A stretch of 42,725 bases of DNA from Actinomycetes bacterium (GTDB taxonomy: Bacteria; Actinomycetota; Acidimicrobiia; Acidimicrobiales; SZUA-35): the NCBI GenBank assembly GCA_024276425.1, contig JAJRXF010000197.1:1-42725 (forward strand), in the 5' to 3' direction. Made by a program: the position numbers and the translations under genes. Below are positions 1 to 42,725 of the stretch, in pieces. The notes beneath the pieces are model-generated. The model had not been told where the DNA came from, searched no databases, and saw only the letters and a program-made list of their open reading frames with translations. The number at the start of each line of letters is the position of its first letter. The stretch's first letter is position 1.

Positions 1-1434
1 ATTAAATCTGGTCGAGAGGGCAGCCTCTAAATCGGGTCGGACTTCCTCGCAGCGGTCGATGACATGGGCATTTGGCAATGCAAAGGAGACCTGATCACCC
101 TCGAGGCCGACGATCTTGCCGAGCCGGAACCTAGCCCGGATTCGCTGAGGTAGCTCATCAAGTAGGTCACCAAAGGACTTGGTCAACTCGTCAAGGGTGA
201 GTACGGAGGGTGAAGCCTGATCCCGGCTGGGTGTTGGTGGCTGAGGCGCCGATTGGGTTGATGGCGCTGACGAATCGGGCTCTGCGGTTTCGGGGGTTGG
301 GGCCTTCTGAATCGGCGAGGTGGTGTTTGCCTGAAGGGCTGCGACCTCGGCTTCCAACGTTTCGATTCGTTGGATAAGTGCCGCGTTGTCGGTGCCGTCG
401 CGCCGGGCCAGTCGAAGAAGGGTGACTTCGAGCGGAACCCTTGGGTCTGGGGACTGACGCATCTCAACCAACGCTTGACCGAGCGATTCCAGTGAGCGAG
501 TTATGGTTGCTGGGCCCAGCTCGCCTGCTAACTCCTGGGCTGAGTTCTGGGCCGCTTCGCTGAGATGACCGAGTGGTGCGCCCATTGAATAGAGGAAGGC
601 GTTGCGTAGAGCGTCGAGCGTGCTTTCTCCAATAATTCTGGGTTCGCGGCCGGTATCTAAGGCTCGTTGCACGATGGCTATCGTTGCGGGTGCGTCCTTT
701 GCTCCGATGACCTTGGCCAGGTCGTGGCCGACGTTGGAGCCCTCGGGCACGCCCCCGGCGGCGGCGACGAGTTCAAGAGCGGACAGGGTGTCTCTGGCCG
801 ATCCACCACCCTGTCGAAGAGCGTATTCGATTCCTGCTTGGTCAACGTCGAGTGCAGCGTCGCCAATGACAAACCGGAGGTGTTCTTCCAGGTCGTCTCC
901 AGGGAGCAAATGAAACTCGAAGTGTTGGGTCCGGCTTCGGATGGTGGGCACAACCTTGTGAGGTTCAGTGGTCGCGAGAACAAAAACTACGTGGTCTGGT
1001 GGTTCCTCGAGGGTTTTGAGCAGTGCATTCTCTGCCCCCGGCGTGAGCATGTGTACCTCGTCCAGTATGTAGACCTTGGTACGACCGGGGGAGCCGAGGA
1101 CAACCTTGGCGATCAGTTCACGGACATCGTCGACCTTGTTGTGTGAGGCTGCGTCCAGTTCGTGGAGATCGAATGACTTGCCTTGTTCGATCTCAATACA
1201 ACTGCTGCAGATAGTGCAGGGCTCACCGTCTTTGAGATTGGAACAATTGAGGGCTTTGGCCAGCACTCGTGCTGTGCTGGTCTTGCCGGTGCCCCTGGGG
1301 CCGCTGAAAAGGTAGGCATGGGAGTGCCGCCCCTCCTTGATGGCTGTTCGCAAAGCCTGAGTGACGTGAGGTTGCCCTTTGATTTGTTCGAAGTTCTGAG
1401 AGCGATAGCGCCGATAGAGAGACTGATAGGCCAC
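1..1434 (-). CDS. dnaX: DNA polymerase III gamma/tau subunit (3' end off window)
   Basis: Clamp-loader ATPase of the replicative polymerase. The frame is open from a GTG at 1434 to base 1 with no stop, giving 478 codons, so the C-terminus lies outside the window. Visible in order: Walker A GPRGTGKT (residues 45-52), four zinc-binding cysteines (64, 73, 76, 79), Walker B-type DEVH (125-128), the sensor-1 region ATTEPHKV, then domain III and a Pro/Ala/Ser-rich linker as in tau. GTG 1434 is the only plausible start: an in-frame TAG lies four codons upstream, and a TAGGAT -10-like box ends 6 nt before the GTG. The SRP RNA gene lies just upstream on the same strand, a pairing known from other bacteria. 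Family assignment is secure. Confidence 0.95.
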   Translation of the reverse strand, partial: MAYQSLYRRYRSQNFEQIKGQPHVTQALRTAIKEGRHSHAYLFSGPRGTGKTSTARVLAKALNCSNLKDGEPCTICSSCIEIEQGKSFDLHELDAASHNKVDDVRELIAKVVLGSPGRTKVYILDEVHMLTPGAENALLKTLEEPPDHVVFVLATTEPHKVVPTIRSRTQHFEFHLLPGDDLEEHLRFVIGDAALDVDQAGIEYALRQGGGSARDTLSALELVAAAGGVPEGSNVGHDLAKVIGAKDAPATIAIVQRALDTGREPRIIGESTLDALRNAFLYSMGAPLGHLSEAAQNSAQELAGELGPATITRSLESLGQALVEMRQSPDPRVPLEVTLLRLARRDGTDNAALIQRIETLEAEVAALQANTTSPIQKAPTPETAEPDSSAPSTQSAPQPPTPSRDQASPSVLTLDELTKSFGDLLDELPQRIRARFRLGKIVGLEGDQVSFALPNAHVIDRCEEVRPDLEAALSTRFN

Positions 1435-1440
1435 CGAGCG

Positions 1441-1446
1441 ATCCTA
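1441..1446 (-). promoter_or_regulatory. -10-like box of dnaX, leaderless type
   Basis: TAGGAT on the minus strand ends 6 nt before the dnaX GTG, so transcription would begin at the start codon. No good -35 is seen. Confidence 0.4.
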
Positions 1447-1481
1447 GCGGTCCGGGGTGACGGCGGGTCCGAAAACCAAAA

Positions 1482-1631
1482 GGCAAACGCCCGCCCTCGC
1501 AAGTGGCGGCCAGACGATCCGCGGCGCCCCGAAGGATCCGCTGAGAGCTGCTGCCTTCCGGCCCTGACTCGGTTCACGGTCTTCAGTCGCACGGGGTCCG
1601 ACCACCACCTGCCAAGGCAGGCGTTTGTGCC
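1482..1631 (-). ncRNA. ffs: Signal recognition particle RNA (4.5S-like)
   Basis: RNA scaffold of the signal recognition particle; its apical loop binds Ffh. The minus strand carries the hallmark domain IV core (CAGGGCCGGAAGGCAGCAGC) around 1549-1568. The flanks fold back on each other: a 17-bp helix without mismatch (with G-U pairs) joins about 1596-1612 to about 1501-1517, and a second run of about 14 pairs continues outward to about 1627 and 1486. A short U-rich stretch follows the 3' end. The estimated length is about 150 nt, longer than the roughly 110-nt E. coli RNA; the ends are set by pairing and are approximate. It sits directly upstream of dnaX. Confidence 0.88.
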
Positions 1632-1736
1632 GCTCACCTTATCGACTTTCGGGGGAAGATCGGCTTCGGCTTCGGGCTCAGCCGGAAATCTGGGAGGGGT
1701 CGTGAGGAGGGATCTGGTCCGGTTAGGATCTTGGGT

Positions 1737-1828
1737 GGAGAGGTCGCATAGTCCGGCTTAGTGCGCTGCCTTGGAAAGGCAGTGTGGGGTCAAACCCACC
1801 GGGGGTTCAAATCCCCCTCTCTCCGCCA
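1737..1828 (+). tRNA. tRNA-Ser (anticodon GGA)
   Basis: The full cloverleaf can be drawn by hand: acceptor GGAGAGG pairs with TCTCTCC, the anticodon stem CTGCC/GGCAG closes the loop TTGGAAA (anticodon GGA, reads UCC/UCU), a long variable arm typical of serine tRNA follows, then a T arm GGGGG/CCCCC and an encoded CCA. A strong hairpin follows 22 nt downstream. Confidence 0.95.
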
Positions 1829-1849
1829 TTGTGATGTGTCAAGACATCG

Positions 1850-1893
1850 GAAACCTTCGAACCCTTAAACCAGGGGTTCGAAGGTTTCGTTTC
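1850..1893 (+). terminator. Intrinsic terminator after tRNA-Ser(GGA)
   Basis: A 14-bp perfect inverted repeat (AAACCTTCGAACCC with its complement) around a 9-nt loop, followed by a short T-containing tail (CGTTTCT). Its placement just after the tRNA fits a rho-independent terminator. Confidence 0.75.
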
Positions 1894-2021
1894 TCCAACG
1901 TCTGGTTCTAGGGAGTTTCAGTGTCGGTCCCGGAGCCTGCTGTTTTCTCTTGGGGTTGTTAAGCGGATTGACTCTGGCGGAGTGTGACTCGAGAAATCTG
2001 GGTTGCCGAGGCGCTGGCTCC

Positions 2022-2027
2022 TACAGT
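2022..2027 (+). promoter_or_regulatory. -10-like box of tadA, leaderless type
   Basis: TACAGT ends 6 nt before the GTG at 2034, the same spacing as at many other genes here. It supports the short TadA start. Confidence 0.4.
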
Positions 2028-2033
2028 GGCCGG

Positions 2034-2486
2034 GTGACTGACGATGAGATGATGGGCCTGGCCTTGGCCGAGGCCAGGGCTGCCCTCCAACACGGTGATG
2101 TGCCGGTTGGGGCGGTGGTGATTCGAGAGGGCGAGGTGTTGGCCTCTCGACACAATGAGCGTGAGCTGAGCGGGGACCCGACGGCTCACGCCGAGGTGCT
2201 AGCTCTTCGAGACGCCGCCACCGCGGTGGGCAGTTGGCGCCTGGATGATTGCACTCTGGTGGTGACCCTTGAGCCTTGCTTGATGTGCGGCGGGGCCGCA
2301 GTGAATGCTCGGCTTGGGCGGTTGGTCTATGGGGCACCAGATCTGAAGGCTGGCGCCTGTCTCAGCTTGTACAACGTATGTGATGACCCGCGACTGAATC
2401 ATCGGGTCGAGTTGACCCCAAGAGTGCGGGCTGAGGAGTGTGGACAACTGTTGGAGGAGTTTTTTGCACTTAGGCGAGATTCTTGA
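2034..2486 (+). CDS. tadA: tRNA adenosine(34) deaminase TadA
   Basis: Zinc deaminase converting A34 to inosine in tRNA-Arg(ACG). The 150-residue protein has the cytidine-deaminase-fold signature: HAE at 52-54 (zinc ligand plus catalytic Glu) and PCLMC at 81-85 (two zinc Cys), with the GDVPVGAVV entry motif at 21-29. The frame is open further upstream to 1950, but residues before VTDDEMMG resemble nothing in the family; GTG 2034 gives the usual length and has a TACAGT box 6 nt before it. The 3' end overlaps the convergent alkylation-repair gene by 17 bp. A generic cytidine deaminase is less likely because of the PVGAVV/HAE/PCxMC pattern and length. Confidence 0.9.
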   Translation: MTDDEMMGLALAEARAALQHGDVPVGAVVIREGEVLASRHNERELSGDPTAHAEVLALRDAATAVGSWRLDDCTLVVTLEPCLMCGGAAVNARLGRLVYGAPDLKAGACLSLYNVCDDPRLNHRVELTPRVRAEECGQLLEEFFALRRDS

Positions 2487-3150
2487 GGGCCTCGCGCCGG
2501 GTTAGTCCGGACAGGGTGGCGACATTGTCCCCGACGAAGCTCTGAACGGCCTGGGGGTTGGTCTTGGCGTATTCGCGCAGTGCCCAGCCAAGGGCCTTGC
2601 GGATGAAGAACTCAGTGCTGATTGCTTGCGTGGCGCAGTAGGAGAAAAGCCGATCGGCATCGGTGTTCTGCTTGTACTTCAGTTGATGGAGGATGGCGGT
2701 TCGGGCCACCCATATGTGGTCGCTGAGGATCCAGTTGTCCATATCCTTGGAGAGTTCGGCGTGGTTGGCTACCAGGGGGCCAATGGTGTTGGAGGCCAGA
2801 GTGTCGACGGTGTCCCACCAGGGTTTGGTCTCGATCAGGTTACGTAGCTTGGGTAGGGCCGTGGGGGAAAGTTTGGTCGAGCCGCGTCGTAGGGCGTCGC
2901 AGGCAATGTATTGAAATTCTCGTTCTGGCTCATCCCAGCAGAGTTCGGCGAACTCAAGCAGTTCGGCTTCGGTGGCATGCTTCACCGCGTTGATTACGGG
3001 ACGCTGTAGCACTTTGCGGATGGGTGAGGGGACCCCGAGAAAGTCGAATCGGTCCTTCATGTAGGCAGCCATTGGTTCGGCCTTGGCCGAGTCGGCTGCG
3101 TCTTCGAGGTCTTGGCGGAGCTCTGGAACACGGTCGGGGAGGGCGATCAT
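2470..3150 (-). CDS. DNA alkylation repair protein, AlkD-like HEAT-repeat glycosylase
   Basis: 226 residues, nearly all helical, matching the AlkD/AlkC-type family that excises N3- and N7-alkylated purines. Family hallmarks include YMKDRFDFLGVPSPIRK near the N-terminus, the EREFQYIA segment, the active-site-region motif KPWWDTVDTLASN, and SDHIWVARTAILHQLKYK. Length fits single-domain AlkD proteins (about 220-240 aa). It converges on tadA with a 17-bp overlap and is probably transcribed alone. Family assignment is firm; the exact lesion specificity is not visible. Confidence 0.88.
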   Translation of the reverse strand: MIALPDRVPELRQDLEDAADSAKAEPMAAYMKDRFDFLGVPSPIRKVLQRPVINAVKHATEAELLEFAELCWDEPEREFQYIACDALRRGSTKLSPTALPKLRNLIETKPWWDTVDTLASNTIGPLVANHAELSKDMDNWILSDHIWVARTAILHQLKYKQNTDADRLFSYCATQAISTEFFIRKALGWALREYAKTNPQAVQSFVGDNVATLSGLTRREALKNLA

Positions 3151-3242
3151 GGGTCAGTGGTAGCACCGAGGTAGGTCGCGTTGCCAGCATCAGGGGCCGA
3201 ACACGGTCGCGTCCGGGCGCTGAGGGCGCTAGCCTCGCCTGC

Positions 3243-3333
3243 GGAAGGTTGCCAGAGCGGACGAATGGGGCGGCCTCGAAAGCCGTTGTAGCACTCAGTG
3301 TTACCAAGGGTTCGAATCCCTTACCTTCCGCCA
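3243..3333 (+). tRNA. tRNA-Ser (anticodon CGA)
   Basis: Acceptor GGAAGGT pairs with ACCTTCC. The anticodon stem GCGGC/GCCGT closes CTCGAAA, anticodon CGA (reads UCG). A long variable arm, the T arm GGGTTCGAATCCC and an encoded CCA follow. tRNA-Ser genes are common integration sites, and the DNA downstream holds a truncated gene, but no second copy of the tRNA 3' end was seen here. Confidence 0.95.
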
Positions 3334-3619
3334 CAAGGGCCCTGATCAGCTACGTTTCTACCGGGACTAGCTGGATCGGGGCCTTCCTCGTTCGATGGAA
3401 GAAAACGAGGCGCGGACACTGTACGGACACTAGGAAAAGGCAAGAAGGCGTTCTGGCGAACAAAGACATCAACAGTTCTTGGGGTCCTGTACCTTCTCCT
3501 CATACTGAAGATCGATGGGCGTCGAAGATCAGATTTGCCAGAGGGCTCCTCGTTTGGCGGGTCCTGTTGCGAGACGACGAGGGTCTGCGCTGATGTCGCC
3601 AATGTCTCTCTCTTGATGG
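3334..3619 (+). other. Non-coding or decayed stretch after tRNA-Ser(CGA)
   Basis: No frame on either strand gives a recognisable protein. A short direct repeat (CGGACAC twice, 4 nt apart) lies near 3414-3431. The stretch runs into a 5'-truncated transporter, so it may be debris from a deletion or an old insertion at the tRNA. Confidence 0.4.
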
Positions 3620-4255
3620 GTGTGTCGTTCCTCATTGGTGGCTCGGGTAACTGCCGGACTGCGCCATGTGTGGTCTCATCCGGCGCTACGTCCTCTTGCC
3701 CTCAGCGTGGCAACCTTCTCCTTTGTCGGGGCTGCAGGCAATGCGGTGTTTGTGGTGCTGATCACGGAGCGGGTTGGCCTTGGAGAGTTCGGATTCGGGT
3801 TGGTATTGAGTGTCGACGCAATGGTGTCTGTTCTCGCAACCTTCTTTGTCGCCCGCCTCATCCGACGCACGAGCCACTCGGTGAGTATGCGGTTCAGCAT
3901 CGTGTGTTTCACCACCGGCTCGTTGCTCTTCGGCCTCAGCACTGTCGCCGTAGTTGCCTTCCTAGCTGCCGCAATCAACGGACTGGCCGATCCAACCTGG
4001 AACATCGTGTCCTCGACCGTTCGCCAACGACTTGTGCCAGATGAGGTCTTTGGCCGAATGTTGACCGCATATATCTTCATTGGCTGGGGAATGAGACCGC
4101 TGGGAGCGCTACTTGGAGGTGTGGTCGCGCAGGCATGGGGAGTTGAATGGGTGTTTATTGCTGCGGCAGCCGTGGTCGGATCGATGTCGATTACTGCTCG
4201 GCCAATGTTACGGAGAGTTGATGCCGCCATGGGCGAGCAGCTTGACAATACCTGA
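3620..4255 (+). pseudogene. MFS transporter, C-terminal half only
   Basis: About 210 residues resembling the second half of a major facilitator permease: an inter-domain stretch ending ATAGLRHVWSHPALRPL, then about six hydrophobic segments, with DPTWNIVSSTVRQRLVPDEVFGRMLTAY-type loop features (RQRLVPDEVFGR is typical of the EntS/MFS_3-like group). The usual N-terminal six helices are absent: the frame is closed by a TGA at 3614-3616 and nothing upstream in any frame looks like the missing half. It is therefore probably a 5'-deleted remnant rather than a functional half transporter. Its last codons contain the -35 box of the following carbonic anhydrase gene, which may have preserved this DNA. 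Confidence 0.7.
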
Positions 4256-4276
4256 AATGTACGTATATTCGTACTT
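4242..4276 (+). promoter_or_regulatory. Near-consensus promoter with -10 nested in an inverted repeat
   Basis: TTGACA (4242-4247), a 16-nt spacer and TATATT (4264-4269). The -10 is exactly enclosed by the perfect inverted repeat GTACG-N6-CGTAC (4259-4274). The ATG lies 7 nt after the -10, so the mRNA would be leaderless. A repressor dimer on this palindrome would block RNA polymerase directly. Confidence 0.65.
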
Positions 4277-4813
4277 ATGTCATCCACTTTAGACATGCTT
4301 CTCGATGCCCACCAGGCGGTTAGTGACCCACGCCGCGGTCAAGTCCCGGTACATGAACCCAAGGCTGCCATCCTGACATGCTCAGACGCCAGAGTGCCGC
4401 CGTCGGTGATCTTTGATCAGCCAGCCGGGAGCTTGTACGTGGTCCGAGTCGCTGGCAATACTGCCACTCCTTCGGCGATCGCCAGTCTTGACTATGCCGT
4501 GTCTGCTCTAGGCGTTGAGCTCATTATGGTGCTTGGCCACACCAACTGTGGCGCCGTGGGAGCGGCTTGCCGGCGAGAGTGTGGGGGATTTCTCGAACCG
4601 CTCACTCGACAGATATGTGATCTGATCCCAGACGCTGAGGAGCCACAGGTTGATCTGATCACCGAGCAAAACGTGCAGGCAACAATCACCGGCCTAACCG
4701 CAGCTCACACTCCGACCGGTGAGGCTATTCGCAGTCGGAATCTTGTTGTTCAGGGAGTGATCTATGACCTGGCTTCCGATCGAATTAAGGTGCTGACACC
4801 GACCCAGATCTGA
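4277..4813 (+). CDS. Beta-class carbonic anhydrase
   Basis: Interconverts CO2 and bicarbonate. The 178-residue protein has the beta-class zinc site: CSDARVPP (Cys plus the Asp-Arg dyad) near residue 36 and GHTNCGAVGAA (His and Cys) near 88, with the RVAGN motif between. It is a compact beta-CA of the size found in actinobacteria. It stands alone between truncated genes with a strong leaderless promoter covered by a palindrome, suggesting repressor-controlled expression. The activity is inferred from the conserved metal site; no obvious residue is missing. Confidence 0.9.
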   Translation: MSSTLDMLLDAHQAVSDPRRGQVPVHEPKAAILTCSDARVPPSVIFDQPAGSLYVVRVAGNTATPSAIASLDYAVSALGVELIMVLGHTNCGAVGAACRRECGGFLEPLTRQICDLIPDAEEPQVDLITEQNVQATITGLTAAHTPTGEAIRSRNLVVQGVIYDLASDRIKVLTPTQI

Positions 4814-5027
4814 ATGACGGAGCGGGGCCGAAGTACCCATGTTGACTTCTCGATTTGGTCCCACATTGAAAATGGAGGCATTCTCCGGTCGAGCATGTTT
4901 TGTGGCCACTGCGGCCGTTCTCGTCATCCGTCTTGGGCCTAACGGTGTCTTCACCATCACGATGACCAGTGCTGCATCTACGACGCAGGTCGACGTCGAG
5001 CCAGCCGGACCGATTCTTCCCGTCAAC

Positions 5028-5055
5028 CCATTGGTCGGATGCCATTGGTCGGATG
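5028..5055 (+). repeat. 14-bp exact tandem duplication
   Basis: CCATTGGTCGGATG occurs twice head to tail (5028-5041, 5042-5055) in the non-coding stretch 4814-5079, which otherwise shows no convincing gene on either strand. Confidence 0.8.
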
Positions 5056-5079
5056 GTTACCAGGCGTATTCGGGCTGAC

Positions 5080-5440
5080 TCAACGAGTTGTCGGAGTCAG
5101 AATCTCAACGGTGAACCTTGCTCCACCAAGTGGGCTGACCCCGGCCGTCGAGGTGCCGCCATGAGCCTGTGCCACCTCCCGGACAATGGCGAGTCCAAGC
5201 CCACTTCCCCTTACATCGCGAATCCGACCCTCATCCAAGCGAGTGAAGCGATTGAAGATGCGCTCACGTTCAGTTGTTGGAACACCCTGACCGTCGTCAT
5301 CGATGCTTAGCGTAACGAGGTCTCCGTCTCGGCGAAGCGCAACTCGAATCTCTGATCGAGCATGTCGGTCGGCGTTGGCCAGAAGATTCTGAATCACTCG
5401 ACCAAGCTGACGGCCGTCGCCGGCCACAATCGGGGGAACC
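5080..5440 (-). pseudogene. Sensor histidine kinase, catalytic ATPase domain only
   Basis: About 120 residues forming the end of a two-component sensor kinase: N box QNLLANADRHA, G1 box DDDGQGVP, F box IFNRFTRL and G2 box GSGLGLAIV, ending in the usual GGARFTVEI strand and a TAG/TGA-terminated tail. The sensor region, membrane helices, HAMP and His-containing dimerisation domain are missing. Kinase homology stops at about 5436, exactly where opposite-strand homology to an FtsX-type permease begins. The few residues before PPIVAGDG are probably junction sequence. It cannot autophosphorylate, so it is most likely a deletion remnant. Confidence 0.75.
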
Positions 5441-5629
5441 ATCGGTGTTGGGATTGGAGCTCTCGTTACGGTTGGCTACGCCAAGGGGCAGGACTGGACG
5501 GTGAGCGTGCCGCTCGGGGGCCTGGCTGCCGGCGTCGCTGCGGCGCTCCTCATTGGCACCATTGCTGGTCTGTATCCGGCAATTCGCGCTGCCCGGCTTG
5601 ACCCAGCTGAGGCCGTTCGTCCGGCCTAG
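5432..5629 (+). pseudogene. ABC transporter permease (FtsX/MacB type), C-terminal fragment
   Basis: The last ~65 residues of an FtsX-domain permease: GGTIGVGIGALV (start of the penultimate helix), a hydrophobic last helix LAAGVAAALLIGTIAG, and the family-typical end LYPAIRAARLDPAEAVRP followed by TAG. No start codon or upstream part of the permease exists; the sequence to the left is the back-to-back kinase fragment. The TAG lies 16 nt from the convergent stop of the next gene. Confidence 0.75.
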
Positions 5630-5645
5630 CGGTGGCAGAACTGGG

Positions 5646-6449
5646 CTAGTAGCCAGCGAGAAGGGTACGGAGAATCTCCAGCTGTGCTGGACCACCGGTG
5701 GCCTTGATCCGACCCGGTTGGTCTGGCATCCGGCCCCAAAGCAGCAGAAGCCTGGCGGCAGGATCGGCGAGAATCTCTCCCCTGGCTGATCTAGCCTCGG
5801 CCTCGCCAGCATCCTGGTTAAAGCTGACACCCTCCAGCGTGACCAGGATGTCAGGCTGGTTCTCAGTGGTTAGCACGAGGCTGTCCGATGTGGGCGCTCC
5901 ACCCGAGGCCCCGACACCACCTGGTTTGGCGTGTTGGGCGGCCTGAGCTCGGCTGGTCAGAGCACTACCAAGAGCGAGGACGGCATGGGTGGTCAGATCC
6001 GGGTGGGACAGGAGTTCGTTCGAGACGTCGTCATCGCCGACTAGGTCCCAACGATGCAGGGCATATTCACTTCTGGCATGGGTGACAAAGGCGGCGATGG
6101 GCATCTGCCGGTCAACCCAGGGAGTGACTGCATTGGGGTCGACGGCCAGGGATTTTGAAACAGCGGCCGACATGCGGTCATGGTTTTCTGACAATTCGGT
6201 GCGCAACTGGTCGAAGGCCATCGCGTGAAACGGGGCCTCGCGTTCCTCAAGGGCGCGTGTCGGAGGAACGGCTTCGGCACCGCCAGAATTGAAGGCCTCA
6301 ACGTTGCGAGCGATCTCGGCCGCGCCAGCAACCAGATGGGCCATCAACGCATGCGCCGTCCACAAAGGGCACTTGGTGAGTTGACCCGGGTCCAGATTGG
6401 CGGTCGTGGACATGAATGCGTCAGCCTCAGCCACAGTGGCAGTGGTCAT
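5646..6449 (-). CDS. MDMPI-fold (DinB-like) mycothiol-type maleylpyruvate isomerase family protein
   Basis: 267 residues resembling actinobacterial MDMPI-domain proteins (DinB-like four-helix bundle). Putative metal ligands are visible: a His in ALMAHLVAGA near residue 38 and the EYALH pair (E-x3-H) near 130, followed by the RWDL motif common to the family. The C-terminal third resembles the small alpha/beta domain often attached to this fold. The start ATG 6449 is supported by TAGAAT ending 6 nt upstream. True substrates are rarely known; a thiol-dependent isomerase or transferase is inferred. A second family member lies at 9182-9988. Confidence 0.75.
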   Translation of the reverse strand: MTTATVAEADAFMSTTANLDPGQLTKCPLWTAHALMAHLVAGAAEIARNVEAFNSGGAEAVPPTRALEEREAPFHAMAFDQLRTELSENHDRMSAAVSKSLAVDPNAVTPWVDRQMPIAAFVTHARSEYALHRWDLVGDDDVSNELLSHPDLTTHAVLALGSALTSRAQAAQHAKPGGVGASGGAPTSDSLVLTTENQPDILVTLEGVSFNQDAGEAEARSARGEILADPAARLLLLWGRMPDQPGRIKATGGPAQLEILRTLLAGY

Positions 6450-6455
6450 GGTGAC

Positions 6456-6461
6456 ATTCTA
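6456..6461 (-). promoter_or_regulatory. -10-like box, leaderless type
   Basis: TAGAAT on the minus strand ends 6 nt before the ATG at 6449, a good -10 match with the spacing seen throughout the window. Confidence 0.45.
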
Positions 6462-6766
6462 GTTGGGTGTTGTTTCGGGCTGGGCCGAAACGTTTTGGGC
6501 GGTCTCCATGGTCCCGAACGACGAAGCGTCGGCCGAAATTTGGCTTGATCCACAGTGGGGTGCGGTTCGTGGGCTGGCCCCGACAATGACAGCGAATAAG
6601 TCCTCAACCCTGGCTGAGAAACCTCACTAGGGGACAAATGGGGGAAAGCCCGGATCCGAACTTTATGTCGCCGCGGTCATGCTGGACAAATGTGCGTACC
6701 GGCCACTCCCTTATTGATCCTGACGCGAACTCTTCCCGCGACATCTCCCGCAGTGGAATCCCATTC
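6462..6766 (+). other. Intergenic stretch upstream of the sigma factor gene
   Basis: No convincing gene on either strand. It contains a small palindrome CCGAAACGTTTTGG near 6486-6499, possibly regulatory. Nothing else is recognised. Confidence 0.3.
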
Positions 6767-7300
6767 ATGAGCACGTTTTTCGCCCTAGAAGATCAGTTAC
6801 TCCCCGAGCTAAGTTTCTAAGACTTCTATCGACACAATCAGTCGATTATCGCCGAGAGTTTGGCGGCGTCGTTGGGAGACCAGGAGCTCGGATTCGAGGC
6901 CACCGATGAGGCTATGAGCAGGGCCTTTCAACGTTGGAGCGATGTCTCCTCCTACTCCAACCCCCAGGGCTGGGTCTTCCGGACGGCGAGCAACTGGGCT
7001 ATTTCTGTTCTTCGCCGCCGCAAAACCGGGCGCACCAAGGAGAAGGTGGTCGCCCACTCCCTTGGCCTTTTTGATCAGCTTTGGCTTGACCAACGAAGCG
7101 ATGTCGATTTGGTTGGCGCCGTTAGCCGCCTCAACGATGACCACCGAATGGTGATTGTGCTCCGTTTCTACGCCGACAAGTCGATCAATCAAATCGCCCA
7201 AGAGTTGGAGATTCCCAACGGTACAGTCAAAAGCCGTCTCAGTCGGGCATTGCTGAGTCTGCAGCGTGACCTTTCCCAAGAGAGCAAACCTGGCGCCTAG
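6767..7300 (+). pseudogene. ECF-type RNA polymerase sigma factor with in-frame TAA
   Basis: From the TAA onward the frame encodes a compact sigma-70 ECF protein: sigma-2 region (DFYRHNQSII, then LGFEATDEAMSRAFQRW and NPQGWVFRTASNW), a short linker and sigma-4 with the helix-turn-helix INQIAQELEIPNGTVKSRLSRAL. Sigma-2 homology begins immediately after TAA 6818-6820. The same frame is open before it from ATG 6767 (MSTFFALEDQLL), which has a TGGAAT box 7 nt upstream. The codons read TTC-TAA-GAC-TTC; the family favours an acidic residue there (F-E-D-F), so one G-to-T change from GAA would explain it. Only a TTG at 6860 could restart translation, losing helix 1 of sigma-2. No anti-sigma gene follows. 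Confidence 0.6.
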
Positions 7301-7494
7301 AGCGGGAATCCTCCTCCATCACCAGGGGTTATTCCCTATGAGCCGTACCCGGATGAGGCCGTCGGGTTGACTACGGTTTGTACAGATTCGGGTTCGCAGC
7401 CTCCCGACACCAAACATTTCGATGTTCAAGTGCTCTTCGGCTCGCGCTCGCACTGCCCGTCGCGCCATCCTGTTCTGAAAGTCAGAGATTATTA

Positions 7495-9171
7495 ATGTCG
7501 CCAAATTCACCGTCAGCAGATTCATCATTCGTGACGTCGTCGGGTTCACCAACCCAAAGCACCGCCTGGCTGGCCTTACAGGACCTCCGGGACGAAATTG
7601 GATCCGTCACGCTGCGGGAGTTGTTCGCTCAGGACCCAGGGCGGGCAGAGCGGTTCTCCCTTGAGGCCGTCGATCTTTACGCCGATCTATCAAAAAACTT
7701 GATTACACAAGATGTGATCGAGGCACTCGTTGACCTGGCTGAACATGCCAGGCTGCCCGACAAGATTGCGGCCATGTTTGGCGGCGAGCGGATCAACAGT
7801 ACGGAAAACCGTTCGGTGCTTCACACCGCCTTACGCAAGCCGAAAGGCCAACAACTCATCGTTGAGGGTGAAGACGTCGTCGCTCCAATCCATAGGGTGC
7901 TCGACCAGATGGCCGAGTTCGCCAACCGGGTTCGTTCCGGTGACTGGGTTGGCGCCACCGGAAAGCCAATCCGCCATGTGGTCAATATCGGGATCGGTGG
8001 CTCCGATCTCGGCCCGCTCATGGCCTATCGGGCCCTGGCCTCCTTTCATCAAGAAGGGCTCGAGTGTCACTACGTTTCAAACGTTGACCCGGCGCAGCTC
8101 CTAGAAACAGTGAAGCCCCTCAACCCAGAGGAGACCCTGTTCATCGTTGCCTCCAAGACCTTCACCACCCTGGAAACCCTTTCCAATGCCCGGTCGGCGA
8201 GGACGTGGTTGGTTGAGGGCCTTGGAGGCGACCTCAGCGTGGTGGCCAAGCACTTCGTAGCCCTGTCAACCAACACGGACGAGGTCGAAGCCTTCGGTAT
8301 CGATACCGCCAACATGTTTGAGTTCTGGGACTGGGTCGGTGGCAGATACTCGGTCGACTCCGCCATTGGACTAAGTGTGATGATCGCTATTGGTCCGGAG
8401 AACTTCGCCCAGATGCTCGACGGGTTCCATCGGATGGATGAGCATTTTCGGACCGCACCGCTGGCCAACAACCTGCCCGTACTACTGGGACTGATTGGCA
8501 TCTGGTATCGGAACTTCTTCGACTACCCCACCCACGCGGTTCTACCCTATGTCCAGGCCCTCGATCGCTTTCCGGCATATTTGCAACAGCTGGATATGGA
8601 GAGCAACGGGAAACGGGTGCGTCTGGACGGAACACCGGTGGACTATGAAACCGGGCCGATCATCTGGGGAGAGCCAGGCACTAACGGCCAGCATGCCTTT
8701 TATCAACTCATCCACCAGGGGTCGACCGTGGTTCCCGTTGACCTGATTGGCATCATCGACCCGGCTGAGGATGTCGGTGGGCAACACGACTATTTGATGG
8801 CCAATCTCTTTGCTCAGGCCGAGGCGTTGGCGTTTGGAAAATCGACGGAAGAGGTAGCGGCCGCTGGCGCCAGTCCCGAGCTGGTTCCCCACCGGACCTT
8901 CACCGGTGATCGGCCGTCCAACCTTTTGCTGGCCCAATCCCTCACCCCAAGTCTTGTCGGGCAGTTGGTCGCTCTGTATGAACACAAGGTATTCACTCAG
9001 GGTGTCATCTGGGGAATCAACTCCTTTGACCAGTGGGGGGTCGAGCTTGGCAAAGAGCTGGCGAACTCGATCATTCCTGAGCTTCAGGCCCGAACCGAGC
9101 CCGAGCTTGATCACGACAGTTCCACCAACGCCCTCATCCGCCGTTACCGGAACAGCCGATCTCGTTCCTGA
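7495..9171 (+). CDS. pgi: Glucose-6-phosphate isomerase
   Basis: Interconverts glucose-6-phosphate and fructose-6-phosphate in glycolysis and gluconeogenesis. The 558-residue protein carries the PGI signatures: GIGGSDLGP phosphate loop, [30 protein letters not shown] (catalytic Glu region), QLIHQG (catalytic His) and the C-terminal [14 protein letters not shown] with the conserved Lys. The open frame extends 39 codons further upstream with no family resemblance, so ATG 7495 (MSPNSPS) is preferred; its ribosome site is weak (CAGAG). It converges on the second MDMPI gene with a 10-bp gap. Confidence 0.95.
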
Positions 9172-9181
9172 GTAAATCGGG

Positions 9182-9988
9182 CTAAGGGGTGAAGGCCAGG
9201 AGTGGCTTTACCGCATCGATCACCGAGGAATCCCCAGAGACGTTGGCTTCGTTCAGAACCTGGTCAAGGTCGCCGCGGCCCATGGCCAGTTTGAGCATCG
9301 TGTCCCGGCTGCCCGTAATGGCGGCTTGTGGAACCGACTCACCCTCAGCATCGTGGCCGAGGTCGATGTCTTCGGAATACTCGTGCGGAGTTCCAATTCC
9401 CAGAGTGATTATCCCGGCCCCCTCGGCTTTTCGGGGGAGCAGTGCGTTCCAGGCTAGGAAACAGCGTTCGATCACGAAATCGGCGATATGCCCATCGACC
9501 GGAAGCTCTCGATCGAGGGCGCGGGCGATGTCCAGCTGATGGGCGTAAAGATCAAGCACTCGTATGGGCATGTTTACCGAAAGTTTGCGGCTACTCCCCA
9601 GCGGCCCGGCAACTTCGATATCGCCCTGAGCTACCTCGTTTTCGACCTGAGTAATCCGTCTGGGAGTCATCGAGGTCAACTCGTCGATCACGGAGACTAC
9701 CGGCAATGCCCTTCTCGCCTCGACGTGAGACTCCATATAGATTGGGAAGTCACCAGATACATGGTCGTAGTCCGGGAGGGTGACATCGGGTTCTGGGGCG
9801 CCCCCAAGTGATTGTTCGAGCCCAACGATATGGCTGATCTGATCCTTAACCGTCCAACCTGGGCAGTCCGTCGATTTCGCTCCGTCGGCGTCACTAAGCC
9901 CGGCCACGTCTTGGACGATCTCGTTCAGGACATCGCAATACAGCGTGAGGTAGTCGAAGAGGTCGTCGCTTGCCTTTAGCGTGTTCAC
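9182..9988 (-). CDS. MDMPI-domain protein (second copy)
   Basis: 268 residues from a GTG start. The N-terminal DinB-like domain has CPGWTVKDQISHIVGLE near residues 43-59 (a typical entry motif with a likely metal His) and RVLDLYAHQLDIARAL near 143-158 (D-x3-H in place of E-x3-H). The C-terminal portion resembles the SCP2-like domain often paired with this fold (GSRDTMLKLAMGRGD). It probably belongs to the mycothiol-dependent isomerase/transferase group with unknown substrate. It shares fold but limited sequence with the protein at 5646-6449. Confidence 0.75.
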   Translation of the reverse strand: MNTLKASDDLFDYLTLYCDVLNEIVQDVAGLSDADGAKSTDCPGWTVKDQISHIVGLEQSLGGAPEPDVTLPDYDHVSGDFPIYMESHVEARRALPVVSVIDELTSMTPRRITQVENEVAQGDIEVAGPLGSSRKLSVNMPIRVLDLYAHQLDIARALDRELPVDGHIADFVIERCFLAWNALLPRKAEGAGIITLGIGTPHEYSEDIDLGHDAEGESVPQAAITGSRDTMLKLAMGRGDLDQVLNEANVSGDSSVIDAVKPLLAFTP

Positions 9989-10071
9989 CCACCCGATGCT
10001 GACCTCTTAGACCGACGCTGTCCAGCGCGCCGCCAGGTGGGTGCAAATGTCGGCCTTGGGTTTTGCGGCCG

Positions 10072-10077
10072 TACTCT
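10072..10077 (+). promoter_or_regulatory. -10-like box of the ABC exporter gene
   Basis: TACTCT ends 6 nt before ATG 10084 and favours that start over the TTG at 10063. Confidence 0.4.
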
Positions 10078-10083
10078 GGTCGG

Positions 10084-11988
10084 ATGCTGCAGATGAGGCA
10101 GATCTGGCCCCGAGACCGAGAAGCCCTGAAGGACGCCAAAATTGAGAAGGAGGCCGCGGCCCGCATTTGGCGTTTCGCCGCCCCCTATCGGGGAATGGTC
10201 TTAGGGTTCCTGGTTGCCGTCATGGCCGAGGCGGGACTCGGCCTCATACCCCCAATCTTGTTTGGACGAATCATTGACCGGGCCATTCCGGAGTCCGACC
10301 GAGGCCTTCTCGGCATCTATGCCCTATTTATTGTTGGAGCCGCCATTCTGACCAGTTTCATGTCTCTGGTAGAGAGATGGTGGTCGGCCCAGATCGGTGA
10401 AGGGGTTATCTACGACTTACGAGTTGCCCTCTTTGATCATGTGCAAAGGCTGCCGATTGCCTTCTTTACCCGGACGCAGACTGGCACCCTGACGAATCGT
10501 CTGAACAACGATGTGATCGGAGCTCAGCGAGCCCTCACGAGCACTCTTGGCACGGTGGTAGCCAGCATGATTACCCTGGTCACCACTCTGGCAGCGATGA
10601 TTGTCTTGGAGTGGCGACTTACTATCTTGGCTGTAATCCTCACCCCCTTCTTCATTCTGCCCTACCGGAGAATCGGGGCCATCCAACAGGGAATCACCCG
10701 AGACGGTATGGACCACAATGCGGTGATGAACTCGACCATGACCGAGCGGTTCAACGTTTCCGGTGCCCTTCTGGTGAAGCTTTTTGGTCGCCAAAATGAT
10801 GAGGCCGCCGAGTTCGAAAAGAGCGCGGCGGCGGTTCGGGACATCGGTATTCGGTCGGCGATGTTTACCCGCGGCTTCATGATCACCCTCGGTCTACTGG
10901 GGTCGATTGGCACGGCGATGGTGTACGGACTCGGTGGCTGGTTTGCCATTGATGGCTCCATTGCTCCCGGCGAGCTCGCCACCATGGGCTTGCTTGTTGG
11001 TCGGATCTACCAGCCCCTCACCGGTTTGACCAATGCCCGGATCGATGTACTGACGGCGCTCGTCAGTTTCGATCGAGTATTCGAAGTACTCGATAGCCCA
11101 TCACCGCTCCAGGATCAGCCGGGAGCTCACATACTCACTAACCCGAAGGGAAAGCTGGAATTCGACCATGTGACATTCCGATACCCCCTCTCGACAGAAA
11201 CGATTATTCCCTCGCTGGAAACCCCTAGCTCGACAGTGTCCGATGAGGATGAATCGCCCACCATCCAGGATCTGAACGTTGTGATTGAGCCTGGCCAGAT
11301 CGTGGCCCTCGTCGGTCCTTCCGGCGCTGGAAAAACCACCATTACCAACCTGGTTCCCCGGCTTTATGATGTGAGTGCGGGTGCGGTCAAGGTTGATGGG
11401 TTTGATGTGCGGACCCTGACCCAGGAGTCGCTACGTCGCTCGATCGGTGTCGTTGTCCAGGACCCTCATCTGTTTCACACTTCGATTGCGGAGAATCTTC
11501 GCTACGCCAAGCCCGATGCCAGCAACGACGAACTAATCGCGGCCTGCAAGGCGGCACAAATCCATGAGACGATCTCACGTTTGCCCGGAGGCTATGACAC
11601 GGTCGTCGGAGAGCGAGGGTACCGGTTCTCCGGGGGTGAGAAGCAACGGCTCTCCATTGCCAGGATGCTGCTCAAGGATCCAGCGATTGTGATTCTTGAT
11701 GAGGCAACCAGTCACCTTGACTCAGAAAATGAGGCGCTGGTACAGGAGGCTCTTGGTCTAGCGCTGGTCAATCGGACGGCCCTCATCATCGCTCATAGGC
11801 TTTCGACCATCACCGATGCTGACAAGATCTTGGTGCTCGATGAGGGCCGCCTAGTCCAGCAGGGAACCCACACAGACCTCTTGGCCGCCGGTGGGTTATA
11901 CGCCGAGTTGTATCATCGTCTGATGCGCGCTGATACGACAGGTGTTGCTTCTGAGGTGACCCCGTTTACTCCTGAGCAAGCTGGGTAA
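10084..11988 (+). CDS. ABC exporter, fused membrane and ATPase domains
   Basis: 634-residue half-transporter of the MsbA/ABCB type. The N-terminal part has about six membrane helices (from GMVLGFLVAVMAEAGLG to the segment near LGLLGSIGTAMVYGL). The ATPase domain follows: Walker A GPSGAGKTT, Q loop VVQDPHLF, signature FSGGEKQRLS, Walker B IVILDEATSHLD and H loop IIAHRLS. About 25 residues are inserted between the A-loop tyrosine (FRYP) and the Walker A strand, a variant seen in actinobacterial homologues. It should act as a homo- or heterodimeric exporter; no partner half-transporter is adjacent, favouring a homodimer. Substrate unknown. Confidence 0.92.
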   Translation: MLQMRQIWPRDREALKDAKIEKEAAARIWRFAAPYRGMVLGFLVAVMAEAGLGLIPPILFGRIIDRAIPESDRGLLGIYALFIVGAAILTSFMSLVERWWSAQIGEGVIYDLRVALFDHVQRLPIAFFTRTQTGTLTNRLNNDVIGAQRALTSTLGTVVASMITLVTTLAAMIVLEWRLTILAVILTPFFILPYRRIGAIQQGITRDGMDHNAVMNSTMTERFNVSGALLVKLFGRQNDEAAEFEKSAAAVRDIGIRSAMFTRGFMITLGLLGSIGTAMVYGLGGWFAIDGSIAPGELATMGLLVGRIYQPLTGLTNARIDVLTALVSFDRVFEVLDSPSPLQDQPGAHILTNPKGKLEFDHVTFRYPLSTETIIPSLETPSSTVSDEDESPTIQDLNVVIEPGQIVALVGPSGAGKTTITNLVPRLYDVSAGAVKVDGFDVRTLTQESLRRSIGVVVQDPHLFHTSIAENLRYAKPDASNDELIAACKAAQIHETISRLPGGYDTVVGERGYRFSGGEKQRLSIARMLLKDPAIVILDEATSHLDSENEALVQEALGLALVNRTALIIAHRLSTITDADKILVLDEGRLVQQGTHTDLLAAGGLYAELYHRLMRADTTGVASEVTPFTPEQAG

Positions 11989-12019
11989 AACTTCCGGCCG
12001 ACCTCGTTGGCGGGAAAAC

Positions 12020-13021
12020 CTAGCCGAGCACGGCTTCGGTCAACTCGACCCGGCCGACCACCAGCCCATCCCAGTTCGTGATCACATCGCTCGCCCACTT
12101 GCCAAGAGCCTCGACCTCGCTGTCCTCGATCAAATCGAACCGTTGGAGGAGCCTGGCAATAAGTGGGGTGAAGGCCCGATCGTTGCCGTCATCGATCTTG
12201 ATGGCAAGGCCGCGGTCGCAGCCGACAACCCCGATGAGATAGACCCCCTCGGCACCGATCTTGGCGAACAGGCGACCCTTTGAGACCTTCAGTAGGTCGC
12301 TACAGATTCGGTTTGTCGAGCCAGCAACTAACTCGGGAAACTGGGCGGCAGCGTCGGTGAAGCGTTTGCAGGCGTTTCTTCGATGGTCATCGAGCCCGGC
12401 CGTCTCTGGGTTGGCTACGCGTGCAATGCCGGTGGCCTGGGCTTGAAGTGGGATTCGAAATGTTGGAGCGCTACAGCCGTCGATGGCTCGACTGACTGCC
12501 CTCGGGTCAGCACCCGTGATCTCAAGCACCGCCTGGTTGACCATCATTTGAACCTCGCCATCGGGATCCAGGTACTTGGCCGGATCGGCCCCAACGTGTT
12601 GAGAGACGGCGAGAAAGCCAGCGTGCTTACCCGAACAGTTGTGGGTGATTCTGCGACCCTGGGTACCTGCCGCCGAGCCGAATGGGGCCTGGGGGCCACA
12701 CTGAAGTGCTTCGGCTCCGAGGCCGATCAACTCAAGAGTCTTGGCCGCGGAGGCCACGTGCTGGGGTTCACCCGAATGAGAGGCCAGCGCCAGCGCCAAG
12801 GTCTGGGGTGGAAGATGGAAGGCATCGGCGGCTCCAGACTCCACCAGTGGGAGCGCTTGGAAACTCTTGGTCGCACTCCGACCAAATACTCGCTGAGTCG
12901 GGTCACCCGCACCGGCTAGCACCGTTGCGGAACTGTCGGTCAATACCCAGGCGCCACGGTGGATGGACTCAACGCTTGCGCCTCGCCAGTACCGGGTAAG
13001 AACGGGGTTGGTCTCGATCAC
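12020..13021 (-). CDS. L-asparaginase, Rhizobium-type (AnsA/ReAII family)
   Basis: 333 residues of the asparaginase family first known from Rhizobium etli, unrelated to E. coli type I/II enzymes. Key motifs: SATKSFQALPL near residues 49-59 (Ser-x2-Lys active-site pair) and HNCSGKHAGFL near 125-135 (Cys and Lys of the metal/active site). It hydrolyses asparagine to aspartate and ammonia. GTG 13021 is supported by TAGGAT ending 7 nt before it. It is divergent from an amidase across about 100 bp, suggesting shared amide-nitrogen scavenging. Confidence 0.9.
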   Translation of the reverse strand: MIETNPVLTRYWRGASVESIHRGAWVLTDSSATVLAGAGDPTQRVFGRSATKSFQALPLVESGAADAFHLPPQTLALALASHSGEPQHVASAAKTLELIGLGAEALQCGPQAPFGSAAGTQGRRITHNCSGKHAGFLAVSQHVGADPAKYLDPDGEVQMMVNQAVLEITGADPRAVSRAIDGCSAPTFRIPLQAQATGIARVANPETAGLDDHRRNACKRFTDAAAQFPELVAGSTNRICSDLLKVSKGRLFAKIGAEGVYLIGVVGCDRGLAIKIDDGNDRAFTPLIARLLQRFDLIEDSEVEALGKWASDVITNWDGLVVGRVELTEAVLG

Positions 13022-13028
13022 CCCGTCG

Positions 13029-13034
13029 ATCCTA
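13029..13034 (-). promoter_or_regulatory. -10-like box of the asparaginase gene
   Basis: TAGGAT on the minus strand, 7 nt before GTG 13021; the same hexamer precedes dnaX. Confidence 0.4.
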
Positions 13035-13125
13035 TTGGGATGTGCTGCGTCGACTTCGCCATGACCGCACCAGGATTGAAGTGTGTCAAGTTGCTTGAGG
13101 GCGGCATCGGGTCGAAGATGGTTTG

Positions 13126-14520
13126 ATGTCGAGCCTCATTGATCTCACCGCCGTTGAGCAGCGAAAGCTACTTGCCCAAAAGCAGGTTTCGGCCAGAGAA
13201 ATACTGGACGCGCATTTGGGTCAGATCGAGGCTGCGAACGGATTGGTCAATGCCATTGTTGCCCTTGACGCTGAGGTGGCGGTCGAGAAAGCAACCGCCG
13301 TAGATGAATCGCTGGCCGCAGGCTTGGACCCTGGACCCCTTGCCGGACTAGTCACCGCCCACAAAGACCTTGAGGAAACCAAGGACTTCCCCACCACCTA
13401 CGGCTCGCCCTTGTTCGCCAACAATCAGCCAAAGGCAAACTCGCTCCTGGTTCAGCGCATGTCTGACGCGGGTGCGGTATCGGTTGGCAAGACGAACGTG
13501 CCCGAATTCGGTGCCGGCTCGCATTCGTTCAATCCGGTATACGGAACGACCCGAAATCCATATGACCACGCCCGGTCCGCTGGTGGTTCATCCGGAGGAG
13601 CGGCCGCCGCGCTGGCCTCGAACATGATTGCGGTGGCTGATGGCAGTGATATGGGTGGCTCATTGCGAAACCCCGCTGCCTGGAACAATGTGGTCGGTTT
13701 CCGAAACTCTCCCCGTATGGTCCCCTCCGCCGATGGCGACTGGTCAATCATGGGCATCAAGGGGGCGATGGGACGTACCGTCGAGGATCTTGTCCTGTTG
13801 CTTCGAGTCATCGGTGTGCCCTATGTGGGAGACCCTCTGAGCCGACCACTGAACCTTCCGGATGAGATTGTCCCCTTCGATCGTCCGCTTCGGGTGGCGG
13901 TTTCGGCCGACCTGGGTGGATTGCCGGTCGAGTCAGATGTGCTTTCGGTTCTTCGCCAACTTCGAGTGGATATTGAAGCTCTTGGCTGGCAGGTTGAGGA
14001 GAACGAACCAGGTTTCAGTGGTGCAGACGAGTGTTTTCGAACGCTCCGAGCCTTTGCCTATGCCAATGGCCCTCTGGCGCATTTGGGCCAAGGGCTAGCG
14101 AAGACCAAGAAGTCGATTCAACACGAGTACCGCACCGGGCTTGCACTTACCGGGGCTGAGGTAGCAGCGGCCAACGCTCAACTGTCCAAGCAGTGGCGCC
14201 GGGCGGTCCGGTTCTTCGAGAACTTCGACATCTTACTGGCACCGGTTACCCAGCTTTCTCCCTTCCCAACCGACTGGGAATATCCGAAGTTGGTCGACGG
14301 CGTTCAATCTGATCACTACATCGACTGGATGCGATCCTGCTGTCGAGTCACCACCATGGGCATGCCCGCACTGTCCCTACCTGCAGGCTTTACCGATGCC
14401 GGCTTGCCGGTTGGAGTGCAAATAGTCGGTGGCCCGTGGAACGATGTTGGCGTCCTTCGGGCAGCCAAAACAATCGAGGAGGCAACCGAGCACTGGAAGC
14501 GTCGCCCGCCAGAACTCTAA
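13126..14520 (+). CDS. Amidase, amidase-signature family
   Basis: 464-residue Ser-Ser-Lys hydrolase related to GatA. The catalytic Lys is in TAHKDLEET near residue 82, the Gly/Ser-rich signature GGSSGGAAAAL near 155 supplies the cis-Ser, and GSDMGGSLRNPAAW near 174 holds the nucleophilic Ser. The C-terminal GMPALSLPAGFTDAGLPVGVQIVG is the classic family end. Length and the absence of gatB/gatC neighbours favour a free amidase over a Glu-tRNA amidotransferase subunit. ATG 13126 is chosen; a TTG lies one codon upstream. It is divergent from the asparaginase. Confidence 0.9.
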   Translation: MSSLIDLTAVEQRKLLAQKQVSAREILDAHLGQIEAANGLVNAIVALDAEVAVEKATAVDESLAAGLDPGPLAGLVTAHKDLEETKDFPTTYGSPLFANNQPKANSLLVQRMSDAGAVSVGKTNVPEFGAGSHSFNPVYGTTRNPYDHARSAGGSSGGAAAALASNMIAVADGSDMGGSLRNPAAWNNVVGFRNSPRMVPSADGDWSIMGIKGAMGRTVEDLVLLLRVIGVPYVGDPLSRPLNLPDEIVPFDRPLRVAVSADLGGLPVESDVLSVLRQLRVDIEALGWQVEENEPGFSGADECFRTLRAFAYANGPLAHLGQGLAKTKKSIQHEYRTGLALTGAEVAAANAQLSKQWRRAVRFFENFDILLAPVTQLSPFPTDWEYPKLVDGVQSDHYIDWMRSCCRVTTMGMPALSLPAGFTDAGLPVGVQIVGGPWNDVGVLRAAKTIEEATEHWKRRPPEL

Positions 14521-14546
14521 CCCCTCCCACCTCCGTCTTGCCAGCT

Positions 14547-14607
14547 CTTACCGTGTCAACTCGGCGTCCCTCTAAGGGGGCGCTTAGTCGACACGCTTGA
14601 GCGTCGG
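14547..14607 (+). repeat. Palindromic flank, downstream side of DUF559 gene A
   Basis: A 61-bp segment that aligns without gaps to 15631-15691 on the other side of the gene (about 44 of 61 identical, counted by eye). It folds as a hairpin (GTGTC 14553-14557 with GACAC 14590-14594, inner GCGTCCC with GGGGCGC around CTAA). It ends 9 bp from the stop codon of the gene between them. Confidence 0.75.
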
Positions 14608-14616
14608 ACGGTCGGA

Positions 14617-15543
14617 TCAGCCAATTTGTGACCGGATCGTGCTGAGTACCCAACCCCAGTCGTTGGTGATTTGTGCCCAGGTGAATCGGCTGACACGCCA
14701 GCCCAGTTGTGCAAGATCAGCATCTCGACGGCGATCGACTTCGAAGGCGGCCGCGTTCAGGTGGAACTGCAGGCTGTCGAGTTCGATGGCGTAGCATTTG
14801 ATGGGGTAGGCCAGGTCAACTTGAGCTACCAGTTTGAGCTCAGATGACATCACCCGATGTTCCATCACGGGTCGAGGCAACCCGGATCGAACAAGCTTGT
14901 CCGCTACTTGGCGACTCCAGCCAGACAGTGGCACACCGGGATCGATCGAACGATCCGTGCAGATCTGGCGAAGTAGCCGAGAACCAGGTCGCCCCCTGCG
15001 AGCCAGTAGACCGAAGGCAGTTTCGACACGAGCCAAGGTAGTGAGACCGCGCCGAAGTGCCTCGTCCGCTAACTCATCGAGGTGTTGTCTCGATGTATTC
15101 GCGGCCAAACTGGCGAGGGCAATCTCAAGAGTCGCGGTCTTAACGCCCGATCGTTTGGTCTGGGGGAGCATGATTAGATCGCGAACTGAGACAAGGTCGA
15201 TGGATGCGCACTTCGGTCGTCGTTGGCAGGCAACGATCGGACGGACCGGGTGATCGTTCAGATTCCAGAGGGCCAGGGCCGAACGACCCCAAGCAATAGC
15301 GCCAAAAGCAAGGTTGGCTGCGTAGAGCCAGGTTTCAGGCCTATGGCCGAACTCGGCCAGAATGAGGGTGGAACGACCCGGCCCCGAAAGCCACTGACCG
15401 CGACGAACTCGACGATCAATCTGGGTTTTCGTCATGCCTGCGGCCAGAGCATCTTGGCGAAGCATGACGCCGTGGTGGTTGCGGTGAGCTTGGAATTCCA
15501 GATACTCCCGGGGAGTTCGGCCGACGGGTTCTTTGAGTGTCAT
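14617..15543 (-). CDS. AbiEi-like winged-helix plus DUF559 (Vsr-like) nuclease-fold protein, copy A
   Basis: 308 residues. The N-terminal ~60 residues (HGVMLRQDALAAGMTKTQIDRRVRRGQW) match the AbiEi antitoxin-type helix-turn-helix; the C-terminal ~100 residues match DUF559, a PD-(D/E)xK fold related to Vsr. Candidate catalytic residues are the Asp of QVDLAYP, Glu and Asp of AIELDS, His of QFH and the DRRRD segment. A GGAAG ribosome site sits 7 nt before ATG 15543. The protein is clearly paralogous to the one at 36176-37138, and both genes sit between homologous palindromes. No partner toxin gene is adjacent, so a classic AbiE role is unlikely. Function unknown; a DNA nick- or repeat-directed nuclease is a hypothesis. 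Confidence 0.75.
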   Translation of the reverse strand: MTLKEPVGRTPREYLEFQAHRNHHGVMLRQDALAAGMTKTQIDRRVRRGQWLSGPGRSTLILAEFGHRPETWLYAANLAFGAIAWGRSALALWNLNDHPVRPIVACQRRPKCASIDLVSVRDLIMLPQTKRSGVKTATLEIALASLAANTSRQHLDELADEALRRGLTTLARVETAFGLLARRGRPGSRLLRQICTDRSIDPGVPLSGWSRQVADKLVRSGLPRPVMEHRVMSSELKLVAQVDLAYPIKCYAIELDSLQFHLNAAAFEVDRRRDADLAQLGWRVSRFTWAQITNDWGWVLSTIRSQIG

Positions 15544-15630
15544 CGTGATTCTTCCAACAGAACGGTTGTCGGGAGAGTTCTCCGATGGGATTTACGTTAG
15601 TCGAGCGATCCTGAGACCTGGCGGCGAGCC

Positions 15631-15691
15631 CTTACCGTGCTAACTCGACGTCCCCCTAGAGGGACGTCGAGCGCGCATGGTTGAACGTCGG
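15631..15691 (+). repeat. Palindromic flank, upstream side of DUF559 gene A
   Basis: It contains a perfect 11-bp inverted repeat, CTCGACGTCCC (15644-15654) and its complement (15661-15671), around a loop containing CTAG, with an outer CCGTGC/GCATGG pairing (15635-15640, 15675-15680). It is an imperfect direct repeat of 14547-14607 and shares the CCCCCTAG core and GAGCGCGC tail with 37223-37280. Confidence 0.8.
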
Positions 15692-15758
15692 GGGCGGAGC
15701 CTCGGTTAGCGAGTACCCGAGAATAGGTGACTGCGGAGCCAGGTTGGGCTGGAATGGG

Positions 15759-16544
15759 CTAGTTGTCGTTCTCGCGGATGAACGTTGGACGGTTGGTGGT
15801 GGAGCGTTCCGGGTCGAACCGGTACCCCATGGCGTCAAATTGCTTGAGTGCCTTGGTGCTTTTGATCCGGTTCTGGACAATCCAACCTGCCATTGAGCCC
15901 CGGGCCCGCTTGGCGAAGAAGCTGACGATCTTGTAGTCGCCTCCGTTCTTGGAGTCCAGGAATACCGGAGCCACGATGCGGGCATCAACGCGACGAGGGT
16001 TGATGGCATTGAAGTATTCGTTGGAAGCCAAGTTCACCAAAACGGGTGACCCGGGGCTGGCATCAATATCGGCATTGATGATGTCGGTGATGTCCTCGCC
16101 CCAGAAGTCATAGAGCGACTTGCCCGCTGGGGTCTGGAGGGTCGAACCCATCTCCAGGCGGTAGGGCTGGATCAGATCCAACGGCCGGAGCACCCCATAC
16201 AAACCCGACAAGATACGGAGGGTCTTCTGTGCGTGGGTGAAGTCACGCTCGGAAAAAGTGTTCGGGGCGTCCATTCCCAGGTAGACGTCGCCACTAAAGG
16301 CCAGGAGCGCTGGCCTGGCGTTATGGGGGGTGAACGGCGCAGACCAATCCTGAAAGCGTTCAAAGTTCAACTCGCCAAGCGCAGGCGAAATGCTCATCAT
16401 CGAGGAGATTTCGTTTGGCGTTTTGTTAGCCATGATGGAAACCAACTCGGCGGCGCGATCCAGCATTAGCGGTTCACTGAACTTCTTGGTGGTCAAGGGG
16501 CTTTCGAAGTCCAAGGACTTGGCGGGAGATACGACAATCAGCAT
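15759..16544 (-). CDS. yaaA: Peroxide stress protein YaaA
   Basis: 261 residues of the YaaA/DUF328 family, which in E. coli lowers free iron during peroxide stress and binds DNA. Family motifs: LIVVSPAKSLDF at the N-terminus, the segment ALLAFSGDVYLGMDA, LRILSGLYGVLRPLDLIQPYRLEMG in the middle, and VNLASNEYF with KRARGSMAGWI near the end. ATG 16544 has a strong ribosome site (GGAGGAAA) about 6 nt upstream and gives the family length; a longer upstream frame is ignored. It probably belongs to the same peroxide response as the katA/oxyR pair 6 kb away. Confidence 0.92.
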   Translation of the reverse strand: MLIVVSPAKSLDFESPLTTKKFSEPLMLDRAAELVSIMANKTPNEISSMMSISPALGELNFERFQDWSAPFTPHNARPALLAFSGDVYLGMDAPNTFSERDFTHAQKTLRILSGLYGVLRPLDLIQPYRLEMGSTLQTPAGKSLYDFWGEDITDIINADIDASPGSPVLVNLASNEYFNAINPRRVDARIVAPVFLDSKNGGDYKIVSFFAKRARGSMAGWIVQNRIKSTKALKQFDAMGYRFDPERSTTNRPTFIRENDN

Positions 16545-16686
16545 GGCTAGTTTCCTCCAGTAGAGGTGGCCGCTCCATCGGCTCGACGGAGATCGGGTTC
16601 GATACACATGAACTCTAGAACCGCGAGGCTACCGAACTGGGCAAGGTTGAGGCGCATCTGGCAAGGACACCCGGGAGCGAAGACAA

Positions 16687-16692
16687 TAAGGT
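16687..16692 (+). promoter_or_regulatory. -10-like box of the exonuclease operon
   Basis: TAAGGT ends 6 nt before ATG 16699. Confidence 0.35.
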
Positions 16693-16698
16693 GCAGTC

Positions 16699-17574
16699 AT
16701 GGATGTGCACTTGGTCGATGGAACCTACGAGCTATTTCGGCAGTTCTTTGGCCGGCCCGGCCACCGAAATGCCGAGGGCAGAGAAGTTGGGGCAACCAGG
16801 GCCGTGCTGCGAGACATGTTGGCCATGTTGGATGATGGCGCAACCCATATTGGCGTGGCCACCGATTCGGTTATCCAGTCGTTCCGCAACGACCTCTACG
16901 ACGGCTACAAGACCGGTGAGGGAATGGATCCTGAGATAGTGCAACAGTTCCCTCTGCTTGATGATGGCTTGCGAGCACTGGGGCTAGTCACCTACGGCAT
17001 GGTGGCCTATGAAGCCGATGATGCCATGGGGGCTGCTGCGGCCATGGCCGCAGCTGACCCTGAAGTCGATCGGGTCCTGATTTGTACACCGGACAAGGAC
17101 ATGGCCCAATGTGTAAGGCAGGGCAAGGTATTGCTGTTCGATCGGCGCAAAGACAAACTCTATGACGTTGAGGACGTGGTTGAGAAGTTTGGCGTTCGGC
17201 CCGAGTCGATTCCGGACTACCTTGGACTGGTTGGAGATACCGCCGACGGCTTTCCTGGCCTTCCCGGATGGGGAGCGAAATCTTCCAGCCGAGTGCTCGC
17301 TCGTTATGGCCACCTAGAGCAGATCCCCTTGTCCGCAGGCCAGTGGGACATCACCGTGCGCGGCGGGGCCAAGCTAGCCCAAACTTTGGCCAGCCATTTG
17401 GATGACGCATTCTTATTTCGCAAGATCGCAACGCTTGCCCTAGACGCCCCGGTTTCCAAATCGGTAGCCGAGCTTCGCTGGAGAGGCCCCACCACTGAAC
17501 TGTCTACCTTCGCCGCCGACTTGGATGCCCCTGACCTCGTGACCAAATCGAACAAGTTGGCTGGCTCGCGGTGA
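16699..17574 (+). CDS. 5'-3' exonuclease, PolI N-domain/flap-nuclease family
   Basis: 291 residues matching the stand-alone form of the 5' nuclease domain of DNA polymerase I. Acidic metal-binding positions appear in HLVDGTYELFR (Asp7), EADDAMGAAA and TPDKDMAQCV; the helix-hairpin-helix region is DYLGLVGDTADGFPGLPGWGAKSS. It would remove RNA primers or flaps. It is the first gene of a three-gene unit: its TGA overlaps the GTG of the GNAT gene (GTGA). Assignment to the family is firm; the cellular role alongside the two metabolic genes is unclear. Confidence 0.9.
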   Translation: MDVHLVDGTYELFRQFFGRPGHRNAEGREVGATRAVLRDMLAMLDDGATHIGVATDSVIQSFRNDLYDGYKTGEGMDPEIVQQFPLLDDGLRALGLVTYGMVAYEADDAMGAAAAMAAADPEVDRVLICTPDKDMAQCVRQGKVLLFDRRKDKLYDVEDVVEKFGVRPESIPDYLGLVGDTADGFPGLPGWGAKSSSRVLARYGHLEQIPLSAGQWDITVRGGAKLAQTLASHLDDAFLFRKIATLALDAPVSKSVAELRWRGPTTELSTFAADLDAPDLVTKSNKLAGSR

Positions 17575-18095
17575 TACGAGACTACGTTCCTAAAGATGAA
17601 TCGGTCGTGCTCAAAATCAACGCCGACAACATGCCTGCGGTTGGTTCCATGGATCCAGCCAAGCTGGCCCTGTTCAGCGAGATCTCTCCCTTTTTGAAGG
17701 TCGTGGAGGTTGACGGAGCTGTCGTTGGGTTCATGGTTGGCTTGAGTGAGCAGGCGTCATCCTACGCCAGTCCCAACTACCGCTGGTTCCGTCAGCGCCA
17801 CCATTCCTTTGCCTACATTGACCGAATCGCCATCATCGAAGCTGGCCGTGGCCAGGGCTGGGGTCAGAGGTTCTATGCCCAGTTCGAGCAATGGGGTGCC
17901 GAATCTGGCCGGCGCTGGTTATGCGCCGAGGTCAACACGATTCCCAACAATGCACCCTCTCATCGGTTCCACTTGGCCTACGGCTTCCATGAGGTTGCCC
18001 GCCTTCGTCCCTACGGCCCAGACGAAGAGGTAGCGATGTACGAAAAGCCGTTAGGGTCAACCAATGCCGCCATCTTCGTGTCGGACTCCTCATGA
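17571..18095 (+). CDS. GNAT-family N-acetyltransferase
   Basis: 174 residues with the GNAT fold: beta strands EVDGAVVGFMVGL, then YIDRIAIIEAGRGQGWGQRFYAQFEQWG (acetyl-CoA binding motif A, R/Q-x2-G-x-G/W) and a terminal NTIPNNAPSHRFHLAYGFHEVAR (typical of motif B). The substrate cannot be read from sequence. The start is GTG 17571, overlapping the previous stop by 4 nt; its own stop overlaps the next ATG (ATGA), indicating translational coupling. Confidence 0.85.
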   Translation: MIRDYVPKDESVVLKINADNMPAVGSMDPAKLALFSEISPFLKVVEVDGAVVGFMVGLSEQASSYASPNYRWFRQRHHSFAYIDRIAIIEAGRGQGWGQRFYAQFEQWGAESGRRWLCAEVNTIPNNAPSHRFHLAYGFHEVARLRPYGPDEEVAMYEKPLGSTNAAIFVSDSS

Positions 18096-19099
18096 CGCCG
18101 GAGACGATCGACCAGTTGAGGACACCGGCCCTGCTGGTCGAGAGCGGAGTTTTTGACCACAACTTGGCAACCATGGACAAGGTGCTGCCGGGCGCCAGGC
18201 TTCGACCCCACGTCAAGGCATTCAAGTCAACCGCCATTGCCAGGCGTCTCGCCGCTGACGGGCATCGAGGATTCTGCGCCGCAACCGTGGCCGAAGTCGA
18301 GGGCATGGTTGCCGCTGGCATGGGTGATGACTTGCTGTTGGCTAATGAGACCCTTCAGGCCGAACGTCTTGGTCAGCTAAGCGACAAAGCGGAAATCACC
18401 GTGGCCATAGATTCGGACCAGACGCTCGATGCCGCCATTTCGGGTGGGGTTCGGTCGGTGATTGTTGATGTTGAGGTCGGCTTGCCTCGCTGTGGATGCT
18501 CGGTCGATGAGGCCCCTCGATTGGCCGATCGCGCTCGCGCCGCTGGCCTGATGGTGATGGGAGTGATGGGATATGAGGGCCATCTCATGATGGTCCGTGA
18601 CCCCCAGGACAAGGCCGCTCAGGTTGAGGCTTGCATGGCCACCTTATTGAGCGCGCATGAGCGAGTCGGGGGCGACATTGTCTCCGGTGGGGGCACGGGG
18701 ACTTTTGCTGCCAACAAGTGGGTCACTGAGATTCAAGCTGGGTCCTACACCCTGATGGACACAGACTACGACAAGTTGGGCCTTCCGTTCCAAAAGGCGC
18801 TCACCGTGCTCACGACCGTGATTTCTGTATCCAAGAAGGGATGGTTAGTGGTCGACGGCGGGCTCAAGGCCTTTGCCATGGACCACGGCAACCCGTCATG
18901 GACCGACGGCAAGGTTCTCTTCTGCTCCGATGAACACACAACCCTTGCCATGCCCGAAGGAGGTTCCTACGCCGTAGGGGACAAGATTCGGCTGTTCCCG
19001 GCCCATGTGGATCCAACAGTGGCCAAACACCAACAGATGTGGCTGGTCGAGGATGACCAGATTCGGGATTGTTGGGACATCGATTTACGCCACTGGTAG
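18092..19099 (+). CDS. D-threonine aldolase-like PLP enzyme, alanine-racemase fold type III
   Basis: 335 residues of the DSD1/D-threonine aldolase group. RPHVKAFKS near residues 38-46 carries the PLP lysine; GGGTGTF forms the phosphate-binding loop; the C-terminal HVDPTVAKHQQM supplies the metal-binding region, where relatives have His and Cys; here the Cys position is not conserved as in D-serine dehydratase. It probably cleaves or dehydrates a beta-hydroxy D-amino acid using PLP and a divalent metal. It is the last gene of the overlapping exonuclease/GNAT unit. Confidence 0.8.
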   Translation: MTPETIDQLRTPALLVESGVFDHNLATMDKVLPGARLRPHVKAFKSTAIARRLAADGHRGFCAATVAEVEGMVAAGMGDDLLLANETLQAERLGQLSDKAEITVAIDSDQTLDAAISGGVRSVIVDVEVGLPRCGCSVDEAPRLADRARAAGLMVMGVMGYEGHLMMVRDPQDKAAQVEACMATLLSAHERVGGDIVSGGGTGTFAANKWVTEIQAGSYTLMDTDYDKLGLPFQKALTVLTTVISVSKKGWLVVDGGLKAFAMDHGNPSWTDGKVLFCSDEHTTLAMPEGGSYAVGDKIRLFPAHVDPTVAKHQQMWLVEDDQIRDCWDIDLRHW

Positions 19100-19101
19100 C
19101 C

Positions 19102-20490
19102 CTACTCCTCGACACCGACCCGTAGTCGAGAGGTAAAAGGTTGGTCAACAAGGTCCACCGTTGGTTCCAACTCAATGGCTACCTCATCCCCGGTCAAGGT
19201 TTCTCTTCGTACCGTGGGCCGAGGCTCGTGGATCTCGCCGCTTCGGTCGATCGGACTCTGGTGGGAAATCGCAAAGCACGCTATCCCGGTGGCGATTGGA
19301 CCGACCAAAGCTAGGGCGATGGCGCCAGCGCTAATGCGGACCACGGTAGCTGCCAACAGTTCGTTGTTGAGGGCTTGACTGGCCTGCACCCCGTCGGCTC
19401 CGAACAGCATCAGTAGAGGAATCGCGCCCGAGAATGAGGCGAATAAAAAGATGCCCACGCCAGAAGCCGCATCGGCCCGGCAGCGAGTGAGGGTGGCAAA
19501 AAAGACCGTACTTCGAGTCACTGGCTCGGTTGCTGCGGATTCGAGGTATCTCTCGTAGCCCAGGGCGGCGTCGATATGAGCTTTTGTCGACCGACCGATT
19601 GCGAACACGACGGCGACCACGAGTCCGAGGAGAACGAACCCCTCCAGATTCGAGTCGGCTCCGAGTGGGTTGAGCAGCAGAACCTCGGCCGAAACTGGAT
19701 CGTTGGAGCCAACAACGGTGGTCAACAGTATTCCCAGTCCAATCGCAAGACCCACAGAAACTCCAGACGCGAGGAAGCTCAACTGGGTTGAAACCCGGAG
19801 CGGACCCTCCAAGAAGTAAGCGACCGTCAGGATTGACAGAGCAGAGGCCAAGACAGTGAGCTCCACACCGCTCGTTGTGGCGTCAAGTCCGACGAGGGCG
19901 GGAACGGTGTGCCAGGTTAAGACAATGAGGGTTGCCGCTGACAGAAAGAGAAGCTGGATGCCGCGCCGATGGCCGGTGACAAGAACGACCGCTCCCAGAA
20001 TAGTCAGAACCAGGAATAGAGAAGCCGACCGGGGTTGGCCAACAAAGTGGTAGGTCGTCGAGGACGGTCCAGCCAAGCCTCGGATGTAGATGAGTTGATT
20101 GTCAACAAAGGGCGATGAGTCTGAACTTCCTCGCTTCACATACAGCGGTGCCAGGGCGAGAAGCTGACCCGTGTCTGGGCCCTCGAGCGCTTCGACCAAG
20201 ACCCGATGGCACTGCAGAGCCTGGTTTAGGCCAATGACAGCTTCTTCACTGTCGGACGCACATGGTTCGCTTCTGTCGACTCGAGCTGCCAGTCGGTCAC
20301 GGTAAATGGCGGGTGTCGTCCTGGATTCTGCCCTGGTAAAGCTCACGAGCAGGGCAATGCTAACAAGTGAGCCAACGACAACAATGGCAATGGCTTTACG
20401 ATGCCAGGCCGGGATCCCGAATGAGCTTGCGTTTCCGATCAACAGACTGCTTCCCACCGGCGCCGAACTTCCCTGCGACGCCGCTTTCAC
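19102..20490 (-). CDS. YibE/F-like multi-pass membrane protein
   Basis: 462 residues from a GTG start: one N-terminal membrane helix (about 33-51), a ~95-residue outer loop containing QLLALAPLYV, then about seven helices ending near residue 410 and a charged cytoplasmic tail. The pattern SASLFLVLTILGAVVLVTGHRRG plus GLVVAVVFAIGR and FASFSGAIPLLMLFG resembles the YibE/F family, which lacks a defined function. It starts 13 nt after the stop of the LigD-type polymerase gene, so the two are probably cotranscribed. The family call is moderate. Confidence 0.6.
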   Translation of the reverse strand: MKAASQGSSAPVGSSLLIGNASSFGIPAWHRKAIAIVVVGSLVSIALLVSFTRAESRTTPAIYRDRLAARVDRSEPCASDSEEAVIGLNQALQCHRVLVEALEGPDTGQLLALAPLYVKRGSSDSSPFVDNQLIYIRGLAGPSSTTYHFVGQPRSASLFLVLTILGAVVLVTGHRRGIQLLFLSAATLIVLTWHTVPALVGLDATTSGVELTVLASALSILTVAYFLEGPLRVSTQLSFLASGVSVGLAIGLGILLTTVVGSNDPVSAEVLLLNPLGADSNLEGFVLLGLVVAVVFAIGRSTKAHIDAALGYERYLESAATEPVTRSTVFFATLTRCRADAASGVGIFLFASFSGAIPLLMLFGADGVQASQALNNELLAATVVRISAGAIALALVGPIATGIACFAISHQSPIDRSGEIHEPRPTVRRETLTGDEVAIELEPTVDLVDQPFTSRLRVGVEE

Positions 20491-20503
20491 AACGGGCTAG
20501 ACG

Positions 20504-21544
20504 CTATCGTTCGTTCGCCCCGCTCGCTTGGTCGGCAACGTCCTTCTTTGCTCGGCTGGGGGCAACTCGCGGGGGCTCGTTCGGCTGCTTGGGATAGACG
20601 GGAGGCCAGGGGGCATCCATCATTCCAGCGGCCATGTCTTGTTCGGACATGTCCAACAGCGGTTGGATTGATTGTGGCTGGTCGGCCATCAACAACCAAG
20701 GGTCGCCGAGTTTGTTCAGTCGGGCAGGAACAACGGCCATCGTGAGGGCATTGGGGTCGACAGTTTGAACCTCATCCCAGCTCAGAGGCGTGGAGACCTG
20801 GGCACCCACTCGGGCCCGCACTGACCAGGCGCCAAATACCGTCTTGTGGGGAGCGTTCTGGTTGAAGTCGACAAACACTCTGGCTCCCCGTTCCTCCTTC
20901 CACCAGGCGGCGGTCATGGTCTCGGGGTGACGTCGCTCCAGTTCCCGAGCTAAGGCAACCGCCGCGGCTCGAACCTGGTAGGAATCCCAACGCGGGCTAA
21001 GCCTGGCGTAGATGTGAAGCCCACGACTTCCCGTTGTTTTGACAAAGGTGACGATTCCCAGTTCAAGGCAGAGCTTTCGCACCCGATAGGCGGCTGCTCG
21101 AATGTCGTCGAAGTCGATGCCAGGCGAAGGATCGAGATCGATGCGTAGCTCATCGGTGAACTCGGGCTCGGAGGCAAGATAGGGCCATGGGTGAAAACCG
21201 AGGCAGCCCATGTTGGCGGCCCAGGCTATGTGGGCGATGTCGGCGGCGACCATGGCGTTGGACTCGGTGCCATTTGGAGTTCTGACTGTGGTGGTTTGCA
21301 ACCATTCCGGAGCCCCTTTGGGGACGCGCTTCTGAAAGAAGGATTTGCCCGAAGCCCCATCGGGAAAGCGTTGCATCAGTGTTGGGCGGCCTCCCATGGT
21401 ACGCAGGAGTGGTACCTCAACTGCCTGGTAGTAGCGGATCAGGTCAAGTTTTGTTTCACCCCGCTGTGAGAAGAAGATCTTGTCCGGATTGGAGACTCGA
21501 ACCTCTCGACCAGCCAGTTCAAGCATGATTGCCTCACTCGCCAT
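20504..21544 (-). CDS. LigD-type DNA polymerase/primase domain protein
   Basis: 346 residues of the archaeo-eukaryotic primase-like polymerase domain of bacterial end joining (NHEJ PolDom). Metal residues are visible in ELRIDLDPS (D-x-D) and ARVFVDFNQN (third Asp); TTGSRGLHIYARL is the conserved nucleotide-binding stretch, and SNPDKIFF near the N-terminus is typical. The nuclease and ligase domains of full LigD are absent; the ligase is a separate gene 11 bp upstream. The partner Ku is not in the window. Actinobacteria encode such stand-alone PolDoms, which can fill gaps and insert ribonucleotides in end joining or excision repair. Confidence 0.92.
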   Translation of the reverse strand: MASEAIMLELAGREVRVSNPDKIFFSQRGETKLDLIRYYQAVEVPLLRTMGGRPTLMQRFPDGASGKSFFQKRVPKGAPEWLQTTTVRTPNGTESNAMVAADIAHIAWAANMGCLGFHPWPYLASEPEFTDELRIDLDPSPGIDFDDIRAAAYRVRKLCLELGIVTFVKTTGSRGLHIYARLSPRWDSYQVRAAAVALARELERRHPETMTAAWWKEERGARVFVDFNQNAPHKTVFGAWSVRARVGAQVSTPLSWDEVQTVDPNALTMAVVPARLNKLGDPWLLMADQPQSIQPLLDMSEQDMAAGMMDAPWPPVYPKQPNEPPRVAPSRAKKDVADQASGANER

Positions 21545-21555
21545 TGGCGATCTCC

Positions 21556-22653
21556 CTATTTGTTGCTGTCAATACCGAGCACAACATTGAGTCCCACCGG
21601 GACTGGTTCGTCGAGTTGATCAAAGGTGCATTGTTCAGGCGACTTATCTGGCCGCCAGCGAAGGAAGCGGGTGACTTCGCGGAACCGTCCGTTAAGGGTG
21701 GCGTTGTATTTGACTTCAGCTACTCGTTCGATTCGAAGGGGAACCCAGGAGTGGTCCTTCTTGCCACTCCAGCGGTTGGGGGCGCCGGGCATCCGTACCG
21801 ACCCGCCTTGATCCGTAGCCCCAACCTCACGAGCGGAGCCCCAGTCCTTCCACGGATGGCTGGCCAGAGCGCCCTCAGTTAGAGGTGCGAGTTCCTCGAC
21901 TAGCTCGGCTCGGCGCTTCGCAGTGAAGCTGGCGGATACGCCAACATGTTGAAGGTCTCCGTTGTCGTTGTGCAACCCAAGAAGCAGAGAGCCAATGCCG
22001 TTTCCGTCCTTATGCCATCGGTAGCCAGCAACCACTGCGTCGGCGCTACGAACATGTTTAACCTTCAGTTGGGCCCGTTTGTTCTCCTGGTAGGGGTCGC
22101 CGGTTGGCTTGGCGATAAGGCCGTCCAGCCCTGCTCCTTCAAAGTGGTGGAACCACTCCGTTGCCACGGTTTTGTCCGCTGTCACCCTGGTCAAGTGGAT
22201 GGGGGCTTCGACGTCGGCCAAGGCGAGTTCGAGCGCTCCCCGGCGCTCGGAGAACGGGGCCTTGCGCAGATCTTGGTCACCGATGGCTAAGAGGTCAAAG
22301 GCCACGAACTGGGCTGGTGTGGTTTCAGACAACATGGCTACCCGGCTCTCGGCTGGATGGATGCGCTGTTGAAGGGCGTCAAAGTCGAGGTGGTTGTCTG
22401 TTGCCACGATGAGTTCTCCATCAACCACAATTTGATCGGGCAACATGGCCAGCACTGGGTCGACCATCTCGGGGAAATAGCGGGTGAGTGGTCGCTCATT
22501 TCGTGAACCAAGAATTACCTCGTTCCCGTCACGAAAAACGATGCAGCGAAAGCCATCCCACTTCGGTTCGAAGACAATGTCGTCCCGTTCGGGGATTCCG
22601 GCGACGGCCTTGGCCAGCATCGGCTTGATTGGAGGATTCACCGGCAGGTCCAC
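21556..22653 (-). CDS. ATP-dependent DNA ligase, LigC/LigD-ligase type
   Basis: 365 residues. The adenylation lysine is in EPKWDGFRCIV near residue 30; GSRNERPL, VVDGELIV, AFDLLAIGD and GLIAKPTGDPY are motifs III-IV-like steps of the nucleotidyltransferase core, and LKVKHVRSADAVVAGY starts the OB-fold domain (motif V lysines). It matches the actinobacterial LigC family (the closest known are LigC of mycobacteria and the ligase part of LigD). It is followed 11 bp later by the PolDom gene, so ligase and polymerase form an end-joining/gap-repair pair. It lies 37 bp from katA. Confidence 0.92.
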   Translation of the reverse strand: MDLPVNPPIKPMLAKAVAGIPERDDIVFEPKWDGFRCIVFRDGNEVILGSRNERPLTRYFPEMVDPVLAMLPDQIVVDGELIVATDNHLDFDALQQRIHPAESRVAMLSETTPAQFVAFDLLAIGDQDLRKAPFSERRGALELALADVEAPIHLTRVTADKTVATEWFHHFEGAGLDGLIAKPTGDPYQENKRAQLKVKHVRSADAVVAGYRWHKDGNGIGSLLLGLHNDNGDLQHVGVSASFTAKRRAELVEELAPLTEGALASHPWKDWGSAREVGATDQGGSVRMPGAPNRWSGKKDHSWVPLRIERVAEVKYNATLNGRFREVTRFLRWRPDKSPEQCTFDQLDEPVPVGLNVVLGIDSNK

Positions 22654-22690
22654 CCCTGGACCCTACGCGTTCGCAGCTGCGCTGTCCTGC

Positions 22691-24193
22691 TCAGGAACGA
22701 AGAGTTCCTACTGCGGCAGAGATCCTCCGACCCATATCTGAGTCAGCCTTAGTGAAGTGGCCAACGGAGCGGGCCACGATGCCCTCACCAATCTCTCCAT
22801 CTCGAACCTGAGCGAGCGAACCGGCGATGTTGTCGACTAGGCGCTGTTGGGCTTCGGCTGACATCATCCGGTATAAGTCGCCGGCCTGGGCGAAATCATC
22901 GACATCGCGGATCTCAGCCTCATGGGATCTGGCTACCCCCTCAACCGCAAGGCCACCGTAGATGGGCTGGTTGGTTTGGCTTGGTCCACCAAAGCTGTTT
23001 GGTTCGTAGTTGACGGTGGCTCCGCCGTTATCACCACCGCGCATGCTTCCGTCCCGACCATAGTTCTGACCGTGATCAAAGGGACAGCCCTTTGGGGTGT
23101 TGACCTCTAGTTGGGTGTGATTGATCCCCAATCGATAGCGGTGGGCGTCGCCGTAGGCAAAGAGTCTTCCCTGAAGCATCTTGTCCGGTGAGGGTCCGAT
23201 GCCGGGAACAAAGTGGCCGGGGTCAAAGGCGGCTTGTTCCACTTCGGCGAAGTAGTTGGACGGCGTACTATCCAGAGTCATACGGCCAACCTCGGTTAGG
23301 GGATAGTCGGCGTGAGGCCACACCTTGGTTAGGTCGAAGGGGTTGATTCGATACTCCGCGGCCTCGTCCTCTGGCATGATCTGAACCTTGAGGGTCCAGG
23401 AGGGGAAGTCGCCAGACTCGATGGCTTGATAAAGGTCTTGTTGGTGGTGTTCGGGGTTATCCCCCGCTACCTGGGCAGCCTCAGAGCTGGTGTTGGTCTG
23501 GATGCCCTGGTCGGTCTTGAAGTGAAACTTGACCCAGACTCGCTGGCCATCGGCGTTGATCCACTGAAACGTGTGCCCCCCATAGCCGTTCATGTGGCGA
23601 AGGCTGCGAGGAAGACCCCGGTCACCGAAGAGCCAGGTGAACTGATGGGTGGTCTCGGGTGAATGGGAGAAGAAATCCCAAACGTTGGTCGCTTCTTGCT
23701 TGTTGGTGTGAGGGTCGTATTTCTGGGAGTGAATAAAGTCAGGGAACTTGATGGGGTCGCGCAGGAAGAAGATCGGCGTGTTGTTCCCAACCAGGTCCCA
23801 GTTTCCTTCCGCGGTATAAAACTTCACGGCGAAACCGCGAGGGTCTCGAACGGCATCTGGTGCTCCCTTTGATCCGGCGACGGTGGAGAACCGGACCATC
23901 AGCTCGGTTGTTCTGCCCATTTCGGCGAACATGTCCATCTTTGTCCAGCGGGACACATCCGGGTTCGTGACCTCGAAATGTCCATAGGCGCCGGAACCGA
24001 CAGCGTGAACGATTCGCTCGGGAATCTGTTCTCGGTTGAAGCGGGCCAGTTTCTCGATTAGATGTTGATCCTGGAGCAAGATCGGGCCGGATGGGCCAGC
24101 GGTTTGGGAGTTCTGGTTGTCGGCAACTGGTGCCCCGGACTCCGTAGTCAGTACAGGCTCTGGTGATGCGGTTTCTTCTGGTGATGCGGTCAT
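22691..24193 (-). CDS. katA: Catalase, small-subunit heme type
   Basis: 500 residues; decomposes hydrogen peroxide. Active-site His is in RIVHAVGSGAYGHFEV near residue 65-ish, the distal Asn in LVGNNTPIFFLRD, and the proximal heme-ligand tyrosine in RLFAYGDAHRYRLG. Length fits clade 1/3 monofunctional catalases. It is divergent from oxyR, with a full OxyR-type operator between the two, directly implicating peroxide control. A long Ser/Glu-rich N-terminal tail precedes the conserved core. Confidence 0.95.
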   Translation of the reverse strand: MTASPEETASPEPVLTTESGAPVADNQNSQTAGPSGPILLQDQHLIEKLARFNREQIPERIVHAVGSGAYGHFEVTNPDVSRWTKMDMFAEMGRTTELMVRFSTVAGSKGAPDAVRDPRGFAVKFYTAEGNWDLVGNNTPIFFLRDPIKFPDFIHSQKYDPHTNKQEATNVWDFFSHSPETTHQFTWLFGDRGLPRSLRHMNGYGGHTFQWINADGQRVWVKFHFKTDQGIQTNTSSEAAQVAGDNPEHHQQDLYQAIESGDFPSWTLKVQIMPEDEAAEYRINPFDLTKVWPHADYPLTEVGRMTLDSTPSNYFAEVEQAAFDPGHFVPGIGPSPDKMLQGRLFAYGDAHRYRLGINHTQLEVNTPKGCPFDHGQNYGRDGSMRGGDNGGATVNYEPNSFGGPSQTNQPIYGGLAVEGVARSHEAEIRDVDDFAQAGDLYRMMSAEAQQRLVDNIAGSLAQVRDGEIGEGIVARSVGHFTKADSDMGRRISAAVGTLRS

Positions 24194-24228
24194 GGGCTGA
24201 GCATGACGGCAACCGTGTTAGAAGTACA

Positions 24229-24265
24229 ACAGATCGTTTCTATCAATTCAATAAGTTAAACTTAT
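24229..24265. promoter_or_regulatory. OxyR operator between katA and oxyR
   Basis: Four tetranucleotides at 7-nt spacing, ACAG-N7-CTAT-N7-ATAA-N7-TTAT, match the known OxyR pattern ATAG-N7-CTAT-N7-ATAG-N7-CTAT. The downstream half ATAAGTT-A-AACTTAT is a perfect palindrome and keeps the inner T and A of the consensus. It reaches the expected -35 of oxyR, fitting autorepression and katA activation. Confidence 0.75.
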
Positions 24266-24283
24266 GAACCTCATCCCTGGCGT

Positions 24284-24289
24284 TATCAT
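24284..24289 (+). promoter_or_regulatory. -10 box of oxyR
   Basis: TATCAT ends 6 nt before ATG 24296. A weak -35 (TTATGA, 24262-24267) is 16 nt away and touches the OxyR operator. Confidence 0.55.
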
Positions 24290-24295
24290 GGGCGC

Positions 24296-25234
24296 ATGCC
24301 GAGCCCCTCGATGAGACAGCTGGAGTTTGCCGTCGCCGTCGCGGATCATCTGCATTTCGGGCGAGCAGCAGAGTCTCTCCACGTCAGTCAGCCCGGCCTA
24401 AGCAGCCAGATTCATGAGTTGGAGAAACGGTTAGCAATCCAGTTGTTTGAGCGGAGCACTCGTCGTGTCGTAGTGACTTCGCCTGGTGCAGACATCATCG
24501 AGCGAGCTCGGCTGATCCTGGCCCAACGAGACCAGTTGTTGATGGTGGCTGCACTTCATCATGGGTCCATTCGTGGGCACCTTTGCTTGGCTTCCATTCC
24601 AACAATGGCGCCCTACCTGCTACCAGACATGGTTCGAGTCTGCGGTCAGCTATGGCCCGAGGTTGAGCTTCAGCTTCAAGAACTCAAAACCTCCAACATG
24701 GTTAGTGCCATCGAGCAAGGAGAGGTCGACCTCGGCCTGTTGGCCACCCCCTTTGAGACCGGCAAGTTGCATGTGGTGCCGCTGGCTGAGGACCCGTTTT
24801 GTTTGGCTGTACCCAGCGCCCATCACTTAGCCAAACAGAAACTGGTGCCCCTTTCGATTCTGGCCGAACTCCCCATCCTGATGCTCGAAGAAGGCCATTG
24901 CCTCCGTGATCAGGCGATGGACGCCTGTGCAGTGGCGGGGCAGGCCGACATCAACGAAGTTCACTCAGCCAGCCTGTCAACCCTGACGCAAATGGTGGCC
25001 AGCGGGGTTGGAGTCACCCTGCTCCCAGCCAGTGCCCTTGCGGTAGAAGCGCGCCCGGGCACCGGGGTGAATACGGTGCCTTTCCTCGACCCGGCTCCGG
25101 GTAGAACCATCGCCTTGGCCTGGCGCCACAGCGATCCGAGACACGAGCTATTCGTCGAAGCCAGTGAGGCCTTCTCCCAACAATTCACCCGATCCGCTCA
25201 GGATTGGAGCGGGCCGAGTTCCATCGAAACCTGA
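24296..25234 (+). CDS. oxyR: Hydrogen peroxide-sensing LysR-type regulator OxyR
   Basis: 312 residues. The N-terminal LysR helix-turn-helix (MRQLEFAVAVADHLHFGRAAESLHVS...) is followed by the sensor domain. The redox pair is explicit: LEEGHCLRDQAMDAC places cysteines at 202 and 211, nine apart as in E. coli OxyR Cys199/Cys208. It is divergent from katA over its own operator, and 23 nt upstream of pccB on the same strand, so read-through into propionate genes is possible. The start may be ATG 24296 or ATG 24311; the -10 spacing favours 24296. Confidence 0.95.
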   Translation: MPSPSMRQLEFAVAVADHLHFGRAAESLHVSQPGLSSQIHELEKRLAIQLFERSTRRVVVTSPGADIIERARLILAQRDQLLMVAALHHGSIRGHLCLASIPTMAPYLLPDMVRVCGQLWPEVELQLQELKTSNMVSAIEQGEVDLGLLATPFETGKLHVVPLAEDPFCLAVPSAHHLAKQKLVPLSILAELPILMLEEGHCLRDQAMDACAVAGQADINEVHSASLSTLTQMVASGVGVTLLPASALAVEARPGTGVNTVPFLDPAPGRTIALAWRHSDPRHELFVEASEAFSQQFTRSAQDWSGPSSIET

Positions 25235-25243
25235 TCCCCCGGC

Positions 25244-25249
25244 TACCCT
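25244..25249 (+). promoter_or_regulatory. -10-like box of pccB
   Basis: TACCCT ends 8 nt before GTG 25258. Confidence 0.3.
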
Positions 25250-25257
25250 TTGCCGCC

Positions 25258-26808
25258 GTGGCTGACCGACCTCTCGCAGAACGACTTGCTGACCTTCAGG
25301 AGCGAAAGGAGCAGGCGCTTCACGCTGGATCCGAGCGCTCCGTTCAACGTCAGCATGACAAGGGAAAGATGCTGGCCCGCGAGCGGCTGGACTACCTTCT
25401 GGACGAAGGCTCGTTCCACGAACTGGACATGCTGGCCAGAACCCGAGACCTCGAAGCCACCTCCCGTCCCTACACCGATGGTATCGTCACTGGCTGGGGA
25501 ACCATCGACGGGCGAAAGGTGGTGGTATTCAGCCAGGACTTCACAATCCAAGGCGGTTCGCTCGGAGAGATCTTCGCCTCCAAAGTTCACAAGGCCATGG
25601 ATTTGGCCCTGTCCATTGGGGCTCCCTTCATTGGCCTGAATGACGGGGCCGGTGCTCGAATCCCCGAAGGAGTCGTCAGCCTCGATGGGTACGGCGGCAT
25701 CTTCTACCGGAACGTTCAGGCATCGGGTGTCATTCCCCAGATCAGCGTGATCATGGGCCCTTGTGCTGGGGGAGCGGTGTATAGCCCGGCGATGACCGAC
25801 TTCATCTTCATGGTCCGTGAAACCTCTCACATGTTTATCACCGGACCAGATGTCGTAAAGACTGTTACCGGCGAAGATGTGACGTTGGAAGAACTGGGTG
25901 GTGCCGGATCTCACTCGTCAAAGTCTGGTGTGGCACACTTCGTGGCTAACAGCGAGAAAGAGGTCCTGGACGACGTCAAGTTCCTTCTGTCGTTCCTGCC
26001 GAACAACAACCTGGATCTGCCGCCAATCAGCGAATCTGAGGACGACCCCGAGCGGCTCTGCACCCAGATCGCCGACATCATGCCGGAGAGCCCGAATCTT
26101 CCATACAACATGATCGACATCATCAAGACAATCGTCGACGATGGCGACTTCTTCGAGTACCAAGCCAATTGGGCCAAAGCCATTGTCTGTGGACTTGCCC
26201 GAGTGAACGGCCGGGCTATCGGTGTTGTTGGCAACCAGCCGATGATCTTGGCCGGGGTGCTGGACATCGAGAGCTCCTCGAAGGCTGCCCGTTTTGTCCG
26301 CACCTGCGATGCCTTTAACATCCCGATCCTGACCATGGTGGACGTTCCCGGATTCCTACCCGGAGTAGATCAGGAGCACGGTGGCATCATTCGCCACGGG
26401 GCCAAGCTGCTCTATGCCTATTGTGAGGCCACGGTGCCCCGGATCCAAGTCATCACCCGCAAGGCCTACGGTGGGGCCTACGTCGTGATGGACTCCAAGG
26501 GCATTGGTTGTGACCTCTCCTTGGCGTGGCCATCGGCTGAGCTGGCGGTCATGGGACCGGAGGGGGCGACCGACATTGTCTATAGGCGGGAAATCCAATC
26601 GGCTGCGGACCCCGTCGCTCGCCGGACCGAACTCATTGATGAGTACAAGGAAAAGTTCGCCAATCCTTGGATTGCGGCTGAGCGCGGCTTCATTGATGAC
26701 GTGATCGACCCGGCCGACACGCGTCGCAAAGTCATCGCCGGGTTTGACATGCTCGAAGCAAAGCGCGAAGACCTACCAAAACGCAAACACGGCAACGTCC
26801 CCTTGTAG
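25258..26808 (+). CDS. pccB: Propionyl-CoA/acyl-CoA carboxylase beta subunit
   Basis: 516-residue carboxyltransferase that moves CO2 from carboxybiotin to propionyl-CoA (or acetyl-CoA). Conserved: KGKMLARERLDYLLDEGSFHELD, the oxyanion-forming GPCAGGAVYSPAMTDF and the C-terminal crotonase-fold motif KAYGGAYVVMDSKGIG. GTG 25258 (MADRPLAERL) is preferred over a TTG 18 codons upstream; relatives start near here. No biotin-carrying alpha subunit is in the window. A small carboxylase-associated gene follows within 23 nt and a methylmalonyl-type mutase lies 3 kb away, supporting propionyl-CoA as substrate; sequence alone does not exclude acetyl-CoA. Confidence 0.92.
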   Translation: MADRPLAERLADLQERKEQALHAGSERSVQRQHDKGKMLARERLDYLLDEGSFHELDMLARTRDLEATSRPYTDGIVTGWGTIDGRKVVVFSQDFTIQGGSLGEIFASKVHKAMDLALSIGAPFIGLNDGAGARIPEGVVSLDGYGGIFYRNVQASGVIPQISVIMGPCAGGAVYSPAMTDFIFMVRETSHMFITGPDVVKTVTGEDVTLEELGGAGSHSSKSGVAHFVANSEKEVLDDVKFLLSFLPNNNLDLPPISESEDDPERLCTQIADIMPESPNLPYNMIDIIKTIVDDGDFFEYQANWAKAIVCGLARVNGRAIGVVGNQPMILAGVLDIESSSKAARFVRTCDAFNIPILTMVDVPGFLPGVDQEHGGIIRHGAKLLYAYCEATVPRIQVITRKAYGGAYVVMDSKGIGCDLSLAWPSAELAVMGPEGATDIVYRREIQSAADPVARRTELIDEYKEKFANPWIAAERGFIDDVIDPADTRRKVIAGFDMLEAKREDLPKRKHGNVPL

Positions 26809-26831
26809 GGTCGCCTAACCGGGAGTTTCCG

Positions 26832-27020
26832 ATGCCGAGTCCACCCAACATATCGCCCGTCCCAACCGAGGAGGAAGCCGTCGCCATCGCCACTGCGATG
26901 CAAGCCCTGTGGCCGCGCCCCACCTTTTCCGAAACCCGGTCGTCAAGCAGGCAATCACGTTGGAGATTTAGCGGTCGATGGTGGAATGGACCCCTGCCCC
27001 GTGTACGTCAGCGACCCTAG
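26832..27020 (+). CDS. Small protein following the carboxylase beta gene
   Basis: 62 residues: an acidic helical first half (PTEEEAVAIATAMQALWPRP) and a Trp/Arg-rich end with WRFSGRWW. This layout resembles short conserved proteins, including AccE-like epsilon subunits, that sit after acyl-CoA carboxylase beta genes in actinobacteria and stabilise the complex. A GGGAG ribosome site precedes ATG 26832. The carboxylase-subunit role is inferred from position and composition. Confidence 0.6.
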   Translation: MPSPPNISPVPTEEEAVAIATAMQALWPRPTFSETRSSSRQSRWRFSGRWWNGPLPRVRQRP

Positions 27021-27082
27021 GGTGAAAGAGGTAAACGGTGGAGCCCACCCTGAGTCAGCGATGAGCCAGCGATGAATCCGAA

Positions 27083-28222
27083 GTGAGCCAGGTAAAGGGT
27101 CCATTGGCGGATGTTCGTGCTCTGGACTTGTCGACCGTGCTTGCGGGCCCTGGCTGCGCTCGCCACTTGGCTGATTTTGGAGCCGACGTCATTAAGGTCG
27201 AGCGTTCTGGTGTTGGCGATACGGCTCGAAACATGGGCTGGCGGGACTCCAATGATTCCGAAACCCTGTTTTTCAAGAACGCCAACCGCAACAAACGATT
27301 CGTCGAATTGGATCTCCGCAACTCCGAGGATCTAGAGCTTTTGCTGAGGCTGGTTGAAACCTCTCAGATCCTGGTGGAGAACATGCGTCCCGGCAAGATG
27401 GAAGCCCTTGGCCTTGGGCCCGATCACCTCCTGGCTCGAAACCCCAAGCTCGTCATGGTGCGGGTTACCGCCTTTGGTCAGACGGGTCCCTACAAAGATC
27501 GTCCCGGCTTTGCCACGCTGGCTGAGGCCATGTCTGGCTTCGCCGCTATCAACGGCGACCCCGATGGCGCTCCAACCCTGCCGCCGGTCGCCCTCACCGA
27601 TGAGGTCACGGCCTTAGCCGCGGCGTTCGCGGCCATGGTGGCGTTGCATTCGGGCATTGGTCAAGTCGTTGACGTGTCGCTTATCGAGAGCCTGGTCCAA
27701 ATGATGGGCCCGTTGCCGACGCTCTGGATGCAATCAGGCGAACTCCAACCCCGGCTTGGGTCGGGCTTGCCCTATTCTATTCCGCGGGGAACCTACCGAA
27801 CTAAGGACGACAAGTGGGTGGCCGTCTCCAGTTCGGCGGACACGGTAGCTGCTCGGGTGATGAAGCTCATTGGGCTTGGTGAAGATGACCGCGTGCTTAG
27901 CGTGGAAGATCGCATGACCAACCGAGATCTGGTCGAGGATCGAATGTCGGCTTGGACCAGCAAACGAACCTTGGATGAAGTACTTGAGGCCTTTCAAGAA
28001 GCCGACGCCGCCGCAGCCCAGGTGTATGACATGAGCGAACTCTGCGCCGACCCGCAGGCTCGGGCGCGTGACATGTTCATTGACGTCGATGGTTACCCAA
28101 TGACCGGGTTATTGGCCAAGCTGTCGGCAACGCCAGGCGAAGTGCGCTGGGCCGGTCGGGCCATTGGCGCAGACAACGCCTTGTTGGACGAGATGATCGA
28201 GCCTGAATGTGAACCCAACTGA
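27083..28222 (+). CDS. Class III CoA transferase (CaiB/BaiF family)
   Basis: 379 residues. Family marks: LADVRALDLSTVLAGPGCARHLADFGADVIKVE at the N-terminus, NRNKRFVELDLRN, the GxMEALGLG stretch, VRVTAFGQTGPYKDRPGFATLAEAMSG (active-site Asp region) and VDVSLIESLV. Members transfer CoA between acids or act as alpha-methylacyl-CoA racemases; the choice cannot be made here. The start is GTG 27083 with no strong ribosome site. It lies downstream of pccB and its small partner, within a propionyl-CoA-related block. Confidence 0.85.
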   Translation: MSQVKGPLADVRALDLSTVLAGPGCARHLADFGADVIKVERSGVGDTARNMGWRDSNDSETLFFKNANRNKRFVELDLRNSEDLELLLRLVETSQILVENMRPGKMEALGLGPDHLLARNPKLVMVRVTAFGQTGPYKDRPGFATLAEAMSGFAAINGDPDGAPTLPPVALTDEVTALAAAFAAMVALHSGIGQVVDVSLIESLVQMMGPLPTLWMQSGELQPRLGSGLPYSIPRGTYRTKDDKWVAVSSSADTVAARVMKLIGLGEDDRVLSVEDRMTNRDLVEDRMSAWTSKRTLDEVLEAFQEADAAAAQVYDMSELCADPQARARDMFIDVDGYPMTGLLAKLSATPGEVRWAGRAIGADNALLDEMIEPECEPN

Positions 28223-28235
28223 GCAACAATTCTGG

Positions 28236-29003
28236 CTAGTCGGCGGCGGTAACGGCGATCTCGATGCGATCTTGACGCCATTCCTTGGCCAACTCCAAAG
28301 CAGTGGCAGCGGCATTCATGATCTCACTGGAACTGAAGGCATGAGCCGGGTAACAGGCGACCCCCGCCCACATCGTGAGGCCCGTTTCGCTGCCAAGAAG
28401 TTGGCGGCGAATGCGTTCCACGGTCCAGATGGCACCGTTTTCTGGGGTGTCCTCCAACAAGAGAGCGAAGTAGCCGTTCTGCAAGCGGCAGGCCGTATCG
28501 GCTTCTCGAAGGGTGACTCGGATGCTCTCGGCCACCGCGCTGGCTTCGGCGTCGACCGGTTCACCATGAGGAAGGCCCTGAACCACTTCCAAAAGGACAA
28601 CGGCTACCGGACGCAGATGACGTCGAGCGGCGGCGATGCGTGACTCTAAGGCAACATTGAAGAAGCTCTCGCTAAAGAGGCCAGTAGCCGGATCGGTCAG
28701 GGTTTCGGAACCCTCAACAACCTCATACTCCTCAAAAGCAACGCTCTCCAGTTCGGTTCGAAGCTGCTCTTCGGTCTCCTGGGCTTCGGAACGGACAGCT
28801 CGCAACTCGTCTTCGACCAGGCGTTGAATGGCAGACTGCTCGGATAGGCGTTGACCTAGCCGAACACCAGCAACGCCAGCGGCTAGGGCCAGGAGCCCGG
28901 AGACAGCGCCGAAAATAGGTTCCTGCAGCCCGTATGCAACCAGCCCAGCAGCTAGCCCAAGAGCGCCGGTAACCAGCCCTGGTAGTGAGTCTCGTCCGTT
29001 CAT
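28236..29003 (-). CDS. Membrane protein with degenerate GGDEF domain
   Basis: 255 residues from ATG 29003, which has a GGAG site 7 nt upstream. Two membrane helices (LPGLVTGALGLAAGLVAYGL and IFGAVSGLLALAAGVAGVRLG), a coiled coil (RLVEDELRAVRSEAQETEEQLRTELE), then a GGDEF-like fold starting LTDPATGLFSESFF. The signature position reads RLQNGYFALLLEDT instead of R-x-GGDEF-x-x-LLPDT, so diguanylate cyclase activity is very unlikely; it may bind nucleotide or act as a scaffold. A similar degenerate domain occurs at 39242-40551. Confidence 0.75.
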   Translation of the reverse strand: MNGRDSLPGLVTGALGLAAGLVAYGLQEPIFGAVSGLLALAAGVAGVRLGQRLSEQSAIQRLVEDELRAVRSEAQETEEQLRTELESVAFEEYEVVEGSETLTDPATGLFSESFFNVALESRIAAARRHLRPVAVVLLEVVQGLPHGEPVDAEASAVAESIRVTLREADTACRLQNGYFALLLEDTPENGAIWTVERIRRQLLGSETGLTMWAGVACYPAHAFSSSEIMNAAATALELAKEWRQDRIEIAVTAAD

Positions 29004-29137
29004 TGCTGTCTCCATCGGCGGGTTCGCCCAGATTTGAAGTGGAATCACACTAGCTTTGCCAGGCCCGCTCACCACGGAGGCTCAGGATTGAGTGTGCTCA
29101 CAGAAGCCCCGTTTAGTCAAACACTGATTGTAGGCGT

Positions 29138-29815
29138 CTAATGGCGGTAGCGAACTACCAGATCAGCCACTTCTGCAATGATCTTGCCCAGCTCAAAGTC
29201 TTTCGGTGTGTACACCGCGGCCACCCCCTCTTCGAGCAGAGTTCTTCGGTCATCCTCGGGAATGATGCCGCCAACAATCACTGGGGCATCGACCCCGGCG
29301 GCCCGAAGCTGGCGAATGGTCTCTGGCACCAGTTCAAGGTGGCTACCAGACAAGATAGAGATACCAATGGCATCGACATCTTCGTCGGTGGCGACGGTGA
29401 CAATCTGCTGTGGCGTAATTCGGATTCCCTGATAGATCACCTCCATTCCCGCATCTCGAGCGGCAACGGCGATCTGCTCTGCCCCATTGGAATGTCCATC
29501 CAGGCCGGGCTTAGCTACCAGGAAACGGGGCGGGCCACCGGGCAGAACTTTCATTCTCTCGGCAATTTCGGCCAAAGCCGAGGACCCTCCGCCTGACCCA
29601 GCAGCGGCAGAAATGCCGGTCGGTGCCCGGTACTCCCCAAACACTTCCCGCAGCAGTCCAGCCCATTCCCCCGTTGTTCCCCCAGCCTTGGCCAGGGCGA
29701 TGCTTGGTTGCATCACATTCTTGCTGCTTTCGGCCGCGGCCCGCAGCTCGTCCAAGGCGGCCCTAACCGCTCCGCCATCTCGGTTTTTCCGCCAAGATAC
29801 GACATCGGCAATCAT
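29138..29815 (-). CDS. Acyl-CoA mutase, cobalamin-binding C-terminal part
   Basis: 225 residues covering the linker (MQPSIALAKAGGTTGEWAGLLREVFGEYRAPTG) and the B12-binding flavodoxin-like domain with DGHSNGAEQIA (D-x-H-x2-G, base-off cobalamin) and SILSGSHLELVPE. In the same frame, the sequence reads straight back through a TAG at 29885-29887 into the mutase catalytic part. The intervening codons (SAESPLGGAESILKIDPEVE) are what full-length relatives show at that place. Translation of this half alone could start at ATG 29815, with GAGG about 11 nt before it. Together with the upstream part it would give about 666 residues, the length of the MeaA/ethylmalonyl-CoA mutase-type enzymes. Confidence 0.85.
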   Translation of the reverse strand: MIADVVSWRKNRDGGAVRAALDELRAAAESSKNVMQPSIALAKAGGTTGEWAGLLREVFGEYRAPTGISAAAGSGGGSSALAEIAERMKVLPGGPPRFLVAKPGLDGHSNGAEQIAVAARDAGMEVIYQGIRITPQQIVTVATDEDVDAIGISILSGSHLELVPETIRQLRAAGVDAPVIVGGIIPEDDRRTLLEEGVAAVYTPKDFELGKIIAEVADLVVRYRH

Positions 29816-29884
29816 CTGGTTCTCGACCTCAGGGTCGATTTTGAGGATGCTTTCAGCGCCCCCGAGGGGCGACTCGGCCGACTC

Positions 29885-31138
29885 CTAATAGGCATTCACT
29901 CCCACGATGGTGATCTCGCCCCGCTCGATTCGACGCATACGTTCGGTGTGCGACCTGACCAGTCTCCCCTTGAGCTCTTCGATGGCATTGAAGGCCCCAC
30001 CAAGCTCGGTCACGTCTTCCAATTCGGCGGTGGCCTCGTCAATGAGCTCGTTGGTCTTGGCCTCGATAACGTGGGACCCGGCAAAGATGTCGTCGTATTC
30101 CAAGAGGTCTGACTCATAGGCCAGGACCTGCTGGATCCGCAACGACCACTGCTGATCCCATGGGCGAGGCAACCCAAGGGCCTCATTCCACGCCGGTAAC
30201 TGCACCGATCGGGCACGGGCATCTTTGGACAAGGTGACGGCAAGCATCTCTAACACGATGCGTTGCACATTGTTCTCCGGCTGGGCTTCGGTTAGGCCAA
30301 GGGAATTGACTTGCACTCCGTAACGGAACCGTCGAGCCTTGGGATCGGTGATGTCGTAGCGTTCGGCCGTGATCCGATCCCACATTTGGGTGAAGGCCCG
30401 CATCTTGCAGGTCTCCTCCACGAAGCGGATACCCGCATTAACAAAGAACGACACCGATGCGACCACCCGCTTGAACTGGTCATGGTTGACCTGTCCCGAT
30501 TCCTTCACCGCGTCGAGGACCGCAATGGCGGTGGCCAAGGAGTAGGCAATCTCCTGCACGGGTGTCGCTCCCGCCTCTTGAAGGTGATAGGAGCAGACAT
30601 TCATCGGGTTCCAATTGGGAACGTGTTCGGTGCAAAAGGCGAACATGTCAACGATCAGTCGCCGACTGTGTTCGGGCGGAAAGATGTATGTTCCTCGGCT
30701 GAGGTATTCCTTGACAATGTCGTTCTGGGTAGTGCCTCGAAGTTGCCGTGATTGCACACCGTTGGCCTGAGCATTCGCCACATACAACCCAAGCATCCAG
30801 GCGGCAGGGGCGTTAATTGTCATCGAGGTGTTCATCTCACCAGTCGGGATCTGGTCGAGCAGGGTTCCCATATGGCCAAGGTGGGCCACCGGCACCCCTA
30901 CCTTGCCAACCTCACCCCGAGCGAGGGGATCGTCGGGGTCATAGCCGGTCTGGGTTGGCAGATCGAAGGCGATCGAAAGGCCGGTCTGGCCCTTGGCCAG
31001 GTTTGAGCGGTACAACTCGTTGCTGGCGGTCGCGGTGGAATGACCCGAGTAGGTCCGCATCATCCAGGGGCGATCCTGTGATGGTCGCTGGCGGTCGGGT
31101 TTGGGTTGGAGTTGGCTGTTGGCCATTAGTCCGGTCAT
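29885..31138 (-). CDS. B12-dependent acyl-CoA mutase catalytic part (methylmalonyl/ethylmalonyl-type, MeaA-like)
   Basis: 417 residues holding the mutase barrel: PWMMRTYSGHSTATASNELYRSNLAKGQTGLSIAFDLP is split here only by description and contains the substrate-entry motif; TQTGYDPDD, GMN-like GEMNTSMTINAPAAW, and PNWNPMNVCSYHLQEAG follow. Sequence and combined length point to the MeaA/Ecm group, though methylmalonyl-CoA mutase is also possible. The frame stops at TAG 29885-29887 after GVNAY; homologues continue with T-E-S-x-x-SPL, exactly what follows. Either the gene is nonsense-mutated, or the enzyme is now made as two chains like split archaeal mutases. It is 41 nt downstream of aat. Confidence 0.85.
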   Translation of the reverse strand: MTGLMANSQLQPKPDRQRPSQDRPWMMRTYSGHSTATASNELYRSNLAKGQTGLSIAFDLPTQTGYDPDDPLARGEVGKVGVPVAHLGHMGTLLDQIPTGEMNTSMTINAPAAWMLGLYVANAQANGVQSRQLRGTTQNDIVKEYLSRGTYIFPPEHSRRLIVDMFAFCTEHVPNWNPMNVCSYHLQEAGATPVQEIAYSLATAIAVLDAVKESGQVNHDQFKRVVASVSFFVNAGIRFVEETCKMRAFTQMWDRITAERYDITDPKARRFRYGVQVNSLGLTEAQPENNVQRIVLEMLAVTLSKDARARSVQLPAWNEALGLPRPWDQQWSLRIQQVLAYESDLLEYDDIFAGSHVIEAKTNELIDEATAELEDVTELGGAFNAIEELKGRLVRSHTERMRRIERGEITIVGVNAY

Positions 31139-31179
31139 TTCCTTAGTCGGTCAGAAGTAGGACGAGTTCGATGGATGAA

Positions 31180-31839
31180 TCAAGCCCTACGGTCAGAGGG
31201 CTGGAAAGCAGCTGGAGTCGGGTGGGCCAGGGCCTGTTCTAACAGTTTCGCATAACCGGGACGGTGAATCGTCCTAGCCCCCAGGGAACGAAGGTGTTTG
31301 GTTGCCCACTGGACATCCAAAAGCACCGGCGAGGCAGCCCGATTAGGCCAGAGCAAATCAACCAGGGCCACCAGGGCCACCTTGGAGGCGTCGGTCCGAC
31401 GATGAAACATCGACTCGCCAGCGAACAGCCCAGCGATCGAGACGCCGTAGAGGCCACCGACCAATGTAGATTTCTCCCAAACCTCAACACTATGAGCAAT
31501 ACCAAGACAATGAAGCTGGACGTAGGCTTCGATGATTGCATCATCAATCCAGCCATGAGGCCGAGACGGGTCTGCGCAGGCGACGATTACCTCGTCAAAG
31601 GCTTGATCAAGGGTGACGTTGAACCGTTTCTGCGAGCGGCGAAGCGAACGGGTAACCACCAGATCGGCGTGGCGGAAAACTCCTCGTTCCTCCGGCCAGA
31701 ACCAACCAATCTCATCGTCCAGCGGCATTGGAAAAACTCCCGCTTGGTAGGCATCGAGGAGTGTCCGAGGCCGGAGGTCGGCTCCGATGGCAACCAGGTC
31801 ACCTTCTGGGAGGTCCCCGACGGCGGGAAAGCGCCACAC
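31180..31839 (-). CDS. aat: Leucyl/phenylalanyl-tRNA-protein transferase
   Basis: Adds Leu or Phe to N-terminal Arg/Lys of proteins, marking them for ClpS/ClpAP. The 219-residue call has AIGADLRPRTLLDAYQAGVFPMPL, the WFWPEERGVFRHADLVVTRSLRRS core, the SVEVWEKSTLVGGLYGVSIAGLFAGESMF segment and LLDVQWATKHLRSLGA. The open frame continues upstream into the preceding dehydrogenase gene, but those residues are antisense-like in character; GTG 31839 (VWRFPAVGD) is the only start codon between the dehydrogenase stop and the conserved region. It lies 43 nt after the dehydrogenase, in one likely operon with the mutase. Confidence 0.88.
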   Translation of the reverse strand: MWRFPAVGDLPEGDLVAIGADLRPRTLLDAYQAGVFPMPLDDEIGWFWPEERGVFRHADLVVTRSLRRSQKRFNVTLDQAFDEVIVACADPSRPHGWIDDAIIEAYVQLHCLGIAHSVEVWEKSTLVGGLYGVSIAGLFAGESMFHRRTDASKVALVALVDLLWPNRAASPVLLDVQWATKHLRSLGARTIHRPGYAKLLEQALAHPTPAAFQPSDRRA

Positions 31840-31882
31840 CTTGTCGGGAGAAGCTTGGTCCTCGCTCGTGGTAGAGATGGGA

Positions 31883-32776
31883 TCAGCCCCCGTAGTGGTA
31901 GAACCCCCGGCCCGACTTTCGTCCGAGGTGGCCTGCGGCGACACAGCGTCGCAGCGACGGTACGGCTGCAAAGTTTGGGTCCCCAAACTCAGCGTACAAC
32001 GCATCGAGGATGGCAACGGAGGTATCGAGCCCAACCAGATCGAGCAAGGCCAAAGGGCCCATTGGAAAGTTGCAGCCGCCCTGCATGGCCTTGTCGATGT
32101 CCTCGGCGCTGGCAGTTCCAAGCTCCAGCATCCGTGCCGCGTTGTTGAGATAGGGGAAAAGAAGTGCGTTAACAATGAATCCAGCCCGATCCTTCACCTG
32201 GACGGATTCCTTTCCGCAGGCCTCAACAAAAGCGGTGGCCTGGCTGATGGTGTCGTGCGAAACGGTGAGGGGCGCGATGATCTCAACGAGGCTCATGACA
32301 GGTGCTGGGTTGAAAAAATGGATCCCGCAAACCTTGTCCGGACGGTTGGTGGCCATGGCCAACTCGACCACGGGCAGAGTCGAGGTGTTGGTGGCCATGA
32401 TGGCGTCGGGGCCGAGTACAGAGTCAAGTTCGGTGAAGATGCCCTTCTTGATTTCTAGGTCCTCAACGATTGACTCAATGACGAGGTCGCAGTCGGCGAG
32501 GCCCGACAGCTTGGTACAGGTTGAAACCCGCGACGCGATAGCGTCAGCCTCATCTTGAGTGAGGCGTTCCTTGGTCACATGCCGAGCCAGCGACTTGTCC
32601 AGAGAGGCCATCATTTGGTCAGCGGAGCCTTGCTGGCGAGACCGAAGGGTTACCGCATAGCCAGCGCGGGCGGCGACTTCGGCCAGTCCGGCTCCCATGA
32701 TGCCGGAGCCAACAACGCCGATTCGCTTGGGATCGACGTTCGTCTTGTCTTGAGGTGTTGGATCGCCGTTGATCAT
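31883..32776 (-). CDS. 3-hydroxyacyl-CoA (3-hydroxybutyryl-CoA) dehydrogenase
   Basis: About 297 residues; NAD(P)-dependent oxidation of L-3-hydroxyacyl-CoA. The dinucleotide motif RIGVVGSGIMGAGLAEVAARAGYAV opens the Rossmann domain; catalytic His is in GIHFFNPAPVM, followed by ETGFIVN-like DRAGFIVNALLFPYLNNA and the C-terminal PMGPLALLDLVGLD and GRKSGRGFYHY. Two ATGs are possible (32791, 32776); TACGGT ends 6 nt before 32776, so that is preferred. It is likely the first gene of the aat/mutase operon. Confidence 0.92.
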   Translation of the reverse strand: MINGDPTPQDKTNVDPKRIGVVGSGIMGAGLAEVAARAGYAVTLRSRQQGSADQMMASLDKSLARHVTKERLTQDEADAIASRVSTCTKLSGLADCDLVIESIVEDLEIKKGIFTELDSVLGPDAIMATNTSTLPVVELAMATNRPDKVCGIHFFNPAPVMSLVEIIAPLTVSHDTISQATAFVEACGKESVQVKDRAGFIVNALLFPYLNNAARMLELGTASAEDIDKAMQGGCNFPMGPLALLDLVGLDTSVAILDALYAEFGDPNFAAVPSLRRCVAAGHLGRKSGRGFYHYGG

Positions 32777-32782
32777 GCCGCG

Positions 32783-32788
32783 ACCGTA
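32783..32788 (-). promoter_or_regulatory. -10-like box of the dehydrogenase gene
   Basis: TACGGT on the minus strand, 6 nt before ATG 32776. Confidence 0.35.
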
Positions 32789-32876
32789 CATGAGTGCTAC
32801 TGGTGGGTAAAAGGTGAGAGACCTAAGAAATTATGCTTGGGGCCATTTGGCCTATGCTGGGAGCGATAGCGCAGTT

Positions 32877-33701
32877 CTATTTCTCGGTGATGGTGATGCT
32901 CTGGATTGTGCTGACTTCACTCGGGGCTCCACTGGCAGAGCCCGTGCTCTCAATGGCAGTCACAACGTCTAAGCCTTCGACGACCTGTCCAAACAGGGAA
33001 TAGGCAGGATTGAGAGCCACGCCAGACTCACCGGTCACGATAAAGAACTGACTACCCTGGGTATTGGGACCAGAGTTGGCCATGGCCACCGAGCCGATCT
33101 GATAGTCACCTTCCTGGGGGAGTTCATCGTCAAACTGGTAGCCGGGTCCGCCGGTTCCGGCAGGCTCTCCAACCGCGTCGCCACCCTGGATCATGAAACC
33201 AGGGATGATCCGGTGGAAGGCCACCCCATCGTAGAAGTGATAGCGAGCAAGACTGACGAAGTTGTTCACCGTGTTGGGGGCCCGGGAAGCATCGAGTTCG
33301 ATTGTGACGGTACCCTTGTCGGTCACAACTTCGGCTAGGTAGGTGGCGGTCTCGTCGATGCACATGGGAATAGCGGTGGCGAACGCCTTGACTGGTTCTG
33401 ACGACCCGTCCTCGGCCGGGCAAACAACTGGATCCAAGACGACAAGTGGGGTCGTATCGACGGGACCGTCGGGGGTGTTGTCTCCGATTGGTGCCGTTTC
33501 CAGAGACGACGATGCGTCGATCTGGCCGTCCTCACTGCTATTGGTTGCTGAGTAGAGGTATAGGGCACCAAATACTAGGAGACCGATGACGACGGCGGAT
33601 GCGGCCTTTCGAGTGAGTTCGCTTCTTTTGTTGGCCCGCCGTTCTTCTTCCAGGCGAGCTAGGCGGTTGGCTTTCTGGCGCTCTCTTTTGTCAGTTCCCA
33701 C
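32877..33701 (-). CDS. Cyclophilin-type peptidyl-prolyl isomerase, membrane-anchored
   Basis: 274 residues. A charged N-terminal segment (KRERQKANRLARLEEERRANKR), one membrane helix (AASAVVIGLLVFGALYLY), an acidic/Thr linker, then the cyclophilin domain: FHRIIPGFMIQGGD (catalytic Arg), GSVAMANSGPNTQGSQFFIV and SLFGQVVEGLDVV. It should fold extracytoplasmic proteins. GTG 33701 is preferred: TAGTCT ends 8 nt upstream and the longer frame has no family similarity. It is divergent from lysC over about 64 bp. Confidence 0.9.
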   Translation of the reverse strand: MGTDKRERQKANRLARLEEERRANKRSELTRKAASAVVIGLLVFGALYLYSATNSSEDGQIDASSSLETAPIGDNTPDGPVDTTPLVVLDPVVCPAEDGSSEPVKAFATAIPMCIDETATYLAEVVTDKGTVTIELDASRAPNTVNNFVSLARYHFYDGVAFHRIIPGFMIQGGDAVGEPAGTGGPGYQFDDELPQEGDYQIGSVAMANSGPNTQGSQFFIVTGESGVALNPAYSLFGQVVEGLDVVTAIESTGSASGAPSEVSTIQSITITEK

Positions 33702-33709
33702 GACCCAAG

Positions 33710-33715
33710 AGACTA
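33710..33715 (-). promoter_or_regulatory. -10-like box of the cyclophilin gene
   Basis: TAGTCT on the minus strand, 8 nt before GTG 33701. Confidence 0.3.
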
Positions 33716-33752
33716 ACGACCATTTTCGCTCGTGCCAGCGCACGGGGCCAGG

Positions 33753-33758
33753 TAGCGT
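33753..33758 (+). promoter_or_regulatory. -10-like box of lysC
   Basis: TAGCGT ends 7 nt before GTG 33766. Confidence 0.35.
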
Positions 33759-33765
33759 GTCTGGC

Positions 33766-36164
<2,399 letters not shown>

Positions 36165-36175
36165 TCAGCGTGGCT

Positions 36176-37138
36176 TCAGGACGCTCGGCGAAGCGTGTGT
36201 ACCTGTAGGTGTGCTCGAATTGTTTGAACCACCAATGGCCAATCATCCTGGTATTGGTCCCAGGTAAAGCGGGCGACCCGCCAACCGGCTTGGGCCAGTA
36301 GGGCATCCCGTTTGCGGTCGGTTTCAAAGGCCGTTCGGTTGAGATGAAACTGAACACTGTCGAGTTCGATGGCGAGTTGCTTGTCCGGATAGGCCAAGTC
36401 GACCTGAGCCAGCAGTGATCCGTGCCGTCCAAGGACTCGGTGTTCCATCACCGGTCGAGGGAGGCCGACCTCTTCTAGCTTGAGGGAGAAGTTGCGGCTC
36501 CATGCAGACAAGGGAATGGTCGAATCCATCGATCGCTCCTGAAGGATGACTCGTAGCAGAGTTGACCCTGGTCGACTAGGGCGGATGAAGAGGCGAAAGG
36601 CGCTCTCGATCCGCGGCCAACTAATGAGCTGCTGACGGAGGGCCTCGTCGATGAATTCGTCCAAGGCTGGCTTTGGTAGCATTGGTTCGGTGGTAGAACT
36701 GGCAATCGAGGCCAGGGCAATGCTCAATTGAACGCTTGGAATCCCGTGGCGGACGGTCTGGGGGAGGGCGCCTAAGTCTTGTCGTAGCGTGAGGGAGATT
36801 CGACGATCACGGGAGCGGCCAATCGTGGCCAAGGTCGGAATCCGAGGATGCTCCGATAGGTCCCAAAGAGCGAGGGCCGAGCGACCCCAGGCGATTGCGT
36901 TGAGGCCTTGGGCTGCGGCCTGAAGCCAAGCCAATGGGTCGCTTTTGTGACTGGCGAGAATGAAGGTGCGACGTCCAGGGCCAGAACACCATTGGCCTCG
37001 ACGCACTCGCCGATCCAGTTGGGCTTTGGATAGCCCGGCATTGATGGCCTGTTCTCGGGTGATGACGCCGTGGTTGTTACGTCTGGCGTTTCGTTCGAGC
37101 CTAGCTCGAGGGTCGGAGCGTGGATTGGATCGCGGCAT
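36176..37138 (-). CDS. AbiEi-like winged-helix plus DUF559 (Vsr-like) nuclease-fold protein, copy B
   Basis: 320 residues with the same architecture as copy A: N-terminal NHGVITREQAINAGLSKAQ and DRRVRRGQW helix-turn-helix, a middle region with AIAWGRSALALWDL, and the C-terminal nuclease-like core QVDLAYPDKQ, AIELDSVQFH and TDRKRDALLAQAGWRVARFTW. The last ~100 residues are well over half identical to copy A by eye. An AGGAAG ribosome site lies 7 nt before ATG 37138, unlike the leaderless pattern of surrounding genes. It is separated from asd and the dimethylformamidase-like gene by palindromes on both sides, at spacings close to those around copy A. Confidence 0.75.
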   Translation of the reverse strand: MPRSNPRSDPRARLERNARRNNHGVITREQAINAGLSKAQLDRRVRRGQWCSGPGRRTFILASHKSDPLAWLQAAAQGLNAIAWGRSALALWDLSEHPRIPTLATIGRSRDRRISLTLRQDLGALPQTVRHGIPSVQLSIALASIASSTTEPMLPKPALDEFIDEALRQQLISWPRIESAFRLFIRPSRPGSTLLRVILQERSMDSTIPLSAWSRNFSLKLEEVGLPRPVMEHRVLGRHGSLLAQVDLAYPDKQLAIELDSVQFHLNRTAFETDRKRDALLAQAGWRVARFTWDQYQDDWPLVVQTIRAHLQVHTLRRAS

Positions 37139-37222
37139 CTCGTGGCTTCCTGACTTGATCTGAGTCGGGAAGCGGCTTCCGAGATTTCATGATAGGTCGC
37201 CAAGCCGACCCTCCGATTGTCC

Positions 37223-37280
37223 GCGGTTCATTGTCGCGATTGGGACCCCCTAGGGGGTCGTTGAGCGCGCAACGAACCGC
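37223..37280 (+). repeat. Palindromic flank, upstream side of DUF559 gene B
   Basis: A 58-bp nested palindrome: outer GCGGTTC/GAACCGC (37223-37229, 37274-37280), TTG/CAA, CGCG/GCGCG, and a perfect 16-bp core GACCCCCTAGGGGGTC (37244-37259). It shares core and GAGCGCGC tail with the copy A flank at 15631-15691. Confidence 0.85.
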
Positions 37281-37318
37281 CGACGTCAGCGGCTTGCTTT
37301 CAAAGAGGCTGGCTTTGT

Positions 37319-38851
37319 CTACACCGAGCCCAGCCGGTCGAAGATGTTGCGGGTGATTCGCTCGACCAAGGGATCTCGCTCTGCGAGGCCCCAAACCCAG
37401 TCGGTGCTGCCCGAGGTGATGACGACCCCGCCAGTCGGTGAGACATAACTTCCGAGCACTGCGTGACCGTAGGAGATCTTGTCAATGGCACTTTGGTCTC
37501 GAGTGTTAAACACTCGGGCGGCCACAAACTCGTCTTCGGCCGGCTCATTCGGGGCAGGAGGGCGGGTGGCCGTTGTTCGAGTGAAGTGGGCGGCGGGGGC
37601 AGTGCCAAGGATCTCGAAGTTGGCTGGGGTGCCGTCGCTACCAGTCGGGTAAGGCAGGCCGTCCCGATAGGTGAAATCGCAGCCATCGCACTCATAGCCG
37701 ACGATGGCCGCTTCAGACCCGAGGACATCTCCGTAGTCCAGCCCGGTGCCGTTAAATATCCAGTGATCAGCCCGGTGAAGGGTGTATCCACCAGCGCCTC
37801 TAGTTGCTCTTTTCCCAATTCGGTGGTAGCCGCCCCGCACAAAACTGACGCCGGTCATATGGTTCTCGGGCCGGTCCAGAAGATGATCGGACCATAAGGT
37901 CGTCAGCTCTGCCTGCTTGTCGGTCTGATAGACCGGATCGTCCTTGAGGTAACCCTTAAAGCCGACCATTGTCGTGGCTGGTCCTTGCGCCGGGTTTGGA
38001 TCTTCCAGCCGAACCTGCCAAAAGGACGTATTCCCGGAGAGGAACGCGGCATTGCCTCCCGCGGCGATGAAGGCCTCGACGGTGTCTCGCATTGGACCAG
38101 ACCAGTACTCGTCGTGACCAACAGAAAGGTAAAGTCGATACTTTGTCGCGGGTCCCAGAAGGTTGGGATGGTCAGCTAGATCGGCATTGGTGACGACATC
38201 GATGGCATAGCCCTCCCGTTCGGCCCACTGCAAAAAGGGAAGTTCCCAGTTGGGCCATCCGGCAGAGCCCGCGTATGGAGACAGATGGTTCATGATCAGG
38301 TAGCCAACATGGCTGGCCATTTGCGGATCGGGAGGATGCAGACAGGTCACTCGTTGGCCCGCGCCCGGAGGCTTATGGAGGTAGCCGGCGGCCATTGGTC
38401 GCTGAAGAGATACCGAAGTTCCGCCCGTGTAGAGGTTGCGCCCGCCAAAGTCATTGTAGGCATGCCAGGTATTAGTTGATAGAGCCAACAAGATGGTCGC
38501 TTTGGACCTTGCCGGGTCTGGCCGAACAACGAAGAACGCGTGATTTCGTCGAGTCTTACCCCCTACGTCGACCGTGAGAACAACCTCGTAGTAGCCAGAT
38601 AGCCAGCCGGGGTCGACCTGAAGCTCGAACGCGACTGGCCAATCGCATCCCCGACTGTGGGCATCGGGCGGAACCGGATGGTCATCCACTGGGAGGTCCG
38701 GTTCGTGGTGAACCACGGTTCGTTCGGACCCGACCCGTGCAACCTCGATGGAGGTTGGGCGGCCACCGGCGGAGGATAGATGGAACCCGACTCGGTCCCC
38801 GCCAGTAACCGATTGGGGCCAGCAGTATCCGTTTACGGTTTCGTACGCCAT
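37319..38851 (-). CDS. N,N-dimethylformamidase beta-subunit-like protein
   Basis: 510 residues resembling the large subunit domain of N,N-dimethylformamidase. An N-terminal beta-rich region (VNGYCWPQSVTGGDRVGFHLS, SGYYEVVLTVDVGGK) precedes the core with STNTWHAYNDFGGRNLYTG, LSVGHDEYWSGPMRDTVEAF, AAGGNAAFLSGNTSFWQVR and a late VFNTRDQSAIDKISYGHAVLGSY. No small subunit gene is present and no signal peptide is evident. Many actinobacteria carry such proteins without known amide substrate, so an amidohydrolase role is only suggested. TAGTGT ends 6 nt before ATG 38851. Confidence 0.8.
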   Translation of the reverse strand: MAYETVNGYCWPQSVTGGDRVGFHLSSAGGRPTSIEVARVGSERTVVHHEPDLPVDDHPVPPDAHSRGCDWPVAFELQVDPGWLSGYYEVVLTVDVGGKTRRNHAFFVVRPDPARSKATILLALSTNTWHAYNDFGGRNLYTGGTSVSLQRPMAAGYLHKPPGAGQRVTCLHPPDPQMASHVGYLIMNHLSPYAGSAGWPNWELPFLQWAEREGYAIDVVTNADLADHPNLLGPATKYRLYLSVGHDEYWSGPMRDTVEAFIAAGGNAAFLSGNTSFWQVRLEDPNPAQGPATTMVGFKGYLKDDPVYQTDKQAELTTLWSDHLLDRPENHMTGVSFVRGGYHRIGKRATRGAGGYTLHRADHWIFNGTGLDYGDVLGSEAAIVGYECDGCDFTYRDGLPYPTGSDGTPANFEILGTAPAAHFTRTTATRPPAPNEPAEDEFVAARVFNTRDQSAIDKISYGHAVLGSYVSPTGGVVITSGSTDWVWGLAERDPLVERITRNIFDRLGSV

Positions 38852-38857
38852 GCCGTG

Positions 38858-38863
38858 ACACTA
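38858..38863 (-). promoter_or_regulatory. -10-like box of the dimethylformamidase-like gene
   Basis: TAGTGT on the minus strand, 6 nt before ATG 38851. Confidence 0.35.
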
Positions 38864-38899
38864 GTGATGAGCTTTGTTCCCGGCGAACTTCGTGCTGGA

Positions 38900-39151
38900 C
38901 TAGGGGGGATCTTCGACGTAGCGCTGAACGGCTTCATCAAGAGAGATGTCCATCTGGTTGGCTAGGGAAGCCAGCCAGGCTAGAACATCACCAAACTCAT
39001 GCACCTGTTGCTCCCTGGTTCCCTTGCGTACTGCTTGGGCAAGTTCGCCAAGTTCCTCGCAAAGCCAGGCCACCGTCGAGGGAATACCCCGACGACGGTC
39101 GGCTGAGCCGTAGAGATCGTCCATCAGAACTTGAAGTTCGGCGAGTTGCAT
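38900..39151 (-). CDS. MazG-like nucleotide pyrophosphohydrolase
   Basis: 83 residues of an all-helical MazG/dUTPase-like fold: LAELQVLMDDLYGSADRRRGI, WLCEELGELAQAVRKG (E-x2-E metal motif) and EFGDVLAWLASLANQ (E-x2-D motif). It probably hydrolyses nucleoside triphosphates to monophosphates. ATG 39151 is chosen because TAGTCT ends 7 nt upstream; an alternative ATG at 39211 adds 20 unlikely residues. A much longer open frame continuing to 40264 is antisense to the neighbouring gene and rejected. Confidence 0.82.
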   Translation of the reverse strand: MQLAELQVLMDDLYGSADRRRGIPSTVAWLCEELGELAQAVRKGTREQQVHEFGDVLAWLASLANQMDISLDEAVQRYVEDPP

Positions 39152-39158
39152 CCGGTTG

Positions 39159-39164
39159 AGACTA
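39159..39164 (-). promoter_or_regulatory. -10-like box of the MazG-like gene
   Basis: TAGTCT on the minus strand, 7 nt before ATG 39151; the same hexamer precedes the cyclophilin gene. Confidence 0.4.
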
Positions 39165-39241
39165 GATGGGCCCGGCTGGTCATGCGTTATGAGCCTTCGT
39201 GGCACGCTCATGGTCGAGAACGATGAGCCGAGCCTGCTGCG

Positions 39242-40551
39242 GTGGAGCACCCGAGCACCATCACAGTTGCCGATTCTCCCGAGATCCTGTCCGCTGACCC
39301 CTTGACGCGCCAGGAGTCGGTTCTCGTTATTGCGGCCGATCCCCTCAGACGGTCTGAGTTGGGTTCCATCATCGAGAGCGCCGGATGGCTGGCATTGCGA
39401 GCGGGAGATGCCAGCGAGGCGCTTGAACTCTTTCGCGAAGCTCCACCCGATCTGGTACTCGTTGCCTTCAGCGGAATCGACTTTAGCCAGCTCGAAACAG
39501 TCGACCTTCTTCGGGCCGAACCAGAAGGAAACCGGGTTCCGATCGTTTGCAACTTGGCCCGTCGAAACAGGAGACTCCTTGTTGAGTCCTTTGCTAGGCG
39601 GGCCGACGATGTGGTGGTTGGACGCCCCGTCGAGGTCGAGTTGATCGCCCGGCTTCGGACTCGGATGGAACGGCGAGCCCTTCCAAGGAACGAACTCCAA
39701 GTCGACCCAATTACCGGAGCGCTGGTTCCCTGGGCCTTTCGCGAGCAGACCAGACGAGAGTTGGAACGGGTTTATCGCGGCGGACGCGTTGGAGTCTTCG
39801 CCTATCTGGCTATTGACGAATTGCCAGCGATCGACGCAGAACACGGTTCTCGTGCCCGCGACGAGATTGTCGCCCAGATAATCGAGACCATTGAGCAGGA
39901 CAGCAGAAGTCTTGACTTCGTTGGCTTTTCCCGTGGCATTGTGGGCCTTCTTATGCCAGCAACGCCGCTCAAGGGGGCTCAGACTCGACTTGACCGGCTG
40001 TCGAAGCTGATCTTTGAGCAGGAATTTGTTCTTCGAGGCACAATGATCCGCCTCACTCCAATTATTGGCTACTCCGAGTCCGATGGAGACCTGGAGCTGG
40101 AAGAGGTCGAGGACCGTGCATGGGCTGCCATGGCCTATGAGGCCGAACAGCGCGACCTGCATCCCACGAGGTGGGATCCGGCAATGTCGGCCAAGGATCA
40201 GACCAAGTCGAGGGTGGTCCGCTTGTTCAATATGGTGAGGACACCAATGCAGGTCATCGGTCAACAGGCAATAGCCCTGGGTTTGCCGTTGGCGTTTTAT
40301 CTTGCCCTTGATAGCGCTGGTCTTGATTTTACGGGCGTCATCTATCTCATGGTCGTTGGTGCGCTCTTTGTGACATCGGTCACCATTGTGGCCGAAAGCC
40401 GGGCTGCTCGATCTCCGGCCGAGCCTCCAGAGGTTTCGGGCCCCAGGCCTGTGGGTTCAGCCATCATTGCCGCGTATCTACCTAACGAGGCCGACACCAT
40501 CATCGAGACACCGAGTGGAAGAATGTCATTGCTCGAACGGCTCACATTAAG
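39242..40551 (+). pseudogene. REC-like/GGDEF-like/membrane/glycosyltransferase fusion cut by an IS
   Basis: 436 codons remain before the ISL3 left end. Order: a receiver-like domain (SVLVIAADPLRRSELGSII, PDLVLVAFSGIDF; the phosphoacceptor Asp is Ala), a GGDEF-like fold (DPITGALVPWAFREQTRRELERV; the signature reads FSRGIVGLLMPAT), two membrane helices (AIALGLPLAFYLALDSAGL, GVIYLMVVGALFVTSVTIV), then SAIIAAYLPNEADTIIET, the first strand of a family-2 glycosyltransferase. Both signalling domains look catalytically dead. The rest of the glycosyltransferase is gone; the frame runs into the IS. Intact, it would be an unusual degenerate-GGDEF-regulated membrane glycosyltransferase. Start GTG 39242 is tentative. 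Confidence 0.75.
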
Positions 40552-41959
40552 GGCGCTTCCGGTCTGGGCGGGGTCGGGTGATCTGAGCGGGGGTCCGCGG
40601 GGCGCGAGACAGGGGCTCACAGAATCGGTGTTGTCTACACGCCGAGCCGGAGAGCCCCTGTGTCATCAGATCCTACGCGCATGTGTGAGCTGCTGGTCGG
40701 GTTGCCCGACGTGAACGTGCTCGAGGTCACCGAGACCGACGACGCGCTGAGGGTCAAGATCGAGACCCGCGGTGACCGGCCGACGTGTCGGGATTGTGGC
40801 GGGCTGGTGAAGGTCAAGGATCGTGACGAAGTCGAGTACGCAGATCTGCCGTGTTTCGGACGACGGTCGGTGTTGGTGTGGCGCAAGATCCGTTGGGCGT
40901 GTGTGGCGGGTTGCGGAGCGAGATCGTTCACCGAGACCGCAGCGGCGATCGCGGCGCCGCGTCAGCGCCTGACGGATCGTGCTGGGCGGTGGGCAACGGT
41001 GCAGGTCGGCCGTCGAGGCCGGCCGGTGTCTGATGTGGCTGGTGAGCTCGGCGCGGGGTGGGACGCGGTGATGGACGCGGTGGCCGGCTACGGGCAGGTG
41101 TTGATCGATGACCCTGACCGGTTCACAGATGTCGAAGCGATCGGGTTGGATGAGACGCTGCGCTGCAAAACCGGGCGGTGGAAGACCCAGCAGTGGTCAA
41201 CGCAGATCGTTGACGTGGGCGCCGGGCAGCTTCTCGATGTGGCCGAGGGCCGCAACGCGGCCGGGCCGTGTGAATGGTTCGCCGAGCAGCCACCGCAGTG
41301 GCGTGATGGGATCCGTTGGGCGGCGTTGGATCTCTCAGGGCCGTACCGCAAAGTGTTCGACACGATGCTGCCCGTAGCGCAGCAGGTCGCCGATCCGTTC
41401 CACGTCACAAAGTTGGCTGGCACCCGTCTCGATGAGTGCCGACGTCGGGTCCAGAACGAGACGATGGGTCATCGAGGCCGCAAAGACGACCCGCTGTATC
41501 GATGCCGGCGTCTGTTGACCAAGGCCGATGAACGCCTCGACGAACGAGGCCGCACCAGACTGTTGGGTCTGCTCGACGCGGGCGACCCCCGTGGCGAGGT
41601 GAAGACGATGTGGCATGCGAAAGAGGTCGTCAGGTCCATCTATTCGCACCGCGACCCCGTGCTCGCGCTCGAGTTCGTCACCCGCCTCGGCCATGACCTC
41701 CAAGACGAAGACCACCCCGTCGAGGCCCACCAGCTCGGCCGGACCCTGCTGCGCTGGCGTCACCAGATCTGCGCCTGGCACGCCTCAGGTGTCACCAACG
41801 GACCGACCGAAGCGATCAACAATTTGATCAAGAGGGTGAAGCGGGTCGCGTTCGGGATCGTGAACCACCGCAACTACCGCATCCGCGCGCTGCTCTACGC
41901 CGGCAAACCCAACTGGGACCTACTCCCCACGATCGAACCCCGTTGAAACCGGAAGCGCC
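40552..41959 (+). mobile_element. ISL3-family insertion sequence
   Basis: 1,408 bp between 12-bp perfect inverted repeats GGCGCTTCCGGT (40552-40563) and its complement (41948-41959), with one transposase gene. The 8 bp outside the left end (ACATTAAG) and right end (AGTATCCG) do not match, so there is no target duplication. Left DNA belongs to the glycosyltransferase fusion and right DNA to an IS256-type gene, so a deletion or recombination followed insertion. Base composition is visibly richer in GC than the DNA to its right. Confidence 0.88.
40660..41946 (+). CDS. ISL3-family transposase
   Basis: 428 residues from GTG 40660, apparently intact. An N-terminal zinc-ribbon (CRDCGG and a CVAGCG pair), a helix-turn-helix region (GRPVSDVAGELGAGWDAVMDAV), then the DDE catalytic domain: Asp in AIGLDETLR, Asp in AALDLSGPYRKV, and Glu in GVTNGPTEAINNLIKRVKRVAFG. 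The arrangement and the final NHRNYRIRALLYAG are characteristic of ISL3 members. The stop is 2 bp before the right inverted repeat, which overlaps the tail. Confidence 0.95.
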   Translation: MSSDPTRMCELLVGLPDVNVLEVTETDDALRVKIETRGDRPTCRDCGGLVKVKDRDEVEYADLPCFGRRSVLVWRKIRWACVAGCGARSFTETAAAIAAPRQRLTDRAGRWATVQVGRRGRPVSDVAGELGAGWDAVMDAVAGYGQVLIDDPDRFTDVEAIGLDETLRCKTGRWKTQQWSTQIVDVGAGQLLDVAEGRNAAGPCEWFAEQPPQWRDGIRWAALDLSGPYRKVFDTMLPVAQQVADPFHVTKLAGTRLDECRRRVQNETMGHRGRKDDPLYRCRRLLTKADERLDERGRTRLLGLLDAGDPRGEVKTMWHAKEVVRSIYSHRDPVLALEFVTRLGHDLQDEDHPVEAHQLGRTLLRWRHQICAWHASGVTNGPTEAINNLIKRVKRVAFGIVNHRNYRIRALLYAGKPNWDLLPTIEPR

Positions 41960-42324
41960 AGTATCCGGCGGTGATCGGGGTGTGGGAACGGGTATGGGAG
42001 GAGTTCATTCCGTTCCTGTCGCATCCGGCGGAGCTACGCAAGGTCATGTACACGACGAACGCGATCGAGTCGTTGAACGCCCGGTTCCGTCACGCGGTGA
42101 ACCGGCGTGGGCATTTCCCGACTGAGCAGGCTGCGATGAAAGTCTTGTTCTTGTGCATCAAGAGAAAACAGAAGAATCGTTCCAATCCGACTGGAAAGAT
42201 AGTAGGTTGGGGGCAGATTCTCAATGCACTCGTTGTCGCTTATGGTGACCGTGTGACCAACGCTGTTAAGTAAGAATACGTAAGCAACCGACTCACTTAT
42301 TTACACAAAGAATCTGACAGTCTC
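41960..42324 (+). mobile_element. IS256-family remnant (transposase C-terminus and right end)
   Basis: In the frame ending at TAA 42271-42273, about 104 residues match the end of mutator-type transposases: YPAVIGVWERVWEEFIPFL, RKVMYTTNAIESLNARFRH (with the conserved Glu) and FPTEQAAMKVLFL. The first three quarters of the gene are missing; it begins at the ISL3 right end. TTACACAAAGAATCTGACAG (42301-42320) resembles an IS256-type terminal repeat (outer end near 42324), so the right end is preserved. Confidence 0.82.
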
Positions 42325-42384
42325 GACACCAACACCATCCAGGAGGACGTCGCAGCCTGATGTCGGATCCTCGATCCACAACTC

Positions 42385-42413
42385 TTGACAATTGCTCGAC
42401 GACAACATACGGT
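42385..42413 (+). promoter_or_regulatory. Sigma-70-type promoter of the lectin-like gene
   Basis: TTGACA (42385-42390), a 17-nt spacer and TACGGT (42408-42413). A start point near 42420 leaves a short leader containing GGAG 4-5 nt before ATG 42434, unlike the leaderless genes elsewhere. Confidence 0.6.
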
Positions 42414-42433
42414 TACCACTGGAATGGAGACTC

Positions 42434-42694
42434 ATGCAGAGAAGACTAATGAAAGCTGTGCTGCTTGGCTTAATGCTGATGGTTTCATATGTGTCATATG
42501 TACCCACTGCCGAGGCGGCGTTCTGGAATGATGTGTTCGTCCTTACACCGAACCAGTCAAGGGTCGTAGATGCTAATGGTGTCTCTTTCGATGATGTGAT
42601 TCTGCTCATGCAGGGTGACGGTAACTTGGTTTTATACAAACGTAGGAGCGACCTGGCAATGGATTTGGGCGTCCTGGTTCCGGCTTCGGTTTAG
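42434..42694 (+). CDS. Small secreted protein with a B-lectin-like repeat
   Basis: 86 residues. Start ATG 42434 has GGAG just upstream. A clear signal peptide (MQRRLMKAVLLGLMLMVSYV..., cleavage likely after AEA) is followed by a ~55-residue mature part with LMQGDGNLVLY, an exact match to the mannose-lectin motif Q-x-D-x-N-x-V-x-Y. Real B-lectin domains have about 100 residues with three such motifs, so this is either a mini-lectin or cut short by a frameshift after YKRRSD. The DNA is less GC-rich than elsewhere and follows IS debris, suggesting a recent acquisition. Confidence 0.6.
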   Translation: MQRRLMKAVLLGLMLMVSYVSYVPTAEAAFWNDVFVLTPNQSRVVDANGVSFDDVILLMQGDGNLVLYKRRSDLAMDLGVLVPASV

Positions 42695-42725
42695 TGCGCA
42701 GCTTGCGGGGTGGCTGAGTCATATA

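Follow-up and report, generated by a model that had tools for sequence, protein, structure and literature searches.

Described systems closest to the locus

RAYT genes encode Y1 transposases; according to PMC2817692, their flanking REPs are always in inverted orientation. Such a REPtron consists of a single gene with palindromes on both sides, the palindromes being dispersed, intergenic, abundant in the carriers and often paired, and each gene having its own; REPs are 20-40 nt long and carry a GTAG head. CGTC-tagged REPs are interspersed palindromes without a known dedicated transposase (PMC3733652). On the protein side, AbiEi, from the AbiE type IV toxin-antitoxin system, attaches to two inverted repeats of 23 bp and bends the DNA; AbiEi and Rv2827c autoregulate through pairs of such repeats, a promoter having one pair or two (PMC7319586). 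MTES_1575 has been described as a Vsr-fold REase (PMC3710099). A literature search that covered few subscription papers returned nothing relevant linking DUF559 to palindromes or REPs.

The window, i.e., the whole stretch of 42,725 nt analysed here, is one contig (C180) of a 3.95-Mb draft genome of 203 contigs (G000). The genomes compared with it are mostly MAGs: G001 is a congener of G000, recorded as an Actinomycetes MAG, and the other named relatives are mostly Acidimicrobiia. The carriers of the system are a group of mainly uncultured actinobacteria.

The system resembles REPtrons in all the features of organization listed above. It differs from them by: (i) the enzyme, predicted to be AbiEi-like with a Vsr-fold nuclease instead of a Y1 RAYT transposase; (ii) the length of the palindromes, about 52 nt; (iii) the absence of a GTAG head, one family (the B family) ending in GTTC/GAAC; (iv) a tandem step of about 71 bp; (v) the orientation of the flanking copies, the direct one scoring best for genes A and B of the window and for the G001 and G038 genes, the inverted one for others. 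Given this enzyme, head motif and orientation the system does not belong with RAYT genes, and is thus REPtron-like in its working without being a REPtron. With AbiE it shares the AbiEi N-terminal fold and an affinity in site layout (paired 23-bp inverted repeats, PMC7319586), but there is no AbiEii nucleotidyltransferase toxin gene beside gene A, whose neighbours are an amidase gene and yaaA; moreover a nuclease domain is fused to the protein and the candidate sites are dispersed over the genome. With I-Bth0305I (Vsr-type, EDxHD) it has in common the nuclease fold and a suspected selfish-gene behaviour, but no intron or intein is seen, short palindromes are linked to the gene and the protein has an AbiEi-like DNA-binding part. 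It differs from CGTC REPs by the ends of the B family and by the identification of a candidate cognate gene.

Genes A and B and their flanking palindromes

The features of the window are the following (bits and E values are those of the covariance model in the window).

14617 to 15543, minus strand: gene A, 308 aa, AbiEi-like N-terminal part and Vsr/DUF559-type nuclease domain
15631 to 15684, plus strand: palindrome A-up, 87 nt 5' of the gene A start; 50.9 bits, E = 9.4e-12
14547 to 14600, plus strand: palindrome A-down, 16 nt past the gene A stop; 53.3 bits, E = 2.1e-12
36176 to 37138, minus strand: gene B, 320 aa, paralogue of A with 56% protein identity
37225 to 37278, plus strand: palindrome B-up, 86 nt 5' of the gene B start; 49.7 bits, E = 2e-11
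36110 to 36163, plus strand: palindrome B-down, 12 nt past the gene B stop; 42.7 bits, E = 1.7e-9

Each of the four palindromes is 54 bp long, and their distances to the gene are nearly equal for the two paralogues. Over the whole window the covariance model finds four strong places only, the A pair and the B pair, the remainder being weak (E 0.1-0.9). Bracketing by chance is excluded, since the E values are 2e-12 and 9e-12 for the A pair and 2e-11 and 2e-9 for the B pair; the chance of all four 250-bp flanks of A and B being occupied is about 2e-11 (35 listed copies, 3.95 Mb). It must be noticed that the model was built from A, B and dispersed copies, hence partly from its own four window matches, so that the genome-wide census and the controls carry the weight.

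A preliminary description of this DNA had presented gene A as packaged between two homologous 61-bp palindromes that align without gaps. The gap-free alignment is found again, but not its length: segments 14540-14607 and 15624-15691 are direct copies over 68 nt with 72% identity. The packaging itself is more general than claimed, gene B being bracketed likewise. Both A segments are indeed palindromic, A-up with perfect 14-bp arms (CTCGACGTCCCCCT/AGAGGGACGTCGAG) and A-down as an imperfect 44-nt hairpin; their outer edges lie, as described, in the intergenic DNA between the amidase gene and yaaA, and the leader of ~90 bp and the gap of ~10-20 bp announced there are measured as 87 nt and 16 nt. 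Ordinary terminators had been named as the alternative: no intrinsic terminator (stem followed by a T tract) is called at 14547-14600 or 15631-15684, and no Rfam RNA family is found at the palindromes.

Gene B adjoins an asd-like gene (window 34983-36116; L039 5190-6376), whose orientation relative to its neighbour is flipped between G000 and G001; in G001 both junctions of the flipped gene carry palindromes of the family of the adjacent DUF559 gene. Elsewhere in the window, a strong 17-bp hairpin (GAAACCTTCGAACCC...GGGTTCGAAGGTTTC) is located at 1850-1888, directly after a tRNA and near the SRP RNA.

Pfam assigns protein A to MTES_1575 (1.2e-5) and, weakly, to DUF559 and AbiEi_4, all under the curated cut-offs; the PADLOC AbiEi profile matches protein A at 1.9e-10 and protein B at 3.4e-13. 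The predicted structure of protein A (pLDDT 88) aligns with AbiEi (6y8q, Z 10.8) across residues 5-199 and, across residues about 205-308, with I-Bth0305I (3r3p_A, Z 11.2) and Vsr (1cw0_A, Z 8.5). Protein A is predicted from this model to be an AbiEi-like part (about 5-199) joined to a Vsr/I-Bth0305I-type nuclease (about 205-308). The nuclease-type residues D243, E254, D256, H261 and D270 are invariant among the close homologue set, and dN/dS values of 0.07-0.31 indicate purifying selection on the protein. A search for plasmid or phage relatives of protein A gave no match.

Dispersal, co-occurrence and turnover

The covariance model has 65 matches in the G000 genome, both strands counted, corresponding to 35 distinct listed copies (two of them being one sequence at two contig ends); about 30 copies are thus scattered in addition to the four of the window. 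B-down belongs to this dispersed family. The 23-letter A-family pattern is found at three G000 sites, the third (C3:25460) between convergent genes. The alignment of 21 B-type copies gives a 52-bp element, GTTCGTTGTCGCGTTTGCGACCC-NTTTNT-GGGTCGCAAACGCGACAACGAAC, i.e., an arm of about 23 nt, a 6-nt loop and a second 23-nt arm, with the ends GTTC...GAAC at which conservation drops abruptly on both sides. There is no arm covariation within the B family, so the dispersed copies resemble decaying repeats. Across the gene-linked families of the A clade, paired arms match each other better than they match the arms of other families (0 of 5000 permutations).

All 25 core-pattern copies examined are intergenic (according to a simple codon-usage gene caller): the neighbouring genes are tandem for 15 of them, convergent for 5 and divergent for 3, and 2 copies are unclassified. 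The dispersed core-pattern copies are mainly closer to the 3' end of a neighbour. Most palindrome copies are gene-less, as with REPs. One intergenic site (L163 1480-1650; L106) has palindromes in both G000 and G001, from different families, the G000 copy of the site being a tandem pair 113 bp apart. Pairs of nearby, inverted palindromes that enclose no DUF559 gene (G062 C28, G000 C31) were considered as further units and rejected, their contents being ordinary or hypothetical genes.

Among 61 genomes the core pattern is clearly enriched in five only, G000, G001, G030, G035 and G036 (respectively 32, 41, 37, 24 and 12 strand matches vs. 5, 1, 0, 1 and 0 for the reversed control); the next highest count is 9 vs. 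1. These five are the genomes that have a homologue of gene A at >=42% identity (p = 1.7e-7 if the five highest were drawn at random, relatedness being ignored). The covariance model gives 51, 40, 29 and 9 matches in G001, G030, G035 and G036, and zero in G018, G034 and G042, which are relatives without a close homologue. Y1 (PF01797) transposases of the RAYT/IS200 type are found in none of 10 carrier genomes, the controls being positive in E. coli and four other genomes. In G001, about 16 sites carry the palindrome that goes with a different DUF559 gene; G000 has none. Three G001 contigs (the starts of L037 and L087, the end of L038) share an end of ~141 bp that contains the G001a palindrome; this end adjoins a coding sequence repeated in G001.

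Related genes across Acidimicrobiia have palindromes of their own that are mutually unrelated, i.e., different genes go with different families. Across the order, the two flanks of DUF559 homologues are far more alike than mismatched pairs. Their match also exceeds the 99th percentile of same-locus, same-spacing controls at 17 of 47 named loci (Mann-Whitney p = 1.5e-8), but strong homology between the two sides is found in only about a third to a half of the sampled genes with the thresholds used. Flank matches in Microbacterium, Gordonia and Demequina are at background level, and some others, e.g., G049, were set aside as likely due to base composition and not to palindromes. G038 is a complete chromosome; each of the five DUF559 loci examined there has a palindrome pair on either side, with a sequence peculiar to that locus. 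One G038 family, CCTGCGACG-N25-CGTCGCAGG, has 28 matches vs. 0 for the reversed control and occupies about a dozen loci besides the gene.

The step between paired copies is 71-72 bp in 11 of 12 pairs of this family, 70-73 bp in three other G038 families and 62 bp in one. The sponge symbionts, whose palindromes are unrelated, have mostly 70-71 bp, with some steps of 60, 65 or 85 bp, and one four-copy tandem array. Step classes near 60-62, 71 and 82 would be roughly one helical turn apart. The spacer often repeats flank bases from both sides, and the pairs thus look like tandem duplications of a palindrome with its flank. Another DUF559 gene, L035 (G009:C6:245851-246714 plus flanks), has on both sides an 86-bp, nearly identical inverted repeat built of sub-palindromes, possibly a very recent event.

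At orthologous sites of the sponge symbionts the palindrome copy number is 0, 1 or 2 according to the species. Comparison of empty and filled sites, proposed in the preliminary description, thus reveals variation between close species, but it gave no clear case of a site that had never been occupied: the best candidate for an absent copy (G062) still has part of a palindrome and may result from a deletion. The amidase-yaaA interval was rejected as an empty site because other genes occupy it, two TldD/PmbA-like genes in G001 (L082 4769-7545) and other genes in G008, G017 and G022.

At one sponge-symbiont DUF559 locus, identity between species is ~95% in the DNA past the last downstream palindrome but mostly 50-85% in the genes (60-column windows), some pairs being closer. 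The palindromes differ as matched sets and the boundary is the last palindrome. This result could come from cassette replacement as well as from very fast joint evolution. Close species of sponge symbionts differ in the orientation of a ~3-kb block that lies to the left of the DUF559 gene (L194, L195, L197 and L200 vs. L196, L199 and L203); palindrome-mediated inversion was not retained as the explanation, just one breakpoint being at a palindrome, that of the DUF559 gene.

A proposed nuclease system with its own palindromes, and the competing explanations

The likeness to RAYT genes and REPs put forward in the preliminary description holds up, since copies bracket DUF559 genes and are also solitary at dozens of intergenic sites. 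Together with the co-occurrence, the copy-number variation and the lack of called terminators, it makes a self-propagating system that recognises its own palindrome the leading reading of these sequences; the part of that proposal in which gene and palindromes move as one unit is not borne out. The system is probably REPtron-like with an unrelated enzyme: A and B would each own a family of ~52-bp palindromes, bind them and drive their spread. The palindromes most likely are binding sites of the protein, and its nuclease would drive their copying and tandem duplication.

Three steps can be proposed: (i) the AbiEi-like N-terminal part would bind both arms of the palindrome, as AbiEi does on its 23-bp repeats, judging from the fold and from the B consensus, whose two 23-nt arms and short loop fit the geometry of the AbiEi site; the upstream palindrome could in addition let the protein repress its own gene; (ii) the Vsr/I-Bth0305I-type C-terminal nuclease would nick or cut at or near the bound palindrome; (iii) repair of the break would copy the palindrome to new intergenic sites, duplicate it in tandem with a preferred step of ~71 bp, and homogenise the copies on either side of the gene, with joint diversification of gene and palindrome as the outcome.

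The strongest rival is that the palindromes are operators through which the AbiEi-like protein represses itself and controls a regulon, the nuclease being incidental or acting elsewhere. Autoregulation of AbiEi and Rv2827c through 23-bp inverted-repeat pairs (PMC7319586) agrees with the arm length and with the upstream position, and a regulator with many operators would yield part of the pattern. However, the second copy sits past the stop codon of the same gene, the dispersed copies are mainly nearer 3' ends with only 3 between divergent genes, and arrays reach four tandem copies, with pairs that have duplicated flanks. As presence and copy number also vary between close species and the close homologues show no change in the nuclease-type residues, this explanation is unlikely.

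A homing-type selfish endonuclease gene could also have invaded older palindromes spread by another agent. The modelled match of the nuclease domain to the homing endonuclease I-Bth0305I, and the gene and flanking palindromes that differ as a cassette at one locus, are consistent with it; yet only genomes that have a close homologue of the gene are rich in the palindrome family, the families differ from gene to gene, and no other spreading agent came to light, the 10 carrier genomes having no Y1 transposase, which leaves this origin improbable. The palindromes could finally be ordinary REP- or MITE-like repeats, or terminators, that lie near a fast-evolving gene and have no functional tie to its protein. 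REP-like repeats without a known transposase are a precedent (CGTC REPs, PMC3733652), but this reading is still less probable: independent genes each have a different palindrome on their two sides (5 of 5 in G038), the chance level in the window is ~2e-11, and no terminator is called and no Rfam family found at the palindromes.

On balance, the propagation reading extends to the family: AbiEi-Vsr (DUF559) nucleases would recognise, cut and propagate their own interspersed palindromes, and form a new class of bacterial selfish repeats convergent on the REP/RAYT lifestyle, a view that is held here with slightly more confidence than its opposite. The system is counted as new in kind because, for interspersed palindromes, the literature covered describes no enzyme related to this one; if the kind were defined as a gene plus its interspersed palindromes, it would be a new form within a known one.

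Since many natural gene-palindrome pairs exist, the specificity of the nuclease for its palindrome is directly testable. DUF559-type proteins, on which the literature covered has almost nothing, are given here a candidate substrate, anatomy and role. They are candidates for a second class of enzyme associated with interspersed palindromes, which bears on the REP families that lack a known transposase.
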